Below, piece by piece: positions 1-64,000 of a stretch of 64,000 nt of DNA. The stretch's first letter is position 1, and every line of letters begins with the position of its first letter. The notes below the pieces were generated by a model, which did not search any database, was not told the origin of the DNA, and worked only from the letters and a program-made list of their open reading frames with translations. A program made the position numbers and the translations under genes. The stretch comes from Meiothermus ruber DSM 1279. Lineage in GTDB: Bacteria > Deinococcota > Deinococci > Deinococcales > Thermaceae. The DNA lies in contig NC_013946.1 in the NCBI RefSeq assembly GCF_000024425.1, positions 372,001 through 436,000 on the forward strand, written 5' to 3'.

Positions 1-295
1 TCCAGGCGGCCATGCCGCAGGTCTGGCCCAGCCCCACCTCGGGGTGGTAGCGCACCCCTCCGAGGGCCGGGCCGCGGGCGATGTTGTGAATGACCCGGTA
101 GGCCGTAAAGTTGCGCACCCCTCCGTCGTCCATGACCACCGGTAGCGAGACCCCTACGATGCGCTTGGGGTGGGTCAGGTACTGGATGGTGGCGGGGTGA
201 ATCCTGGCTACCTGGATGGTGGTCTCGAGGCGGCGCAAAAAACTATCCCACAGGCTCGAGTCGCCAGGGGGGCGGTAGGCGTTTCTGAGTGGCAT
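1..295 (-). CDS. gdhA: Glu/Leu/Phe/Val dehydrogenase, N-terminal part (GdhA-like), cut by window edge
   Basis: Translating leftward from the ATG at 293-295 gives about 98 residues beginning MPLRNAYRPPGD and including SLPVVMDDGG and GPALGGVRYHPEV, the substrate-binding N-terminal segment of the glutamate dehydrogenase family. The start is supported by GGAGG seven bases upstream on the minus strand. The opening resembles, from memory, the Thermus GdhA paralogue, a regulatory partner of GdhB, more than the catalytic GdhB. The catalytic lysine and the NAD domain lie outside the window, so activity cannot be judged. Family assignment is firm; the GdhA rather than GdhB choice is inference. Confidence 0.85.
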   Translation of the reverse strand, partial: MPLRNAYRPPGDSSLWDSFLRRLETTIQVARIHPATIQYLTHPKRIVGVSLPVVMDDGGVRNFTAYRVIHNIARGPALGGVRYHPEVGLGQTCGMAAW

Positions 296-378
296 GACGC
301 AACCTCCGTTGTGTGGGGCCCGTGCTCTGGATGCTGGCCCCTAGCGCGGTTTCTCTGCTTTCAAGCGTCGCAAGTTTT

Positions 379-414
379 TTGAAAACCGCTCTGTTTTCAA
401 CGCCTAAGAGTATA
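379..414 (-). promoter_or_regulatory. Candidate -10 element and operator of the gdhA-like gene
   Basis: On the minus strand TATACT (414-409) is a good -10 hexamer. Just downstream, where transcription should begin, lies a perfect inverted repeat TTGAAAAC-6 nt-GTTTTCAA (379-400). A palindrome over the start site, about 85 bp before the gdhA ATG, is typical of a repressor operator. No convincing -35 was found. The binding protein is unknown. Confidence 0.45.
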
Positions 415-468
415 CCTGTTCCGAGGAGTTCGTCGTAGGGAGGCTGAATCTGGTATAAGGTGGGTGCT

Positions 469-828
469 ATGAGCGAAGCCCGCACCCTGGAATTGGTTTT
501 TCCCGAGCACGCCAACCCCGGCGGCAATGCTTTTGGCGGTTTTGTTCTGGGTCTGATGGATAAGGTGGGCTCCTATGCAGCCATCCGCCACGCCCGCAAG
601 CGCTGCGTGACGGTGCGGGTGGGCGAGGTGGTGTTCGAGGTGCCCATTAAGGTAGGCGACCTGCTGGAGGTGGTGGCCAAAGTCGTGCGGGTCGGTCGCA
701 CCTCGCTCACGGTCGAGGTCGAGGTGTACCGCGAGAACCTACGCGAGCCCAAGGTGCTGGCTACCAAAGGCAACCTCACCTATGTGGCGGTGGACGAGCA
801 TGGCAAGCCCACACCCGTCGAGGGGTAG
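469..828 (+). CDS. Acyl-CoA thioesterase, hotdog fold
   Basis: This 119-residue protein has the hotdog thioesterase pattern HANPGGNAFGGFVLGLMDKVGSYAAI, in which the Asn/Gly-rich turn and following Asp line the active site of acyl-CoA hydrolases of the YciA/BFIT type. Such enzymes hydrolyse acyl-CoA to free acid and CoA in the cytosol. The ATG at 469 is preferred over an in-frame GTG at 460. It follows AAGGTGG by five bases, and TATAAG at 454-459 could act as a -10 for a leaderless transcript. The gene ends three bases before the convergent prenyl synthase stop. Natural substrate chain length is not visible. Confidence 0.85.
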   Translation: MSEARTLELVFPEHANPGGNAFGGFVLGLMDKVGSYAAIRHARKRCVTVRVGEVVFEVPIKVGDLLEVVAKVVRVGRTSLTVEVEVYRENLREPKVLATKGNLTYVAVDEHGKPTPVEG

Positions 829-831
829 GGC

Positions 832-1791
832 CTACTTAATCCGCACCAGCTCGCGCCGGGCCAGGGCCTCGAGCTCATCGCGGTAAGCCGAGTGGGGAAG
901 GGCTCGCAAGGCAGCGATGGCCCGATCCACCCGGGCGGCGATGGCCTCGGTGACCTCGAGGTCGGCCCCCGAACGCACCGCCAGCTCCTGCAGACGGGCG
1001 ATATCCCCCGGTTTGGCGGCCCGGCGCTTGAAGATGGCCCCGACCTCTTCGGGGTAGGCCTCCAGAAGCCGCAGGGTGATTAGGGTCACCTTGCCCTCGC
1101 GCACATCCCCGCCTGCGGGCTTGCCCAGCACCTCGGCTGTGCCCATCAAGTCCAGATAGTCGTCGCGCATCTGAAAGGCCTGGCCATAGAACGAGCCAAA
1201 ACGGGCCAGGGCCTCGCGCTCTGCCGGGGGCGCATCCCCCAGCACCGCAGCCCCCTCGCAGGCCACCCGCATCACCGAGGCGGTTTTGCCATCAATGATG
1301 CGCTCGTAGTTTTCCAGCGAGTAGTCGTGCAAGGCGGCCACCTGAAACTGCAGCACCTCGGCCTCGGAGAGCTGCCGGGCGGTCTCGGCGAACATGGCCA
1401 CCAGCTCCATGCGCCCGGTCTGGGCCAGCAAGGCCATCAGCCGCGAGAGTAGGTAGTCGCCCGAGAGCACCGAGACCGCGTTGCCGTATTTGCGAAAGGC
1501 GGCTTCCTTGCCGCGCCGGGTCTCGGCGTCGTCTACCAGGTCGTCGTGCAGGAGCGAGGCCGAGTGCAAAAGCTCCACCGCCAGGGCCAGCTCCATGGCA
1601 TAGGGCACCCCCCCCAGGGCGTTGCTGGCCAAAAAAACCAGCCGGGGGCGCACCCGCTTGCCCCCTGCGGTGACCAGGTCTTCTTCAATGAGCCGGACGA
1701 ACTCCACCTCCGAGCGCACCACCTCGCGCAGGCGTAGTTCAAAGGCTTCTAGCAAGGTGGGTAGGTCGGGGGTAAAGTCCTTGATGCTCAT
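832..1791 (-). CDS. Trans-polyprenyl diphosphate synthase
   Basis: This 319-residue protein carries both aspartate-rich motifs of trans-prenyltransferases: the first as DDLVDDAETRRG near residue 90, the second as DDYLD near residue 210, with the GKTASV segment between them. It condenses isopentenyl diphosphate onto an allylic primer to make the long chain of menaquinone. It is the last gene of a leftward run headed by the TPR protein, 55 bp after the lipoprotein stop. A type 2 IPP isomerase lies at 5470-6492 and would feed the same pathway. Product chain length (hexa- to octaprenyl) cannot be read from the sequence. Confidence 0.9.
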   Translation of the reverse strand: MSIKDFTPDLPTLLEAFELRLREVVRSEVEFVRLIEEDLVTAGGKRVRPRLVFLASNALGGVPYAMELALAVELLHSASLLHDDLVDDAETRRGKEAAFRKYGNAVSVLSGDYLLSRLMALLAQTGRMELVAMFAETARQLSEAEVLQFQVAALHDYSLENYERIIDGKTASVMRVACEGAAVLGDAPPAEREALARFGSFYGQAFQMRDDYLDLMGTAEVLGKPAGGDVREGKVTLITLRLLEAYPEEVGAIFKRRAAKPGDIARLQELAVRSGADLEVTEAIAARVDRAIAALRALPHSAYRDELEALARRELVRIK

Positions 1792-1846
1792 CTAAACGAT
1801 TATAGCTTGGAAGAAGAGCAGAAAAAACCGGCCTACCCAAAAGAGT

Positions 1847-2245
1847 CTACGGATTAATGAGTACTGGAGCAGGTAGCGTAATATCGCGCACGGTACCGTT
1901 CAGGCTCTGGGCCTGATAGCCGGTAATTTCCAGGGTGCCTGGGTTGGCGGCAAAAGTAAGGGTTTGGGCCAGTTTAGGGCAGGCATCGGCGGTGGTTGGA
2001 GGCAGGCACTCGGCTACACCAAACCCGGATAGCTGGGAGGGCGTGCCGTTGATGTAGATGCGGGTAACATAGGCGGACGGACTGCCGGGTATGGGCTGCA
2101 CCTCAAACGAGACCTGGTAACCACCTGCAGCGGGCCCAAACGATACCGGGTGGAAGCGTAGGGTGGGAATCCCAAAGTCGGTTACAAAGTTGCTACAGCC
2201 GGCCAGTGCAAAAGCCGCTATTACCAGCGCGATGAACCTTTTCAT
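1847..2245 (-). CDS. Putative lipoprotein, function unknown
   Basis: The 132-residue product starts MKRFIALVIAAFALAGCSN, a lipoprotein signal peptide with lipobox LAGC and the lipidated cysteine at residue 17. The remainder looks like a small beta-rich domain with two further cysteines (ECLPP and ACPKL) that could form a disulfide outside the cell. The start at 2245 is chosen because its ATG overlaps the TGA of rex (ATGA) and AGGAG lies eight bases upstream. A longer form from 2266 would bury the signal peptide. I recognise no family. Confidence 0.7.
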   Translation of the reverse strand: MKRFIALVIAAFALAGCSNFVTDFGIPTLRFHPVSFGPAAGGYQVSFEVQPIPGSPSAYVTRIYINGTPSQLSGFGVAECLPPTTADACPKLAQTLTFAANPGTLEITGYQAQSLNGTVRDITLPAPVLINP

Positions 2246-2883
2246 CCGATCATCTCCTCTCTCCATTTGGGGTTTAAGACGAAGAACGAGAGCCTGCTCA
2301 GTCCGGTGAGAAAATCTACGTTCTCCACCGCGACTTCCTTGGGCACCTCCAGAACTGCTGGAGCGAAGTTCAGGATGCCCTTGATACCTGACTCTACCAG
2401 ACGATCGGCCACTGCCTGGGCCGAATCTGCAGGAACCGCCAGAAGGCCGAATTCGATGCGCCTTTCGGCTATGGCCCGCGGCAGGTTATCCATGCTTTCG
2501 ACCTGCAAACCCCGGAAGGTGGTGGTAATTTTGGAGGGGTCGCGGTCGAACAGGCCCCTTAGCTCGAAGATCTCGCTGAAGCCGGGGTAGTCGGCGATGG
2601 CCTGGCCCAGGCGGCCCATGCCCACAATGCAGAGGCCCCAGCGGCGGTTCAGGCCCAGAATTTGCCGGAGCTCCCGGCGCAAAACCTGCACCGTGTAGCC
2701 CACCCCCCGCGTGCCGTAGCTGCCGAAGTACGAGAGGTCTTTGCGCACCTGAAAGGCGGTGACCTGGGCCTCCTCGGCCAGTTGTTCGGAGGAGGTGCGG
2801 TTGATCCCCCGGGCCTCGAGGTCTTCCAAAATCCGCAGATAAGTGACCAGGCGGGAGATGGCCGCACTGGGTACTTTAGCCAT
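2242..2883 (-). CDS. rex: Redox-sensing transcriptional repressor Rex
   Basis: This is a full-length 213-residue Rex. An N-terminal winged helix (about residues 1-80, including FQVRKDLSYFGSYGTRGVGY) is followed by a Rossmann domain with GMGRLGQAIADYPGF. Rex binds DNA when NAD is high and releases it on NADH binding, controlling respiratory and fermentative genes; the YFGSYGTRGVGY segment is highly conserved in the family. AGGAG lies six bases before the ATG. It sits 22 bp after the SPOR gene and overlaps the lipoprotein start by four bases, so the three are probably co-transcribed. Its operators were not searched for systematically. Confidence 0.95.
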   Translation of the reverse strand: MAKVPSAAISRLVTYLRILEDLEARGINRTSSEQLAEEAQVTAFQVRKDLSYFGSYGTRGVGYTVQVLRRELRQILGLNRRWGLCIVGMGRLGQAIADYPGFSEIFELRGLFDRDPSKITTTFRGLQVESMDNLPRAIAERRIEFGLLAVPADSAQAVADRLVESGIKGILNFAPAVLEVPKEVAVENVDFLTGLSRLSFFVLNPKWREEMIG

Positions 2884-2905
2884 AGAACACTCCTATTTGC
2901 TGCAT

Positions 2906-3760
2906 CTAGCGAACCTCCAGAACCTCGAGGCCCCGGGCCCGCAAATCGGTAGCCGCCGCGGTGGTGTCCTCGAGGGGGCCGACCCGAACCTTGACCAGGC
3001 CGCCTTCCTCCACCAGCACCACCGGGTAGCCGGCCTGCCGCACGGCCTCGATAACCGCCTGGGCGCTCTGGGCCTTGCGGAAAGCCCCTACCTGAAGGTA
3101 GCGGCCAGCCTCTGGAGTGGTTTCTGCGCGGGGTGTAGGGGTCGGAACCCGGCCCACCTGGGGCTGGTACTGCTCGAGGGTGCCAGCAACGGCGCGGGCC
3201 CGATCCTGGGTGCTGTAAGGGCCCACCCAGACCCGGGTGAGGTTGCCGGCGGCCTCGAGGCCCACCGGGTATCCCTGCTGGCGCAGGGTTGTGGTCAGGC
3301 GTTCGGCGTTTTCGCGGTCGCCAAAGGCGCCCACCACCACCCGCCAACCGCCCCCTGCATCGGCGCTTAGGCTCGGGCGCTCGCTGCTTGGAGCAACGGA
3401 ACGGGTTGTTGGTTGTGGGCTTGTGGGGCTGCGATCCGTCACCTTGGGAGGGGCCGGAACGGGCTTGCTGCTCGAGGATGAGGTGGTGGGGGCTTGTGGA
3501 ACAGGTAGGAGCGTTACCACAGGCTCGGGCTCGGTCTGGGGCTGGGGCTTCGATTGAGCTGGAGCTGGGGTTTGTGGCTCGGGCGGTGGGGTTGCAGGGG
3601 CCGTCTGGGGTTGGGGTGCAGCGGTTGGTGGGGGGGCCGGATTCCCCTGCGGGCCGCTAAACGGATTAACCCCGACCAAAAAGAACACCACACCTGCCAT
3701 AATGGCTGCAACCAAGAGGAAGATCAGCGCATCCAACCAGTTTGCTCGAATCCAACCCAT
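2906..3760 (-). CDS. Membrane-anchored protein with two SPOR domains
   Basis: The 284-residue protein has a short cytoplasmic start, one transmembrane helix at about residues 10-30, a long Pro/Gln/Thr-rich linker to about residue 135, and two SPOR repeats (GGWRVVVGAFGDRENAERL and GRYLQVGAFRKAQSAQAV). SPOR domains bind denuded glycan strands at division septa, so a role in the periplasm at the septum or wall is likely. It starts nine bases after the stop of the TPR gene. The linker length and composition are typical of tethered SPOR proteins. No catalytic domain is visible. Confidence 0.85.
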   Translation of the reverse strand: MGWIRANWLDALIFLLVAAIMAGVVFFLVGVNPFSGPQGNPAPPPTAAPQPQTAPATPPPEPQTPAPAQSKPQPQTEPEPVVTLLPVPQAPTTSSSSSKPVPAPPKVTDRSPTSPQPTTRSVAPSSERPSLSADAGGGWRVVVGAFGDRENAERLTTTLRQQGYPVGLEAAGNLTRVWVGPYSTQDRARAVAGTLEQYQPQVGRVPTPTPRAETTPEAGRYLQVGAFRKAQSAQAVIEAVRQAGYPVVLVEEGGLVKVRVGPLEDTTAAATDLRARGLEVLEVR

Positions 3761-3769
3761 GCCATCAAT

Positions 3770-5209
3770 CTACCGCAATAAATCGCGGGCTGGGGCGTAA
3801 CCCAGGTCGGCGGAGCGCTGCCAGGCCCGTCGGGCTTCGGCCACGCGGCCCAGCGAGCGCAGGGTGAGGCCCAGGTTGTACCAGGCCACCGCGTTGCGGC
3901 CATCCAGGGTTACCGCCTGGGAGAGCACCCGCTCGGCATCGGAGTACCTTCCCGCCGAGTAGAGCGCAGCCCCGAGGTTGGCCGCGGTGGCGGCGCTAGG
4001 GGCCAGGGCCTGGGCTTTTTCCAGCGATTCGGCGGCGGCGGCATAGTCCTTCAGGTTGAACTGCGCAACCCCCAGAAAGAACCAGGCCTCGGCGTTATCG
4101 GCTTTTTGCTGGGTTACCTGTGACAGCAACTCGGCTGCCTCGCTGTAGCGGCGCAGGGTGTATGCAGACTTGCCTTGCAGGAACAGGGCCTCGAGCCGGT
4201 CGGTACCCTGGCTGGCTTTGGCGGCCATTTCGGCGAAGCGGGCGGCTTCAGCGGCCTGGCCCAGGCGGTCGTGGGTGGTGGCCAAACCCAGCAGCACCCT
4301 GGGCTCGTCGGGGTTCTGGGCATAGGCGTTCTGGAAGGACTCCAGCGCCCCCCGGGCGTTGCCATCGCGCAGGCGGGCCACACCCAGGTTGTAGTGCGCC
4401 GCCCACAGTTTGGGGTCGAGGCGGACGGCCTCCTGCAGGGTGGCCTGCTGCTCACGGCCCTGCTGCAGGGTGGATTTCTTGAGCAGCAATTGGGCCCGCA
4501 CGGCGTTGTCTTTGGCGGCCTCCAGCCCTCGGTCGATCTCCCGCAGGGCCCGCAGGGGCAGGCCCTGGGCCATGTAGATATCGGCAATCTGCGAGACGGC
4601 CTGGGTGTTGGCCGGGTCTTTGGCTAGAATCTGGTACAGCACGGGTAGGGCCTCGAGGGGCTTGTTGGCTTTGACCAGGCTATCGGCCAGCAGCGAGGTC
4701 AGCTCGAGGTCGCCAGAGGCTTTTTCCAGCGCCTTGCGGGCAGCAGTTGCAGCGGCCTCATGCTGGCCCTGGGTGCGCAGGGCCTTAACCTGGCCTATAT
4801 AGGCCGGTTTGAGCTCGTTGAGGCCAAGGCCAGCCTTCTCGCCCACCTCGATGGCCTTGCCAAAGGCCTCGGCGGCCTCGGCGGCCTGGCCCTGGCGGTC
4901 GCGCACCACCCCCAGGTTGAACCAGCCCTCAAAGCGGTTGGGGTCGAGAACGGTGAGCTGGGTGAACTCGAAGGCTGCCCCCCGCAAATCACCCAGGCGG
5001 TATAGGGCCAGCCCCAGTCCGAAGTGCGCGCTGTAGTTGGTGAAGTCGCGAGCAATCACAGCTTCAAAACCCTGCACGGCCTCGTTCAGACGCCCGGCCT
5101 CGAGGGCGGCCTGGGCCTGCTGCAGGGTCTGCTCTATCGCAGGAGGCTGGCTTTGTTGCGCCCAGCTCAGCGAAACAAATAGAAGCGCCGCGCACAAAAG
5201 TTGTTTCAT
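3770..5209 (-). CDS. Secreted tetratricopeptide repeat protein
   Basis: This 479-residue protein starts with a signal peptide (MKQLLCAALLFVSLSWAQ) and is then almost entirely TPR repeats of about 34 residues, for example NYSAHFGLGLALYRLGDLRGA and AVAWYNLGLTLRSLGRVAEA. TPR arrays are protein-binding scaffolds; the partner here is unknown. It heads the leftward operon that continues with the SPOR protein and Rex, which suggests an envelope role. GAAGGAG lies five bases before the ATG. The cysteine in the signal region (LLCAA) is not followed by a good lipobox, so cleavage by signal peptidase I is more likely. Confidence 0.85.
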   Translation of the reverse strand: MKQLLCAALLFVSLSWAQQSQPPAIEQTLQQAQAALEAGRLNEAVQGFEAVIARDFTNYSAHFGLGLALYRLGDLRGAAFEFTQLTVLDPNRFEGWFNLGVVRDRQGQAAEAAEAFGKAIEVGEKAGLGLNELKPAYIGQVKALRTQGQHEAAATAARKALEKASGDLELTSLLADSLVKANKPLEALPVLYQILAKDPANTQAVSQIADIYMAQGLPLRALREIDRGLEAAKDNAVRAQLLLKKSTLQQGREQQATLQEAVRLDPKLWAAHYNLGVARLRDGNARGALESFQNAYAQNPDEPRVLLGLATTHDRLGQAAEAARFAEMAAKASQGTDRLEALFLQGKSAYTLRRYSEAAELLSQVTQQKADNAEAWFFLGVAQFNLKDYAAAAESLEKAQALAPSAATAANLGAALYSAGRYSDAERVLSQAVTLDGRNAVAWYNLGLTLRSLGRVAEARRAWQRSADLGYAPARDLLR

Positions 5210-5245
5210 AGCGTCTCCTTCAAGTTAAAACTCATCTTGCGGCCC

Positions 5246-5273
5246 ATTGTAGCACGTGAAGAAAGGGCACAAG
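5246..5273 (-). promoter_or_regulatory. Probable promoter of the TPR-SPOR-rex operon
   Basis: On the minus strand CTTGTG (5273-5268) and TACAAT (5251-5246) are separated by 16 bp, about 37 bp before the TPR gene start. The -10 is good and the -35 only fair. Confidence 0.5.
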
Positions 5274-5305
5274 CGGCAAATGAACCTCGCGTTCTTATAG
5301 CAGTC

Positions 5306-5334
5306 TTGACCAAATGGGCGTTCGCGGTTAATAT
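5306..5334 (+). promoter_or_regulatory. Promoter of the initiator tRNA gene
   Basis: TTGACC (5306-5311) and TAATAT (5329-5334) are separated by 17 bp and lie about 30 bp before the mature tRNA 5' end. This fits a sigma-70-type promoter with a short leader to be removed by RNase P. Confidence 0.65.
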
Positions 5335-5361
5335 GTAAAAGCTGTCACATGCGGCGACCGA

Positions 5362-5438
<77 letters not shown>

Positions 5439-5443
5439 GAATC

Positions 5444-5469
5444 AAAAGCCCCCGGCGCCGGGGGCTTTT

Positions 5470-5471
<2 letters not shown>
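5444..5471. terminator. Bidirectional intrinsic terminator
   Basis: The perfect inverted repeat AAAAGCCCCCGGC/GCCGGGGGCTTTT ends in a T-run on both strands. It would stop the rightward tRNA transcript and the leftward fni transcript; its last bases overlap the fni stop codon. Confidence 0.85.
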
Positions 5472-7450
<1,979 letters not shown>

Positions 7451-7461
<11 letters not shown>

Positions 7462-7918
7462 CCTTTTGCTGGCCCTGGTGTTTGCGCTCCTGGCCTGGGC
7501 CATGGCCCTATGGGTCTCGGCGGAGGTGAGCCTGAGCCCGGCCCAGAACCGCCTGCAAAGCCGCATCCACCTGGGCCTTACGCTGGCGACCCAACTGCTC
7601 TACGTGTGGCTGGTGCAGACTGTGGGCTCCTGGCGCGATGCGCTGCTGGTGATCTCGGTCATGCTGGCTTTGGCCTGGTACGCCATGCTGGGCCTGACCA
7701 AAGCCCTGCGCCAGAACACAACCGAGAAGAGGTCGCTGGTTGAGCGCCTCGAGCTCTCCGGGCACCGGGCCTTTGCCTTCACTGCCCTCATCCTGATGGG
7801 TGCTGGCGCGCTTTTTGCGCTCTTTGACCCCACCCTGGCGCTCACCATCGCCCTACCCCTGGGCGTGGCCCTGTTCTGCACCCTCTGGGTGACCTACTGG
7901 GTGCGTAAAAGCGCCTAG
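7451..7918 (+). CDS. Small integral membrane protein, unknown
   Basis: This 155-residue protein is dominated by four hydrophobic helices (about residues 3-24, 42-58, 64-84 and 107-148, the last stretch probably a pair) with short basic loops such as KALRQNTTEKRS. I recognise no family or catalytic motif. It overlaps the end of the hydroxyacid dehydrogenase by 11 bp, so it is probably co-translated, but no functional link is evident. It faces dsbB tail to tail with three bases between the stops. Confidence 0.7.
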
Positions 7919-7921
7919 CCG

Positions 7922-8356
7922 CTACGAACGCCGGGTGGGGCGCAGCAAAAACAGCGCCAGCGAGATAAGCGTGAAAGCGATACCAGCCTGCAGCGGGATG
8001 GGGAAGCTGGGAATGTACTCCACGTTGCAGGGAATGGGGCCTTTACAGACGTTGGGGGCCAGGCCCGGCACCCATAGCTCCAGAAGGTGGTAGCTGCTCC
8101 AGAACAGGCCCACCAGCGACAGGGTGAGGGCATAGGGCCGGATATGAACGTCGTTGCGCCAGGTGGCGAGGCCCAGGATCAATACCAGGGGATACATGGC
8201 GATGCGCTGGTACCAGCACAGGGTGCAGGGGATAAAGTTGCGCACCTCGGAATAGTAGAGGCTGCCCAGGGTGGCGACCAGCGCCACCAGCCAGGCAAAG
8301 GCCAGTAAGAGCGCGTTTCTGTCGAGCGGGGTGGATTGGGTCTGCATCGGGCTCAT
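7922..8356 (-). CDS. dsbB: Disulfide bond formation protein DsbB
   Basis: The 144-residue membrane protein has four predicted helices and the two cysteine pairs of DsbB: CTLC in CTLCWYQRIAMYP after helix 1-2, and CKGPIPC in the second periplasmic loop before PSFPIP. DsbB reoxidises a DsbA-type thiol oxidase and passes electrons to quinone. Its start overlaps the stop of the upstream GNAT gene (ATGA), so translation is likely coupled. No dsbA-like gene is in the window. Small size fits the BdbC/DsbB forms of Gram-positive bacteria and Thermus. Confidence 0.92.
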   Translation of the reverse strand: MSPMQTQSTPLDRNALLLAFAWLVALVATLGSLYYSEVRNFIPCTLCWYQRIAMYPLVLILGLATWRNDVHIRPYALTLSLVGLFWSSYHLLELWVPGLAPNVCKGPIPCNVEYIPSFPIPLQAGIAFTLISLALFLLRPTRRS

Positions 8357-9000
8357 TCTAAGGCGTAACGTATGAAGCGGCTTAGGACGCGGCCAGGCAG
8401 CTCGGCCTCGGTTCCGGCCAGGCGCACGAAGAGCCGGGGGTGGATGCGCCCCACCAGGGCCGCGCCCACCCCGTTCCCCAGCCGTGGGGGCACCACTCCG
8501 GCCAGGAGGCCGATGTTCTGATGGGTGAGGATGGCCCCTACCGCATCGCCGTAGAGGTAAGCCACAAAGGCCTGGCTGTGGGGGTCTTGCAGCAGCTTAC
8601 CGACCCGCTCTGCCAGGGCAAAGCGCCACTGGGGGGCCTGGTAGGCCTCGGTGAGGATGCGCGCGATGGACCAGGCCTCCGACCAGGGCACCTGCTCGGT
8701 CCAGTGGGCGCGGGGGCTGGGCTCGGACTGGCAAAGCTCGAACGCGGCCGTCGCCTGGTAGCCCGATGCCAGCAAGGCCGAGGTTTCGGAGCCCTCGAGC
8801 ACGGTAAAGGCTGGGGGTGCTCCCACAGCCCGGAAACGGGCCTCGAGCTCCTTTTGGGCGGCCTCGAGGTAGCCAAAAGCGGTGTTGGCGAGCAGCAGGG
8901 GGCAGTTGGGCTGGAGCAGGTAGGGGATGCCTTCTACCTCGCCGGAATGCAGCCTGGAGGCCAGCGGGCGGTACAGGGGGTACAGGTCGCGGGGGGTCAT
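8353..9000 (-). CDS. GNAT-like N-acetyltransferase domain protein
   Basis: The 215-residue protein has a C-terminal half resembling the GNAT fold: the strand FVAYLYGDAVGAILT, then LLAGVVPPRLGNGVGAALVGRI, which matches the acetyl-CoA pyrophosphate-binding loop in a loose form. The N-terminal half (LLLANTAFGYLEAAQ) looks like another, degenerate GNAT-type module. Substrate is unknown. It lies between ftsY and dsbB with four-base overlaps on both sides, so the three form a tightly packed operon. Confidence 0.65.
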   Translation of the reverse strand: MTPRDLYPLYRPLASRLHSGEVEGIPYLLQPNCPLLLANTAFGYLEAAQKELEARFRAVGAPPAFTVLEGSETSALLASGYQATAAFELCQSEPSPRAHWTEQVPWSEAWSIARILTEAYQAPQWRFALAERVGKLLQDPHSQAFVAYLYGDAVGAILTHQNIGLLAGVVPPRLGNGVGAALVGRIHPRLFVRLAGTEAELPGRVLSRFIRYALE

Positions 9001-9914
9001 GCGCCCAGCAGAGCCTCCACAAACTCGCCGGCGTCGAAGGGTTGCAGGTCGTCGGCTTTCTCGCCCACCCCGATAAACTTGATGGGCACGCCCAGCGTAC
9101 GCACGATGGGCACCAGCACCCCCCCCTTGGCGGTGCCGTCCAGCTTGGTGACGATCACCCCGGTCAGGCCCACGGTCTGGTGGAACTTTTTGGCCTGCTC
9201 GAGGCCGTTCTGCCCCGTGACCGCGTCCAGCACCAGCCAGACCTCACCGGGCTCGCCGGGGTCGGCCTTGGCGATGGAGCGCTTGACCTTGGCCAGCTCC
9301 TCCATCAGGTTGTGCTTGGTGTGCAGCCGCCCGGCGGTGTCCACCAGCAGCAGATCCAGGCCCCGGGCCTTGCGGGCCGAGGCCGCGTCGAAGGCCAGGG
9401 CGGCGGGGTCGGAACCCTCCGGCCCCTGAATCACCGGGATGCCCAGCCGTTCCCCCCACAGCCCGAGCTGGGCCCCGCCCGCGGCCCGGAAGGTGTCGCC
9501 GGCGCAGAACATCACGCTTCTGCCCTTGCTCTGGTAGTACTGCCCCAGCTTGGCGATGGTGGTGGTCTTGCCCACCCCGTTGACCCCCACCATCAGAATC
9601 ACCTTGCCGGCGGGCTCCACGGTGGATTTTTTAGCGTTGGGGTTGAAGCCCGCCTTGCGGATTTTGGCCCGGAAGCGGTCGGGCTCGAGCTGCACCGTGA
9701 GGGCCTGCTTTAGCGCCTCGCGCAGGTCTTTTTTGCCCGACTGACGCACCTCCTCCAGAACTTCCTGGGTGGCCTCCACCCCCACATCGGCGGCAATCAG
9801 GGCGAACTCGAGCTCCTCCAACACCGCCTCGGGGTCTTCGCCCCAGGGGATGGCTTTGACCAGGTTGTCGCGGGTTTTACTCAGGCCTTCTTTGAGGCGT
9901 TGCAGCCAACTCAT
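8997..9914 (-). CDS. ftsY: Signal recognition particle receptor FtsY
   Basis: The 305-residue protein is the NG-domain form of FtsY without a long acidic A domain. It has the four-helix N domain (about 1-90), the P-loop GVNGVGKTTTIAKL near 108, DTAGRLHTKHNLMEEL, the TKLDGTAKGG motif and the closing GVGEKADDLQPFD. It is the membrane receptor GTPase for SRP-bound ribosomes. It is first in the leftward operon and overlaps the next gene by four bases. The short N-terminus is normal for Thermus-group FtsY. Confidence 0.97.
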   Translation of the reverse strand: MSWLQRLKEGLSKTRDNLVKAIPWGEDPEAVLEELEFALIAADVGVEATQEVLEEVRQSGKKDLREALKQALTVQLEPDRFRAKIRKAGFNPNAKKSTVEPAGKVILMVGVNGVGKTTTIAKLGQYYQSKGRSVMFCAGDTFRAAGGAQLGLWGERLGIPVIQGPEGSDPAALAFDAASARKARGLDLLLVDTAGRLHTKHNLMEELAKVKRSIAKADPGEPGEVWLVLDAVTGQNGLEQAKKFHQTVGLTGVIVTKLDGTAKGGVLVPIVRTLGVPIKFIGVGEKADDLQPFDAGEFVEALLGA

Positions 9915-9978
9915 GGCCTCAGTCTACCGCTTCACTTGCAGGCTACTAAACCCACTCTGCTATGATGTGCGGGTTGGT

Positions 9979-10929
9979 ATGGTTGTACCGCCCACCCCCG
10001 AAAACCTCGAGCGCGCCGCCCAGATTATCCGCAGTGGTGGGCTGGTGGCTTTTCCGACCGAGACCGTTTACGGCCTGGGGGCCAATGCCCTGGACGCCCG
10101 GGCCGCGGCCAGAATCTTTGAGGCTAAACAGCGCCCCAGCTTCGACCCACTGATCGTCCATGTGGCCGATCGGGGGATGCTGCAAAAGGTGGTACAGGAG
10201 GTTCCAGCGCTGGCCGAGCGGCTGATGGAGCGCTTCTGGCCGGGCCCCCTCACGCTGGTGCTGCCCAGGTCGGAGCGGGTGCCAGGCCTCGTGACCTCGG
10301 GGCTCCCGACGGTGGCGGTGCGCATGCCGGCCCACCCGGTGGCCCAGGAGCTGATCCGGCGGGCTGGCCTGCCGCTGGCCGCGCCCAGCGCCAATCCCTT
10401 TGGCTACCTGAGCCCCACCCGGGCGGAACACGTCGAGCGGATGCTGGGGGGGCGGGTGGATCTGATCCTGGATGGGGGGCGAACCGAGTTTGGGGTAGAG
10501 TCCACCATTGTTTTGCTAGCCGAGAAACCCACCGTGCTGCGCTATGGTGCGGTGGCGGTGGAGGAGCTGGAGAGGGTGCTGGGTAGGCTGGAGCTGCAGG
10601 TGGGGGCGCGGGAAAAACCCCTGGTTCCGGGCCAGTTGCCCCAGCACTACGCGCCCCATACCCCCATTCGCATCGCCCCGCCCAGCGAGATACCCCTGGG
10701 CCTTCGCAAGCGGGTGGGCTACCTGGCTTTTCAGGAAGTGCCCAAGGGGTTCAAGGTGGTTAAGGTGCTGTCTCCAACTGGCAGCTTGCTGGAGGCTGCC
10801 GCCCATCTGTTTGAAGCGCTGCACCAGCTCGACCGGCTGGGCCTGGAGGCCATTTACGCGGAGCCGATCCCCGAGGTGGGGCTGGGAAGGGCCATTATGG
10901 ATCGGCTGCGCAGGGCCTCGAGCGCCTAG
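9979..10929 (+). CDS. L-threonylcarbamoyladenylate synthase, Sua5 type
   Basis: This protein of about 316 residues makes threonylcarbamoyl-AMP from threonine, bicarbonate and ATP for the t6A37 modification of tRNAs. The YrdC domain shows GGLVAFPTETVYGLGANA and KQRPSFDPLIVHV. The extra C-terminal Sua5 domain follows after PGQLPQHYAPHTP. The ATG at 9979 begins just before the conserved domain; the frame remains open much further upstream, but that part lies antisense to ftsY. TATGAT at 9961-9966 with TTGCAG 19 bp upstream is a plausible promoter. It is divergent from ftsY. Confidence 0.92.
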   Translation: MVVPPTPENLERAAQIIRSGGLVAFPTETVYGLGANALDARAAARIFEAKQRPSFDPLIVHVADRGMLQKVVQEVPALAERLMERFWPGPLTLVLPRSERVPGLVTSGLPTVAVRMPAHPVAQELIRRAGLPLAAPSANPFGYLSPTRAEHVERMLGGRVDLILDGGRTEFGVESTIVLLAEKPTVLRYGAVAVEELERVLGRLELQVGAREKPLVPGQLPQHYAPHTPIRIAPPSEIPLGLRKRVGYLAFQEVPKGFKVVKVLSPTGSLLEAAAHLFEALHQLDRLGLEAIYAEPIPEVGLGRAIMDRLRRASSA

Positions 10930-10970
10930 CCGGGCTAATTGGGTGAGATATAATCGTACGAGGCTAGAAG

Positions 10971-11477
10971 ATGCGAGGGCGTAACGTTTTCCTACTGGTG
11001 CTGATCGTCGCGATGGCGGTATTCGCCTGGCGAAACTGGGCCGTTTTTAGCGAGGAGAAAACACTCTCGCTCTTCTTTACCCAGATCACCGCTCCGTTCG
11101 GCATCGTGATGCTTACCATCATGGCGGTGCTGGTGGCCATTTATTTTATGTATACGGTGGGGCTCGAGACCGCCGCCCTGCTCGAGGTCAAGCGCTACGC
11201 CCGCGAGCTGCTGGCCGCCCGCAAGCTGGCCGACGAGGCCGAGGCCAGCCGTTTCTCGGAGCTCAAAAAGTGGCTCGAGGGCGAACTGGCTGGTCTCAAA
11301 GCCCAGAGCCCGACGGGGCTCGAGGCCAGGTTGCAGGCTATTGCCGAGCGCATAGATCGGCTGGAGGACGAACTGCGCGAGGATATCGAGAAGGCCGGCA
11401 ATACCCTGGCCGCCTACATCGGTGAGCTGGAAGACCAGATAACCGGCCAGGACAGGCATCCGCCCCCCCCGCGTTGA
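10971..11477 (+). CDS. Membrane protein with C-terminal coiled coil
   Basis: This 168-residue protein has two transmembrane helices (about residues 4-20 and 40-62). A charged, heptad-like helical region follows, rich in Glu, Ala, Arg and Leu (ELLAARKLADEAEASRFSELK and AIAERIDRLEDELREDIEKA). The arrangement resembles LapA-domain membrane proteins, but similarity is only general. TATAAT at 10949-10954 is a good -10 element, 16 bases before the ATG. The stop codon lies within the -35 region of the following tRNA promoter. Confidence 0.7.
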   Translation: MRGRNVFLLVLIVAMAVFAWRNWAVFSEEKTLSLFFTQITAPFGIVMLTIMAVLVAIYFMYTVGLETAALLEVKRYARELLAARKLADEAEASRFSELKKWLEGELAGLKAQSPTGLEARLQAIAERIDRLEDELREDIEKAGNTLAAYIGELEDQITGQDRHPPPPR

Positions 11478-11502
11478 GCAAATTGACCAAACCCGCTAGA
11501 CT
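11474..11502 (+). promoter_or_regulatory. Promoter of the CAU tRNA gene
   Basis: TTGAGC (11474-11479) and TAGACT (11497-11502) are 17 bp apart and lie 13 bp before the tRNA. The -35 overlaps the stop codon of the preceding gene. Confidence 0.6.
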
Positions 11503-11515
11503 AGTCCCTGCTTGG

Positions 11516-11592
11516 GGGCCGTTAGCTCAGTTGGTCAGAGCAAGCGACTCATAATCGCCAGGTCGCGGGTTCAAGTCCTGCACGGCCCACCA
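11516..11592 (+). tRNA. tRNA with CAU anticodon, probably tRNA-Ile2 (lysidine-modified)
   Basis: A 77-nt cloverleaf has anticodon loop CTCATAA and encoded CCA. Unlike the initiator it has a paired G1-C72. The acceptor stem has C4-G69 and C5-G68, and the anticodon arm GCGACTCATAATCGC matches the bacterial Ile2 species as I remember it. Those features favour TilS modification to an AUA-reading tRNA-Ile rather than elongator Met. A T-run follows, but there is no clear hairpin. Confidence 0.9.
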
Positions 11593-11686
11593 TCTTTTTT
11601 TCAAGGTTACCACACCTGCGGGCCTTGATTTGCCGGGCAGGTTCCTGAGTTTGTCGAAAAAGTAAGAAGCGATATTGAGGGCGCAG

Positions 11687-12844
11687 GTGAACCGGGTAAT
11701 TGCTAAAGCGGGCAAAGGCAAAAAAGTGCGCAACTTTTATCCGGGCCTGTTTGCCGACGAACTGGCTTCGGTGCCAGAACAGGCCGGGGTTGTGCAGGTT
11801 TATTCCGAAGAAGAGGGTTTTTTGGGGGTGGGGTATTACGACCCCCAAAGCCGGGTGGCGGTGCGGGTCTACCGCTTCGACGAGGGGCCGCTCGACAAAA
11901 GATTTTTCCTGCAGCGCTTCGAGCGGGCCCAGAAAAAACGGGCCCAGCTAGACCCCTTTCACCGCCTGGTGCACGCCGAGGCCGATGGGCTGCCGGGGCT
12001 GGTGGTGGATCGTTTTGGTGGTGTGCTGGTGGTGCAGGTGCGCAACCGGGCCATGGAAGCCCTGCGGGCGCACTGGCTACCGGCCCTGATCGAGGCCTTG
12101 CAGCCAGCCAGCATCTACGAGCGCTCCGATGTGGACAGCCGCCGCCAGGAAGGACTCCCGGAGCGGGTGGGTGTGCTGTACGGTGAGGCGCCATCGGTGC
12201 TGGAGGTGCAGGAAGACGGCCTGGTCTTCCAGATTCCCCTGGCCCTGGCCCAGAAGACCGGCTACTACCTCGACCAGCGGGAGAACCGCCGGCGGCTCGA
12301 GCAGGTGGTGGGGCCGGGTGAGCGGGTGCTGGATGTCTACAGCTACGTGGGGGCCTTTGCACTGCGTGCAGCCCGCAAAGGGGCTTATGCGCTGGCGGTG
12401 GATAAAGACCTCGACGCTTTGGCTGTGCTGGATCGGGCTGCCTCGATGCAGGGCTTGCGGGTGGATATCCGCCAGGGTGATGCGGTGGCGGTGCTGGAGG
12501 ATCTGGCTCGAGGTAAAACCCCGCCCTTCCGGCACGTCTTGCTCGACCCCCCCACCCTGGTTAAAAAGCCCGACGAACTGCCCAGGGTCAAGCGGCTGCT
12601 GGTGGACTTGCTGCGGCCGGCCCTTCGGCTGTTGGATCGGGAGGGCTGGCTGTGGCTCTCGAGCTGTGCCTACTACCTGGGCGTGGACGCGCTGCTCGAG
12701 GTGACCCGCCGGGCCGCTGCCGATGAAGGCCGCCGCCTGCGGGTGCACGCCGTCCACTACAACCCGCCCGACCACCCCTGGAGCCTGCATGTGCCAGAGT
12801 CGCTGTACCTGAAAACGGTCGTTTTTCAGGACGACCCCCTTTAG
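11687..12844 (+). CDS. SAM-dependent rRNA (cytosine) methyltransferase, RlmI-like
   Basis: The protein of about 385 residues has an N-terminal PUA-like domain, a middle EEHAD-like domain ([16 protein letters not shown]) and a C-terminal Rossmann methyltransferase ([20 protein letters not shown], then LLDPPTLVK). It follows the RlmI/TTHA1280 architecture of 23S rRNA m5C methyltransferases. The GTG at 11687 is preferred over TTG at 11675 because GAGGG lies five bases upstream and the PUA domain starts at [13 protein letters not shown]. The LDPPT motif is the family's catalytic-loop variant. The exact target cytosine is not shown by sequence. Confidence 0.85.
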
Positions 12845-12970
12845 TTCGGACGGTTTAGTGCGTTAATCCCAATGTAGGGCTGGAGGTGCTGCTCTTGAAG
12901 TCTCTTCCCGCTCCAGTGGGAGTACCGCCCCCAACATCCGGATTTACAGGAGAAGGGTTATGCTCATAAA

Positions 12971-13363
12971 GTGTCGGCGAGCTTGCCCATCCGGAACGAC
13001 ATCCATGTGAAGGTAGAGGTGGTCTACGCCCAGGCGCACTCGAGGCCCGGGCAGCACGTCTTTGTATACTTCATCACCCTGGAAAACCAGGGCCACGAGA
13101 CGGTGCAGCTCCTGCGTCGGGAATGGTTCATTCAAGACGGCTGGGGTGGGGTGGTGCACGTGGAGGGTGAGGGGGTGGTGGGTGAGAAGCCCATCCTCGA
13201 GCCCGGTCAGCTTTACAGATACAACAGTTTTTGCCCCTTGGCCCACCCCCCTGGCTTAATGTGGGGTTTCTATACCTTCCAGAACATGCTGGGCGCGCTG
13301 TTCCGCGTCGAGATACCGGCCTTTGCCCTGCGCCTGCCGGATGCCCACCGCACCCTCAACTAG
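12971..13363 (+). CDS. apaG: ApaG domain protein
   Basis: The 130-residue protein matches ApaG over its whole length: an immunoglobulin-like beta fold with VYFITLENQGHETVQLLRREW, the EGEGVVGEKPILEPGQ segment and the FxFxxPxG-like end. ApaG is linked to cobalt/magnesium efflux and Ap4A metabolism in enteric bacteria; its biochemical function is unsettled. The GTG start is six bases after TATGCT (12959-12964), which fits a leaderless message. Its TAG overlaps the stop of the convergent ABC ATPase gene within the palindrome CTAG. Confidence 0.88.
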   Translation: MSASLPIRNDIHVKVEVVYAQAHSRPGQHVFVYFITLENQGHETVQLLRREWFIQDGWGGVVHVEGEGVVGEKPILEPGQLYRYNSFCPLAHPPGLMWGFYTFQNMLGALFRVEIPAFALRLPDAHRTLN

Positions 13364-14103
13364 GCCAGTACGCTGGCGGACTCACTGGCGTCTTCGGTGA
13401 GGCGTAAGAAGAACTCCTCGAGGTCGCTCGAGCCGTGCTGGTGCAGGAGTTCCTTAGGGGAGCCCAGGGCCAGCAGACGCCCCCGGTGTACCAGGGCCAC
13501 CCGGTCGGCGACCTGCTCGGCCAGGTGAAGCTGGTGGGTGGCGTAGAGCACCGCCCGCCCGTTCTTGGAATATTCGCGCAACAAGTCCTTGACCAGCCGG
13601 GTGGCGTGGGGGTCGAGCCCCACCATCGGCTCGTCCAGAATCAGGGCCGGTGGGGCGTGCAGAAGGCTCATGGCCAGCGAGAGCTTTTGCCGCATGCCGT
13701 GCGAGTAGGTCTCGATCAGCGAGGAAGCGAAGCGCTCGAGGCGGAACTGCACCAGCAGTTCCTCGATGCGGGCCTCGGCCTGGGCCCTGGGCAGGCGGTA
13801 GATCCCAGCGGCAAAGCGCAGGAGCTCGAGGCCCGAGAGCTTGCCGTATAGGTAGGGCCGGTCGGGCACGTAACCGAACTGGGCCTTGGCCCGCACCGGG
13901 TCTTTCCAGACATCCACCCCCCCTACCAGGGCCCGGCCCCGGCTGGGCCGCAACAACCCCACCAGCGCCTTGATGGTGGTGCTTTTGCCCGCGCCGTTGG
14001 GCCCGAGCAGGGCCAGGGTCTCGCCGGGCCGTACTTCCAGGTTCAGGCCGTCCAGGGCCACAAAAGAGCCGTACCGCTTGCTGAGGTCTTCCAGCCGGAT
14101 CAT
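13360..14103 (-). CDS. ABC transporter ATP-binding protein
   Basis: The 247-residue ATPase has Walker A GPNGAGKST, the Q-loop in FGYVPDRPYLYGKLSG, the signature YSHGMRQKLSLAMSLLH, Walker B ALILDEPMVGLD and the switch histidine in YATHQ. It is of the CcmA/NatA export type that pairs with a membrane subunit. No permease gene is adjacent, so the partner is elsewhere. The ATG at 14103 directly precedes the conserved start IRLEDLSKRYGS; a GTG six bases earlier is an alternative. Confidence 0.9.
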   Translation of the reverse strand: MIRLEDLSKRYGSFVALDGLNLEVRPGETLALLGPNGAGKSTTIKALVGLLRPSRGRALVGGVDVWKDPVRAKAQFGYVPDRPYLYGKLSGLELLRFAAGIYRLPRAQAEARIEELLVQFRLERFASSLIETYSHGMRQKLSLAMSLLHAPPALILDEPMVGLDPHATRLVKDLLREYSKNGRAVLYATHQLHLAEQVADRVALVHRGRLLALGSPKELLHQHGSSDLEEFFLRLTEDASESASVLA

Positions 14104-14122
14104 CGCCACGGTTTAAAGCCTA

Positions 14123-14174
14123 AGGCCGAAAGCTCTTGGCAAGGGTGCAAAACCTGCTTTTGAGCTTTCGGCCT
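14123..14174. repeat. 13-bp inverted repeat between ctp and ABC ATPase genes
   Basis: AGGCCGAAAGCTC (14123-14135) and GAGCTTTCGGCCT (14162-14174) form a perfect stem with a 26-nt loop. There is no good T-run, so mRNA processing or a weak stop are both possible. Confidence 0.6.
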
Positions 14175-14187
14175 GGGCGCAACAGTC

Positions 14188-15504
14188 TTACCGAAGCTCT
14201 TCCAGCGCCCGCCGCAAAATGGCGTCCTTGTTCAGGTCTACCTCGGCCTGGCCGCGCTCGGCGGGCAGGTTGACCGCGGGCCGGGGCTGGCTGAAGTTGA
14301 ACTTGCCCTGGGCGTCGGCCTTGGTGGTAAAGGTCTGGCCGCCGATGGTGATGGTCACGGTCTCGCCGGGCTTGGCCCCGGTGCCCTCAAAGGCCACCGG
14401 CACCTCAAAGCGGGTGTCCTTGACCTCGATGTCGGGCTTGATGCCCTGCTTGTTAATGCCACGGCGCTTGGGGGTGAGCCACTCGAAGGTGACCAGGGTC
14501 AGGTCGCCACCGTTGGCCAGATCAATCACATTCTGCCCCACACCCTTGCCAAACGAGGTCTCACCGATCACCTTGGCCCGCCCGGTGTCCTGCATGGCCC
14601 CGGCCACAATCTCCGAAGCCGAGGCCGAGTTGCCGTTGATCAGCACCACCATTGGGCCGCTCCAGGTGACCTGGCCGTTGGCCTCGCAGTAGAGCCGGGT
14701 CTCGTTGCGGGTGCGGGTGTACACGATGGGCCCCTCGCGGATAAAGGCCCGGGCCACCTGGCAGCCCTGATCCAGCAGACCGCCGCCGTTGTCGCGCAGG
14801 TCGAAGACCAGCTTTTGCACACCCCGCTGCTTCAGCTCGTTCAGGGCGGCGTTGAGCTGCTCGATGACCCGCACGTTGCCGAAGGTTTCCAGCGCCACGT
14901 ACCCCACGTTGCCGGGCAGGATGGTTTTGGAGACCGAGATGATCTCGACCCGCTGCCGGATCATCTCGAAGCGCAGGATGGCGTTGGTGCCTTCCCGGCG
15001 GATGCCAATGGTGACCTTGGTGTTTTGCGGCCCCCGAATCTGGGCCACAATTTCGTTCAGATCGAGCTTGGTGACGTCCTGGCCGTTGACCTCCACGATG
15101 ATATCCCCGGCCCGGATGCCGGCGTTGAAGGCCGGCAGGCCCCGGATCACCCCCTGCACCCGTGCGCCGCCGCCGTTTTCGTTGGGGGCCAGGGTGGCGC
15201 CGATGCCAAAGAACTCACCCTGGATATCTTGGTTGCGCAGACTGGCCCGTTGGGGCGGGGAGTAGCTGGTAAACTCGTCCTCTAAAGCCCCCAGCATGCC
15301 CCTGATGCCGCCCTCGAGCACGCGGTTGAGCTGGTCGGGCTCGAGGCGGGTCAGATACTGGGTTTGCAGGAGTTGATAGGTCTGTACCAGGGCTTGTCCG
15401 TAGGGGTTGCGGTTGAAGGCTTCGGCAACCCCCCCCGAAAGCTGGGCATAAACAAGGGCGGCCAGGATGCCACCCAGCACAATTAACCAGGCTCTGCGCT
15501 TCAT
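14188..15504 (-). CDS. C-terminal processing peptidase, S41 family
   Basis: The product is a periplasmic serine protease of about 438 residues. A signal anchor (LIVLGGILAALVYAQLSG) is followed by a PDZ domain (IGATLAPNENGG to VEVNGQDVTKL), then the S41 catalytic core. The nucleophile serine is in NGNSASASEIVAGAMQD and the lysine is in VIGETSFGKGVGQ. CtpA enzymes trim C-termini of envelope proteins and hydrolases. An extra beta-rich tail (residues about 375-438) follows the core. The ATG at 15504 was chosen; a GTG four codons upstream is possible. It is transcribed away from ftsE. Confidence 0.93.
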   Translation of the reverse strand: MKRRAWLIVLGGILAALVYAQLSGGVAEAFNRNPYGQALVQTYQLLQTQYLTRLEPDQLNRVLEGGIRGMLGALEDEFTSYSPPQRASLRNQDIQGEFFGIGATLAPNENGGGARVQGVIRGLPAFNAGIRAGDIIVEVNGQDVTKLDLNEIVAQIRGPQNTKVTIGIRREGTNAILRFEMIRQRVEIISVSKTILPGNVGYVALETFGNVRVIEQLNAALNELKQRGVQKLVFDLRDNGGGLLDQGCQVARAFIREGPIVYTRTRNETRLYCEANGQVTWSGPMVVLINGNSASASEIVAGAMQDTGRAKVIGETSFGKGVGQNVIDLANGGDLTLVTFEWLTPKRRGINKQGIKPDIEVKDTRFEVPVAFEGTGAKPGETVTITIGGQTFTTKADAQGKFNFSQPRPAVNLPAERGQAEVDLNKDAILRRALEELR

Positions 15505-15613
15505 GGTCTCGTTCACCTAAGACCCCAGTGTAGCGGTTGTAGATGAGAGCGAAGTGTTCACCTGCAAACATTGCCGAGCTCTCGAGCGGCACCTTGTTGT
15601 ACCCTGGAAACCG

Positions 15614-16300
<687 letters not shown>

Positions 16301-16386
16301 TGGAGCAGTTGGACAAATATCCCTCGCTGGGGGATGGTAGTATTGAGGTACCAGGCGAGAGGGCATTTTGAAAACCTAAAAGCAGC

Positions 16387-16442
16387 GTTTCGGGAATCCC
16401 GGACTTGGTGGAGGTTTCCGAGTGCCTTCGCCATCCCGAAAC
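16387..16442 (+). repeat. Inverted repeat in the hpf leader
   Basis: GTTTCGGGA (16387-16395) and TCCCGAAAC (16434-16442) can pair as a 9-bp stem enclosing 38 nt, ending 42 bp before the hpf start. It may shape the 5' untranslated region. No function is known. Confidence 0.45.
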
Positions 16443-16484
16443 CCCGCCTGGGAAGCCAACTCGGGACACGATTGGAGGGCGATG

Positions 16485-17036
16485 ATGAACGTTTACAAAC
16501 TGGTTGGTCGCCAAATTGAGATCACCGAGGCCCTCAAGAACTACCTGGACAAGAAGATGGCCCGCCTGGATCGCTACTTTGATAACAACGTTGAGGCCAA
16601 AGTGGTGCTCTCGATGGCCCAGGGCCCGCGCATCGAGCGCAAGGCCAAGGCCGAGATTCAGGTCAATGTGCCGGGGGGTATTGTGCGGGTGGAGGAGGCC
16701 GACCCCGATATGTACGCGGCCATTGATCGCTCGATTGACCGCCTCGAGTACCAGCTCAAGCGTTACAAAGAACGCCACTTTCAGCGCGCGCGCCATGCGG
16801 TTCCAGAAGCTGTTCTGGCTGGAAGCGCCCACCTCGAAACCGAGGAAGAGGCCGAGCCCCGCATCGTGCGTACCAAACGCTTTCACATGAAGCCCATGAC
16901 CCCGGAAGATGCCGCCTTCGAGATGGAAGCCCTAGGCCACGACTTCTTTGTTTTCCGCAACGCCGATACCGAGCAGATTAACGTGATTTATCGGCGTCGT
17001 GACGGCAATTATGGCCTGATTGAGCCCACCGCCTGA
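16485..17036 (+). CDS. hpf: Ribosome hibernation promoting factor, long form
   Basis: The 183-residue protein has an N-terminal S30AE domain (NVYKLVGRQIEITEALKNYLDKKMARLDRYF) and the C-terminal dimerisation domain of long HPF (RIVRTKRFHMKPMTPEDAAFEMEALGHDFFVF to YRRRDGNYGLIEP). Long HPF alone pairs 70S ribosomes into 100S dimers in stationary phase. GGAGG is placed better for the second of two adjacent ATGs (16485) than for the first (16482). The 180-nt upstream region holds an inverted repeat but no clear promoter. Confidence 0.96.
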   Translation: MNVYKLVGRQIEITEALKNYLDKKMARLDRYFDNNVEAKVVLSMAQGPRIERKAKAEIQVNVPGGIVRVEEADPDMYAAIDRSIDRLEYQLKRYKERHFQRARHAVPEAVLAGSAHLETEEEAEPRIVRTKRFHMKPMTPEDAAFEMEALGHDFFVFRNADTEQINVIYRRRDGNYGLIEPTA

Positions 17037-17066
17037 GCCCCTGCTGCGGTGGGGGGCTGCCGAGCA

Positions 17067-17651
17067 ATGCGCATCCTGGTTACCTCGCTCAAAGGCGGGG
17101 TGGGCAAGACCACCACCGCGGTGCACCTGGCCGCGTTTTTGCGGCTTCGCGGCCCCACCTTGCTGATCGATGCCGACCCCGCCCAGGGTGCCTTGGTCTG
17201 GGCCCGCCAGGGGCCCGGACTGCCCTTTGAGGTGGCCGGCCCGGAGGAGGCCCGACCCAAGCGCTTTGAGCACGTTGTAATTGATACGGCGGGACACCCG
17301 AAGGGCAAGACCCTGCGCGAGTACGCGGGCAAGGCCGACCTGGTGGTGGTGCCCACCTCGCCGGGGCTGCTTTCCTTGGCGAGTTTGCAGCAGTTTTTGC
17401 CGATGCTAAGCGACCTCCCGTGGCGGGTTCTGGTGACCCTGGTGCCGCCCTTTCCCTCCCTCGAGGGGGTGCGCGCCTTCGCTTATTTGAGGGCGCGATC
17501 CATACCCCACTTCAAACACGCTGTTCATCGCCTGGCAGCCTATGAAAAAGCAGTGCTGGCCGGAACTTTGGTGCAAAACGTTCCAGATCCCCGGGCGGTG
17601 CGGGCCTGGGAGGAGTATGTGCTGGTGGGACGGGAGATGCTCAAACGGTAG
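17067..17651 (+). CDS. ParA/MinD-like ATPase, orphan
   Basis: The 194-residue P-loop protein has the deviant Walker A KGGVGKTT at residues 9-16, LLIDADPAQGAL and the HVVIDTAGHPKG segment. It is short, like Soj/ParA relatives lacking an N-terminal DNA-binding helix. No parB-like partner lies next to it, so this is an orphan ATPase, perhaps positioning another complex. It begins 30 bp after hpf and may be co-transcribed. The ATG at 17067 starts exactly at the first beta strand. Confidence 0.85.
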   Translation: MRILVTSLKGGVGKTTTAVHLAAFLRLRGPTLLIDADPAQGALVWARQGPGLPFEVAGPEEARPKRFEHVVIDTAGHPKGKTLREYAGKADLVVVPTSPGLLSLASLQQFLPMLSDLPWRVLVTLVPPFPSLEGVRAFAYLRARSIPHFKHAVHRLAAYEKAVLAGTLVQNVPDPRAVRAWEEYVLVGREMLKR

Positions 17652-17703
17652 ATGGGCTGTACCGCTGGGGGCTTCCCGCGGGGGTCAAGCGGTGGTGGAG
17701 CGC

Positions 17704-18864
17704 CTAATCGACCGCCTGGACTACCCGTGCAATGCGCTCGAGCGCCTCTTGCACGAGCGAGCGGCTGGTCGCAAAGTTTAGACGCAGCCAGCCCTGGTAC
17801 TGCGGCCCGAACATCCTGCCATCGTTGAGGCCGACTTTGGCCTGTTCCAGCATGATCTTGTGCGCCTCCTGGGCCAGGGGCGTTTGTGAGAAGTCCAGCC
17901 AGGCCAGGTAGGTGCCTTGCGGGGGCCGGTAGCCCACCTGGGGTAGGCGCTGCTGCATAAACCCGGTGACGAGGTCGCGGTTGCCCTTCAGGTAGGCCCG
18001 CACCTGCTGTAGCCAGTCCTGGGCGTGCTCGAGCGCAGCCCGCCAGGCTGCCATGGCGAGCACGTTGGGGTGGCCCCCAAGGCCCTTGCTAACCTGGGCC
18101 ATGGCGCTCAGGATCTGCTTGTTGTGGCTGATGGCCACCCCGCCGCCCAGCCCGGCGGTGTTGTACGACTTGCAGGGCCCGGTGAGGGTCACGGTGCGCT
18201 GGGCAATCTCGGGGCTCAAAGAGGCAATGGGGATGTGCTGGCCCTCGTAAATCAGGTCGGCCCAGAGTTCGTCGGACATCACCCACAGGCGGTGGCGCAG
18301 GGCAAACTCGGCCAGTCGCTCCAGCTCGTCACGTCGGAAGACCCGCCCGGTGGGGTTCTGGGGGTTGCACAGCAGCAGTAGCCGGGTGCGGGGGGTCACC
18401 AGGCGCTCGAGCTGATCAAAGTCAATCTCCCAGCCGCTGGGGGTGGGTTGCAGCGGGTTGTGCCGGGCGATGCGGTGGTGCTCGCTGAGGGCGTTGAGAA
18501 ACGGAGGATAGACCGGCACCTGGGTGATCACCTCATCGCCGGGGCTGCTCAGGGCCAGCACGCTGGCGTAGATGGCCGGCACCACCGAGGTGGTGAGCAG
18601 CAGGTTTTCGGGGGTAAGACCCTCCAGACCGAACTGGCTTTGCTGCTGAATAATGCGTTCCAGCAGCAGCCCATCCCCTTTCATCTGGGGATAGCCCACC
18701 CGCTCCTGCAGCCGCTCTACAATGGCCTGGGTGATGGCCGGGCTGATGGGGAAGTCCATGTCGGCCACCCACATGGGCAGTACGTCCGCAGGGTAAAAGT
18801 GCCACTTGCCGCTGTAGCCGTAGGGATCGCGCAGGGTGCGGGGCGATAGCTCGTCCAATTGCAT
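17704..18864 (-). CDS. PLP-dependent aminotransferase, MalY/PatB type
   Basis: The 386-residue fold-type I enzyme starts with the MalY/PatB signature MWVADMDFPISPAI and has LLCNPQNPTGRVF, the MSDELWADLIYEG segment with the PLP-contacting aspartate, and the SKSYN-type lysine site as GPCKSYNTAGLG. Members cleave cystathionine or cysteine (C-S lyase) and some have regulatory roles. The closing NFATSRSLVQEALERI holds the substrate carboxylate arginine. It is convergent with the ParA gene. Lyase rather than transaminase activity is family inference. Confidence 0.88.
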   Translation of the reverse strand: MQLDELSPRTLRDPYGYSGKWHFYPADVLPMWVADMDFPISPAITQAIVERLQERVGYPQMKGDGLLLERIIQQQSQFGLEGLTPENLLLTTSVVPAIYASVLALSSPGDEVITQVPVYPPFLNALSEHHRIARHNPLQPTPSGWEIDFDQLERLVTPRTRLLLLCNPQNPTGRVFRRDELERLAEFALRHRLWVMSDELWADLIYEGQHIPIASLSPEIAQRTVTLTGPCKSYNTAGLGGGVAISHNKQILSAMAQVSKGLGGHPNVLAMAAWRAALEHAQDWLQQVRAYLKGNRDLVTGFMQQRLPQVGYRPPQGTYLAWLDFSQTPLAQEAHKIMLEQAKVGLNDGRMFGPQYQGWLRLNFATSRSLVQEALERIARVVQAVD

Positions 18865-18914
18865 GGCTATAGCTTATCTCCAATCAGGACGGCTGTTTGG
18901 CAAACAGGCTGCGC

Positions 18915-20036
18915 TCACAACTCCGGTGTGGTGGAGTGGGAAGGAATAACGATGTCTTCGAGTTCCTCTTCCAGCACAATCTGATTGCGGCCACCGGCCT
19001 TGGCCCGGTACATGGCCTCGTCGGCGCGGCTTAGCAGGGCGGCGATGCTGTCACCTTGCCGGTAGCAGGCCACCCCAAGACTTAGCGTGACCTGCACGCC
19101 CGATATGGGGCTTTCGCGGATGGCTCCCAGCAGCCGTTGCGCCAGCAAGTAGGCCTGTTGAAGGTCGGTCTCAGGGGCCAGGATCAGAAATTCCTCACCG
19201 CCCCACCGGGCCAGGCTATCGCTCTCACGCAGGTGCTGCGCCAGCCGCCCGGCCACCTCCCGCAAAACCTGATCGCCCACCGAATGGCCGTAGGTATCGT
19301 TGATTTGTTTGAAATGGTCGAGGTCGGCCAGCAGGAGTGCAAAAGGGCGATTGTAGCGGCGGGCCCGATCCAGCTCACCCTCCAGTTTTTGCTGCATGGC
19401 CCGGCGGTTGGTCAGGTTGGTGAGGGCATCGGTATGGGCCATCTGGTGCATCTGGGCGTAGTGCCGGCGCAGGTAAGCAAACATGTACAGCAAGGCCAGG
19501 TAGGCGATGTTGGAAAAGGTGAACTGCAGGGCGGTATTGATAGAGGAGACGTTAATGGAAGGGCTCATGAGCATGCCCACTGCGCCCGCCAGCAAACCCA
19601 GAACCAGATACACCAGCGAAAAACGCAAGGCCTGTCTGCGGTTGAGCAGATTGAAGGCCATCAGGTAGACCATGGGAAACCACAAGGCTGCAGGGGTAAT
19701 GCCGTCGCGCTGGTGTAGTTTGTAGGCGGCTTCATAAAATAGACTGACAATCTCGTAAATTGCTATTAAGGCCAGGGCAATCTGCCAGACCCATCGAACG
19801 TTCTGCGGATTGCGCCAGAGGTGAAATTCCAGGGCGATAAACCCCACGGCCATTGGCAGCAGCAGATACTGATCGGGCAGCGATAATTTGTTGGAGGTGA
19901 CCGACAGCCCCCAGGCGGTTAGGGCAGCCCCGGCCCCGAGGGGAAGTAACCACAGGGTGAGGCGAATCCGCAGGGTCTCGAGGGGATCGGCCACCTCGAG
20001 GGTTACGTAGGGGTCAGGGGCTGGGCGGGGCAGCAT
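18915..20036 (-). CDS. Membrane-bound diguanylate cyclase (GGDEF)
   Basis: This 373-residue protein has a six-helix membrane region (about residues 25-200) and a cytoplasmic GGDEF domain. The active-site motif is intact as GGEEF, with LLADLDHFKQINDTYGHSVGDQVL upstream. Five residues before GGEEF is RESD, a match to the RxxD inhibitory site, so product feedback by c-di-GMP is likely. It makes c-di-GMP from two GTP. The ATG at 20036 is the second in-frame candidate. No EAL or HD-GYP partner is present in the window. Confidence 0.93.
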   Translation of the reverse strand: MLPRPAPDPYVTLEVADPLETLRIRLTLWLLPLGAGAALTAWGLSVTSNKLSLPDQYLLLPMAVGFIALEFHLWRNPQNVRWVWQIALALIAIYEIVSLFYEAAYKLHQRDGITPAALWFPMVYLMAFNLLNRRQALRFSLVYLVLGLLAGAVGMLMSPSINVSSINTALQFTFSNIAYLALLYMFAYLRRHYAQMHQMAHTDALTNLTNRRAMQQKLEGELDRARRYNRPFALLLADLDHFKQINDTYGHSVGDQVLREVAGRLAQHLRESDSLARWGGEEFLILAPETDLQQAYLLAQRLLGAIRESPISGVQVTLSLGVACYRQGDSIAALLSRADEAMYRAKAGGRNQIVLEEELEDIVIPSHSTTPEL

Positions 20037-20203
20037 AGCCAGTACCAAATAGATGAGGACAATCTAACATCAATGCTCGAGATTTTGTGCTTCACCTGAC
20101 ACACCGTGAATTCTTACTTGAAACACCCGCCCCCTACAAGCGGGCTGGTTGGTTGCCGCACAATGCCGATGGTCGGCCTGATTCTGGTAGGCTTGGGCCC
20201 GGA

Positions 20204-20851
20204 ATGTCAGCGCTCGAGTCCGACTGGTGGAAACTGGGTTTGCGGGTGGCCGGCGTGGATGAGGCCGGGCGGGGTGCGCTGGCCGGGCCGGTGGTGGCGG
20301 CGGCGGTAATCCTGCCCCCTCCGAAAGAGCCAGCCCTGTACCCCTTTCGCGACTCCAAAACCCTCACCCCCAGGGCGCGCGAGCACCTAGCAGAGCAAGT
20401 CCGGGCAGTGGCCCTGGCCTGGGGGGTGGGATGGGCTGAGGTAGCCGAGATAGACCGGCTCGGCATTCTGCGGGCAACCCACCTGGCGGCTGCTCGAGCC
20501 TTGGAGCAGCTTAAGGTATCTCCGGAGGCCTTGCTCACCGATTACCTGCGCTTAGAGCAGGAGTGGCAGCAGTATCTGCGCAACAACCCATCCCGACCCG
20601 ACGCACCGCACCTGCTGCGCGCACCACCCAAGGCCGATCGGCATAGCCCCACGGTCGCGGCGGCCAGCATCCTGGCTAAAGTGGCGCGGGATCGGTACAT
20701 GGAGGCGCTCGAGCAACGCTACCCGGGCTATGGCTTTGCGCAGCACAAGGGCTACGGTACCACCCTGCACCTGCGGGCTTTGAAGGCCCTGGGCCCTTGC
20801 GGGGCGCACCGCCGCACTTTTGCTCCGGTGGCCCAAACCGGGCTTTTTTAG
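20204..20851 (+). CDS. rnhB: Ribonuclease HII
   Basis: The 215-residue enzyme removes ribonucleotides and RNA primers from RNA-DNA hybrids. It has VAGVDEAGRGALAGPVVAAAV with the first catalytic Asp-Glu pair, RDSKTLTPRAREHL, an aspartate in LLTDYL, and ADRHSPTVAAASILAKVARDRYM. The frame extends 39 codons upstream, but the start at 20204 (MSALESDWWKLGL) is the one compatible with family length. The segment between TDYL and KADR is longer than in enterobacterial RNase HII. Confidence 0.92.
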   Translation: MSALESDWWKLGLRVAGVDEAGRGALAGPVVAAAVILPPPKEPALYPFRDSKTLTPRAREHLAEQVRAVALAWGVGWAEVAEIDRLGILRATHLAAARALEQLKVSPEALLTDYLRLEQEWQQYLRNNPSRPDAPHLLRAPPKADRHSPTVAAASILAKVARDRYMEALEQRYPGYGFAQHKGYGTTLHLRALKALGPCGAHRRTFAPVAQTGLF

Positions 20852-20909
20852 ATTTTGTTTAAGCAAGGCTACTGCCGGACGCGGTGGGGTACAATGGGTG
20901 TCAGGAATT

Positions 20910-21404
20910 ATGCGTGCAAAGCTAGGGCTTGTCTTGTTGGTGGTACTGATTTCCGCTTGCTTCCCCACGCGCTCGAGTCTTACGGTGGGGCTGCGCTTTG
21001 GCGTCGAACTAAGCCCCGTCATCACCCGCTTCGAACCGGATCGGGGGGTGGCGGCTGGCTACCGGGTGGGGGATAGCGTGAGCTTTATCATCAGCCTGGC
21101 CCGGCCCGGCTACGTGGTTTTGGTCGGCATAGATCCAGACGGAGTAGCCTACGAATTCGATCGGGTTTTTCTAAACCCGGGCACCCATAGGCTTTCGGGG
21201 CCGCCCGGCTTCCGCTACGAGGTGCGCCCGCCCCTTGGCTTGCAGCGGGTGCGGGCCATCTATACCGATACCCCCCATCCCTCCGGTTTTGTGTTCCGGG
21301 GTACTTATAGCCTGGCGCTTTGGGATCAGCAGACCTCTATTTACATTCAGCGTTCGGGCTCGAGGGTGCGCGACGTGGCCGAAACGTATTTCTACATTCG
21401 CTAG
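20910..21404 (+). CDS. DUF4384-like lipoprotein
   Basis: The 164-residue product begins MRAKLGLVLLVVLISAC, a lipoprotein signal with the cysteine at residue 17. The body resembles DUF4384 domains (YRVGDSVSFIISLARPGYVVLVGIDPDGVAYEF), beta-rich modules found in envelope proteins. TACAAT at 20890-20895 is a likely -10 element. It is 58 bp after rnhB and is followed by 238 bp without a gene that holds the TRAP promoter. Molecular role unknown. Confidence 0.75.
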   Translation: MRAKLGLVLLVVLISACFPTRSSLTVGLRFGVELSPVITRFEPDRGVAAGYRVGDSVSFIISLARPGYVVLVGIDPDGVAYEFDRVFLNPGTHRLSGPPGFRYEVRPPLGLQRVRAIYTDTPHPSGFVFRGTYSLALWDQQTSIYIQRSGSRVRDVAETYFYIR

Positions 21405-21559
21405 CACCTACCTGGATGGCTGCTAAAAACATGGAATTTTTGTTAGGAATTGCTGGATAACTGCCCTATCGCCACTGGGAAAACCTGCTTTGCTGCAGCT
21501 CGGCTTGTGCGCAAAAGAAAGCTGGGCTCTTTCATAAGCAGCGGTTTTTGAAATCGCTA

Positions 21560-21588
21560 TTGAAGCCCCATATTGGCTAGCATATAAT
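21560..21588 (+). promoter_or_regulatory. Promoter of the TRAP transporter operon
   Basis: TTGAAG (21560-21565), a 17-bp spacer and TATAAT (21583-21588) form a near-consensus promoter. The start site should fall near 21595, giving a leader of about 48 nt that ends in AAGGAGG seven bases before the dctP ATG. Confidence 0.8.
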
Positions 21589-21642
21589 CACTTCGCACCA
21601 GACGTGCAAGAAAACATACCTTTTCGCTAAGGAGGAAGCTTA

Positions 21643-22725
21643 ATGAAGCGACGTGACTTCTTGAAGAAGGCGGGGGTCGGTGCCGTAGCGGCGAGCACCG
21701 TGTTTGGCCCGGTCTATGCCCAGACCCTGCCGCGTTTGCGCTGGCGTATGGCCACGAGCTGGCCCCGCTCGCTGGATACCCTGTTTGGCGCTGCCGAGAT
21801 TGTGGCCAGGCGGGTGGCCGAGATGACCGATGGCCGGTTCGAGATCACCCCCTATCCGGCGGGTGAGATTGCTCCCGGGCTGCAGGTGCTGGATGTGGTG
21901 CAGGCCGGCAACGTTGAGATGGGCCATACGGCTAACTATTACTACGTGGGCAAAAGCCCCTCGCTGGCCTTCGATACCGGGGTACCCTTTGGCCTGAACC
22001 CTCGCCAGCAAAACGCCTGGCTCTACTTTGGCGGTGGGTTGCAGGCCATGCAGCGGGTGGCCGCCGACTTCAACGTCATCACCTTCCCGGCAGGTAACAC
22101 CGGGGTGCAGATGGGCGGCTGGTTCCGCAGGGAAATCCGGGGCCCTGAAGACCTCAGGGGGCTGCGCTTCCGCATTCCAGGCCTAGGGGGGCAGGTTATG
22201 GCCCGCCTGGGGGTTACGGTGCAAACCCTGGCGGCTGGGGAGATCTTCCTGGCGCTCGACCGTGGCGCTATCGACGCAGCCGAGTTTGTAGGCCCCTACG
22301 ATGACGAAAAACTCGGTCTGAACAAGGCGGCCCGCTTCTACTACTACCCCGGCTGGTGGGAACCCGGTTCGACAGTTTCCACTCTGATCAACCTCGAGCG
22401 CTGGCGCAGCCTGCCCAAGGAGTACCAGGAGATTGTCAAGGCGGCCTGCGCCGAGGCCAACGATCGAACCATAGCCGAATACGATGCCAAAAACGCCCCG
22501 GCGCTGGCCCGGTTGCAGCGGGCTGGCACCCAGCTTAGACCCTATCCTTCCAGCGTGCTGCAGGCGGCCAACAGAGAGGCCACCGCTTTGTACGAAGAAA
22601 TTGCCGCCAAAGATACCACCTACCGTGGCATCTACGAGAACTGGAAGAAATTCCGCGACGAGTCCCGCCGCTGGTTTGCGCTTAACGAGTTCCGCTACGA
22701 TGATTTTGTCCGCACCTTGCGGTAA
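21643..22725 (+). CDS. TRAP transporter solute-binding protein (2-oxoacid/lactate type)
   Basis: The 360-residue periplasmic protein has a Tat-type signal (MKRRDFLKKAGVGAVAAST, cleavage after VYA). The domain resembles TakP and TTHA0766, with EFVGPYDDEKLGLNKAARFYYYPGWWE carrying the substrate- and metal-facing residues of that group. That group binds 2-oxoacids or calcium lactate, which is the basis for the substrate guess. It is the first gene of the operon, with a hairpin before the permease genes that would raise its relative expression. Confidence 0.9.
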   Translation: MKRRDFLKKAGVGAVAASTVFGPVYAQTLPRLRWRMATSWPRSLDTLFGAAEIVARRVAEMTDGRFEITPYPAGEIAPGLQVLDVVQAGNVEMGHTANYYYVGKSPSLAFDTGVPFGLNPRQQNAWLYFGGGLQAMQRVAADFNVITFPAGNTGVQMGGWFRREIRGPEDLRGLRFRIPGLGGQVMARLGVTVQTLAAGEIFLALDRGAIDAAEFVGPYDDEKLGLNKAARFYYYPGWWEPGSTVSTLINLERWRSLPKEYQEIVKAACAEANDRTIAEYDAKNAPALARLQRAGTQLRPYPSSVLQAANREATALYEEIAAKDTTYRGIYENWKKFRDESRRWFALNEFRYDDFVRTLR

Positions 22726-22740
22726 AGCTGCGTCGGCCGA

Positions 22741-22769
22741 ATCCCCTACAACGTCGTAGGGGATTTTTG
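22741..22769 (+). terminator. Hairpin terminator/attenuator between binding protein and permease genes
   Basis: ATCCCCTAC-6 nt-GTAGGGGAT followed by TTTT. Partial termination here is a common way to make more binding protein than permease in TRAP and ABC operons. Confidence 0.75.
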
Positions 22770-22864
22770 CTTGACTGAAAAGGGTTGGCTGGCTAGCATA
22801 AGCGAAGCCAACAAGGAGTTAGCGAAATGCGCGCACAGGTTGTTCTACCTAGGGGAGGCCGGGT

Positions 22865-23422
22865 TTGAAGGCGTTGCTTTTAATAGCCCGGCTGATAGAT
22901 GGGCTCAACGAATGGGTGGGGCGTGTGACCCTGTGGCTGGTGGTACCGATGATCGCTATTGGGGCCTACAACGCCATTGGGCGCAGCCTGGATAAGAGCC
23001 TGGGAACCCGCCTGGCCTCCAACACTTACTTTGAGCTGCAGTGGTATCTTTTTTCCCTGATTTTTCTTCTGATGGTAGGGTATGTGCTCAAACACAACGG
23101 CCATATCCGGGTGGATGTGATCTATGCCCGCCTGGACGACCGAGGCCGGGCCTGGGTCAATATGCTCGGATCTATTTTGTTCGTGGTGCCTTTTGCCGTG
23201 CTGCTCTTTTATGTCTCTTTGCCACTGGTGGCCTTCTCGATACAGGTACGGGAAGTCTCCTTAGACGCGGGTGGGCTGCCCCGCTGGCCCCTCAAGCTGA
23301 TGCTGCTTCCAGCCTTTGTACTGCTGGCCCTGCAGGGCCTATCAGAGTTCATTAAGAACCTGGCGTACCTGCGTGGGGCCTTGCCCAGGCCGCCCTATGA
23401 GGCTGAAGGGGAGGTGGCCTAG
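22865..23422 (+). CDS. TRAP transporter small permease (DctQ)
   Basis: The 185-residue membrane protein has four predicted helices and the DctQ family signature VGYVLKHNGHIRVDVIYARLDDRGRAWVN after helix 2. DctQ pairs with DctM in the inner membrane. Its TAG is directly followed by the ATG of the large permease, so translation is coupled. It lies 139 bp after the binding protein gene, past the hairpin. Confidence 0.9.
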   Translation: MKALLLIARLIDGLNEWVGRVTLWLVVPMIAIGAYNAIGRSLDKSLGTRLASNTYFELQWYLFSLIFLLMVGYVLKHNGHIRVDVIYARLDDRGRAWVNMLGSILFVVPFAVLLFYVSLPLVAFSIQVREVSLDAGGLPRWPLKLMLLPAFVLLALQGLSEFIKNLAYLRGALPRPPYEAEGEVA

Positions 23423-24847
23423 ATGGTGCTCTCGGGTGGTGGCGTGGAGCTGCTGGGCGGGGCGATGTTTATTGCCGCGCTGGTGCTTATTTTTACCGGT
23501 TACCCGGTGGCTTTTGCGCTGGGCGGGGTGGCGCTTATTTTTGGGGCTATTGGCATTGGCCTTGGAGAGTTTGACATTCGTTTTGTGGGCAGCCTGCCCC
23601 AGCGCATTTTCGGCATTATGTCCAACTACACCCTGCTGGCCATCCCGTACTTTATTTTTTTGGGCCTCATTTTAGAAAAATCCAAGCTGGCCGAGCAGCT
23701 TTTGGACACGGTTGGGCAGCTTTTTGGGCCCATCCGGGGCGGGGTGGCTATTGCGGTGGTGTTGGTGGGTACGCTGCTGGCGGCCACAACCGGTGTGGTG
23801 GCGGCTACCGTGGTGGCGATGGGCCTTATCTCGTTGCCGGTGATGCTCAAGTACGGCTACAGCAGGCCCCTGGCCACGGGGGTGATTGCGGCCTCGGGCA
23901 CCTTGGGCCAGATCATTCCGCCCAGCATCGTGCTGGTGGTGCTGGGCGACCAACTGGGGATCAGCGTGGGTGATCTGTTCTTGGGGGCGTTGATACCGGG
24001 CCTTATTCTCTCAGGGGGGTTGGTTGTGCTGGTGGCCTTGGTGGCCCTGTTCCGGCCCAAGCTGGCCCCCGCCCTGCCGCCCGAAGCCCGCCCGTACCAG
24101 GGTTGGGAGCTGGCCCGGCGGGCTTTGGTGGCCCTGGTGCCGCCGGTTTTGCTGATTGTTTTTGTGCTGGGTAGTATTTTCTTTGGCATCGCCACCCCCA
24201 CCGAGGCCGGGGCGGTGGGCTCTATTGCAGCGTTGTTGATGGCGGCCTCCTACCGCCGCCTGACCTGGAAGGTGTTTTACGATGCCGTGGTCGAGACGGC
24301 GCGCTTCACCAGCATGGTGATCTTTATCCTGATTGGGGCCACCGCTTTTAGCCTGATCTTCCGGGGCCTCGAGGGCGATAAGCTGGTGAAAGACATCCTG
24401 GTGGCGCTGCCCGGTGGAGAAATAGGGTTCATCGTGTTTGTGATGGTGATGGTGTTTATTCTGGGCTTTTTTATCGACTTCTTTGAAATTTGCTTTATTG
24501 TGGTGCCCCTGGTGCTGCCGGCGGCCACAGCCATCTGGACGGCCCAGGCCGAGGCCTTGCAGATGGCTGGCCACTACGACCTCTCCACCGAGGCCTTCGT
24601 GCAGCAAAAGCTATTGTGGTTCGGCATTGTGCTGGCCATGAACCTGCAGACCAGCTTCCTCACCCCGCCCTTTGGCTTTGCCCTCTTCTACCTGCGCGGG
24701 GTGGCCCCACCGGAGGTCAAGACCACCGAGATCTACAAAGGGGTGATTCCCTTCATTATTGTCCAGCTCATTGTGCTGGTGATCGTAATTGCCTTCCCCA
24801 GCCTGAGCAGTTGGCTGCCCTCGCTGCGGGGGGTACCAGGGGGCTAG
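23423..24847 (+). CDS. TRAP transporter large permease (DctM)
   Basis: The 474-residue integral membrane protein has about twelve helices and DctM landmarks: SNYTLLAIPYFIFLGLILEKS, TTGVVAATVVAMGLISLP, and ASGTLGQIIPPSIVLVVLGDQLGISVGDLFLGALIPG. It forms the sodium-coupled transport channel with DctQ. The last four bases overlap the convergent quinone reductase gene. Two extended segments near residues 330-380 are typical of the larger, oxoacid-type DctM proteins. Confidence 0.92.
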   Translation: MVLSGGGVELLGGAMFIAALVLIFTGYPVAFALGGVALIFGAIGIGLGEFDIRFVGSLPQRIFGIMSNYTLLAIPYFIFLGLILEKSKLAEQLLDTVGQLFGPIRGGVAIAVVLVGTLLAATTGVVAATVVAMGLISLPVMLKYGYSRPLATGVIAASGTLGQIIPPSIVLVVLGDQLGISVGDLFLGALIPGLILSGGLVVLVALVALFRPKLAPALPPEARPYQGWELARRALVALVPPVLLIVFVLGSIFFGIATPTEAGAVGSIAALLMAASYRRLTWKVFYDAVVETARFTSMVIFILIGATAFSLIFRGLEGDKLVKDILVALPGGEIGFIVFVMVMVFILGFFIDFFEICFIVVPLVLPAATAIWTAQAEALQMAGHYDLSTEAFVQQKLLWFGIVLAMNLQTSFLTPPFGFALFYLRGVAPPEVKTTEIYKGVIPFIIVQLIVLVIVIAFPSLSSWLPSLRGVPGG

Positions 24848-25806
24848 GGGATCAGCAGCACCTTGCCGGTGGTCTCGCGGCTTTGCAGCGCCCGGTGGGC
24901 CTGGGCGGCCTGGGCCAGGGGGAACTCGGCCCCGATGCGAATTTTGAGCCGGCCTTCCAGGGCCCAGCGCATTACATCGCCGGCCCGCCACTCCAGCTCC
25001 TCTCGGGTCTGGGTGTAGTGCCACAGGGAGGGCCGGGTTAGGTAGAGGCCGCCCTTCTGGTTGAGGACTTGTGGGTTGAAGGGAGGCACCGGCCCGCTGC
25101 TCTGCCCGTACAGCACCAGCATCCCCCGGATGCGCAGGCTGTTCAGGCTGCCTTCCCAGGTGGACTGCCCCACCCCGTCGTAGACCACATCCACCCCTTT
25201 GCCGCCGGTAATTTCGCGGGCTTTCTGGTCGAAGCCTTCGTAGGGCAGGGTGTAATCGGCCCCGGCTTCCTTGGCCAGGGCCCGCTTTCCCTCCGAGGAA
25301 GCGGTGGCGATAACGGTGGCCCCAATTTGCTTAGCCATCTGAATTAAGAGAAGCCCCACCCCGCCCGCCCCGGCGTGCACGAGGCAGGTCTCACCGGCCT
25401 TGAGGGGGTAGGTGCTGTACACCAGGTAGTGGGCGGTCATGCCCTGAAGCATGCCGGCCACGGCAATTTTGGCCTCGAGCCCATCCGGAATCTGCACCAG
25501 TTTGTCGGCGGGCACCACGGCGTACTCGGCGTAGCTGCCCTGCACGTTGGAGTAGACCACCCGGTCGCCGGGCTTCACGCCGGCCACCCCCGGCCCCACC
25601 GCCTCGACCACACCGGCCCCCTCCTCGCCCACCGTGAAGGGGGTGGGGACGCTGTACAGGCCGGAGCGCTTGTAGGTATCAATAAAGTTGACCCCAATGG
25701 CCTGAAGCCGCACCAGGGCCTGCCCCTCGCCGGGGGTGGGGACTGGGATTTCCTCCAGTTGCAGGGCCTCGAGGCCGCCGGGCTGGTGTACGCGAATGGC
25801 TTTCAT
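24844..25806 (-). CDS. NADPH:quinone oxidoreductase, zinc-independent MDR family
   Basis: The 320-residue protein belongs to the quinone oxidoreductase branch of medium-chain dehydrogenases. It shows GVNFIDTYKRSGLY, PFTVGEEGAGVVEAVGPGV, the nucleotide-binding LVHAGAGGVGLLLIQMAKQIGATVIATASS, and the QOR-typical GQSSGPVPPFNPQVLN. It lacks the cysteines that bind structural zinc, as expected for this branch. It reduces quinones with NADPH. The gene is separated from the next leftward gene by two bases and is probably in its operon. Confidence 0.9.
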   Translation of the reverse strand: MKAIRVHQPGGLEALQLEEIPVPTPGEGQALVRLQAIGVNFIDTYKRSGLYSVPTPFTVGEEGAGVVEAVGPGVAGVKPGDRVVYSNVQGSYAEYAVVPADKLVQIPDGLEAKIAVAGMLQGMTAHYLVYSTYPLKAGETCLVHAGAGGVGLLLIQMAKQIGATVIATASSEGKRALAKEAGADYTLPYEGFDQKAREITGGKGVDVVYDGVGQSTWEGSLNSLRIRGMLVLYGQSSGPVPPFNPQVLNQKGGLYLTRPSLWHYTQTREELEWRAGDVMRWALEGRLKIRIGAEFPLAQAAQAHRALQSRETTGKVLLIP

Positions 25807-25808
25807 AG

Positions 25809-27344
25809 CTATAGACTAACCCGATTTTGGCGCAGCTTGAACGGCAAGGAACCCCGGGCCCGCGCACCGCCCAGCACCTTGACCAGGGCCCGCAGGGTGG
25901 GGGCGCGGAAGCCATAGGTCACGAAGGCCGGTTTGCGCAGGCTCAGGATGTGGTAGGGGTTCCACAAAGCGATGTGCGCGGCCCGTTTGCCCAGGGTGAA
26001 GGCCTGCTTGAGGAGCCGGGTTTCCGCTTCGCTCAGGCGGCCGCGACCGACCGAGACCACCAGCAGGTAGTCGGCCGTGGCGGCGGCCTGTTCCAGCCCG
26101 CTCTTGAAGGCATCGGCCTGTTGGGGGTCGTAGACAAACTGACTGACCCCGGCGAAGCGGGTCTTGAGCAGATCGGCAAAGTCCTTGACCGCGAGGGTCT
26201 CGCCGTAGGGGCCGGCCTCGAAGGTGCTGCCCGCCGAGACCAGCAAAATTCGATCCGAGCGCCGGGGGCGCAGCGGCCGGCGGTAGGCGGTAATGCTCCG
26301 CAGGGCCACCTGTTCCATGAGGGCCTGGTCGCGCTTCTGCTGGGCTGGGGGGTAGGGCTGGGCCTGGCCGGGGAAGCGCAGGGCGGCCTCCAGCAGACGC
26401 AGTTGGCTTTGCCGGGCCTGTTCCTCGGAAAGTGAGCCGTTTTCCAGGGCTTGCTGGATGGCGGTGGCCTGGGCGATATGCACCTCGGGCTGGCCCAGCG
26501 ACAGAATCATATCGGCCCCGGCCTGCAAGCTTTTTACGGCAGCCTCGCCGATGGGGTAGTTTTTGCTGATGGCTTTCATGTCCAGCGCATCGGTGACGAT
26601 GATGCCCTGAAAGCCCAATTTTTTACGCAAGAACCCGGTGAGGATTTTTTTAGAGAGGGTGGCCGGGTGCTGTTTGTCCAGGGCGGGGAAGCGGATATGG
26701 GCGCTCATAATCGAGCTGATCTGGGCTTCCACAGCTTTGCGAAAGGGGTAGAGTTCGGTGCGCTCGAGCTCTTCCAGCGTTTTATTCACCACTGGCAGCT
26801 CGAGGTGCGAGTCCAGGAAGGTGTCGCCGTGTCCGGGGAAATGCTTGATGGCAGCCATTACCCCGGCCTGCTCGAGGCCCCGGGCCCAGGCCAGGGACAG
26901 CCGGGCTACTTTTTTGGGGTCGGAGCCAAAGCTGCGGTCGCCGATCACCGGGTTTTGGGGGTTGGTGTTCACGTCCACGGAGGGGGCAAAGTTCCAGTTG
27001 ATGCCCAGCGAGATGAGGGCACGGCCCACCGCCGCCCCCACCGCTTCGGCCGTCTTGACCTCCCCCACCGCGCCCAGGGCCATCGGGGAGGGGGCCAGGG
27101 CAAACTCCAGTACCCGCTGCACCGCCCCGCCCTCCTGGTCAATGGCAATCCAGGCCTGGGGCCCCAGCACCGCGCGAATCTCGGCCACCAGTTGGCGAAC
27201 CTGCTCGGGGTTCTGGATGTTTTTGCGAAACAGGCACACCCCCCCAAAGCGGTAGCGCTCGAGGTGGGCGCGGGTGGCCGCGTCCAGGGTGGGGCCGGGG
27301 ATGTCTACCATCATCAGGCTGGTGGCAAGAAATAGCTTTTCCAT
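25809..27344 (-). CDS. Glycoside hydrolase family 3, NagZ-like beta-N-acetylglucosaminidase
   Basis: The 511-residue enzyme has the NagZ signature KHFPGHGDTFLDSH, where the histidine acts as acid/base, and the nucleophile aspartate in IIVTDALDMKAI. NagZ removes N-acetylglucosamine from cell-wall fragments. A C-terminal domain of about 170 residues follows the barrel, as in larger NagZ proteins of Gram-positive bacteria. No signal peptide is present from the ATG at 27344, so it should act in the cytosol. The open frame runs 37 codons upstream without homology. It is divergent from nagA, which would process its product. Confidence 0.88.
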   Translation of the reverse strand: MEKLFLATSLMMVDIPGPTLDAATRAHLERYRFGGVCLFRKNIQNPEQVRQLVAEIRAVLGPQAWIAIDQEGGAVQRVLEFALAPSPMALGAVGEVKTAEAVGAAVGRALISLGINWNFAPSVDVNTNPQNPVIGDRSFGSDPKKVARLSLAWARGLEQAGVMAAIKHFPGHGDTFLDSHLELPVVNKTLEELERTELYPFRKAVEAQISSIMSAHIRFPALDKQHPATLSKKILTGFLRKKLGFQGIIVTDALDMKAISKNYPIGEAAVKSLQAGADMILSLGQPEVHIAQATAIQQALENGSLSEEQARQSQLRLLEAALRFPGQAQPYPPAQQKRDQALMEQVALRSITAYRRPLRPRRSDRILLVSAGSTFEAGPYGETLAVKDFADLLKTRFAGVSQFVYDPQQADAFKSGLEQAAATADYLLVVSVGRGRLSEAETRLLKQAFTLGKRAAHIALWNPYHILSLRKPAFVTYGFRAPTLRALVKVLGGARARGSLPFKLRQNRVSL

Positions 27345-27830
27345 GATTGCCTCTGCATAGTATGACCTTGAGGCCGGGGGGCTTGTAAAGCTTGCTGGTT
27401 CCAGACCGAAAACGGGTAGGGCAGTGGATAGAAGTGGCTGAAATCTGTTGGGCATACGCGCCGGGGTTTAGTATTCCTGTAGGATGTCTGTACAGTTTGC
27501 ATAGGAAGAGCAGATTTCCACCCAACGTATGAAGCATGCACTTTTGCTGCCCGCCAATATCAGACCCATCACCCTCGAGCCCCCCCATCAACCGGCTCGA
27601 GCGGTGGGGTTGGCGATGCGTTTATTGCGGTTGGAGGCTCTCGACCAGGTGAACACACCCGGCAGTCCGGCTGCCATGGCCAAATTGCTTGCGGGCGGTT
27701 CTTGCGCGCCTCGAGATGCCGGCGGGGGCATCATACCGGCGCGGCGGGTTCCGCACAGCCTGGAAATGGCCCACGGCAACGCCCTATGGAGGAAAACCAA
27801 CAGGCCATCAGCCTGAGATTGGGACGATAG
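27345..27830. other. Divergent intergenic region between nagZ-like gene and nagA
   Basis: This stretch of 486 bp holds no convincing gene. A 95-codon open frame is listed separately at low confidence. TACTAT (27357-27362 on the minus strand) and GAGG would serve the NagZ-like gene. I found no clear promoter directly before nagA. Three CTCGAG sites lie in it. Confidence 0.5.
27529..27816 (+). CDS. Doubtful 95-residue ORF upstream of nagA
   Basis: An open frame from ATG 27529 encodes MKHALLLPANIRPITLEPP and continues with no family I know. Codon third positions are only mildly GC-rich, no good ribosome-binding site precedes it, and open frames overlap on both strands. It may be a short leader protein, a decayed gene or chance. 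Confidence 0.25.
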   Translation: MKHALLLPANIRPITLEPPHQPARAVGLAMRLLRLEALDQVNTPGSPAAMAKLLAGGSCAPRDAGGGIIPARRVPHSLEMAHGNALWRKTNRPSA

Positions 27831-28928
27831 ATGGCGCAACTTGTGGGAACACTAATAACCCCCAGTCTTTCTTATCCGGGTCGTATAGCCTTTGCGGAGC
27901 GCATCGAGGCCCTGGAGCCACTGGATGCCGACCAGGGCAGTCCGGAGCGCTTTATTCTGCCAGGCTTTATAGACCTACACGTGCACGGGGGGGATGGGGC
28001 CGACTGCATGGATGGGGAGCAGGCCGTGCGACGGATGGCCCGCTTCCACGCCCGGCATGGCACCACCGCCCTGCTCGCCACCACCGTTACGGCGCCGCTG
28101 GAGGAGCTCGAGGCCGCTTTGCGGGGCATCGCTGCGGTGGTGCAGAACCCCGGCCCTGGTGAGGCGCGGGTGCTGGGGGTGCATCTGGAGGGGCCGTTTA
28201 TCAGCCCGGAAAGGCTGGGGGCCCAGCCGCCCTACGCCCTCGAGCCCAGCATCGAGACCATGCGCTATTTGCTCTCCCTGGCCCCAATTCGAGTGGTGAC
28301 GCTGGCCCCCGAACGGCCAGGGGCGCTCGAGCTAATCCGCTTCCTGAGTGAGCAGGGGGTGCGGGTGCAGCAAGGCCACACAGCGGCCACCTATGCCCAG
28401 GCGCTGGCGGGTTTTGAGGCCGGGGCCCAGGGTTTTACCCATTTCTACAACGCCATGACCCCCCTGCACCACCGCGAGCCGGGGGTGGTGGGCCTGGGCC
28501 TCGAGCGCGCCCGTTGGGCCGAGATTATTCCGGACGGGCTGCACGTGCACCCGGCGGTCATCCGTGCGCTGGCCCGAGCCATCCCCCAGACCTATGCTGT
28601 AACCGATGCAGTGGCTGCTGCAGGGCGGCCCGAGGGGGAGTACCGGTTGGGGCGGCACCGCGTCTACAAGAAAAGCCAAGGGGTTTTCCTGGCCGATGGC
28701 ACCCTGGCTGGGAGCGCCCTTACCATGGACAGGGCTGCGTATAATCTGCGCTGCTGGGGCTATACCGTGCCTGAGGTGATGCAGATGACCTCGAGCTTTG
28801 CCGCCCAGTACCTGGGAATCCCGCATGGGCTGGAAATAGGCCAGCCCGCCGACCTGGTGGTGCTCGACGAGCAGGCGCGGCTTGTGGAGGTGTATGTGCG
28901 AGGCCAGAAAGTGGAGGTCTCTGGATGA
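27831..28928 (+). CDS. nagA: N-acetylglucosamine-6-phosphate deacetylase
   Basis: The 365-residue amidohydrolase has the metal-binding DLHVHGGDGADCMDG, the catalytic-site glutamate in HLEGPFISPER, histidines in QQGHTAATYAQAL and GFTHFYNAMTPLHHR, and the catalytic aspartate in AVTDAVAAAG. It removes acetate from GlcNAc-6-phosphate. It overlaps the following SIS gene by four bases (ATGA), linking deacetylation to deamination. The kinase that would supply GlcNAc-6-P from free sugar is not in the window. Confidence 0.95.
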   Translation: MAQLVGTLITPSLSYPGRIAFAERIEALEPLDADQGSPERFILPGFIDLHVHGGDGADCMDGEQAVRRMARFHARHGTTALLATTVTAPLEELEAALRGIAAVVQNPGPGEARVLGVHLEGPFISPERLGAQPPYALEPSIETMRYLLSLAPIRVVTLAPERPGALELIRFLSEQGVRVQQGHTAATYAQALAGFEAGAQGFTHFYNAMTPLHHREPGVVGLGLERARWAEIIPDGLHVHPAVIRALARAIPQTYAVTDAVAAAGRPEGEYRLGRHRVYKKSQGVFLADGTLAGSALTMDRAAYNLRCWGYTVPEVMQMTSSFAAQYLGIPHGLEIGQPADLVVLDEQARLVEVYVRGQKVEVSG

Positions 28929-29968
28929 GAGCGGTCGAAACCAAGATGTTCAAAGAAGCCCATCAAGCCCCTGCGGTGGTGGAGCAGGCCTTGCGAGAAA
29001 ACAAGAGCGAGATGGAGTTACTCGGCACCTTCCTGCGCCGCCACACCCCGCCCTTTGCGCTGACGGTGGCTCGAGGTAGCTCCGACCATGCAGCCCTGTA
29101 CGGTAAGTATCTAATCGAAAGCCTGCTGGGCCTGGTCTGCTCCTCGGCCATCCCCTCGGTGCACACGGTTTACGGGCAGCGCCTGGCCCTGAGCCGGGCG
29201 TTGGTGATCGCCATCTCGCAGTCGGGCCAGAGCCCGGATCTGATCGAGGTCACCCGCCAGGCCCGGCGCGAAGGGGCCCTGACCCTGGCCCTGGTCAACC
29301 AGGAGCACTCCCCCCTGGCCCAGACCGCCGAGGTGGTGCTGCCGCTGTGGGCGGGCCTCGAGGAGGCGGTGGCGGCCACCAAGAGCTACCTGGCCGCCCT
29401 GGCCTCGCTGGCCCAGTTGGTCGCCGCCTGGGCCGAAGACAAACCCCTCAAAGAAGCCCTGGCGAGGCTGCCGGAAGCCATGTACAAAGCCGCTGAGGCC
29501 AACTGGCAGGCCGGGCTGGAGCCGCTGGTGGAAGCAGAAAACGGCCTGGTGGTGGGGCGGGGCTACGCTTTTGCGGTGGCCAACGAGCTGGCCCTCAAGC
29601 TCAAGGAGACCAGCGCCTTTCACGCCGAGGCCATGTCGGGCGCCGAGCTTTTGCACGGCCCGGTGGCGCTGGTGGAACCCGACTTCCCCCTGCTGGTGCT
29701 GGCTCCCAAAGACAAACCACTGCCCGGCATGCTGAGCCTGCTGGAAAACCTGCGTAGCAAAGGCGGACACCTGCTGGTGGCCTCCTCCGAAAGCGAGGCG
29801 CTGGAGCTGGCCCACACCCCCTTGCCGCTCCCCGGCAGGCTCCACCCGGTGCTGGACTCCATTCTGCTGGCCCAGGCCTTTTACCCCTTCGCCGCCGAAC
29901 TCTCGGTGGCCCGGGGCTTCGACCCCGATGCCCCGCGCAACCTGTCCAAGGTGACCCGCACGCGTTGA
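28925..29968 (+). CDS. SIS-domain aminosugar isomerase/deaminase (NagB-II-like)
   Basis: The 347-residue protein has two SIS domains like the isomerase half of GlmS but no glutaminase domain. Visible parts are TVARGSSDHAALYGKYLIE, IAISQSGQSPDLIEV, KLKETSAFHAEAMSGAELLHGP and the closing NLSKVTRTR, like the substrate tail of GlmS. In NagA-linked clusters such proteins act as glucosamine-6-phosphate deaminases (NagB-II), giving fructose-6-phosphate and ammonia. The overlap with nagA supports this role. MFKEAHQAP (28946) is an alternative start. Confidence 0.85.
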   Translation: MRAVETKMFKEAHQAPAVVEQALRENKSEMELLGTFLRRHTPPFALTVARGSSDHAALYGKYLIESLLGLVCSSAIPSVHTVYGQRLALSRALVIAISQSGQSPDLIEVTRQARREGALTLALVNQEHSPLAQTAEVVLPLWAGLEEAVAATKSYLAALASLAQLVAAWAEDKPLKEALARLPEAMYKAAEANWQAGLEPLVEAENGLVVGRGYAFAVANELALKLKETSAFHAEAMSGAELLHGPVALVEPDFPLLVLAPKDKPLPGMLSLLENLRSKGGHLLVASSESEALELAHTPLPLPGRLHPVLDSILLAQAFYPFAAELSVARGFDPDAPRNLSKVTRTR

Positions 29969-29984
29969 GGTGCTTCGGATTGGG

Positions 29985-29990
29985 TAGGAT
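29985..29990 (+). promoter_or_regulatory. -10 element for a leaderless hydroxybutyryl-CoA dehydrogenase mRNA
   Basis: TAGGAT is followed after six bases by the ATG at 29997. With usual spacing the transcript would start at or beside the A of the start codon. Confidence 0.5.
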
Positions 29991-29996
29991 ACAGCT

Positions 29997-30869
29997 ATGG
30001 AAATTCGCAAGATTGGTGTGATCGGTGCAGGGCAGATGGGGGCGGGCATTGCCCAGGTGGCGGCCCAGGCGGGGTACACGGTGGTGTTGCGCGACCTCGA
30101 GCAGGCCTTCCTCGAGCGCGGCCTTAGCAGCATTAAGCGTTCCATCGGCAAGCTGCTGGAAAAAGGTAAGCTTGACCAGCAGGCCCACGACGCGGCCCTG
30201 GCCCGCATCACCACCACCACCCACCTATCCGACCTCAACGACTGCGACCTGGTGATCGAGGCCATCGTGGAGCACGAGCCCACCAAGCTCGAGCTTTTCC
30301 GCGAGCTCGACGCCCTCCTCCAGCCTGCGGCCATCCTGGCCTCCAACACCTCCTCGATTCCCATCACCCGCCTGGCCTCGGCCACCCGCCGGCCGGAGCG
30401 CTTTATCGGGATGCACTTTATGAACCCGGTGCCCCTGATGGAACTGGTGGAGGTGATCCGCGGCCACCTCACCGACGAGGCCACCACCCAGGCCGTGCTG
30501 GAGGTGGCCCGCCGCATGGGCAAGACCCCGGTGGAGGTCAACGACTACCCCGGTTTCGTCTCCAACCGCATCCTGCTGCCCATGCTCAACGAGGCCATCC
30601 AGTGCGTGATGGAGGGGGTGGCCACGCCCGAGGCCATCGACCAGGTGATGAAGCTGGGCATGAACCACCCCATGGGCCCCCTCACCCTGGCCGACTTCAT
30701 CGGGCTGGACACCTGCCTCTCCATCATGGAGGTGTTGCACCGGGGGCTGGGCGATGACAAATACCGGCCCTCGCCCCTGCTGCGCAAGATGGTGCAGGCC
30801 GGGCTTTTGGGCCGCAAGAGCGGGCGGGGTTTTTACCGCTACGACGAAAAGGGCAACAAGATCGGATGA
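29997..30869 (+). CDS. 3-hydroxybutyryl-CoA dehydrogenase
   Basis: The 290-residue enzyme has the NAD site [22 protein letters not shown], the family segments [11 protein letters not shown] and [17 protein letters not shown] with the catalytic histidine, and [19 protein letters not shown]. It oxidises 3-hydroxyacyl-CoA or reduces acetoacetyl-CoA in fatty acid or butanoate metabolism. The stop overlaps the start of the VOC protein by four bases. No other beta-oxidation gene is adjacent. Confidence 0.95.
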
Positions 30870-31525
30870 CCCGGCTGGATCACCTGGTGCTGGCCGCCCA
30901 GACCCTGCAGGAGGGGGTGGAGTACGTCCAGGACACCCTGGAGGTGGTGCTCCCACCAGCGGGGGGGCGGCACCCCTTGATGGGCACCCACAACCGCTTG
31001 CTGAACCTGGGGGGCGGCGTGTATCTGGAGATCATCGCCATTGACCCCCAGGCGCCCGCGCCGGGCCGCCCGCGCTGGTTCGAGCTGGATCGCTTCACCG
31101 GGCCGCCGCGCCTTCTGACCTGGGTGGCCCGCACCGAGGCCCTCGAGCGCTACGCTGCGCTGGGGCTGGGCCCGGTGACCAAAGCCAGCCGGGGCGACCT
31201 CGAGTGGCATATCACCCTCCCCGAGGACGGGCGCCTGCACTGGGGCGGGGTGGTGCCCTACCTGATTGAGTGGGGTGCCCGGCACCCTACCGATACCCTG
31301 CCGGATACCGGCTGCCGCCTGCTGGCCTGGAAGCTACTGCACCCCCAGCCCGGGGCCGTGGCCCCGGTGCTGCAACAACTGGGCCTCGTGTATTCGTTGG
31401 AAGTATCTTTCCATCCGGGGCTCTGGGCCCTCCTCCAGACCCCCGCCGGACGCAAGGTGCTCTTTAGCCAGGCTGGGGGCTCTGCCGGACGAAAAACCGG
31501 CCCAGCCAGTCCAGAAATCGGCTGA
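30866..31525 (+). CDS. VOC-superfamily (glyoxalase-like) protein
   Basis: The 219-residue protein begins [21 protein letters not shown], the opening strand and helix of the glyoxalase-like domain 3 family. It continues with [29 protein letters not shown], which supplies the second metal-ligand strand. The first-strand histidine (residue 6) and the glutamate in YLEII fit metal binding. Substrate is unknown. It is coupled to the dehydrogenase upstream. Its last 62 bp overlap the 3' end of the convergent ParB/Srx-fold gene. Confidence 0.8.
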
Positions 31526-32372
31526 TGGGGCCTTTCTGGACGCTGCGCTGCACCGAAAGGGCCGCCTCTTCGGGGCCCACATCGTGCCCGATGGCCTGGG
31601 ACAGGAAGTAGCGGTGGTCGGAGATCCACAGGTACAGGTCGGCCTCGGTACGGCCCGGAAAGTTTTTCAGCACGCCGTTCTCGCGAATCTCCAGAATGGT
31701 GGGCAGGTAGAGGTTGTCGTACCAGTCGGCGACCGCCTCTTCCCAGCCAATCGAGCGCTTCTGGTCAAGGCCCATGAAATACTGATGGGTGCGGATGTGA
31801 TCGAGCAGCACGTCGTAGCGGCCGGGCCGGCTGAACAGGATGGGCTCGTGGTGGGGGCGCAGCTCGGGTAGCCGGGTCTGCTCTAGAAACGCGGCGTACT
31901 CGCCCTTCAGAATCACATCTTTGAGGGTGTCGTCGGGGTCGAGATCTACCGGCACCTCGAGCTCGATCACGTAAGCGTCTATGTAGTGCTGGCCCTGGGC
32001 TTTGGCTAAAGCGGTGCGGTGGTTGCCGTCTTTTACAAAGTAGGCGTCCCCTACCTTATAGACGTGAATCGGTGGAAACTCCACGCCCTCGAGCTGGGCC
32101 TGCCGGAGCTTGGTCCAGCGATCCAGGGTGAAGGGCTCTTTGGGCATGAACTCGGCATCGAAGTCACCGTAGCGATCCACCGAGCCGATGATTTTATCCA
32201 CCTCAATGGTTTGCAGTCCTTTGTACGACTCACCCCGGGGGCGCAGGCTGGAAACCGCGCTGTAGGGCAGCAGATCGTTGGGCTGGCCGCGCAGGCGACG
32301 CAGAATATCGTGAACCAATACACGACGCGACAAGGCTTCGGCCTCTAGCTGGGCTTGATGCTCTGAATCCAT
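31464..32372 (-). CDS. ParB/sulfiredoxin-fold domain protein, unknown function
   Basis: The 302-residue protein has a ParB/Srx-like core: YKGLQTIEVDKIIGSVDRY, FPPIHVYKVGDAYFVKDGNHRTALAKAQG and IDAYVIEL, where the DGNHR motif corresponds to the nucleotide-handling GxxR of that fold. The C-terminal 130 residues (LPELRPHHEPILFSRPGRYD and WISDHRYFLSQAIGHDVG) are distinct. There is no ParB helix-turn-helix, so plasmid partition is unlikely; an ATP- or CTP-using enzyme is possible. The ATG at 32372 was chosen over one three codons upstream. Confidence 0.65.
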   Translation of the reverse strand: MDSEHQAQLEAEALSRRVLVHDILRRLRGQPNDLLPYSAVSSLRPRGESYKGLQTIEVDKIIGSVDRYGDFDAEFMPKEPFTLDRWTKLRQAQLEGVEFPPIHVYKVGDAYFVKDGNHRTALAKAQGQHYIDAYVIELEVPVDLDPDDTLKDVILKGEYAAFLEQTRLPELRPHHEPILFSRPGRYDVLLDHIRTHQYFMGLDQKRSIGWEEAVADWYDNLYLPTILEIRENGVLKNFPGRTEADLYLWISDHRYFLSQAIGHDVGPEEAALSVQRSVQKGPISRFLDWLGRFFVRQSPQPG

Positions 32373-32554
32373 GGGCTTCACCCTAATGCGCTCCGAGAGG
32401 TGGGAATGGCCGGCAGTTTGGCGAAGAGCTGTGCTGTGGTGGATTGGGGTTGAAGCGCCTTATCCAACCCTTTTTGAGTATACCCCAACACGCCAATTCC
32501 CCGGATGCCTCTATATTAATTCGGTCTTAATCGGCTGCTGCGCAAAATCGGCGC

Positions 32555-32582
32555 GGCCACCCGCCCCTGGGAGCGGGTGGCC
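32555..32582 (-). terminator. Hairpin downstream of the CRP/FNR gene
   Basis: GGCCACCCGC and GCGGGTGGCC form a perfect 10-bp stem with an 8-nt loop, 12 bp after the stop codon. Only a short T-run (GATTTTG) follows some seven bases later on the minus strand, so termination is likely but not certain. Confidence 0.55.
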
Positions 32583-32594
32583 TGGGCCAGGGGG

Positions 32595-33203
32595 CTAGGC
32601 CGCCTCTTTAGAGAGCCGCTCGAGGCCGCTGGGGTTTTCCAGTACCAGCTTGCCGTAGCCGGAGCGGATGTAGCCCTCGCGGGTCAGCTCGCCGATGACC
32701 TTGGTCACGGTCTCGCGCACCGAGCCCACCGCCGAGGCAATTTCGTCGTGGGTGGCCCGCACCCCGATCCGGCCGTTTTTCTCCATAAAGGCCACCGGCG
32801 TGCGGGATAGCTCGAGCAAGGTGGCCGCGATGCGATTTTTAAGACGCTGGCCGGAGATGCGTTGAATGGTCTGGTAGGTCTGGCTCAGGGCCCGCACCAG
32901 CCCCTGCACCAGCTCGTGCATTTCCTGCGCAGAAAGCTGCCCGGGTGCCAGGGCATCAACCTTGGTTTCGGTTACAGCCTCGGCGAAGTAGGTGCGCTCG
33001 GCACCGGAGATGACCTCTTCGCCGAAATACTCACCAGGGCGCACGAAGCGTAACGTCAGAGCGTTGCCCTCATCGTCCACGCTCTGGAGCCGTACCAGAC
33101 CTTCCCGTACCCGGTAGAGCTGATCCTTGGGGCTGGGCTCGCCCGGATAGAGAATGATCTCGCCAGGATCGAAGGTTAGGGTATCAAGGATGCTGGTTTG
33201 CAT
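32595..33203 (-). CDS. CRP/FNR family transcription activator, SdrP-like
   Basis: The 202-residue regulator has a cyclic-nucleotide-binding-type barrel (LRFVRPGEYFGEE, where GEYFGEE holds the fold's conserved turn) and a C-terminal winged helix (THDEIASAVGSVRETVTKVIGELTREGYI). The barrel lacks the usual Arg-Ser/Thr phosphate-binding pair, so cAMP may not be needed, as reported for Thermus SdrP, which has the same length as I recall. It has its own strong promoter. The ATG at 33203 is used, with GAGGAG upstream and a predicted leader of about 17 nt. Confidence 0.85.
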   Translation of the reverse strand: MQTSILDTLTFDPGEIILYPGEPSPKDQLYRVREGLVRLQSVDDEGNALTLRFVRPGEYFGEEVISGAERTYFAEAVTETKVDALAPGQLSAQEMHELVQGLVRALSQTYQTIQRISGQRLKNRIAATLLELSRTPVAFMEKNGRIGVRATHDEIASAVGSVRETVTKVIGELTREGYIRSGYGKLVLENPSGLERLSKEAA

Positions 33204-33226
33204 GGCTTCATCACTCCTCAAAACCG

Positions 33227-33255
33227 ACTATAGCAGGCCGGGGTTATTTTGTAAA
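33227..33255 (-). promoter_or_regulatory. Promoter of the CRP/FNR gene
   Basis: On the minus strand TTTACA (33255-33250), a 17-bp spacer and TATAGT (33232-33227) make a strong sigma-70-type promoter. It fixes the transcript start near 33220 and rules out a longer reading frame. Confidence 0.8.
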
Positions 33256-33365
33256 CAATCATGTTGATTTATTTGAGGTGAGTGAGGTTACATTTGGAAA
33301 AATGTGTAACACCGGCCTGCTACCCTGCTGTACGCAGGGGGCCCTTGGCTTGGATGTGGGCTGCC

Positions 33366-34274
33366 TTACCACCAGCCCCGGCGCTTCATCCAGAGGGCCA
33401 GACCCCCGCCGATCAGCAGCAGTCCGCTCCAGAAGTAGATCCTTCCCGCGGGCCACTGGTACTCGGTAAAGGCCTCGAAGTTGGTGCCGTAGATGCCGGC
33501 CCACAGGGTCATGGGCAGGAACAGCACCGAGATGACCGTCAGGGCCTGTACCACCCGGTTGAGCCGGTTGTTCTGGGCCGAGAGGTACACCTCCAGTACG
33601 TTGGATAGCTCGTCTCGAGCAGCGTCCAGTCCCTCGTAGACCCGGCCCATGCGGTCGGTGAGGTCGCGGAACAGGTAGGCCTCGAGGCCCCAGAGCGGCA
33701 GGCGCTCGAGGTGCAGCAGCGCCTCGCGGGCCTGCGAGACCAGGCGGCGGGTGCGCAGCACCTCGCGGCGGGCGGAAAACACCCGGCGGGGGATCTCGGG
33801 GGTGTTGTCGCCGTTCAGGGCCAGCTCCTCCAGGTCTTCGACCCGGTCGGTGATGGCATCGGTGTACTCGAAAAAGGTTTGCACGCCCTGGTCGAGCAGA
33901 CGCTGCCACAAGCGCAGGCACGAGCCCCCACGGAAGCTGTTCCAGATTTGCTCGAGGTAGTCCACCGGCTCGTTGCGGTAGGTGAGCAGCACCTGGGTCT
34001 CGGGAAAATAGAAGTATGAGACCCGCTCGGTGCGGCTGTGGGCGTTGTGGGGGGTCTCGAGGGTGCGGAAGATCAGGAAAAGGTGTTTGGGATACTCCTC
34101 GAAGCGGCTCCAGTGGCCGATCTCCTGGGCATCGGCCAGGGCCAGGGGGTTGAGGGGATACTGCTTCCCAATGAGCGCCAGTTCCTCGGGGGTGGGGGTT
34201 TCGACATCCACCCAGACCTGGGTTTCCAGCAGGCCGCAAGGGGCTCCGTCCGATAGTTGCTTGGCCCGAACCAT
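33366..34274 (-). CDS. CorA-family divalent cation channel with GTN in place of GMN
   Basis: The 302-residue protein has the CorA plan: a cytoplasmic alpha/beta domain, the long stalk helix (YLSAQNNRLNRVVQALTVISVLFLPMTLW), and two transmembrane helices near the C-terminus ending in the basic MKRRGWW. The selectivity motif, normally YGMNF, reads YGTNF here. Family members move Mg2+, Co2+ or Zn2+. The start ATG lies at 34274. A divalent-cation tolerance gene (cutA) is close by on the same strand. Confidence 0.88.
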   Translation of the reverse strand: MVRAKQLSDGAPCGLLETQVWVDVETPTPEELALIGKQYPLNPLALADAQEIGHWSRFEEYPKHLFLIFRTLETPHNAHSRTERVSYFYFPETQVLLTYRNEPVDYLEQIWNSFRGGSCLRLWQRLLDQGVQTFFEYTDAITDRVEDLEELALNGDNTPEIPRRVFSARREVLRTRRLVSQAREALLHLERLPLWGLEAYLFRDLTDRMGRVYEGLDAARDELSNVLEVYLSAQNNRLNRVVQALTVISVLFLPMTLWAGIYGTNFEAFTEYQWPAGRIYFWSGLLLIGGGLALWMKRRGWW

Positions 34275-34366
34275 GGCCTATAGCTTATATCGTGGATGGT
34301 TCCAAAGGAGGAAGCAAGCGGTAGCAGGCTCCTTTGCGGTCTACGGCGGATTGCTCCGAGGCCAGG

Positions 34367-34678
34367 CTATCGGGTGCTTTCTGCGATCCAATCCAGGTAG
34401 CTCGCCGATCCCCGCTCGATGGCAAGGGCGATAATCTCGGGTACCTGGTAGGGGTGCAGCGCCTGGATGCGCTCTTCCAGGGCCTCGAAGCGTTCCTGGC
34501 GGGTTTTGATGATGAGCAGCAGTTCGCTGCTCTCCTCCACCTGGCCCTGCCAGCGGTAGACCGAGGTGAGGCCCGGCAGCAGGTTGACGCAGGCCGCCAG
34601 CCCTTCATGTACCACCGTGTGGGCGATGCGCCGGGCGGTCTCGAGGTCGGGGACGGTGCAAAAAACCGTGAGGTACAT
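34367..34678 (-). CDS. cutA: Divalent cation tolerance protein CutA
   Basis: The 103-residue protein matches CutA1 throughout: TVPDLETARRIAHTVVHEGLAACVNLLPGLTSVYRWQGQVEESSELLLIIKT and the closing YLDWIAEST. CutA forms very stable ferredoxin-like trimers, and its link to copper tolerance is genetic. It is ten bases downstream of the ornithine cyclodeaminase-like gene and 92 bp before corA. Confidence 0.95.
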   Translation of the reverse strand: MYLTVFCTVPDLETARRIAHTVVHEGLAACVNLLPGLTSVYRWQGQVEESSELLLIIKTRQERFEALEERIQALHPYQVPEIIALAIERGSASYLDWIAESTR

Positions 34679-34688
34679 GCCTACCAGA

Positions 34689-35585
34689 TTACCGGATGCC
34701 CAGCGACTGCACCGCCAGGCGGGCCGCGGCCAGATCCCACAGCGCGTGGCCCACGCTCTTGAACAGCACCGTACCCGAGGCCGGTCTGGGCTGGTGTAGG
34801 GCCGCCTCGAGCGGCTGCACCTGACCCCAGTCCACCCCGGCTTGCAGCAGGTCGCCTGCCTCCGAACGGGCCCCCTCGAGGGTATCCACGTACAGCCGGG
34901 CCTGCCGCACCACCTGCGGGGCGACCTCGGCCATCTCGGGGCGGTAGGCCCCCACGGCGGCGATGAAAGCGCCTGGAGGGGCTTGCAGCAGCACCGGGGT
35001 GGGGCTGGTGGTGGCGGTGACGATCAGGCGCACCTCCTCGAGAACGGGCTCGAGGCTGCGCACGGCCTGGGCCAGCAGGCCGCGCCCACGGGCGTAGGAG
35101 GCCAGGGCTTCGGCGTGCTCGAAGTGGCGCGAGTAGACGTACACCTTGTCGGTGCCCAGGCCCTCCTGGAAGGCCTCTAGGTGGCTTCTGGCCTGCACAC
35201 CCGCCCCGATGATGAGCAGGGTGCCGGTGGGGTGGGGGGCCAGGGTCTGGGCCGCCAGCAGCGAGATCGCCGCGGTGCGCCGGGCCGTGACCACCGCGCC
35301 GTCCAGCAGGGCCAGGCGTTCGCCGGTATCGGTGCGCATCACCCAGACCTCGGCCCGCACACTGGGGCGCTCTTGGGGGTGCACCGTCACCAGCTTGGTC
35401 ACGGTGATCCGGGGGTCGGTGGCCGGCATCAGCAGCAGGGTGGCCCCGCCCGCGAGCGGCATCACCAGGCGCTCGGGGGCCTGAACCGTGCCCTGGGCGC
35501 GGGCCTCGAGCACCCCGGCGATGGCCTGGGCCAGGGCTGGGTAGGGGAGGGCCTGGGCGGTTTCTTCGGCAGTGAGTATGCGCAT
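34689..35585 (-). CDS. Ornithine cyclodeaminase / mu-crystallin family protein
   Basis: The 298-residue protein has the family's arginine-containing substrate segment, LVTVHPQERPSVRAEVWVMRTDTGERLALLDGAVVTARRTAAISLLAA, and the NAD-binding TLLIIGAGVQARSHLEAF. Members make proline from ornithine or reduce imines such as delta-1-pyrroline-2-carboxylate. The exact substrate cannot be told. It lies nine bases from the MOSC gene and probably shares its transcript with cutA. Confidence 0.88.
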   Translation of the reverse strand: MRILTAEETAQALPYPALAQAIAGVLEARAQGTVQAPERLVMPLAGGATLLLMPATDPRITVTKLVTVHPQERPSVRAEVWVMRTDTGERLALLDGAVVTARRTAAISLLAAQTLAPHPTGTLLIIGAGVQARSHLEAFQEGLGTDKVYVYSRHFEHAEALASYARGRGLLAQAVRSLEPVLEEVRLIVTATTSPTPVLLQAPPGAFIAAVGAYRPEMAEVAPQVVRQARLYVDTLEGARSEAGDLLQAGVDWGQVQPLEAALHQPRPASGTVLFKSVGHALWDLAAARLAVQSLGIR

Positions 35586-35594
35586 GCCCCCAGC

Positions 35595-36050
35595 CTACCC
35601 CATGCGGAGCAGGGAATCTGGGGTGAGCACCTCCACCGGGTCGCCCACCCGCACCAGCCCGCCCTGCAGGACTCTGGCGTAAACACCACGGGCGTTGTAA
35701 AGCACCTTGGGTAAGCGCAGGTCGAAGGCCGATAGGGTGTCGCAGACCGTGCAGACGGTGGTGAGCTCGAGCACCGCCGTTCCAATCTTCAACCGACTGT
35801 GCGGGCCCAGCGCATGGGGGTCGAAGTCCACCAGCAGGTTCTCGCCCAGAGCCCCCCAGGGCAGCTCGATGCCGGCCTGGTGCGCTTTCGCGTAGCTGGT
35901 CTGCCCCGCCACCAGCACCGCCCGGTCGGGGTGCCGGCCAAAGTGCCGATCACCCTCCACGCCCTGGCCCTCGACCAGGCGAACCTGCAATAAGGCCGGT
36001 TTGGGCAGGCTGGGGGCGAGCCCGGCGTGGAGGGAGAGCAGTTGCGGCAT
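35595..36050 (-). CDS. MOSC domain protein
   Basis: The 151-residue protein is a single MOSC domain: VEGQGVEGDRHFGRHPDRAVLV at the start, LGENLLVDFDPHALG in the middle, and the conserved cysteine in TVCTVCDTLSAFDLRLP. MOSC domains bind molybdenum cofactor sulfur or perform Mo-dependent N-reduction. Location right after the cytochrome c of a sulfite oxidase pair makes a molybdoenzyme link plausible. The start is one base from the cytochrome gene stop. Confidence 0.85.
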   Translation of the reverse strand: MPQLLSLHAGLAPSLPKPALLQVRLVEGQGVEGDRHFGRHPDRAVLVAGQTSYAKAHQAGIELPWGALGENLLVDFDPHALGPHSRLKIGTAVLELTTVCTVCDTLSAFDLRLPKVLYNARGVYARVLQGGLVRVGDPVEVLTPDSLLRMG

Positions 36051-36051
36051 T

Positions 36052-36750
36052 TTACTTGAGCTCGAGCTTGGCCCGCTCGGCGTAGACCTGCGCGGGGGTC
36101 ATTTGTTTGCGCAGGCCTTTGACCTCATCGGCGGTGTAGGGCTTGAAGTCTTTGAGCAGGCGGTCGTTGCCCCAGGCGGTGGCGATGTAGTTGAGCAGAT
36201 CGGCGAGCTGCGCGTCGCTGAGGCTGGGGAACCCCGGCATGGGGGTGTTGTAGTTGGTGGCCCCTACGCGGATGCTGCCCTGCAAGCCGTTGACAATCAC
36301 CAGGGGCAGGTAGGCCCGCCCACCTTTGGCATTCAGGATATCGGCGACGTGCCCGGCCAGGGGTGGAAAAGCGCCGGCCACGCCTGCCCCATTGGGTTGG
36401 TGGCAGCCCTGGCACACCGCATAAGCCTGGCTGGGGCTGGCTGTGCTCGAGGTGGTCTGGGGGGCGGTGGGTGCGCTGCTTTGTGGGCCGAAATTCTCGG
36501 CCAGATACGCCACAATGGTCTTGCGCTCCTCCGGGCTCACCTGGGCCCCAAAACCGATCATCTGTCCAACGATAAAGTCCCAGTCGCTGGCGTTCAGACG
36601 CTGGCTGGTAACGACTTCCAGCCCATGGCAGACGGCGCATTTTTGCTCCAGCAGGGTCTTGCCAGGCCCCTCCGGTAGCTGGGCCTGCCCCAGCGCCAGG
36701 AATAGCGCAGCACACAGTCCAACCCAAGGCCATACGAAGGTTTTTTTCAT
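36052..36750 (-). CDS. Di-haem c-type cytochrome, probable sulfite oxidase partner
   Basis: The 232-residue protein has a signal peptide (VGLCAALFLALGQAQ), then two haem-binding sites CAVCH (about residue 38) and CQGCH (about residue 115), with likely axial methionines in MIGFGAQVS and NTPMPGFPSLSDAQL. It should carry electrons in the periplasm. It follows the sulfite oxidase gene on the same strand after 153 bp, as in SorAB pairs where the cytochrome accepts the electrons. The second domain is a typical class I cytochrome c. Confidence 0.9.
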   Translation of the reverse strand: MKKTFVWPWVGLCAALFLALGQAQLPEGPGKTLLEQKCAVCHGLEVVTSQRLNASDWDFIVGQMIGFGAQVSPEERKTIVAYLAENFGPQSSAPTAPQTTSSTASPSQAYAVCQGCHQPNGAGVAGAFPPLAGHVADILNAKGGRAYLPLVIVNGLQGSIRVGATNYNTPMPGFPSLSDAQLADLLNYIATAWGNDRLLKDFKPYTADEVKGLRKQMTPAQVYAERAKLELK

Positions 36751-36841
36751 CTTGATTCCTAACTGTTTTGTACCAGCTTTACCAAGCTAATTGCAGACTT
36801 GGCAGGGGTACATCTTGGTGAAACTAAGCGAACTTTCTTTG

Positions 36842-36880
36842 ATTGGGGTGGAGAAGCCCCAATGGGGAACTTTCCACCCC
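36842..36880 (-). repeat. Two mutually exclusive hairpins between sulfite oxidase and cytochrome genes
   Basis: ATTGGGG (36842-36848) can pair with CCCCAAT (36857-36863), while GGGGTGGA (36845-36852) can pair with TCCACCCC (36873-36880). The two stems share GGGG, so only one can form at a time. There is no T-run after either one. Confidence 0.5.
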
Positions 36881-36903
36881 AGCTGGATACTGGGCAATGC
36901 GGG

Positions 36904-38133
36904 CTAGCCCACCCGAATCTTGACTTTGTCGACGGCGTTCCACTCGTAACCGTTGGGGTTCCAGAAGATGGCCCCATCAATCGGCTGGCTGCGCCCAAGG
37001 GCATCGGTGGCGCGCGACCAAATCTCGCTGTCGCCGGCAGCCACCAGCACCCGGATGCGCCAGCGGTACCAGCCGTAGGGCGAGGAGGGCCTTTCCAGGG
37101 TGGCGGCCTGCCAGCTCCGGCCCTGGTTGGTGGAGACCTCCACGCTGGTGATGGGGGCCGAGCCGTCGTTCCAGGCCACCCCGGTTACGTCGATCAGGCC
37201 GCTTACAGCTTCCCCCTCGGTGGGGCTGAAGATAACCGACTTAACGTTTTGCCGCCAGTTGGGCCGGCTGTTCTCGAGGGTGAACTGGAAGTTGCTGCCC
37301 ACCGCGATGGGGTTGTTGGGCACGCGGTAGCGGGGAATCATGGTGTTGTTGTTGGAAGGGGCGGCCTCGAGGCGCAGCTTGTTGACCCACTTGATGTTGT
37401 TGATGCCGTAGTACCCCGGTATGATCAGGCGCAAAGGCCCCCCGTGTATGGTGGGCAGGGGCTCGCCGTTCATCTCATAGACCAGCATGCCGTTGGCTAG
37501 AATGTCGGACAGCGGGATGCTGCGCTCGATATCGGGGGCGTTGGGGTTGGCGGGCTGGTCGGCGCCTTCGGCGGTGAGGAACCGGGCCTCGGCTTTAATA
37601 CCCACGGCCTCGAGCAGGCTGGAGAGCTTGACCCCTTTCCAGCGCACGTTGGCCATGGAGCCGCGCTCCCACTGAGCGCCGCTGGCCCGGGCATACCGGG
37701 AGAAAAAGCTCCGGCCGTTGCCCGAGCACTGCAAGACCATCTCTAGTTCCGTGGCCGGGAGGGTGCGGAGCTGGGATAGCCGCAGGGTGGTGGGGCGATC
37801 CACGAGGCCGGTGACCTCCACCGTCCAGTCGCTGACCTGGGGTGGGTCGGTGGTGGGGGTCATCCCCGCCGGCACCGGCTGGTTGTTGCGGATGTACATG
37901 ACGCTCTTGGGCGTGATGGGATTCTGCCGGAGAAGGCTGACCGGGGTCTCTAGCTCGATGGGGTTGGTGTTGCGTACGATCAGGCCGCGGTCTTTACCCG
38001 CTACCAGGGCATCGGCGGTGGGCTGCTGTTGGGCAAAGCTGCTGCCCATCAGGCCCGCCGCGCCCACTGCGGCTGTTGTTTTCAGGAAGGTGCGCCGATC
38101 CATCTCGAGTTGCTCCAGGTCTTTGTCTTTCAT
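36904..38133 (-). CDS. Sulfite oxidase-type molybdopterin oxidoreductase
   Basis: The 409-residue protein has a Tat signal (DRRTFLKTTAAVGAAGLMG). The molybdopterin domain carries the molybdenum-ligand cysteine in MVLQCSGNGRSFF and the IHGGPLRLIIPGYYGINNIKW segment. A Mo-co dimerisation domain (about residues 270-400) with the SWQAATL and YGWYRWRIRV strands follows. It oxidises sulfite to sulfate in the periplasm, passing electrons to the cytochrome c encoded next. AGGAGG before the ATG at 38133 fixes the start. A sulfite dehydrogenase role is inferred from the pairing. Confidence 0.92.
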   Translation of the reverse strand: MKDKDLEQLEMDRRTFLKTTAAVGAAGLMGSSFAQQQPTADALVAGKDRGLIVRNTNPIELETPVSLLRQNPITPKSVMYIRNNQPVPAGMTPTTDPPQVSDWTVEVTGLVDRPTTLRLSQLRTLPATELEMVLQCSGNGRSFFSRYARASGAQWERGSMANVRWKGVKLSSLLEAVGIKAEARFLTAEGADQPANPNAPDIERSIPLSDILANGMLVYEMNGEPLPTIHGGPLRLIIPGYYGINNIKWVNKLRLEAAPSNNNTMIPRYRVPNNPIAVGSNFQFTLENSRPNWRQNVKSVIFSPTEGEAVSGLIDVTGVAWNDGSAPITSVEVSTNQGRSWQAATLERPSSPYGWYRWRIRVLVAAGDSEIWSRATDALGRSQPIDGAIFWNPNGYEWNAVDKVKIRVG

Positions 38134-38183
38134 GGTGGCCTCCTGATGTGAAGAAATCCGAGACTGGTTGTAGATTCCCCCCA

Positions 38184-38212
38184 ACTATACCCCTCGGCTC
38201 CAGGATACTCAA
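38184..38212 (-). promoter_or_regulatory. Promoter of the sulfite oxidase operon
   Basis: On the minus strand TTGAGT (38212-38207), a 17-bp spacer and TATAGT (38189-38184) are close to consensus. The leader would be about 44 nt. Confidence 0.75.
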
Positions 38213-38232
38213 GAGGGGTATGGTACAGGAGG

Positions 38233-39867
38233 CTACTCGCTGCGGTGTGGGCTGGGGTCTACCACCGCGCGCACACCCCTGCGGCCAAAGCGCCGGGCCA
38301 GCTCGCCTTCGCCCAGTACCAGCACAGTGGGCCGTCCGTGCGGGCAGACCCAGGGCAGTTCGCACCCGGCCAGCGCGTCCAGCAGGGCCTGGGCCGAGGC
38401 GCTGGAAAGGGGGTGTCCGGCCTTGATGGCGGGCAGGCAGGCCAGCCGGGCCAGCACCGTGCGCCAGGCAACGGCGAAGCTCGAGGCCCCCAGGCTGCCC
38501 TTCACCACCTCGCCCACCAGCGAGGGGTAGCCGGCCAGGAAGGCCGGGATGGTGCGGACGCGGTACTTGCCGGGGCCAAAGGGTTCGATCTGCAACCCGG
38601 CCTGCTCGAGCGCCTCCAGCCGTTCGGCCAGGTTCATCTCCTCGCCCAGGCTTAAAGAAAGCAGCTCGGGGTGGGGCAGCTCGAGCGGGGGTTCCTCGAG
38701 GTAGCGGCGTGACAGCTCCTCGTAGAGGATGCGTTCGTGGGCGGCGTGCTGATCCACCACATACAGCTCGTCCCCGGCCTCGGCCAGCAGGTACAGCTCG
38801 CGGAAGCTGCCCAGGTAGCGCAGACGGGGAAAGCGGACCCGCTGCACCGGGGCCGGGCCGGTGAGGGGGGCGGGTTCGGGCAGGGCGCGGGCCAGGGGGT
38901 GGGCCGAGAGCAGCCCCTGCACGGCCTGGGAGACGAAGCCCAGGATGGCCTCGGGCCGGATGAGCCGTACCCTGGACTTGTCGGGTGAAGTATTGATGAG
39001 CAGGTGCTCGGTGGGGATCTCCAGGTTCAGCACCCCCACTGGAAACTGGCCCGCGGGGAGAAGTTCCTTGTAGGCGGCCAGCACGGCTTGCAGCAGAGGC
39101 TCGGGCCACTCCACCGGGCGCCGGTTGAGCGCCAGCAGCAGCCGGTCGCGCCGGGGGCGGGAGAGCTCCGGCCTGGAGAGCAGGCCCCGCAGGGTAAAAG
39201 GCCCCTCGGCGGCCTCGAGCGGCAGCAGCCGGTTGGCCACCACCGAGCCCCACAGCAGCTTAATCACCTCGGCAAAGCCCCCCCCGGCGTGGGCGATTTT
39301 CTCCTCGCCGTCCACCACCAGCCGCAGGGCTATTTCCGGGCGGTGCAGCAGGTAGCGCGAGACCAGGTGCACCACCTTGCGACCCTCGGCGGCGGGGGCC
39401 TCGAGGGCGTTGCGGCGGGCGGGCAGGTGACAGAAGAGCGCCGTGACCTCGACCTGGGTTCCGGCGGGGGCGGGGTGTTCGTGCAGTTCGGTTTTGTCCT
39501 GAAAAGCCGTCAGGGTGGCCCCGCCGAGCTGCTGGGGGGGCCTCGAGGTGAGCCGCACCCGCGCGGCCTGGCGGATGGCCCACAGCCCCTCCCCCCGAAA
39601 GCCCAGGGTGCGGATATTTTGCAGGTCGGTGAGCTTGCTGGTGGTGTGGTGCTCGAGGGCCAGTCCCAGCTCCTCCCGGGGGATGCCCAGGCCGTTGTCG
39701 CGCACCACGATTTTGTCCAGCCCCCCGCCCCACAGCTCGATATAAAGCCGGGTGGCGCCCGCGTCCAGGGCGTTCTCGAGCAGCTCCCGCACCACGTCGG
39801 CGGGGCCCGAGATCACCTCACCAGCGGCAATCTCGCGGATGAGTTCGGGCGGCAGTTTGCGAATCAT
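38233..39867 (-). CDS. mutL: DNA mismatch repair protein MutL
   Basis: The 544-residue protein has the GHKL ATPase motifs ELLENALDAGATRLYI, VVRDNGLGIP and TLGFRGEGLWAI, and the C-terminal endonuclease motif as DQHAAHERILYEEL, so it is the nicking type of MutL used where MutH is absent. It couples MutS mismatch recognition to strand removal. It overlaps the mutS stop by four bases and follows it in the same operon. A C-terminal CPHGRPT segment is the conserved zinc/regulatory motif. Confidence 0.97.
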   Translation of the reverse strand: MIRKLPPELIREIAAGEVISGPADVVRELLENALDAGATRLYIELWGGGLDKIVVRDNGLGIPREELGLALEHHTTSKLTDLQNIRTLGFRGEGLWAIRQAARVRLTSRPPQQLGGATLTAFQDKTELHEHPAPAGTQVEVTALFCHLPARRNALEAPAAEGRKVVHLVSRYLLHRPEIALRLVVDGEEKIAHAGGGFAEVIKLLWGSVVANRLLPLEAAEGPFTLRGLLSRPELSRPRRDRLLLALNRRPVEWPEPLLQAVLAAYKELLPAGQFPVGVLNLEIPTEHLLINTSPDKSRVRLIRPEAILGFVSQAVQGLLSAHPLARALPEPAPLTGPAPVQRVRFPRLRYLGSFRELYLLAEAGDELYVVDQHAAHERILYEELSRRYLEEPPLELPHPELLSLSLGEEMNLAERLEALEQAGLQIEPFGPGKYRVRTIPAFLAGYPSLVGEVVKGSLGASSFAVAWRTVLARLACLPAIKAGHPLSSASAQALLDALAGCELPWVCPHGRPTVLVLGEGELARRFGRRGVRAVVDPSPHRSE

Positions 39868-42416
39868 ACCTGCGAAAGGCGTTCCGCTTCGGCCTCCTGG
39901 GGGGCCAGGCCCCGGAGCTGGTCTTGCAGCCGGCGCAGGAACAGCAGGGCCTCCAGGGGGCTGGTGCGGGCCAGGTCGAGCTGTAAAAGCTCTTCCAGAA
40001 TCTCTTTGGATAGCCCCTTCTGGCTGGCTTCCAGGCTGTCCAGCACGCTTCTGGCCCGCTGCAAGACGGCCTGCGGGAGCCCCGCCAGCCGGGCCACCTC
40101 GAGGCCGTAGCTCTGGCTGGCCGGGCCGGGTAAGACCTGGTGATAAAACACCAGGCCGCCCGCTTCCTCTTTGGCGGCCACGTGGGCGTTGCGGGCCGCG
40201 GCCATGCGCAGGGGCAGGGCGGTGAGCTCGAAGTAGTGGGTGGCAAACAGGGTGTAGGCTCGCACCTGGTCGTGCAGGTACTCGCAGGCCGCCCAGGCCA
40301 GGGCCAGCCCGTCGTAGGTGCTGGTGCCGCGCCCGATCTCGTCCAGCAGCACCAGGCTCTTGGACGTGGCCCCCTGCAGGATGCCGGCCAGCTCGTCCAT
40401 CTCCACCATAAAGGTGCTGCGCCCGCCGGCGATATCGTCGGAGGCCCCGATGCGGGTGTAGATGCGATCGAAGAGGGGCAGGGTGGCCGACTCGGCGGGC
40501 ACGAAGGAGCCCACCTGGGCCAGCAGGGCGATCAGGGCGGTCTGCCGCAGATAAGTGGACTTGCCGGCCATGTTGGGGCCGGTCAGGATCAGCAGCCGGG
40601 CCGCCGGGCTCATCGAGAGGTCGTTGGGGATGAACGGGCTGCTCCGCTCCACCACCGGGTGACGCCCGGCCACAATCTGCAAGGTTCCATCCCGGGAGAA
40701 GCGGGGGCGGCTGTAGCCGTACTCCACCGCGGCCTCGGCCAGCGCAGCGTACACGTCCAGCTCGGCCAGCACCTGGGCGGCCTGGCGCACCTCGTCGGCG
40801 GCCTGGGCCACCTGTTCGCGCAGCTCGAGGAAGACCGCGTACTCGCGCTTGATGGCCTCGGTCTCGGCCTGCAGGATTTTGCGCTCCTGCTCCTTGAGTT
40901 CGGGCGTGCTGAAGCGCATGCGGTCTTTGAGGGTTTGCAGGGCCCGCCAGTCCTTGGGCACCAGGGCGTAGTGGGGCCGGGTGACCTCGAGGTAGTAGCC
41001 AAACACCGCGTTGTAGCCCACCTTGAGGTTGGGGATGCCGGTCTTTTCGCGCGCCTCGCCTTCCAGCCGGGCGATCCAGGCCCGCCCCTCCTCGGCCCGC
41101 TGGCGCAGCTCGTCCAGCTCGGGGTCGAAGCCCTCGCGGATCAGGCCGCCGTCGGTAATTTTGAGCGGTGGGTCTTCTACCAGTGCCGCGGCGATCTGCT
41201 CGGCCACCGCCACCGGCTGGGGCAGGCGTTCGGACAGGCTAAAGAGCGGCCCCACCCCGGCCAGCAGCCCGGCCAGCTCGGGCAGCAGCGCCAGGCTGCG
41301 CTGCAAGGCCGCAAGGTCGCGGGGGCTGGCCCGTCCGGCCAGCAGACGGGCGGCCAGGCGCTCGAGGTCGTGCATCCGGTAGAGTACCTTGCGCACCTCG
41401 GCCCGCAGCACCCCGTCCTTCACCAGGGCCTCCACCGCATCCAGCCGGGCTTGCAGGGGGGCTTCCTCCACCAGCGGATGCCGCAGCCAGGCCCGCAACA
41501 GACGCCGCCCCGGTGCGGTGCGGGTCAGGCCCAGCACCCCCAGGAGGGTGCGCTCCTCGCTGCGGTCGCCCACAAAGCTGGGCTCGAAGATCTCCAGGGT
41601 GCGCAGGGTGGCTTCGCTGAGCTGCATGAAGGCGCCGGGGTCGTAGCGCACGAAGCTGCGCACCTGGGGCAGCCCGTTTTCCTGCACCCGCAGGGCATAG
41701 GCCAGCACCGCCCCCGCCGAACGCAGCAGCGCGGGGTGCTCGAGGCCGGCGGGCAGGGGGTCAAACTGCTTGTGCAAAGCGGTTTTCCCCACCTCGTCCT
41801 GAAACCCCTCCTCCGAGAGCATCACCGGAAAGCGCCGCTGAAACTCCTGCAAAAAAGCGGGGTGGTGGTACAGCTCCGGGGCCAGCAGCACCTCGGCGGG
41901 CCGGAAGCGGAAAAGCTCGTCGTAGAGGGCGCTTTTGCTATAGAGCACGCTGCCTCGAAACTCCCCGGTGGAGACATCCAGCAAGGCCAGCCCGTAGCCG
42001 TCGCCGGTGCTGATGGCGGCCAGGTAGTTGGCTTCTGGCTTCAGCAGGTTCTCGCGCAGAATGGTGCCCGGGGTGAGCAACTGCGTGACCTCGCGGCGCA
42101 CCAGCTTGTCGGCTTCCTCGGCCAGCTCAACCTGGTCGGCCACCGCCACCCGGAAGCCCAGCTTGAGCAGTTTTTCCAGGTGCACATCCACCGAGCGCAC
42201 CGGAATGCCGGCCATGGGGGTGGTAAAGTCCTTGGCGGTTTTGTGGGTCAGGGTGAGGTTCAGGGCTCTGGAGAGCCGTTCGGCATCCTCGCCGAAGGCC
42301 TCGTAAAAGTCGCCGACCTGGAACAGCAGCAGGTAATCGGGATAAGCGTCCCGTAGTTCGACGTACTGTTCGAGCAGAGGTGGTAGGGGCCCCGGCCCCT
42401 GGCCCTTGAGGGTCAT
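39864..42416 (-). CDS. mutS: DNA mismatch repair protein MutS
   Basis: The 850-residue protein contains the mismatch-reading Phe-x-Glu motif as GDFYEAFGEDA near residue 40. It also has the lever and clamp helices, Walker A LTGPNMAGKSTYLRQ near 600, the DEIGRGTSTYDG Walker B and the ATHYFELT switch. It recognises mismatches and slides as an ATP clamp. The ATG at 42416 follows GGGGAGC and sits seven bases after TATCAT, so a leaderless or very short leader is possible. mutL follows with a four-base overlap. Confidence 0.97.
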   Translation of the reverse strand: MTLKGQGPGPLPPLLEQYVELRDAYPDYLLLFQVGDFYEAFGEDAERLSRALNLTLTHKTAKDFTTPMAGIPVRSVDVHLEKLLKLGFRVAVADQVELAEEADKLVRREVTQLLTPGTILRENLLKPEANYLAAISTGDGYGLALLDVSTGEFRGSVLYSKSALYDELFRFRPAEVLLAPELYHHPAFLQEFQRRFPVMLSEEGFQDEVGKTALHKQFDPLPAGLEHPALLRSAGAVLAYALRVQENGLPQVRSFVRYDPGAFMQLSEATLRTLEIFEPSFVGDRSEERTLLGVLGLTRTAPGRRLLRAWLRHPLVEEAPLQARLDAVEALVKDGVLRAEVRKVLYRMHDLERLAARLLAGRASPRDLAALQRSLALLPELAGLLAGVGPLFSLSERLPQPVAVAEQIAAALVEDPPLKITDGGLIREGFDPELDELRQRAEEGRAWIARLEGEAREKTGIPNLKVGYNAVFGYYLEVTRPHYALVPKDWRALQTLKDRMRFSTPELKEQERKILQAETEAIKREYAVFLELREQVAQAADEVRQAAQVLAELDVYAALAEAAVEYGYSRPRFSRDGTLQIVAGRHPVVERSSPFIPNDLSMSPAARLLILTGPNMAGKSTYLRQTALIALLAQVGSFVPAESATLPLFDRIYTRIGASDDIAGGRSTFMVEMDELAGILQGATSKSLVLLDEIGRGTSTYDGLALAWAACEYLHDQVRAYTLFATHYFELTALPLRMAAARNAHVAAKEEAGGLVFYHQVLPGPASQSYGLEVARLAGLPQAVLQRARSVLDSLEASQKGLSKEILEELLQLDLARTSPLEALLFLRRLQDQLRGLAPQEAEAERLSQV

Positions 42417-42485
42417 GCTCCCCATGATACCCCCAAGTAGCCGGGTTCAAGGATGGGCGCTTGTATTGTGCAGGACAAAGAAGAA

Positions 42486-42998
42486 CTACCGGGCCACTTC
42501 CCAGGCCAGGTGCTCGAGCTCGGGCTTGATCAGCTTCTCCCAGGCCACCTTCACTGCATTGGGCGAGCCGGGGGTGGAGAAGACCACCTTCCGGCGGTAG
42601 GTGCCGGCGGTGGCCCGCGAGAGCATGGCCGCGGCCCCCACCTCGTTGTAAGAGAGCATGCGGAACAGCTCACCGAAGCCCGGCATGGGTTTCTCGATCT
42701 TGCGGGCCAGCACGTCGTAGGTGGTGTCGCGCGGGGCGATGCCGGTGCCGCCGTTGAACAAGATAATCTGCGCCCCGGCCTGCACCATCTCCTCGAGGGC
42801 CTGGGCTACCTGCTCGGGTTCGTCCTTGATGATGCGGTAGCCCACCACCCTGTGCCCCAGCGCCTCAATTTCGGGTTTGAGGTAGTGGTAGTTGGTGTCG
42901 GTCTCGGGGGTGCGGGTATCGGAGACCGTTACGATGGCGAGGTTCACCGGGCCCCGGGCCCTGGCAATCTCCTTGTGCTTGGCGGTGCTCTCGGACAT
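42486..42998 (-). CDS. moaB: Molybdenum cofactor biosynthesis protein MoaB/MogA
   Basis: The 170-residue protein has the MPT-binding motifs [12 protein letters not shown] near residue 25 and [19 protein letters not shown] near residue 80. It adenylylates molybdopterin or inserts molybdate. The window holds a sulfite oxidase that needs this cofactor. TACAAT seven bases before the ATG suggests a leaderless transcript starting inside the short gap after gyrA. Confidence 0.92.
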
Positions 42999-43027
42999 GC
43001 CAGTTATTGTATGCCGCTCGAGGGCCC

Positions 43028-45448
43028 CTAATCCTGCGGCGCAATCACAAAAGCCGAGGCGATCTCGTCCTTATCGCTCAGGTTCATCACCCTGACCCCA
43101 CTGGTGGCCCGCCCGTACTGGGCGATGCTGGAGACCTTGGTGCGGATGGCGTTGCCCCGCCGCGAGAGCACCAGCAGGTCTTCGTTCCCCTGTACGCGCA
43201 TCAGGGCCGCTAACTGGCCCACCTTTTCGTTGGTGTTGAAGGTGATCACCCCCATGCCGCCCCGGCCCTGCAGGGGGTACTCGGAGATGGGGGTGCGCTT
43301 GCCATAGCCATGGCTGCCCACTGCCAGCACCTCGCTCTCCTCGCCTTTGGGCAGAATCACCAGCGAGACCACCCGGTCGTCGCGGCCTTCTTTGAAGCGG
43401 ATGCCGGTCACGCCCTGGCTGGCCCGTCCAGTGGCCCGCACGTCCGAGAGTTCGAAGCGGATGGCCTGGCCGCTCTGGGTTGCGAGCATGACCTGGTCGC
43501 CTTCCTGGGCAATGGCCACCCCCACCAGGGCATCGTTTTCTAGCAGATTGATGGCAATCAGGCCGGCGCTGCTGAGGTTCTGGTACTCCTTAATCTCGGT
43601 TTTCTTGATAAGGCCGTTTTTGGTGGCAAACACAAAGTAGCCTTCCTGGGTCAGGTCGCGCACGTTGAGCAGGGCCGCAACCTCCTCGCCCTCTTGCAAG
43701 GGCAGCAGGCTCACGATGTGGGTGCCTCGAGCCTGCCGGCTGGCCTCGGGCAGCTCGTGAACCTTCTCGCCGTAGACCCGGCCGCGGTTGGTGAAGATCA
43801 GCAGGGTGTCGTGCATCGAGGCCACAAACACCGAGATGGCCTCGTCTTCTTCCTTGGTTTTGCCGGCCTGGGCTCCCATGCCGCCGCGGCCCTGGGCCCG
43901 GTAGGCCTCGAGCGGGGTGCGTTTGACGAAGCCCTGGCTGGTCAGGGTGATGACCATCGGCTCGTCCTCAATCAGATCCTCGAGGCTGAAGCCTTCCTCA
44001 AACTCGGTGATCTGGGTGCGCCGCTGGTCGCCGTATTTGTCCTTTATGGCCAGCAATTCGTCCCTAACCACCCGCCAAAGCCGTTTTTCGTCGCCCAGGA
44101 TGGCCTCGAGGCGGCCAATCTCCTCCATTAGCTCGCGGTACTCGGCCTGTAGTTTGTCGCGCTCGAGGCCCACCAGCCGCTGCAAACGCATGTCCAGGAT
44201 GGCCTGGGCCTGCACCTCGGTCAGGCTAAAGCGGCCCATCAGCCCGGCGCGGGCTTCGGCGGCATCCTGCGAGCCGCGGATCAGGGCGATCACCTCGTCG
44301 ATGTGGTCGAGGGCAATCAGGAGCCCCTCGAGCACGTGGGCCCGCTCCCTGGCCTTGCGCAGCTCGTACTCGGTGCGCTTGCGCACCACCAGGCCCCGGT
44401 GGTCGAGGTAGTGGCGCATGAGCTCCAGCAGGGTGAGCACCTTGGGCTCGCCCTTGACAATCGCCAGCAGGTTCACGGTGAAGCTGGTTTGCAGGCGGGA
44501 GTGTTTGTAGAGCTTGTTGAGCACCACCTGGGGGTTGGCCCCGCGCTTGAGCTCCACCGCGATGCGCATCCCCTGGCGATCCGACTCGTCGCGCAGGGCC
44601 GCGATCTCGTCGATCACCTTGTTGCGCACCAGTGAGGCGATCTGGGCGATCAGATCGGCCTTGTTGACCTGGTAGGGAATCTCGGTAAAGACCAGCATGG
44701 CCCGGCCGTTTTTGTCTTCGTTGCGCACCCGGGCCCGCACCTTGAGGCTGCCGCGCCCGGTGGCGTAGGCCTCCTTGATACCCCGGCGCGAGAGCTTGGC
44801 CCCCGTGGGAAAGTCGGGGCCGGGCAGCACCTTCATGACCTCCTCGAGGGTAACCTCGGGGTTGTCAATCATCAGCACCAAAGCGTCCACTACCTCGCCC
44901 AGGTTGTGGGGTGGGAGGCTGGTGGCCATGCCCACGGCAATCCCCGCCGAGCCGTTGACCAGCAGGTTGGGCAGGGCGGCCGGGAGCACCTCGGGCTGCT
45001 CCTGGGTGCCGTCGTAGTTGGGTACGAAGGGCACGGTTTCTTTGTCGAGATCCTGCAGGAGCTCGAGGCCGATGTTGGAGAGCCGGGCCTCGGTGTAGCG
45101 CTGGGCCGCCGGGGGGTCGCCGTCCACCGAGCCGAAGTTGCCCTGCCCGTCAATGAGTGGGTAACGCAGGTTCCAGGGCTGGGCCAGGCGCACCAGGGTG
45201 TCGTAGATGGCGGCGTCGCCATGGGGGTGGAACTTACCCATCACCTCGCCCACAATCTTGGCGCATTTGACGTGTTTGCGGCTGGGCAGCACGCCGTCCT
45301 GGTAAGCCCCGTAGAGGATGCGCCGCTGTACCGGCTTGAGGCCATCGCGCACATCGGGCAGGGCCCGGTCGACGATGACCGACATCGCGTAGTTGATAAA
45401 GCTTTGTTTGACTTCGTCGGTGATTTCAACGGGTAAGACCTGGGACAT
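43028..45448 (-). CDS. gyrA: DNA gyrase subunit A
   Basis: The 806-residue protein has the breakage-reunion domain with the catalytic tyrosine in [11 protein letters not shown] near residue 120, the quinolone pocket [11 protein letters not shown], the coiled-coil arm, and the six-bladed C-terminal domain whose GyrA box reads QGRGGMGAQ. It introduces negative supercoils with GyrB. It has its own strong promoter and a hairpin in the short leader. AGGAG precedes the ATG. No gyrB lies beside it, which is common in this group. Confidence 0.97.
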
Positions 45449-45471
45449 TCAATATCTCCTGTTTGCGGCAC

Positions 45472-45495
45472 AAAAAAAGCGCATGCAGGCGCTTT
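45472..45495 (-). terminator. Terminator-like hairpin in the gyrA leader
   Basis: On the minus strand AAAGCGC-6 nt-GCGCTTT followed by TTTT lies between the gyrA promoter and its start codon, beginning about 9 nt after the predicted transcript start. It has the stem and U-run of an intrinsic terminator. No gene on the plus strand needs a terminator here. Confidence 0.6.
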
Positions 45496-45509
45496 ATATC
45501 CAGCGCCCT

Positions 45510-45539
45510 ATTATACTTCAATTGCCTCTATTATGTCAA
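45510..45539 (-). promoter_or_regulatory. Promoter of gyrA
   Basis: On the minus strand TTGACA (45539-45534), an 18-bp spacer and TATAAT (45515-45510) match both consensus hexamers exactly. Transcription should start near 45503. Confidence 0.9.
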
Positions 45540-45591
45540 AAACATAACCACGCGCAATGGATCTTCTCCTTCCGTGCAGTGGCCGCTATTT

Positions 45592-45597
45592 TATACT
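45592..45597 (+). promoter_or_regulatory. Possible -10 element of glpK
   Basis: TATACT lies about 95 bp before the glpK start; the region 17 bp upstream (CTTCCG) is a poor -35. No operator was recognised. Confidence 0.35.
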
Positions 45598-45692
45598 CAA
45601 CCCTGGTGCGCTTCGCGTGAATGCCCGGAACGGCTTTGGTGCTAGCCGGTTTTGGGGTGTTTGCGATCAGTGCGATCAAAACGGAGGAGTCC

Positions 45693-47183
45693 ATGCCCTA
45701 CATTCTTGCCCTCGACCAGGGAACCACCAGCAGCCGGGCCATCGTCTTCGATCTGGAAGGCCAACCTCAGGCCATGGCCCAGCAGGAGTTCATGCAGCAC
45801 TTTCCCCAGCCGGGCTGGGTTGAGCACGATCCTCTGGAAATCTGGCAGACCCAGCTCCAGGTAGCCCAGGAGGCCATCCAGCGGGCGGCCATTCAACCCA
45901 GCGAGATTGTGGCCCTCGGGATCACCAACCAGCGCGAGACCACAGTATTGTGGGAGCGGGCCACCGGCAAGCCGGTGCACCGGGCCATCGTCTGGCAGGA
46001 TCGCCGTACCGCCCCCATCTGCGATGAGCTGCGCAAGGGGGGCTACGAGGGCCTATTCCGCCAGAAAACCGGGCTGGTGCTGGATGCCTATTTCTCAGGC
46101 ACCAAGGTCAAGTGGCTGCTGGAGAACGTACCGGGGTTCCGGGAGCGGGCTGGGAAGGGCGAGCTGTGCTTTGGCACCATAGATAGCTGGCTGATCTACA
46201 ACCTGACCGGGGGCCGGGTACACGCCACCGACGTCTCCAATGCCTCGCGCACCCTGCTCTTTAACCTGCATACCCAGCGCTGGGACGAAGAGCTGCTGGG
46301 CATCCTGGGCCTTCCCAAGGCCCTGCTGCCAGAGGTGCGCCCCTCGGCGGGGCTATTTGGCGAGACCCTCCCTGAGCTGTTTGGGGCCCCCATCCCGATT
46401 GCTGGGGTGGCGGGCGACCAGCAGGCGGCCCTGTTCGGGCAGGCCTGCTTTACCCCCGGCATGGCTAAGAACACCTACGGTACGGGCTGCTTTTTGCTGA
46501 TGCACACCGGGCAGGAGCAGGTGACCTCGCAGAACGGCCTCTTGACCACGGTGGCCTGGCAGCTGGAAGGAGGGCCGCTCGAGTACGCCCTCGAGGGCTC
46601 GGTGTTTGTGGCCGGGGCGGTGGTGCAGTGGCTGCGAGACGGCCTGGGTATTATTCAAAACTCGAGCGAGATTGAGCATCTGGCCCGCCAGGTGTCCAGC
46701 ACCGACGGGGTCTACCTGGTGCCGGCCTTTGTGGGGTTGGGCGCGCCCTACTGGGATCCCTACGCCCGCGGCACCGTTGTGGGTCTGACCCGCGGCTCCA
46801 GCAAAGCCCACCTGGCCCGGGCCGCCCTGGAGGCCATCGCCTACCAGAGCCGGGATGTGCTCGAGGCCATGGAGGCCGATGCTGGGCTCCAGCTCTCCGA
46901 GCTGCGGATGGACGGGGGGGCCACCGTCAACGATCTTTTGATGCAATTCCAGGCGGACATCCTGGGTACCCCGGTGGTGCGGCCCCAGGTGACCGAGACC
47001 ACTGCCCTGGGGGCCGCCTACCTGGCTGGGGTGGGGGTGGGACTGCTTACCCAAGCGCAAATTGCCCAGCGCTGGGCCGTGCAGAAGCGTTTTGAGCCGG
47101 CCATGGGCCAGGAGGAGCGGGCCCGGCTGTATAGCGGCTGGAAGAAGGCCGTGGAACGGGCCAAAAGCTGGGTGGACGCCTAG
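45693..47183 (+). CDS. glpK: Glycerol kinase
   Basis: The 496-residue FGGY kinase has the phosphate-binding [17 protein letters not shown] at the start, the substrate segments [12 protein letters not shown] and WQDRRTAP, the [14 protein letters not shown] motif, [14 protein letters not shown], and the adenosine motif [19 protein letters not shown]. It makes glycerol-3-phosphate. GGAGGAG a few bases before the ATG at 45693 decides the start; the frame is open 24 codons further without homology. No glycerol facilitator or dehydrogenase gene is next to it. Confidence 0.96.
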
Positions 47184-47236
47184 CTTTCATATCCACGTCA
47201 CGCTGGGGTGCTAGGATTGGGATTGGAGGAAACCGT

Positions 47237-47575
47237 ATGGACTTCAAAGAGCTGGTTAATCAGGCTCGGGAAGCTGCGGAAAACGCACTCAAACAGGCCG
47301 AAGCCAAATTCAACGAGGTGAAGGCCAACCTCGATAAGGATGGCGATGGGGTGCCGGATCAGCTCGAGGGCGTGATGAACCAGGCCAAACAGGCCGCTGA
47401 ACAGGCCAAGGCCAAGTTCGAGGAACTAAAGGCCAGCCTCGACAAGGACGGCGACGGCGTTCCCGACCAGCTCAAGAGCCTGGGCGAACAGGCCAGGCAG
47501 GCGGCTGAGCAGGCCAAGGCCAAGGCCGAGGAGCTGGCCAGGGCCGCGCAGGAGCGCCTGGGCAAGAAAAGCTAG
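47237..47575 (+). CDS. Helical repeat protein with two calcium-loop motifs
   Basis: The 112-residue protein has no signal peptide. It contains two 36-residue repeats built around DKDGDGVPD (residues 33-41 and 69-77), a DxDxDGxxD loop like those of EF-hand, dockerin and thrombospondin type 3 calcium sites. Each loop is flanked by Ala/Lys/Glu-rich helices (AKFNEVKANL and AKFEELKASL). A third copy (residues about 87-110) keeps the helix but lost the loop. RBS GGAGGA precedes the ATG. It follows glpK by 53 bp. Function unknown; calcium binding is inference from the motif. Confidence 0.75.
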   Translation: MDFKELVNQAREAAENALKQAEAKFNEVKANLDKDGDGVPDQLEGVMNQAKQAAEQAKAKFEELKASLDKDGDGVPDQLKSLGEQARQAAEQAKAKAEELARAAQERLGKKS

Positions 47576-47617
47576 GCGAACTGGCTGCGCCGGGGGCTGT
47601 GTGGCCCCTGGTGTTTC

Positions 47618-48376
47618 TTATAGGGATGGCCAGACCAACACCTCCTGTCCGACCCGTAGATTATAGAAAAAGAGCGCATCGGAAGAGAGCAGTAGCTGCG
47701 GGCCTGCGCTGCTTGCGGCGGCCACGGGCATCTGCAGGGTGCGGTCTTCTGTGCGTACTTCAATTTGCGTGAAGGCGCCAAAATGACTACGCCAGGCCCG
47801 CAGGAGCTGGGTGTCGATGCGGGCTTCGGGGGCCCCCTCGAGCCGGGCGACCACCAGGCGCACGGTGTGGGGGGTGCGGGTGGTAATCCGCACCAAACCC
47901 AGCCGGGCCAGGCGGCTCACATTGAGATGCACCACCTCGCTGGAAAGCCCGCTGGCAGCGGCCAGATCGAAGAGACTAATGGGCTTGCTCATGTGCCGCA
48001 GCAGCTCAAACTCGTCGGGGGAGAGGGTGAGGTGGGTGGTGCGCTGGGCATCGGCGAGCTGCACCTGGTCGAAAGGGCTCAGGTCGAGCCGGGCATCCAT
48101 AAAGCGGATGGCCTCGAGCAGGTAGTTGTCGAGCGTGCCCTGTAAGCTGGATTGCCTGGCGCGCTCTCCAGCTAAAAAGCGAAACTTACCCTCTTTGAGG
48201 GCCAGAATTTGAAACAGCCCATCTTTGCCTACCTGGCCTCTGTACTGCGCGTGCACTGGCTGGCCGCGCTCGAGGTAGACCTCCCCCCCCGGAACTTTGA
48301 AAGCACCGGTTTGCCGAGCCTGTGAAAGAAGCTGCAAAAGCTCAATGGGCCCTAAAAGCTCGAACGTGCCGTCCAT
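47618..48376 (-). CDS. DUF4388 (PATAN) domain protein
   Basis: The 252-residue protein opens with MDGTFELLGPIELLQLLSQARQTGAFKV, the DUF4388/PATAN signature found in two-component and surface-motility systems. GEVYLERGQPVHAQYRGQVG follows, then a winged-helix-like middle (FDLAAASGLSSEVVHLNVSRLARLGLV) and a small beta-rich tail. It may link a signal to DNA or to a partner protein. The ATG at 48376 starts the domain exactly. A second protein with this domain begins at 63862. Confidence 0.75.
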   Translation of the reverse strand: MDGTFELLGPIELLQLLSQARQTGAFKVPGGEVYLERGQPVHAQYRGQVGKDGLFQILALKEGKFRFLAGERARQSSLQGTLDNYLLEAIRFMDARLDLSPFDQVQLADAQRTTHLTLSPDEFELLRHMSKPISLFDLAAASGLSSEVVHLNVSRLARLGLVRITTRTPHTVRLVVARLEGAPEARIDTQLLRAWRSHFGAFTQIEVRTEDRTLQMPVAAASSAGPQLLLSSDALFFYNLRVGQEVLVWPSL

Positions 48377-48534
48377 AGAAGCCGTCTGTACCTCTCCCCT
48401 GGTGGGGCGCCCGGGGAGCCTCCGTTTCAAAGCATAGAACTATTTTGGGTCTAACCAGGGCTTTTTTGACCGGGCTGTGAGGTCTGGCTGGGGCTTCGAA
48501 CAACTTGCTCGAGGCGCAGGGACATATCACGCGC

Positions 48535-48570
48535 AAAAAAGCCGCTCAGGCTTTGCCCGAACGGCTTTTT
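48535..48570 (-). terminator. Original terminator of the tRNA-Pro locus
   Basis: On the minus strand GCCG and CGGC arms flanked by A-runs and T-runs form a hairpin just after the displaced tRNA 3' end. It now lies beyond the island, as expected for a chromosomal terminator separated from its gene by integration. Confidence 0.6.
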
Positions 48571-48572
48571 GC

Positions 48573-48618
48573 TTGGTCGAGGCGAGAGGATTTGAACCTC
48601 CGACCACACCCACCCCAA
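48573..48618. repeat. Left attachment repeat: 3' part of tRNA-Pro
   Basis: These 46 bp are identical to 61171-61216, which form the 3' end of the intact tRNA-Pro from the anticodon loop to CCA. After one mismatch a further GGT agrees. The copy has no 5' half, so it is not a working tRNA but the chromosomal 3' end displaced by integration. Confidence 0.9.
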
Positions 48619-48963
48619 GGGTATGTCGCACTCTTTTGGTGTTTTACGAGAAAGGTGGCGAGGTCGCATTTTTGCTTTTCTCAAGCTATAAAGCTGAAAT
48701 TTGTTCATCCGGTTTCATACTAGCACATACGACCTAAATCGAGTTCATACGGATGCGGTAACTCCCCGGTAACTCCCCTTGGTGTGAATGGAAGTTATAC
48801 CGACAATATCTGCATTTGCTAGATTGGCAACCCCAAAGAATGAGAACTCGAGACCATGTTCTTGTAGGGTTTTGTGGACAAATTCAAAGCCGAAGCTGGG
48901 AGGGGCGAGACTGAAGCTGGGCTCGTGAGGGCAACACAAGCTGTTGTTGACTATTAATCTTGT
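48619..48963. other. Left end of the island, no supported gene
   Basis: These 345 bp contain the left tandem 11-bp repeats and only a weak 64-codon frame on the minus strand (48745-48939) without family or good start. I see no integrase remnant. Confidence 0.5.
48756..48777. repeat. Tandem 11-bp repeats, left arm
   Basis: Two adjacent copies of CGGTAACTCCC lie 137 bp inside the left attachment repeat. The same tandem is present near the right end in the same orientation. Length and spacing fit arm-type binding sites of a tyrosine integrase. Confidence 0.65.
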
Positions 48964-49755
48964 TTAGTGAACCCGTGCTCTGGTAGTGGTGACTCCAAGA
49001 GGCAATAACTCTAAACGAAGTGGGTTCAGAATCTCTCTCCTTAGGCTTTCCTCTAATAAGTCCAGTTGTTCTTGGCTGGCTATCTTTGCGAAAGTATCTC
49101 GTGCTGCGCTGATGTACAGAATAAGCTGTTGAAGTTCTAGCATTTTGGCCAACTTAAAGCGGATAATGGCCCGGGTCTTCTCGAGCATGATAATTTTGCT
49201 CGCGAGACGTTCAATCTGATTAGACGCTTGTTCTGAGAAGTAGAGCAAATCGTTGAGTTCGTGGATTTCCTCACGTATCGCGGTAGCTTTTATTGGTTTT
49301 CCGACCTGTGCGAAATGGTTTAACTTGCGTTCCAGAGCTTTATATGCGTGATCTATTTCCTCGAGTAAGTTGGGTCGGGATGCATAGCGGTTTATGGCAG
49401 TCTCCAGAGCGCTTTTGACCACCGCCAGTTCGCGGTTGGTGGCGTGGTGCTCGTCTATTGTTTCAAGGATGCGATCGAGCAAAGTGGAGAAGTCATCGTA
49501 AACCAAACCGGAGTAGAGCCTGTGCTTCACAGAAGCTGTCATAGGGTCTTTACGCTTTCCCTGCTTAACCCGCTTGGGATAACCCGCGCCGTGATTGGGG
49601 CAGACCCGTAGCCCTCGTACTGCAGCCTTTTTGCACTGCTTGCCCGTGCTTTTCACAATCGCCTGACAACGGGGCGGGTGACCCCGCAGGTGGTCACAAT
49701 AGGGCTCAAATGCTTTGGCCGAACCTAGTGCACGGGCGATTCTTTGCTTGCCCAT
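48964..49755 (-). CDS. Mobile-element protein with CxnCxnCxxH-G motif
   Basis: The 263-residue protein has a small cysteine-rich start, RCQAIVKSTGKQCKKAAV with CPNHGAGYPK, that resembles the C-x10-C-x10-C-x2-H-G motif of HGGxG proteins in phages and integrative elements. Cysteines at residues 30, 41 and 52 and His55 could bind zinc. The rest is mostly helical with probable coiled coils. It is transcribed away from the large methyltransferase, so a repressor or DNA-binding role for the shared 113-bp promoter region is possible but unproven. Confidence 0.55.
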   Translation of the reverse strand: MGKQRIARALGSAKAFEPYCDHLRGHPPRCQAIVKSTGKQCKKAAVRGLRVCPNHGAGYPKRVKQGKRKDPMTASVKHRLYSGLVYDDFSTLLDRILETIDEHHATNRELAVVKSALETAINRYASRPNLLEEIDHAYKALERKLNHFAQVGKPIKATAIREEIHELNDLLYFSEQASNQIERLASKIIMLEKTRAIIRFKLAKMLELQQLILYISAARDTFAKIASQEQLDLLEESLRREILNPLRLELLPLGVTTTRARVH

Positions 49756-49851
49756 AAAACTACCCTAGCACTAACATCCATAGGGCTTCCAAAACCCTCG
49801 AAGGCCGTACCTGGCAGTCAGCAATATAACCGCGCTTAAGGGCAAGCTACA

Positions 49852-49857
49852 TATAAT
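49852..49857 (+). promoter_or_regulatory. -10 element before the island methyltransferase
   Basis: TATAAT lies 11 bp before the ATG of the large gene. No fair -35 was seen at the right distance, which may mean an activator is needed or that the true start differs. Confidence 0.5.
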
Positions 49858-49868
49858 ATCGGTGTAAC

Positions 49869-52800
49869 ATGTTGAATTTGTCAGAAGGTCAGACTGAATC
49901 TGTTCCCATTAGTTTGAGGAATCAAGAGGCCGAGCGTCTACGAGATTTTGATGGGTTGTTCCAAATTTACTTGGTGCGCTACAAAGCCTACCCACCCACA
50001 AAGCAAGTGGAGGCCTATCTGGCCAAAACAGGGAGTTCGGCTCTGGTGCTTTTTACAAGTGATGAAAAGAGCTTTGTTCTCTCTTATGTAGATGGTGATC
50101 GGGCTATCAATGCTCGAGCCCAAAAAGATTGGGTAGAGAACCTACTTAAAGACCTTCTGGAGCTTTATCAGGAAACGGGCGATGTACTGAAGCTGTCGGA
50201 GTCAGCTCAAGATGCCATTCATGCTCAGGCCGATGAAAATATAAATCGTCAGAAGCGCCCCTATCGTAACCAGGGGCTTTTTAGCGATCACTACCTAGAT
50301 ACCCGTCTCCGGGAGAGTTCGGAGTGGCTGGAGGATTCAGAGCCGCTAAGGAAGAGGCTGCTCGAGCTCTACAAGGACAAGGAAAGCCTCCTCAAAGTAG
50401 CTAATGAAGCCCAAACTGAAGATGAGTTTATCCGGCCCGTCCTCGAGTCCCTTGGCTTCGCTTACTGGGTGCAAGATACCACCAAAGCCACTGGTGGGCC
50501 TCAACGCCCAGACTACGTGCTCTACCCCGATGAGGGCACAAAGAGTAGAGCTGTTGTGCACAAAGCAAACGAGGCCAAGCGGTACGCCCCAGCCCTGGCC
50601 ATAGCCGAGGCCAAGTACTGGGGGCGTGACCTTGATGTGAAGCGAAAGGATGGCAGGGATCGTGTACAAAGCCCGGTCAGCCCATCCTTCCAGCTTAGTG
50701 ACTACCTTTCCTCTACGAGCCTGGAATGGGGCATTCTGACCAATGGCCAGGAATGGCGACTGTACTGGGGTAAAGCAGCCGATAAGCAGAAGCGCTACTT
50801 CGCAGTGGATCTGGTACAGGCCCTCCAGGATCCCGAGGCTTTCCGCTTCTTCTGGCTGTTCTTCCGTCGCGAGGCCTTTACAAAGGGCGCGCAGGGTAGC
50901 TTCCTTGGGCGCATTCTCGAGGGCAGCGAGCAGTACGGCTTGCGGGTGGGGAAAAGGCTCAAGGGCGTGGTCTTCGAACAGGTTTTCCCTCTTCTGGCCG
51001 AAGGGTTTCTGCGCTACCACAAGCAGGTGCTTAAGCAGCCGCCAGACAAGGCTATGTTGCAGGAGACCTACCGGGCCACCCTGAGCTTGCTCTACCGGCT
51101 CTTATTTCTGCTGTATGCCGAAGACCGCGACTTGCTTCCGGTTTCGGATACGTTGGGTTATCAGCAGTACAGCCTTTCACGCATCCGCCGCAACGTTGCC
51201 GAATGGCTAGATCAGGGTCGAGCTTACAGCGAGCAATCCTACAGTCTTTGGGAGCGCCTCAGCACCCTTTTCACCTTCATTGATAAGGGGGATTCTACGC
51301 TTAGGGTTCCTCCCTACAACGGAGGGCTCTTTAAGCCAGGGGTGTATCCTTTTCTAGACACCCACAAGGTAGCCGATGCCTTTCTGGCCCCCGCGCTGGA
51401 CAAACTGGCGCGTCAGGAGGACGAGGACGGCAAGCTCCGTTTTGTGGACTACAAATACCTTACGGTGCGGGAGCTAGGGGCCGTATACGAAGGGTTGCTG
51501 GAATTCAGCTTGAAGGTGGCGGAAGAAGACCTGGTGGTGGTAAAAGACGATGATCGCGAGGTCTATAAGCCAAAGGCGAAGCTCACTGCTAAGGAGAAGC
51601 CCGTCGCCGAAGTCCCCAAGGGCAAGCCCTATCTGGTCAACGACAAAACGGAGCGCCACGCCTCCGGCAGCTACTACACTCCCGACTATGTGGTGGAGTA
51701 CATCGTACGCAGGGCTTTGGAGCCGGTGGTCGCGAAGCGTAGAGAGGCGCTAGAGAAGGTTCTGACTGAGTACGCCCACTGGAGCAAGAAGCAGGATAAG
51801 CGCCCCACAAAGCAGAACGTTGAGCGGCTGACCGAGCTTCGCCACAAAGCGCTGGATACCCTCCTGGATGTCAAGGTGGTAGACCCGGCCATGGGCTCGG
51901 GCCACTTTCTGGTGGGGGCGGTGGACTTCCTTTCCGAGCGCTTTGCCAACCTGATCACCGAACTCAGGGCCGAACCCATTACCGATGCCCTAGCCGGGTT
52001 GCGGGATGAGATTAAGGCGCAGATGAAGCAGTACGGCCTCGAGCTGAAAGACGAACAACTCTCCGATATCAACCTGCTCAAGCGCATGGTGATGAAGCGC
52101 TGCGTCTTTGGGGTGGATCTCAACTCCATGGCTGTGGAACTGGCCAAGCTCTCGCTGTGGCTGGACGCCTTCACGGTAGGGGCGCCTCTTTCTTTCCTGG
52201 ATCATCACCTGCGCCACGGTAACAGCGTGCTGGGGGTGTCCAGGAGCGAGTTTGTGCGTTGGGTGGAGCGGGAGAACCCGGTTTGGCTATCCGAGCTCGA
52301 GCGTGAGGTGGAGGAGGCCACCCGCAAGGCCCAGGAGCTCCTAAGCGTGCGCGACCTCACCCCAGCCGAAGTGGAACTCTCCCAAAGCCTCTACGCCCAC
52401 TGGGAGTTCGAGTTTCCCGAGGTTTTCTTTGGCCCGGAACGCAAATACAACCCCGGCTTCGATGCGGTGATCGGCAACCCGCCCTATGTGCGCCAGGAGC
52501 AGCTTGGACCCAACAAGCCGTTTTTCGAGAAAGCCTACGAGAGTATTTACGCAGGAGCTGCCGACCTGTACACCTACTTCTTTGCTAGGGGCCTGGGGGT
52601 GCTCCGCGAGGGCGGACGGCTGGGGTTCATCTCTTCTCGCCAGTTCACCCGCGCGGCCTACGGCGAGGGCTTGCGGAAGCTGCTCACGGCCCACACTCTC
52701 CTAGAGATTACCGACTTCGGCGAGAACCCGGTCTTCGAGGGGGTGGGCACCTTCCCGGCCATCTTCATCCTGGAGAAGGGCCAACCAGCCTACCCCATCC

Positions 52801-54149
52801 GCTACAAGGCGGTGAGCAAGGCCGAGTTTTCGGCGCTGATGGAAAAGCCCTCAGAAGCTCGAGCGGAAGAGCTGGCCCAATTGGTGGAAGGCGGCCAGAA
52901 CCTAGGCCCGGAGGCTTTCCGCCCCGAGGGATGGACCCTGGGGAGCGCCGACGAGAACGCCATCCTGCGCAAGATGGAAGAGAACGGGGTGCCGCTTGGG
53001 GCGTATGTAGAGGGCATTTATTACGGTATCAAGACTGGCTTCAACGAGGCTTTCTTCATTGACGAGCCTACCCGCAACCGCCTGATCAAGGAGGACTCCA
53101 GGAGTGCCGAACTCATCAAGCCTCTGTTGGTGGGGGATGATGTGCGGCATTACTATGCTCGGTGGCCCAAAACTTACTTGATTTTGATACCAAGTAGCAG
53201 CCATTTCGACGAAGGTTCATGGGCGGATTCACAAATTCAGGAAGAGGCAGAACAAATCTTTAAGGAAACCTACCCTGCCATCTATAAACATCTGGTTTCC
53301 TGGAGAGATAAGCTGAAGGCAAGAAGTGATCAGGGGCGCTGGTGGTGGGAGCTTAGACCTTGCGCTTATTATCAACTCCTCGAGGCCCCCAAGATTGTGT
53401 ACCCCGAAATAGCTAAGGAACCGCGTTTCTATTTGGATTACAGAGGCTTCTATATCAATAAGAAACTCTTTTTCATTCCCCGAGCAGACTGGTATCTCCT
53501 GGCAGTGCTGAACTCCAGGGTGGCTTTTGGCATCCTTAAGCTCAGGCTATCTGCACTTGGCGATGCAGACGAAGGAGGCCGCTTAGAACTTCGAGCTGTC
53601 CACCTCCAGCACCTTCCCATCCCTAAAGTTCCCCACACCACCCAGGCCTCAGAACTGGAAATAGCCTTAGAGGAAGCTCGGAAACACTACGCTCAAGGGG
53701 AAGTTTCGGCAGCCTTGACCTGGGCTGAAAAGGAGCTGGTTGCGGGGTGCAGGGATACTGTGGCCGCCTTCCTGGGCTTCCTGGCCCAGGAGATGCAGCG
53801 CATGCAGGCCGAGCGGCTGTCGCTTGAGGGGGGCTGGCGAGGGTGGGTGGAGCACGCTTTTCAGGGCACAGGAAAGCTGGGTAAGGAATGGTTGGCGGAG
53901 GACTGGGCAAGGGAGGGGCTAGGGGTGGGTGTCGAAGCCATCACCGAGCGCTTCAAGGTGAAAAGGGTCAAGACCACCCCCCAGACCCTGGCCCAGCTCA
54001 AGATGCACACCCAGGAAACCCTCGACCAACTCCGCCCTCTTTACCAGCGCCTGGAAGCTACCGATCGGCTCATTGACCGGCTCGTGGCTCGGCTTTACGG
54101 GCTTACCGACGAGGAAGCAGAAAGGCTATGGGCTACCCCATCGTCATAG
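49869..54149 (+). CDS. Fused PD-(D/E)XK nuclease and Eco57I-type adenine methyltransferase
   Basis: The 1426-residue protein begins with about 170 residues of unknown fold. A nuclease-like region follows: TEDEFIRPVLESLGF, PDYVLYPD near 214 and IAEAKYWGRD with Glu-x-Lys near 246. After a helical part comes an N6-adenine methyltransferase with motif I DPAMGSGHFLVG near 673 and motif IV NPPY near 870. A TaqI-like target recognition domain (about 1050-1260) and a helical tail end the protein. This is the layout of type IIG enzymes and resembles BREX PglX in part. Its last 22 bp overlap the next gene. Confidence 0.85.
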   Translation: MLNLSEGQTESVPISLRNQEAERLRDFDGLFQIYLVRYKAYPPTKQVEAYLAKTGSSALVLFTSDEKSFVLSYVDGDRAINARAQKDWVENLLKDLLELYQETGDVLKLSESAQDAIHAQADENINRQKRPYRNQGLFSDHYLDTRLRESSEWLEDSEPLRKRLLELYKDKESLLKVANEAQTEDEFIRPVLESLGFAYWVQDTTKATGGPQRPDYVLYPDEGTKSRAVVHKANEAKRYAPALAIAEAKYWGRDLDVKRKDGRDRVQSPVSPSFQLSDYLSSTSLEWGILTNGQEWRLYWGKAADKQKRYFAVDLVQALQDPEAFRFFWLFFRREAFTKGAQGSFLGRILEGSEQYGLRVGKRLKGVVFEQVFPLLAEGFLRYHKQVLKQPPDKAMLQETYRATLSLLYRLLFLLYAEDRDLLPVSDTLGYQQYSLSRIRRNVAEWLDQGRAYSEQSYSLWERLSTLFTFIDKGDSTLRVPPYNGGLFKPGVYPFLDTHKVADAFLAPALDKLARQEDEDGKLRFVDYKYLTVRELGAVYEGLLEFSLKVAEEDLVVVKDDDREVYKPKAKLTAKEKPVAEVPKGKPYLVNDKTERHASGSYYTPDYVVEYIVRRALEPVVAKRREALEKVLTEYAHWSKKQDKRPTKQNVERLTELRHKALDTLLDVKVVDPAMGSGHFLVGAVDFLSERFANLITELRAEPITDALAGLRDEIKAQMKQYGLELKDEQLSDINLLKRMVMKRCVFGVDLNSMAVELAKLSLWLDAFTVGAPLSFLDHHLRHGNSVLGVSRSEFVRWVERENPVWLSELEREVEEATRKAQELLSVRDLTPAEVELSQSLYAHWEFEFPEVFFGPERKYNPGFDAVIGNPPYVRQEQLGPNKPFFEKAYESIYAGAADLYTYFFARGLGVLREGGRLGFISSRQFTRAAYGEGLRKLLTAHTLLEITDFGENPVFEGVGTFPAIFILEKGQPAYPIRYKAVSKAEFSALMEKPSEARAEELAQLVEGGQNLGPEAFRPEGWTLGSADENAILRKMEENGVPLGAYVEGIYYGIKTGFNEAFFIDEPTRNRLIKEDSRSAELIKPLLVGDDVRHYYARWPKTYLILIPSSSHFDEGSWADSQIQEEAEQIFKETYPAIYKHLVSWRDKLKARSDQGRWWWELRPCAYYQLLEAPKIVYPEIAKEPRFYLDYRGFYINKKLFFIPRADWYLLAVLNSRVAFGILKLRLSALGDADEGGRLELRAVHLQHLPIPKVPHTTQASELEIALEEARKHYAQGEVSAALTWAEKELVAGCRDTVAAFLGFLAQEMQRMQAERLSLEGGWRGWVEHAFQGTGKLGKEWLAEDWAREGLGVGVEAITERFKVKRVKTTPQTLAQLKMHTQETLDQLRPLYQRLEATDRLIDRLVARLYGLTDEEAERLWATPSS

Positions 54150-54679
54150 GGCGCTTTCGCGGAGAGGTTTTGCTTGACCTGGAGGGACTTTTCCTGCTGG
54201 TAAGCCTGAATTCATCTTGCTCAGAAGAGGAAATACTCTCCGATTTGAACAGCCTTCACCTGGTGGGGGTGCTGCTTTTACAGCAGAAAGCTTTATTTGT
54301 TGGAAGTTCGCGGGTTTTGTCAACCGATTGGAACCAGCCCTGGCTAGAGGGACTGTTGCGAATGGTTGAGGGGGCTGATCCGCTTCAGGCTGAGCGAATT
54401 GCGGAGCGGGTGTTCTTAAGGCGAATTTTCGCGAAAGGGCTACAGGGTTTATTGGAGCTAGAACGCCACATGCAGCGGCTGAAAAAGCATGCCAAGCAAG
54501 CAGAAGAAGACTGTCTTCATGCCGGTGCTTACGCTGAAGGTAATGAATGGAAGGCTTGGTTGCAAGAGATAGAGGACATTGAGCCTCGTTTGCGGAACCT
54601 TGAACTTACCTTGGGCCGCTTTGCCGTGCGGTTGGGTAACCGTTGGTTATGGGGGAGTGAGGATGACCAGAGTACCTAG
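54128..54679 (+). CDS. Island protein A, unknown; N-domain paralogue of its neighbour
   Basis: The 183-residue protein begins inside the end of the methyltransferase gene, so it is likely coupled to it. It belongs to no family I know. It shares with the next protein an N-terminal module: IGRFRGEVLLDLEGLF here against IGPYKGEVLLSLTGLF there, and WLEGLLRMVEGADPLQAERIAE against WMEGLIRQLEPLDPLSAPEIAE. The C-terminal half is helical and charged (LERHMQRLKKHAKQAEEDC), and the winged helix found in the neighbour is absent. It could be a specificity or assembly subunit. Confidence 0.7.
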   Translation: MGYPIVIGRFRGEVLLDLEGLFLLVSLNSSCSEEEILSDLNSLHLVGVLLLQQKALFVGSSRVLSTDWNQPWLEGLLRMVEGADPLQAERIAERVFLRRIFAKGLQGLLELERHMQRLKKHAKQAEEDCLHAGAYAEGNEWKAWLQEIEDIEPRLRNLELTLGRFAVRLGNRWLWGSEDDQST

Positions 54680-54745
54680 GTGCTTGGGACGATGTATATA
54701 CGGCGTCAGGATAGGTTACATCTTTATTTTTGAGGGAGTTCACCG

Positions 54746-55621
54746 ATGAGCCAACCATACTCCATAGGGCCCTATAAAGGGGAGGTGCTGCTTAGCTTAA
54801 CCGGCTTATTCCATGTGATTCGACTGATTCCGCCTTATCCACCCCGTGCAGTTCTCGAGCAAATCCTGAAGGAGCGGGCAATGCCCACTTTGGTGCAGTG
54901 GGATAACCAGGTGGGCCTGGTAGGGCCGGAGCAAACTCTGTGGGTAGAAGCCGAGCAATCGTGGATGGAAGGCTTGATCCGGCAACTGGAGCCGCTAGAC
55001 CCCCTCAGCGCGCCCGAGATCGCCGAGCAGGCCCTGCTAGAGAAGCTGGTGGAGAATGCTGGAAGCCGTCTGTGGGCTTTCCTGGATGATGTGAACATGC
55101 TGTTGACTCATGGCGAAATGGCGCTAGAGACGGCCCAGGCATCCCGCCGTTATGACCGGGTAGCTACCCTAGCCCAGTGGCTCGAGCGCCTGCTCAAGGT
55201 GCAGCAGAGCGGGGAAGCCCTAGCCGAGCTTTGGGGGGCTTTCTCTGGGAAAAAGCGAAGCATGCCCGCAAAGCATCCTTCAAAAAAAGCGCCAGTGCCT
55301 GATAAGACCCGCAAGCGAACCAAAGGTGCGGCCTTGCCACAAAAGGAGTACCGTTTGCCCATTTTGCGTGCGCTGGCAGAACTGGGGGGACGTGGAAAAA
55401 CTGCGGAGGTGCTGGACAGGGTTTATCTGCAACTGAAACATCTTTTTACCGACGGGGACTTGGAAAGGGCCTACGATGATCCCAGACGGGACGAACCGAT
55501 ATGGCGAAACCGAGCACGCTGGGAAATAGCTGCTTTGAAGGAAGAGAAGCTGGTGCAGAGCGGTGGCTATGGGGTACTGATTCTCACAGATAAAGGAGCA
55601 GCCTACCTGCACGGGGCTTAG
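54746..55621 (+). CDS. Island protein B: shared N-module plus Mrr-N-like winged helix
   Basis: The 291-residue protein has the module described for protein A (about residues 1-110), a helical spacer, a basic linker (PAKHPSKKAPVPDKTRKRTK) and a C-terminal domain from YRLPILRALAELGGRGKTAEVLDRV to GYGVLILTDKGAAYL. That last domain matches the N-terminal winged helix of Mrr restriction proteins, which contacts DNA. No Mrr nuclease domain follows. GAGGGAG precedes the ATG. A DNA-binding adaptor for the methyltransferase or helicase is a reasonable but unproven role. Confidence 0.75.
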   Translation: MSQPYSIGPYKGEVLLSLTGLFHVIRLIPPYPPRAVLEQILKERAMPTLVQWDNQVGLVGPEQTLWVEAEQSWMEGLIRQLEPLDPLSAPEIAEQALLEKLVENAGSRLWAFLDDVNMLLTHGEMALETAQASRRYDRVATLAQWLERLLKVQQSGEALAELWGAFSGKKRSMPAKHPSKKAPVPDKTRKRTKGAALPQKEYRLPILRALAELGGRGKTAEVLDRVYLQLKHLFTDGDLERAYDDPRRDEPIWRNRARWEIAALKEEKLVQSGGYGVLILTDKGAAYLHGA

Positions 55622-55632
55622 ATATTGTCAGA

Positions 55633-55662
55633 TTGGCAAGGAGCCTCGTTTCATATTACACT
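55633..55662 (+). promoter_or_regulatory. Internal promoter of the Fic gene
   Basis: TTGGCA (55633-55638), an 18-bp spacer and TACACT (55657-55662) lie six bases before the ATG at 55669, which suggests leaderless transcription independent of the upstream genes. Confidence 0.55.
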
Positions 55663-55668
55663 GCGGTT

Positions 55669-56787
55669 ATGCCGATAAGTAAGGGCAATATGGCCGATTC
55701 GGGTTTTGGCCCATCTGACATAGTGGCCGAACGAAAAGCCCTGCTGGAGCGGCTGGGAGGGCTTCCAGCCACCCTGCTCTCGGTACGCAACGAGGAGTGG
55801 TTGTACATGCTGCAGGAGGACACCCACCACTCCCTGGCCATCGAGGGGCATTTTGCGACCGAGCAGCAGCTCAAGGCGGTGCTGCAAGGGCGCAGGAGCG
55901 GCCCCGAGATCGTCAACTACTTTCGCACCGCGCAAAGCCTCTACGACCTGGCCCTGCAATACCACCTCGAGGGCCAGACCCACCTCGACCTGGCGCTGAT
56001 CCGCCACATCCACAGCGAACTCTGGCGCGACCTCGCACCCGACCGGGGGCGCTTTGCCTTGAACGGCGAGGCCCGGGTCATCCAGGGAGCCCAGGTGCGC
56101 CCGCCGGTTTACGACGTGGAGGCCTACATGCGGGCGTTCGTGCGGGTGACGCTGGAGCTGCTGCGTCAGTACCCCATTCTGGAGGCTCTGGCCCGCTCCC
56201 ATACCCTTTTCGAGGCCATCCACCCGTTCAAAGATGGCAACGGACGGGCCGGGCGGATTCTGCTGAGCTACCTGGCAATCAATCAGGGTTACGTGCCCAT
56301 CGTGATCAAAGGACTGCACCCCGAAGAGCGCAATGCCTATTACCAGGCCCTCGAGGCCGCCGACCGGGGGTTTCACCAGGGCTTCCCCCCACCCAAACCA
56401 CCCCTGCTGCTGGAGCGGCTGGAAGAAGGGAACTTTGCGCCGCTGGTGGGGTTGCTGCTCGAGGGGATGCTGCCCCGCCTGGATCAGACCATTGCCCTGT
56501 CCCTGGCCGCCCGGGTGCCCCTGCTGGGCCTGGAGGAGGTGGCCCGGGCGCTGGGGGTACCCCGTGGGACGCTGTACCAGTGGCGTAAGCGAGGGCGTCT
56601 GATCGTACTCAAGCCACAGGGGCGGCGTGCAGGGCTGCTCAGCCACCCCTGGCTCTTCCTGGGAACCCAGGACACCCCGGCCCAAACACCCGCGAACTTC
56701 CCACCCATCCGCGAAAACCAAGCAGGCCAGACCATGAGCCTGTTTGAAGCCGTGTTGCAAAACCCTACCGATACTCGTTTGGAGTGA
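55669..56787 (+). CDS. Fic-family AMP-transferase with inhibitory motif and HTH
   Basis: The 372-residue protein has a complete Fic motif, HPFKDGNGRAGR near residue 185, with catalytic histidine and anion-binding loop. Near residue 55 is SLAIEG, the (S/T)xxxE(G/N) inhibitory helix placed on the same chain before the Fic core, as in self-inhibited class II proteins. The C-terminus has a helix-turn-helix (LEEVARALGVPRGTLYQWRKRGRL). Fic proteins AMPylate hydroxyl side chains of targets. Its GC content is clearly higher than that of the helicase gene after it, and its stop overlaps that gene's ribosome-binding site. Confidence 0.85.
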   Translation: MPISKGNMADSGFGPSDIVAERKALLERLGGLPATLLSVRNEEWLYMLQEDTHHSLAIEGHFATEQQLKAVLQGRRSGPEIVNYFRTAQSLYDLALQYHLEGQTHLDLALIRHIHSELWRDLAPDRGRFALNGEARVIQGAQVRPPVYDVEAYMRAFVRVTLELLRQYPILEALARSHTLFEAIHPFKDGNGRAGRILLSYLAINQGYVPIVIKGLHPEERNAYYQALEAADRGFHQGFPPPKPPLLLERLEEGNFAPLVGLLLEGMLPRLDQTIALSLAARVPLLGLEEVARALGVPRGTLYQWRKRGRLIVLKPQGRRAGLLSHPWLFLGTQDTPAQTPANFPPIRENQAGQTMSLFEAVLQNPTDTRLE

Positions 56788-56789
56788 GT

Positions 56790-59700
56790 ATGTCTGCCAA
56801 CCTGCAATTACCCGACTTCATCGATAATGACCACCTTAAGCTTTCCGAGGCTCTGAATTTTCTGTTGCGAAGCCAACCCCAAGCCGACATTGCCAGTGGT
56901 TACTTCAATCTTGGAGGCTATGCCTTGGTCAAAGATGCGCTGGCTGAGATTCCCCGGCTGCGGATTTTACTCTCCAAAGAAGGAGGAATTGCAGCCGGGG
57001 AATTGTATCCAGCGGGCTTCCAAAAGGATTTGGCCAGTGCGAAGTTTGCTACACGCAACCGTGAACTGGCTAAAGAACTGGTACAACTTTTATTGCGGCC
57101 AGAGATAGAGGTGCGACTCTACACCAAGGGCTTTTTTCATGGCAAGGCCTATATCTTCGGAGATGTTGCTATCATCGGCTCTTCCAACTTTACCCATGCC
57201 GGGCTTACCGCAAACACCGAACTCAACTCGGTGCACAAACAGGGTTATGCGGCCCAAGCCGCACGGGAGTGGTTTGAGCGTTTTTGGGAGCAGTCTCAGG
57301 ATTATAAGCTCGAGCTGGTTAGGCTCTTGGAAGAGTCCAAGCTCATCAGTAGCGGATACAGCCCCTATCTGATTTTCCTAAAGAGCCTGTACGAATACTT
57401 CAAGGACGAACTTACCGTTGACCTAGAGAAAGGCCGCAACATTGGTAAGTCCCTGGTAGACCTAGCCGATTTTCAGCAGAAGGCCTTCGAGCGGGCCCTA
57501 AAGATTTTGGAGAAGTACGATGGGGTCTTTATCGCCGATTCGGTGGGTTTGGGTAAGACTTGGATCGGTAAGAAACTCCTGGAACACTTCGGCTACTTTC
57601 AGCGTAAGAAGTGCTTGGTAATCGCACCAGCTCAACTTTCCCAGATGTGGGAAGATGAACTCCGCTCCATCCAGGTAGCTGCACACGTTGTAAGTATGGA
57701 GAGCATGGGACGCTCGAACTTTGATGCGTCCTCATACTTTGATGCTGAGGTAGTGCTGGTTGACGAATCTCACAACTTTCGTAATTCCAACCAGCGATAT
57801 GCTGCTCTCTCTCGCATAATGAATGCTGGGCGGCGAAAGAAAGCAATAATGCTCACGGCAACCCCCATTAACAACTCTGTCTTCGACCTTTACAACCAGA
57901 TCATGCTCTTTGCCCGTGGAGAGCGTTACTTTGCCCGTGCTGGCATTCCTTATTTGCGTGGCTATTTCATCCGTGCTTTGGAGGATGGTGATCTGCTGAA
58001 TTTGCTTGAAGAGGTGATGGTTCGGCGTACTCGCCAGTTTGTAAAGCAGGAGTTTCCCGAGGCCGTCATCAATGGTGAACCGGTGCGCTTCCCTAGGCGT
58101 GAATTGCATACCGAGCGGTACGACCTAGAAGCTATTTATCCCGATCTCTACAAGCAAGTAGCTGTACGCTTCGAAGAGCTTATCTTGGCGGCCTATAATC
58201 CAGAAGCTTTTCTCGAGAGACCCACTGATAAGGAGGAGCTTGAACGTCAGCGCAACGAGGCTCTAATTGGTCTGATCAAAAGTTTGCTACTCAAGCGCTT
58301 TGAGTCAAGTGTGGAAGCATTTCGTATTTCATTGCGTCGTCAGATTGCCTTTCATGAGCGCTTTATTGAGGAACTTATGCATGGGCACCTCCTCTCGAGC
58401 GCCGATTACCGTCGCCTTATAGCCCTGGAGAACGAGGAGGAGGTCTCTTCTTCAGTACAATCCCTTCCCACTGTAGATGCTTCGGCGTACCGAGTATTGG
58501 AGCTGGCTCAGGTAGCAGCGGCAGACCTTGAGCACCTACGCGAGATGCTGAGAATGGTGGAACCTGTGGCCGTGGAAAACGACCCTAAGATAGCCAAGCT
58601 GATCGAGTTGATTCGCGAGAGACCAGGTAAAAAAATAGTTGTGTTTTCCTACTTTCAGGATACCATCCGCTATCTTGAGCAGGCCTTCCGAGAAACCTAT
58701 GCAGAATCCTTGCAGGCTGTGCGATGGGCGGTGGTGGATGGTAGCGTTCGCACCAAAGACCGTACAGACATTCTTAGGCGATTTGCGCCGAAATCTCAGA
58801 AGACCCAGGTTGCTCCCGAGGATGAGCTGGACCTGCTCCTTGCCACTGACGTATTTTCTGAAGGCCAGAACCTGCAAGATGCTGATACACTGATCAACTT
58901 CGACCTGCACTGGAACCCTACACGTATGATTCAAAGAGCCGGGCGTATTGACCGACTCGGCTCTCCGTTCGAGGTAATCCATATCCATAACTTTTTTCCC
59001 GAAGATGGCCTCGAGGAGATGCTGGGCTTGCTTGAGCGGCTAATGGAGAAGATTGTACAGATCGATAAAAACGTGGGTCTGGATGCTAGTATCCTGGGTG
59101 AGGTGATCAATCCCAAGACCTTTAATGCCTTGCGCCGCATCGAGCAAGAGGATGCCCGAATTGCCGATGAATTAGAGGCTGAGGCCGAGATTTCTAGTGA
59201 ATTCATGCGGGCCTTGCTTTCTACGTATCTGCAAAAATCTGGAGCAGAACGGCTTGAGGCTATTCCCTATGGGGTCCACAGTGGTATGGCAGGGAGAGGA
59301 CGGCGAGGGATTTTTTTTCACTTCAAAGTAGGAGATGAGCATATTTGGCGGTTCTATGACGTGGATAAGAGGGAAATTCTTGACTCCAAGTATCGTATAT
59401 ATAACCTCATCCAGTGCGAAGAACAAACCCCAAGAGTAGATGCCGATTATAATGTTGACGACATTCTCGCTGAGGTAAGTCGACACCTGCTTGAGGATTT
59501 AAACATCCAAAATGCCGTTCAAGTGGATACGCTTCCCAAAGCCCAGCGTGAGGTTCTGACCGCTCTTAGGGGATTAGCCCGGCACCCACAGATAGATCGT
59601 CAAGAATTGATCGAACTGTTAAAGAATCTCAATCAGCCACTTTCACGAGTGCTGGTGCGTGAGCTCGAGTCTATTCATAAGGCGTATGAAGCCCAACCAA

Positions 59701-59840
59701 TGGAACTCGTGAAAGCCCTTAGAGCTTTTGTAGAGCATTATTACCTTACCCAAACGGATCAATCTGCGCAAGCAAATCGTCGTTTTAGTGAGGAAGATCT
59801 AGAACTGGTCGTTTATTTGACGCTAAGTGCAACGCAGTAA
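56790..59840 (+). CDS. PLD-nuclease-like and SNF2 helicase fusion protein
   Basis: The 1016-residue protein opens with a phospholipase D-type module carrying one HKD half-site, HGKAYIF near residue 117 followed by GSSNFTHAGL, then a complete superfamily 2 motor. Its motifs are Walker A GLGKTWIGKK near 252, DESH near 324, LTATPINN near 355, SYFQDT, TDVFSEGQNLQDADTLINFD and the arginine finger in QRAGRIDRLG near 714. A single HKD half-site would need a dimer to cut. It translocates on DNA by family. The ATG at 56790 follows GGAG by five bases. IS4 begins ten bases after its stop. Confidence 0.88.
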   Translation: MSANLQLPDFIDNDHLKLSEALNFLLRSQPQADIASGYFNLGGYALVKDALAEIPRLRILLSKEGGIAAGELYPAGFQKDLASAKFATRNRELAKELVQLLLRPEIEVRLYTKGFFHGKAYIFGDVAIIGSSNFTHAGLTANTELNSVHKQGYAAQAAREWFERFWEQSQDYKLELVRLLEESKLISSGYSPYLIFLKSLYEYFKDELTVDLEKGRNIGKSLVDLADFQQKAFERALKILEKYDGVFIADSVGLGKTWIGKKLLEHFGYFQRKKCLVIAPAQLSQMWEDELRSIQVAAHVVSMESMGRSNFDASSYFDAEVVLVDESHNFRNSNQRYAALSRIMNAGRRKKAIMLTATPINNSVFDLYNQIMLFARGERYFARAGIPYLRGYFIRALEDGDLLNLLEEVMVRRTRQFVKQEFPEAVINGEPVRFPRRELHTERYDLEAIYPDLYKQVAVRFEELILAAYNPEAFLERPTDKEELERQRNEALIGLIKSLLLKRFESSVEAFRISLRRQIAFHERFIEELMHGHLLSSADYRRLIALENEEEVSSSVQSLPTVDASAYRVLELAQVAAADLEHLREMLRMVEPVAVENDPKIAKLIELIRERPGKKIVVFSYFQDTIRYLEQAFRETYAESLQAVRWAVVDGSVRTKDRTDILRRFAPKSQKTQVAPEDELDLLLATDVFSEGQNLQDADTLINFDLHWNPTRMIQRAGRIDRLGSPFEVIHIHNFFPEDGLEEMLGLLERLMEKIVQIDKNVGLDASILGEVINPKTFNALRRIEQEDARIADELEAEAEISSEFMRALLSTYLQKSGAERLEAIPYGVHSGMAGRGRRGIFFHFKVGDEHIWRFYDVDKREILDSKYRIYNLIQCEEQTPRVDADYNVDDILAEVSRHLLEDLNIQNAVQVDTLPKAQREVLTALRGLARHPQIDRQELIELLKNLNQPLSRVLVRELESIHKAYEAQPMELVKALRAFVEHYYLTQTDQSAQANRRFSEEDLELVVYLTLSATQ

Positions 59841-59849
59841 GCTCAAACC

Positions 59850-60990
59850 CTAGGTACATGACAAAACTTGCAAGAAGCAGGTAGGAGAGGATAAGAATAG
59901 GGACTGCCCCACCAGAGGTAGTCCCATGCATCATCATAGCGAACTCATCGAAGTTCTACGACCCCATCTGAAGTGGCATCGCGCCAGACTGGATTTTCTG
60001 TCGGCCTTTGTGCTGGCTTTGATCCGAGTCCGGAGTGTCAACCTGGCCCAGATCGCCCTGGCCTTGAACCCCTGGGTGCACATAGCCTCCAACTACCGTC
60101 GCTGTCAAAGGTTCCTGGCCGAGTTCAGGTTGCAGCAGGAAGTCATCGGACGGCTGATCTTGAAGCTCTTGCCACAAGACCCGGCGCACAAGCTGGTTTT
60201 GAGCCTGGATCGTACCGAGTGGACCTTGGGTCAGGCCAGCATCAACCTGCTGTTCATTGGAGTGGCCCATCAGGGGGTAGCCTACCCCCTGGTGTGGTGC
60301 TTCCTGGGTAAGGCCGGTAGCAGTAATCTGCAGGAGCGACTGGGCTTGCTTCGACGGCTGCTCACGTTCTTACCCAAAGAGCGCATCCAGTCCCTGTGTG
60401 CGGATCGGGAGTTTGCCTGTACCGGTTTTCTGCGCTACCTGCGCTGGCAGCAACTGCCCTACACCCTGCGCATCAAAGCGGGGAACCGGGTAACCTACAA
60501 GGGCCGCAGCCGACCCGTCCAGCAGTTGTTCCGACATCTGGACTACGGGGCGTGGGAAGCCTTACCTAAACCGGTCAAACTGTGGGGGCAACCCACCTAC
60601 CTGATGGGCAGTCGTTTGCGAAAGGGGGAGTACCTGCTGCTGATTACTGAGGCGGAGCCGGAGCGGGCCCCTGCCCGCTATGCCCGGCGGTGGGAGATCG
60701 AGACCCTCTTCAAGGCTTGCAAATCGCAGGGCTTCGACTTCGAATCCACCCACCTGACTCGGGCTGAACGGATTGAGTCGCTGGTTGCATTGATGAGCAT
60801 CGCTCTAGTCTGGGCGCATAGGGTTGGTGAATGGCGTCTACAAACCCAGCCCATCCCCATCAAAAACCATGCGCGCAAGCTCTACTCCACCTTCCGCTAT
60901 GGGCTTGACTATCTACGTCAACTTCTCTTTGCCCCAGAAGCTAGGAAAGCAGAACTGTACGCTTGTGTGAGGCTTTTGTCGTGTACCTAG
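59850..60990 (+). mobile_element. IS4-family insertion sequence
   Basis: Terminal inverted repeats CTAGGTACATGACAAAA (59850-59866) and its mirror ending at 60990 agree at 16 of 17 positions. The element is about 1.14 kb with one transposase whose stop codon lies inside the right repeat. No target-site duplication is evident. It contains no CTCGAG site, unlike almost every other kilobase of the window. Confidence 0.85.
59926..60990 (+). CDS. IS4-family transposase
   Basis: The 354-residue DDE transposase has the first aspartate in LSLDRTEWTLG, the second in LCADREF, and the family's Y-(2)-R-(3)-E-(6)-K signature as YARRWEIETLFKACK in the C-terminal part. All three catalytic residues are present, so the enzyme may be active. 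The ATG at 59926 gives full family length. Codon use is nearer to the host than to the neighbouring island genes, consistent with a resident insertion sequence. Confidence 0.92.
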   Translation: MHHHSELIEVLRPHLKWHRARLDFLSAFVLALIRVRSVNLAQIALALNPWVHIASNYRRCQRFLAEFRLQQEVIGRLILKLLPQDPAHKLVLSLDRTEWTLGQASINLLFIGVAHQGVAYPLVWCFLGKAGSSNLQERLGLLRRLLTFLPKERIQSLCADREFACTGFLRYLRWQQLPYTLRIKAGNRVTYKGRSRPVQQLFRHLDYGAWEALPKPVKLWGQPTYLMGSRLRKGEYLLLITEAEPERAPARYARRWEIETLFKACKSQGFDFESTHLTRAERIESLVALMSIALVWAHRVGEWRLQTQPIPIKNHARKLYSTFRYGLDYLRQLLFAPEARKAELYACVRLLSCT

Positions 60991-61080
60991 ATCGAAATAG
61001 ACCGACCCTGTCCGGTTTGCCCGCTTGAGTTTCTTAGGCATAATCTGCCCCCAATGATTCCATAGAACTATTGAGCCTTA

Positions 61081-61101
61081 GTAACTCCCCGGTAACTCCC
61101 C
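61081..61101. repeat. Tandem 11-bp repeats, right arm
   Basis: GTAACTCCC followed by CGGTAACTCCC and C repeats the left-arm tandem in the same orientation, 69 bp inside the right attachment repeat. Confidence 0.65.
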
Positions 61102-61170
61102 AAATACAAAGAAAGCCGTTCAGGGCTGATTTGACGTGGGTCAATAATCTTGTCCTGAACGGCTTTTCTT

Positions 61171-61216
61171 TTGGTCGAGGCGAGAGGATTTGAACCTCCG
61201 ACCACACCCACCCCAA
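61171..61216. repeat. Right attachment repeat within tRNA-Pro
   Basis: This is the copy of the 46-bp repeat that completes the functional tRNA. By the usual scheme this 3' half came with the element and replaced the chromosomal one. Confidence 0.9.
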
Positions 61217-61248
61217 AGGTGTGCGCTACCAGGCTGCGCTACGCCTCG
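61172..61248 (-). tRNA. tRNA-Pro (GGG)
   Basis: A 77-nt cloverleaf on the minus strand: acceptor CGAGGCG paired with CGCCTCG, D-arm GCGC-AGCCTGGTA-GCGC, anticodon arm CACCT-TTGGGGT-GGGTG with anticodon GGG, T-arm GGAGGTTCAAATCCTCT and encoded CCA. C1 and the anticodon agree with bacterial tRNA-Pro. It is the integration site of the island and remains intact. Confidence 0.95.
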
Positions 61249-61325
61249 ATTGGTTGTACCTGAGTCAAAGCCTCAGGCGCATCCACAAGTTTAGCCACCA
61301 AAAGCCCAAACGTCAACACATCGGC

Positions 61326-61354
61326 TTGACCTCTGGCGAGGCCACCGCTATACT
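61326..61354 (+). promoter_or_regulatory. Promoter of tRNA-Ile(GAT)
   Basis: TTGACC (61326-61331), a 17-bp spacer and TATACT (61349-61354) lie 13 bp before the tRNA. Confidence 0.8.
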
Positions 61355-61367
61355 CATAACTCGCTGC

Positions 61368-61444
61368 GGGCGGTTAGCTCAGCTGGTTAGAGCACACGCC
61401 TGATAAGCGTGAGGTCCCGGGTTCGAGTCCCGGATCGCCCACCA
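61368..61444 (+). tRNA. tRNA-Ile (GAT)
   Basis: A 77-nt cloverleaf with anticodon loop CTGATAA and encoded CCA. It stands alone rather than within an rRNA operon, with its own promoter and a strong terminator. Confidence 0.96.
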
Positions 61445-61453
61445 GAGCCCTGA

Positions 61454-61490
61454 GGAAGCGGCCCCCCTAAGCCCATGGGGGGCCGCTTCC
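61454..61490. terminator. Bidirectional terminator between tRNA-Ile and the envC-like gene
   Basis: GGAAGCGGCCCCCC and GGGGGGCCGCTTCC form a 14-bp perfect stem with a 9-nt loop, followed by TTGT on the plus strand. Confidence 0.8.
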
Positions 61491-61508
61491 TTGTGCTGGG
61501 TAGACGGG

Positions 61509-62837
61509 CTAGTAGTAACGAGACGGATCTACGTAGTGGAAGCTGCCGTCGTTGTCGATTACAATCACCCGGAACCACATCTGGTTGCTGGGGATCAGCA
61601 CGCCCCCTCCGGTAAAGCCAATCACCTGGCCCTGGGCTACCCGCTGGCCTACCGAGACGCGGGGCTCGAGCACGTTGACATACTGGGTGGCCATCTGGTC
61701 GGAGTGGCGAATGGTGAGGGTGTAGCCCAGGTTGGCGATGAACAGGCTATCAATCACCACCCCGTCGGCGGCGGCTACGATGGGACTGGATGCCTGGCTC
61801 CCCTGGAGGGTTTGCCAGTCGTTGCCCTGGAACCCGTAGGGCTCGGCGACACGGCCACCGCGGACGGGAAATTGCAACGCCCCCACCACCTCACGCGGAA
61901 CCGAGGGAAGCACCAGCGCGGCCTCCCGTTCCCGCTGGGCTTGCAGCTCGCGGCGGCGGCGTTCCTCGGCCTCCCGGCGGCGGCGCTCCTCCTCGGCACG
62001 GCGGCGTTCTTCGGCGAGGCGGCGCAGTTCGGCGGCAATGCGGCCCTGCAATACCTGCAACTCGGCCCGTAGCTGGGCCTGGGCCTGCAGGGTTTCGCGC
62101 AGGATAATCTGCCGCCCGGCCTGCTGCCGTCGCAGGTTGGCCAGGGTGAGCTGCACCGTCTGTCGGTTCTGTGCCAGGGCAGTGATGCGCTGCTGCCGTT
62201 CGGCCCGGCGTTCGCTGAGGGTATTGACGAGCAGCTCGAGCCGCACCCGTTCTTCATCTAGCTGGCGTACGGTGGTTTTGATGCGCTCCATCAGGTCGGT
62301 TTGGTGCTGCCCCAACACCCCCACCCACCGGCTCCGCACCGATAAGTCGGTGAACGATTCGGCTCGCAAGAGGGGCAGATAGCGCCCGGCCCGCTCGCGG
62401 TGCAGGCTCTGCAATAAGGCCGAAAGCCGCTCGCGGAGTCCCTCGAGCTCTTTTTGCAGGCTGGCTATGCGGGTCTCGGCTTGCTGCTTCTGGCTTTCCA
62501 GCAGGGTGATCTGGCGGGTGAGCTCGGCCCGCTCGCGCTCGAGGCGGGTCATCTCGGCCTCTAGGCGGCGCAATTCCTGAATCTGCTGCTTGGTGGCTGC
62601 ATCGAGGTTGGCCAGGTCGCGGTTGAGCTGCTCGATGCGCTGCTGTTGTAACTGAAGGAGCCGCCGGTTTTGCTCGGCCTGCTGCTGGAGCTGGTTCAGG
62701 CTGCTCTGCCCGAGGGCCCAGGGTGGGAGAATCAGCAAAATGCCTGTAAGCCACAAGAGTGTGGCAATACCTCCAGCACCATAGCGGAAGCACAGGGCCG
62801 GCAGTCTGGTTGGGTAGGGCCTTTGGGCTTGCCTCAT
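61509..62837 (-). CDS. EnvC-like murein hydrolase activator, degenerate LytM domain
   Basis: The 442-residue protein has a membrane/signal segment (ATLLWLTGILLILPPWALG), long coiled coils (about residues 50-300, rich in Gln, Arg, Leu and Glu) and a C-terminal LytM/M23 domain. The zinc ligands of active M23 enzymes are replaced: the HxxxD region has none, YAHL is YVNVL and HLHF is QMWFR. It is therefore an activator, not an enzyme, like EnvC. It overlaps ftsX by four bases, which fits the FtsX-EnvC complex. Confidence 0.88.
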   Translation of the reverse strand: MRQAQRPYPTRLPALCFRYGAGGIATLLWLTGILLILPPWALGQSSLNQLQQQAEQNRRLLQLQQQRIEQLNRDLANLDAATKQQIQELRRLEAEMTRLERERAELTRQITLLESQKQQAETRIASLQKELEGLRERLSALLQSLHRERAGRYLPLLRAESFTDLSVRSRWVGVLGQHQTDLMERIKTTVRQLDEERVRLELLVNTLSERRAERQQRITALAQNRQTVQLTLANLRRQQAGRQIILRETLQAQAQLRAELQVLQGRIAAELRRLAEERRRAEEERRRREAEERRRRELQAQREREAALVLPSVPREVVGALQFPVRGGRVAEPYGFQGNDWQTLQGSQASSPIVAAADGVVIDSLFIANLGYTLTIRHSDQMATQYVNVLEPRVSVGQRVAQGQVIGFTGGGVLIPSNQMWFRVIVIDNDGSFHYVDPSRYY

Positions 62838-63700
62838 AAATCGGTCTCCCGCAGGTGGGCCCGGCTGGCCAGATAGGCCCCGGTGGCCCCCAGCAATACC
62901 GCCAGTACTAGCATGGCCAGGGCGGCTCGAGCCAGGTCGCTATCGGCCAGTACGGGTACAAAAGGCAGCAGGTTTTGCAGGGCCTCTGCCAGAAAGCGAT
63001 AGGAAACCGTCCCCAGCCCCAACGCCACCAGGCCGGCGGCCAGGGTCAGCAGGGTTCCCTCAGCCACAAAGGGCCCCTGGATGAAGCGGCGGGTGGCCCC
63101 CACCAACTGCATGACCCGCAGCTCCTCGCGGCGGTTTTCGATGGATAGCCGAATGGTGCCCATTACGCTAAAAAGCGTATCCAGCAAAAGTAAAACCACC
63201 AGTATATTGACCGCTACCCGCAAGCCCGCCAGCACGCGAACCAACTGCTCGGTGAGCGCACCGCCGTACTCCACGCTATCGACGCCTTCCAAGCGGGCCA
63301 CCCTTCGCCCCACCTCACGCACCGCCTGGGCGTTGTTTAATTTGATGCGAATCGTGTCGGGAAGAGGGTTTTGGATAAACTCGCGGGCCTGGGCCAGGTA
63401 GGGGTAATCCAACTGCAAGGTGGCGAGGGCTTCTTCCTTGGTTTGCAGCCGGGCCTCGCTGACCTCCGGCCAGGTTTTGATCTGCTCGAGCAGGGCATCT
63501 ACCCGAGCCTCGGGTTTGAGGAAGGCGGCCACCTCCAGCTCGCGCTCGAGGGAGGCCACCACCCGATCCAGGTTCCACAGCAACAAACCCAGCAAGAACA
63601 GGAGTGAAAACGACACCAAGGCGGTAAAGAAGGTGGCTAGGGTGCTGGTGAGGTGTTGGCGCAACGACCGCAGGGCCTGGGAAAGGGCGTACACGACCAT
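62834..63700 (-). CDS. ftsX: Cell division membrane protein FtsX
   Basis: The 288-residue protein has the FtsX plan: transmembrane helix 1 (FFTALVSFSLLFLLGLLLWNL), an extracellular domain (VAAFLKPEARVDAL to GVDSVEYGGAL), then helices 2-4 with ENRREELRVMQLVGATRRFIQGPFVAEG between them. FtsX relays FtsE ATP hydrolysis to the hydrolase activator outside. The start at 63700 (VVYALSQALRSLRQH) is the family start; the frame is open 30 codons further. The partner gene ftsE is at 15614-16300. Confidence 0.95.
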   Translation of the reverse strand: MVVYALSQALRSLRQHLTSTLATFFTALVSFSLLFLLGLLLWNLDRVVASLERELEVAAFLKPEARVDALLEQIKTWPEVSEARLQTKEEALATLQLDYPYLAQAREFIQNPLPDTIRIKLNNAQAVREVGRRVARLEGVDSVEYGGALTEQLVRVLAGLRVAVNILVVLLLLDTLFSVMGTIRLSIENRREELRVMQLVGATRRFIQGPFVAEGTLLTLAAGLVALGLGTVSYRFLAEALQNLLPFVPVLADSDLARAALAMLVLAVLLGATGAYLASRAHLRETDL

Positions 63701-63861
63701 AGTGTATCGGCTGGGGGCTGTGGGTGGGTGAATTGCTGCTAAGTGTTTGCTTACAGGTTGCTGGGCCGATAGGGGTTTGCACCAAACCACGATGGTTTAC
63801 TGTGTAGAATAGGCTTGTTGTACGACCGCGGGCGGTTTTTGTAGCTACAGGAGGCCGGAAT

Positions 63862-64000
63862 GTGCTAAGTGGAGACCTGGCAGAGTTCCCCCTTTTGCGG
63901 CTCTTGGAGACCCTAATGGGGGCGGCCAGGGGTGGGGTTTTACGCATCGAGCACCCCAGTTTTGTGGGCAGTATCTACCTCGAGGGCGGGCACCCGGTAC
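63862..64000 (+). CDS. DUF4388 (PATAN) domain protein, N-terminal part, cut by window edge
   Basis: A GTG at 63862 with GGAGG seven bases upstream opens a frame that runs off the window. The 46 visible residues (LSGDLAEFPLLRLLETLM, then GVLRIEHPSFVGSIYLEGGHPV) match the start of DUF4388 domains and resemble the protein at 47618-48376. It is divergent from ftsX. The rest of the gene is not seen. Confidence 0.75.
   Translation, partial: MLSGDLAEFPLLRLLETLMGAARGGVLRIEHPSFVGSIYLEGGHPV

Follow-up and report, generated by a model that had tools for sequence, protein, structure and literature searches.

A tRNA-Pro island of Meiothermus ruber carrying a widely conserved methyltransferase and PLD-SNF2 helicase pair, a variable middle slot and a shared N-terminal module

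The genome of Meiothermus ruber DSM 1279 consists of a single contig of 3,097,457 bp, from which a stretch of 64,000 nucleotides (positions 372,001 to 436,000 of NC_013946.1; hereafter the window) was analysed. An island of ~12.6 kb, inserted in a tRNA-Pro gene, lies within this window and has the following features, given in window coordinates:

48551–48625, minus strand: left repeat, a partial, attachment-site-like copy of the 3' part of tRNA-Pro(GGG)
48964–49755, minus strand: island cargo protein of 263 aa with a weak HGGxSTG-type N-terminal motif (NCBIfam HGG_STG 0.0035, below the cut-off)
49869–54149, plus strand: gene 1, predicted type IIG-like nuclease with adenine-N6 methyltransferase and TaqI_C target recognition domain (TRD); core gene
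49869–50243, plus strand: N-terminal module of gene 1 (residues 1–125), homologous to genes 2 and 3 (hmmsearch, hhalign)
54128–54679, plus strand: gene 2, a stand-alone copy of the module (183 aa), matching no family above the cut-off
54746–55621, plus strand: gene 3, the module fused to an Mrr_N winged helix (Pfam Mrr_N 4.3e-10 at residues 201–288)
55633–56787, plus strand: gene 4, Fic protein of the self-inhibited class II with an HTH_17 domain, a predicted AMPylase; recruited cargo
56784–59840, plus strand: gene 5, PLD half-site nuclease with SNF2 motor; core gene
59926–60990, plus strand: IS transposase (DDE_Tnp_1, Pfam 6e-11), inside the island
61149–61223, minus strand: right repeat, overlapping the intact tRNA-Pro(GGG) gene (61172–61248)

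The five numbered genes all read on the plus strand, with overlaps between genes 1 and 2 and between genes 4 and 5 and with gaps of 66 and 11 bp at the remaining junctions, so that the closely spaced gene run described in an earlier note on this DNA is borne out. The same holds for the tRNA island that the note proposed, as the 3' part of tRNA-Pro(GGG) recurs at its two ends as a direct repeat of 75 bp (89%), and the same tRNA-Pro site occurs without an insert in three genomes of the genus (G027, G039, and G043). The DNA of these three relatives aligns to both flanks of the window, in G039 and G043 up to position 48625 and again from 61150, and the neighbouring chromosomal genes are 0.57 kb (G027) and 0.93 kb (G039) apart, compared with 13.1 kb here. 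The GC content of the island is 54.5%, as against 64.3% for the rest of the window. A domain search identified no integrase among the seven large ORFs of the island, the 263-aa protein had no further family match above the cut-off, and no near match to the island DNA was present in the plasmid collection.

Pfam upheld the domain assignments of the note for genes 1, 3, 4, and 5, with matches to Eco57I/N6_Mtase/TaqI_C, Mrr_N, Fic with HTH_17, and PLDc_2 with SNF2 and Helicase_C, respectively. Gene 1 matches Eco57I (1e-36), N6_Mtase, and TaqI_C, as well as the PADLOC profiles REase_MTase_IIG and DrmMI, and harbors the motifs DPAMGSG at residue 672 and NPPY at 870 together with a PD...ExK-like stretch; a weak HSDR_N match at residues 209–299 is below the cut-off. 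Hence, gene 1 appears to unite a nuclease, predicted from the weak match and the motif, an N6 methyltransferase, and a TRD in one chain. In this architecture and in its REase_MTase_IIG match, gene 1 resembles type IIG restriction-modification enzymes, while its extra N-terminal module sets it apart from them. In a genome of the same family (G059, L069:240-1429), the N-terminus of a gene 1 relative lies 15 bp from a C-terminal fragment of gene 5, which is a remnant left by a deletion across the operon.

Gene 5 contains a PLD motif (HxK...GSSN...E) and all helicase motifs, and the HKD, GSSN, and Glu residues as well as all helicase motifs are nearly invariant in 90 relatives. Its best match is the PADLOC model C3a139 (HKD+Snf2), with an E-value of 5e-70 over positions 4–889 of the 948-residue profile, i.e. 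near full-length. Gene 4 matches Pfam Fic (1.7e-13) and the PADLOC profiles PDC-S04 and SoFic, and carries HPFKDGNGR at residue 197 and the inhibitory SLAIEG at residues 67–72, in agreement with the self-inhibited Fic protein suggested by the note; having both the HPFx(D/E)GNGR and the N-terminal (S/T)xxxE(G/N) motif, the protein is predicted to belong to class II. The N-terminal module that the note saw in genes 2 and 3 reflects true paralogy (28% identity, E 7e-12), and gene 1 begins with a third copy, overlooked in the note (hhalign E 2.4e-10).

A scan of a genome collection with relatives of gene 5 yielded the 80 loci most similar to gene 5, many of them from metagenome bins, which are spread over cyanobacteria, Chloroflexi, Planctomycetes, Deltaproteobacteria, Nitrospirae, Thermus, and archaea, the latter including Lokiarchaeota, Woesearchaeota, and Thermoplasmata. 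Upstream sequence amounted to 3 kb or more in 53 usable loci, and 42/53 of these encode an Eco57I-type methyltransferase in the orientation of the helicase and no more than 5 kb upstream of it. This rate is valid for this set, since the loci were chosen as the 80 closest to gene 5. The pairing is found in Cyanobacteria, Chloroflexi, Planctomycetes, Deltaproteobacteria, and several archaea, with no gene of at least 100 aa between the two partners in 11 loci; the same arrangement is present on plasmid records of Deinococcus, Nostoc, Planktothrix, and Rhodococcus, and the gene order is reversed in L072, L121, L125, and L198. The core of the operon is gene 1 and gene 5, a widely conserved pair. 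On the Lactococcus cremoris plasmid pJM1F (L198:5425-10230), an inverted spare TaqI-type specificity fragment is located by an Mpi-type invertase gene, beside helicase and methyltransferase, a layout that suggests phase-variable target specificity.

The genes between the two core genes differ widely. The Thermaceae relative L067 has no gene between gene 1, present as two ORFs, and gene 5, and Thermus caliditerrae (L065) has a single gene 2-like gene between the core genes, the only stand-alone relative of gene 2 to be found; no relative of gene 2 or gene 3 was detected outside Thermaceae. Elsewhere, the slot is occupied by an HTH_3-M78 and DUF4411 gene pair, the first gene of which matches the RosmerTA protein RmrA, or by AAA_15-type, AAA_14-DUF4143, SocA-like, DUF488, or DUF262 proteins. 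The RosmerTA-like pair is nested between methyltransferase and helicase in L127, L128, L138, L142, L145, and L158, in most of these six loci within 12 bp of the helicase start; it is an archaeal middle gene that shows the likeness to RmrA, whereas RosmerTA is absent from the window. The Fic gene has relatives of 52–85% identity in Meiothermus and Thermus, mostly in one shared chromosomal context, and the other operon genes are absent near Fic in every relative whose surroundings were examined. Its GC content is host-like (64%), compared with 50–57% for genes 1, 2, 3, and 5, and the sole other match to the Fic profile among the helicase loci (L128) is outside the slot and on the opposite strand. 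The Fic gene is thus a separate recruit, with an origin independent of the other operon genes, and the findings illustrate how the space between the core pair of a restriction operon fills up with additional genes, toxin-antitoxin genes among them, and that a Fic gene from the chromosome can be captured there.

Most methyltransferases of the family are headed by a longer version of the module (~165 residues), which also forms the N-terminus of nine cyanobacterial proteins encoded directly upstream of the helicase (L100, L102, L104, L105, L111, L113, L115, L119, and L132). Sigma-70 regions 1.2–4 were identified in 8/8 of the cyanobacterial module proteins scanned; L115 is outside these eight and corresponds to L100 in length and type. 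The L100 and L115 proteins have 2397–2398 aa, that of L100 with a further ATPase-like domain, and several of the cyanobacterial sigma-type loci have no methyltransferase within reach. Either a methyltransferase or a sigma-type module protein precedes the helicase in 50/53 loci, with L119 counted by hand as its gene overlaps the helicase start beyond the permitted overlap. On plasmid p4 of Planktothrix agardhii (L200:1421-11294), a module-methyltransferase, two other genes, a module-sigma-70 protein, and a PLD-SNF2 helicase follow one another in one run, a close parallel to the layout in the window. The sigma-type partner matches MzaA of the Mza system in the sigma region; it differs in covering only positions 420–660 of the 683-residue profile and in its N-terminus, and Mza is absent from the window.

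The Thermaceae module gave no significant match to other methyltransferases by direct hmmsearch, hence profile–profile comparison with bridge sequences was needed to connect the two module types. Bridge methyltransferases (Phycisphaerales, L088) link the Thermaceae module to the longer one with E-values of 2e-7 and 3e-11, the first of these alignments extending past the module, while the direct match between the Thermaceae and the general module profile is modest (1e-4, probability 56; reversed-sequence control 0.1). AlphaFold models of both types have the same order of elements, namely two strands, a helix, three strands, and two helices, and the Thermaceae copies are without the first, helical part of the longer module. 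Gene 2 is modeled as a beta-alpha-beta sheet with a long helical hairpin (pLDDT 88); a PDB fold search with gene 2 and the sigma-type module returned no significant match, so the fold of the module gives no function. In the divergent branch of the family (L152–L158 and L197–L199) the module was not detected.

No partner of the module-bearing proteins is constant except the PLD-SNF2 protein, and outside the module these proteins are usually DNA-reading (TRD, winged helix, or sigma regions), for which reason a docking piece is the simplest reading of the module. From this co-occurrence and the shared module we infer that the module would dock DNA readers to the nuclease-motor; alternatively, it may bind something else, e.g. 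DNA or a ligand.

Taken together, the locus is probably an ATP-dependent restriction-modification island, in which genes 1 and 5 are coupled through the module. Gene 1 would read a target site and methylate its occurrences in the host DNA, and, judging from its predicted N-terminal nuclease, may also nick or cut by itself. Unmethylated invading DNA bound by gene 1 would recruit gene 5; the SNF2 motor of gene 5 would travel on this DNA, and cutting would fall to its PLD half-site, made complete by dimerisation. The N-terminal module of gene 1 would couple methyltransferase to helicase. By analogy, the pair may work like a split type I/ISP restriction enzyme. Gene 3, consisting of module and winged helix, could serve as an alternative DNA-reading adaptor and gene 2, the module alone, as a competitor or scaffold. 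Fic would be an add-on acquired separately into the variable slot, perhaps as a second line of defence, at a position that toxin-antitoxin or other defence genes take in other lineages. The anti-phage effect, the recruitment, the order of cutting, and any role of Fic are read from gene content and context, and a restriction-like, probably anti-phage locus, as envisaged in the note, is the interpretation that these favor, with DISARM and BREX assignments failing and no hsdS in the locus.

The note had regarded the five genes as one system, and their co-directional arrangement, the short gaps, the overlaps at both ends, and the fact that the last Fic codon overlaps the start of gene 5 would all suit a dedicated five-gene defence system with Fic as an integral effector or regulator. 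However, the five-gene set was found in no other genome, neither in phylum searches with genes 1, 3, 4, and 5 nor among the 80 helicase loci, and the five-gene unit was rejected on these grounds: only genes 1 and 5 are widely paired, relatives of genes 2 and 3 turned up in Thermaceae only, L067 dispenses with the middle genes, and Fic stands alone elsewhere in Meiothermus and Thermus and departs from the other four genes in GC content. With the middle slot so variable across the family, we regard such a system as distinctly improbable. Also unlikely, albeit less so, is a reading in which gene 1 acts by itself as a type IIG restriction enzyme, while gene 5, a separate anti-phage helicase-nuclease, simply accompanies it in defence islands. 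Type IIG enzymes cut alone, and gene 1 is predicted to combine cleavage, methylation, and target recognition in a single polypeptide; classical enzymes of this type are not known to have a helicase partner. Yet genes 1 and 5 keep a common strand and order in bacteria and archaea alike and are often direct neighbours, which goes beyond loose islanding, and the methyltransferase of the archaeal locus L145, although scoring on type IIG models, is not reached by the profile of the gene 1 nuclease region.

Decay of a DISARM class 1 or BREX-related locus, with loss of its other genes, would fit the matches of gene 1 to the DrmMI and of gene 5 to the DrmD profile, but this is the least probable of the readings considered, and a very improbable one. 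Gene 5 reaches 170.6 bits, far from the DrmD equivalog cut-off of 610, and is fitted far better by C3a139 than by DrmD (5e-70 vs. 6e-44); DUF499 and PglZ are absent genome-wide, with no PF04465 and no PF08665 match, respectively, and the same pair recurs intact without those genes in many phyla. The PglX equivalog assignment of BREX likewise failed (85 bits, cut-off 500), and no large ORF of the island has DrmA or DrmB as its best match, so the absence of BREX (pglZ) and DISARM (drmA, drmB) hallmarks reported in the note is confirmed and membership in either system is rejected on gene content and cut-offs.

One PLD-SNF2 nuclease-motor might be common to interchangeable adaptors with the same docking module, namely methyltransferase-TRD, Mrr_N winged helix, and sigma-70 regions 1.2–4, a proposal that we put forward tentatively and with more doubt than conviction. 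On this view, the methyltransferase-TRD would read unmethylated sites, and promoters on incoming DNA could be what the cyanobacterial sigma-70 proteins recognize. Restriction specificity would thereby become a plug-and-play property, with a sigma factor in the part of a nuclease targeting subunit. Should docking hold, a widespread bacterial and archaeal restriction machine would have a common plug for several target readers, offering a testable new way of aiming a nuclease.

In comparison with known systems, the term "undescribed" chosen in the note is too strong, as PADLOC includes the C3a139 helicase model and type IIG models for gene 1, and Type-2 BREX-related (BR) systems are similar. C3a139, compared here as a protein model, is the best match of gene 5 as well as of its archaeal relative in L145 (positions 3–777 of 948); no paper naming this model was found in the literature search, and no Druantia model is among the best PADLOC matches listed. 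DISARM class 1 (drmMI, drmD, drmA, drmB, and drmC) likewise combines an adenine methyltransferase, a SNF2 helicase, and PLD activity, whereas the island lacks drmA and drmB and has the PLD domain fused to the helicase. Proteins with an MZB domain are encoded elsewhere in the genome, the nearest ~135 kb away; outside the window, at G000:C1:1250757-1256236, an MZB-domain protein is encoded 4 kb from a relative of gene 1 (1360 aa), and the two may represent a DISARM locus of this genome. Type-2 BR systems, described in 2026, contain an N6-methyltransferase and an HKD nuclease N-terminal on a Swi2/Snf2 helicase, for which a restriction-modification-like logic was proposed, and BR systems are defined by the DUF499 ATPase, nearly always together with DUF3780 (PMC12839542). 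The locus described here shares the HKD nuclease N-terminal to SNF2 and the accompanying N6-methyltransferase with them, whereas neither DUF499 nor DUF3780 is matched on the island. In a literature search on the gene pair and on Fic in such operons, with subscription journals mostly outside its coverage, this BREX-related study was the only close relative. The locus hence resembles Type-2 BR and DISARM class 1, yet differs from both in the gene content by which they are defined, and its new elements are the shared module and the sigma-type partners.
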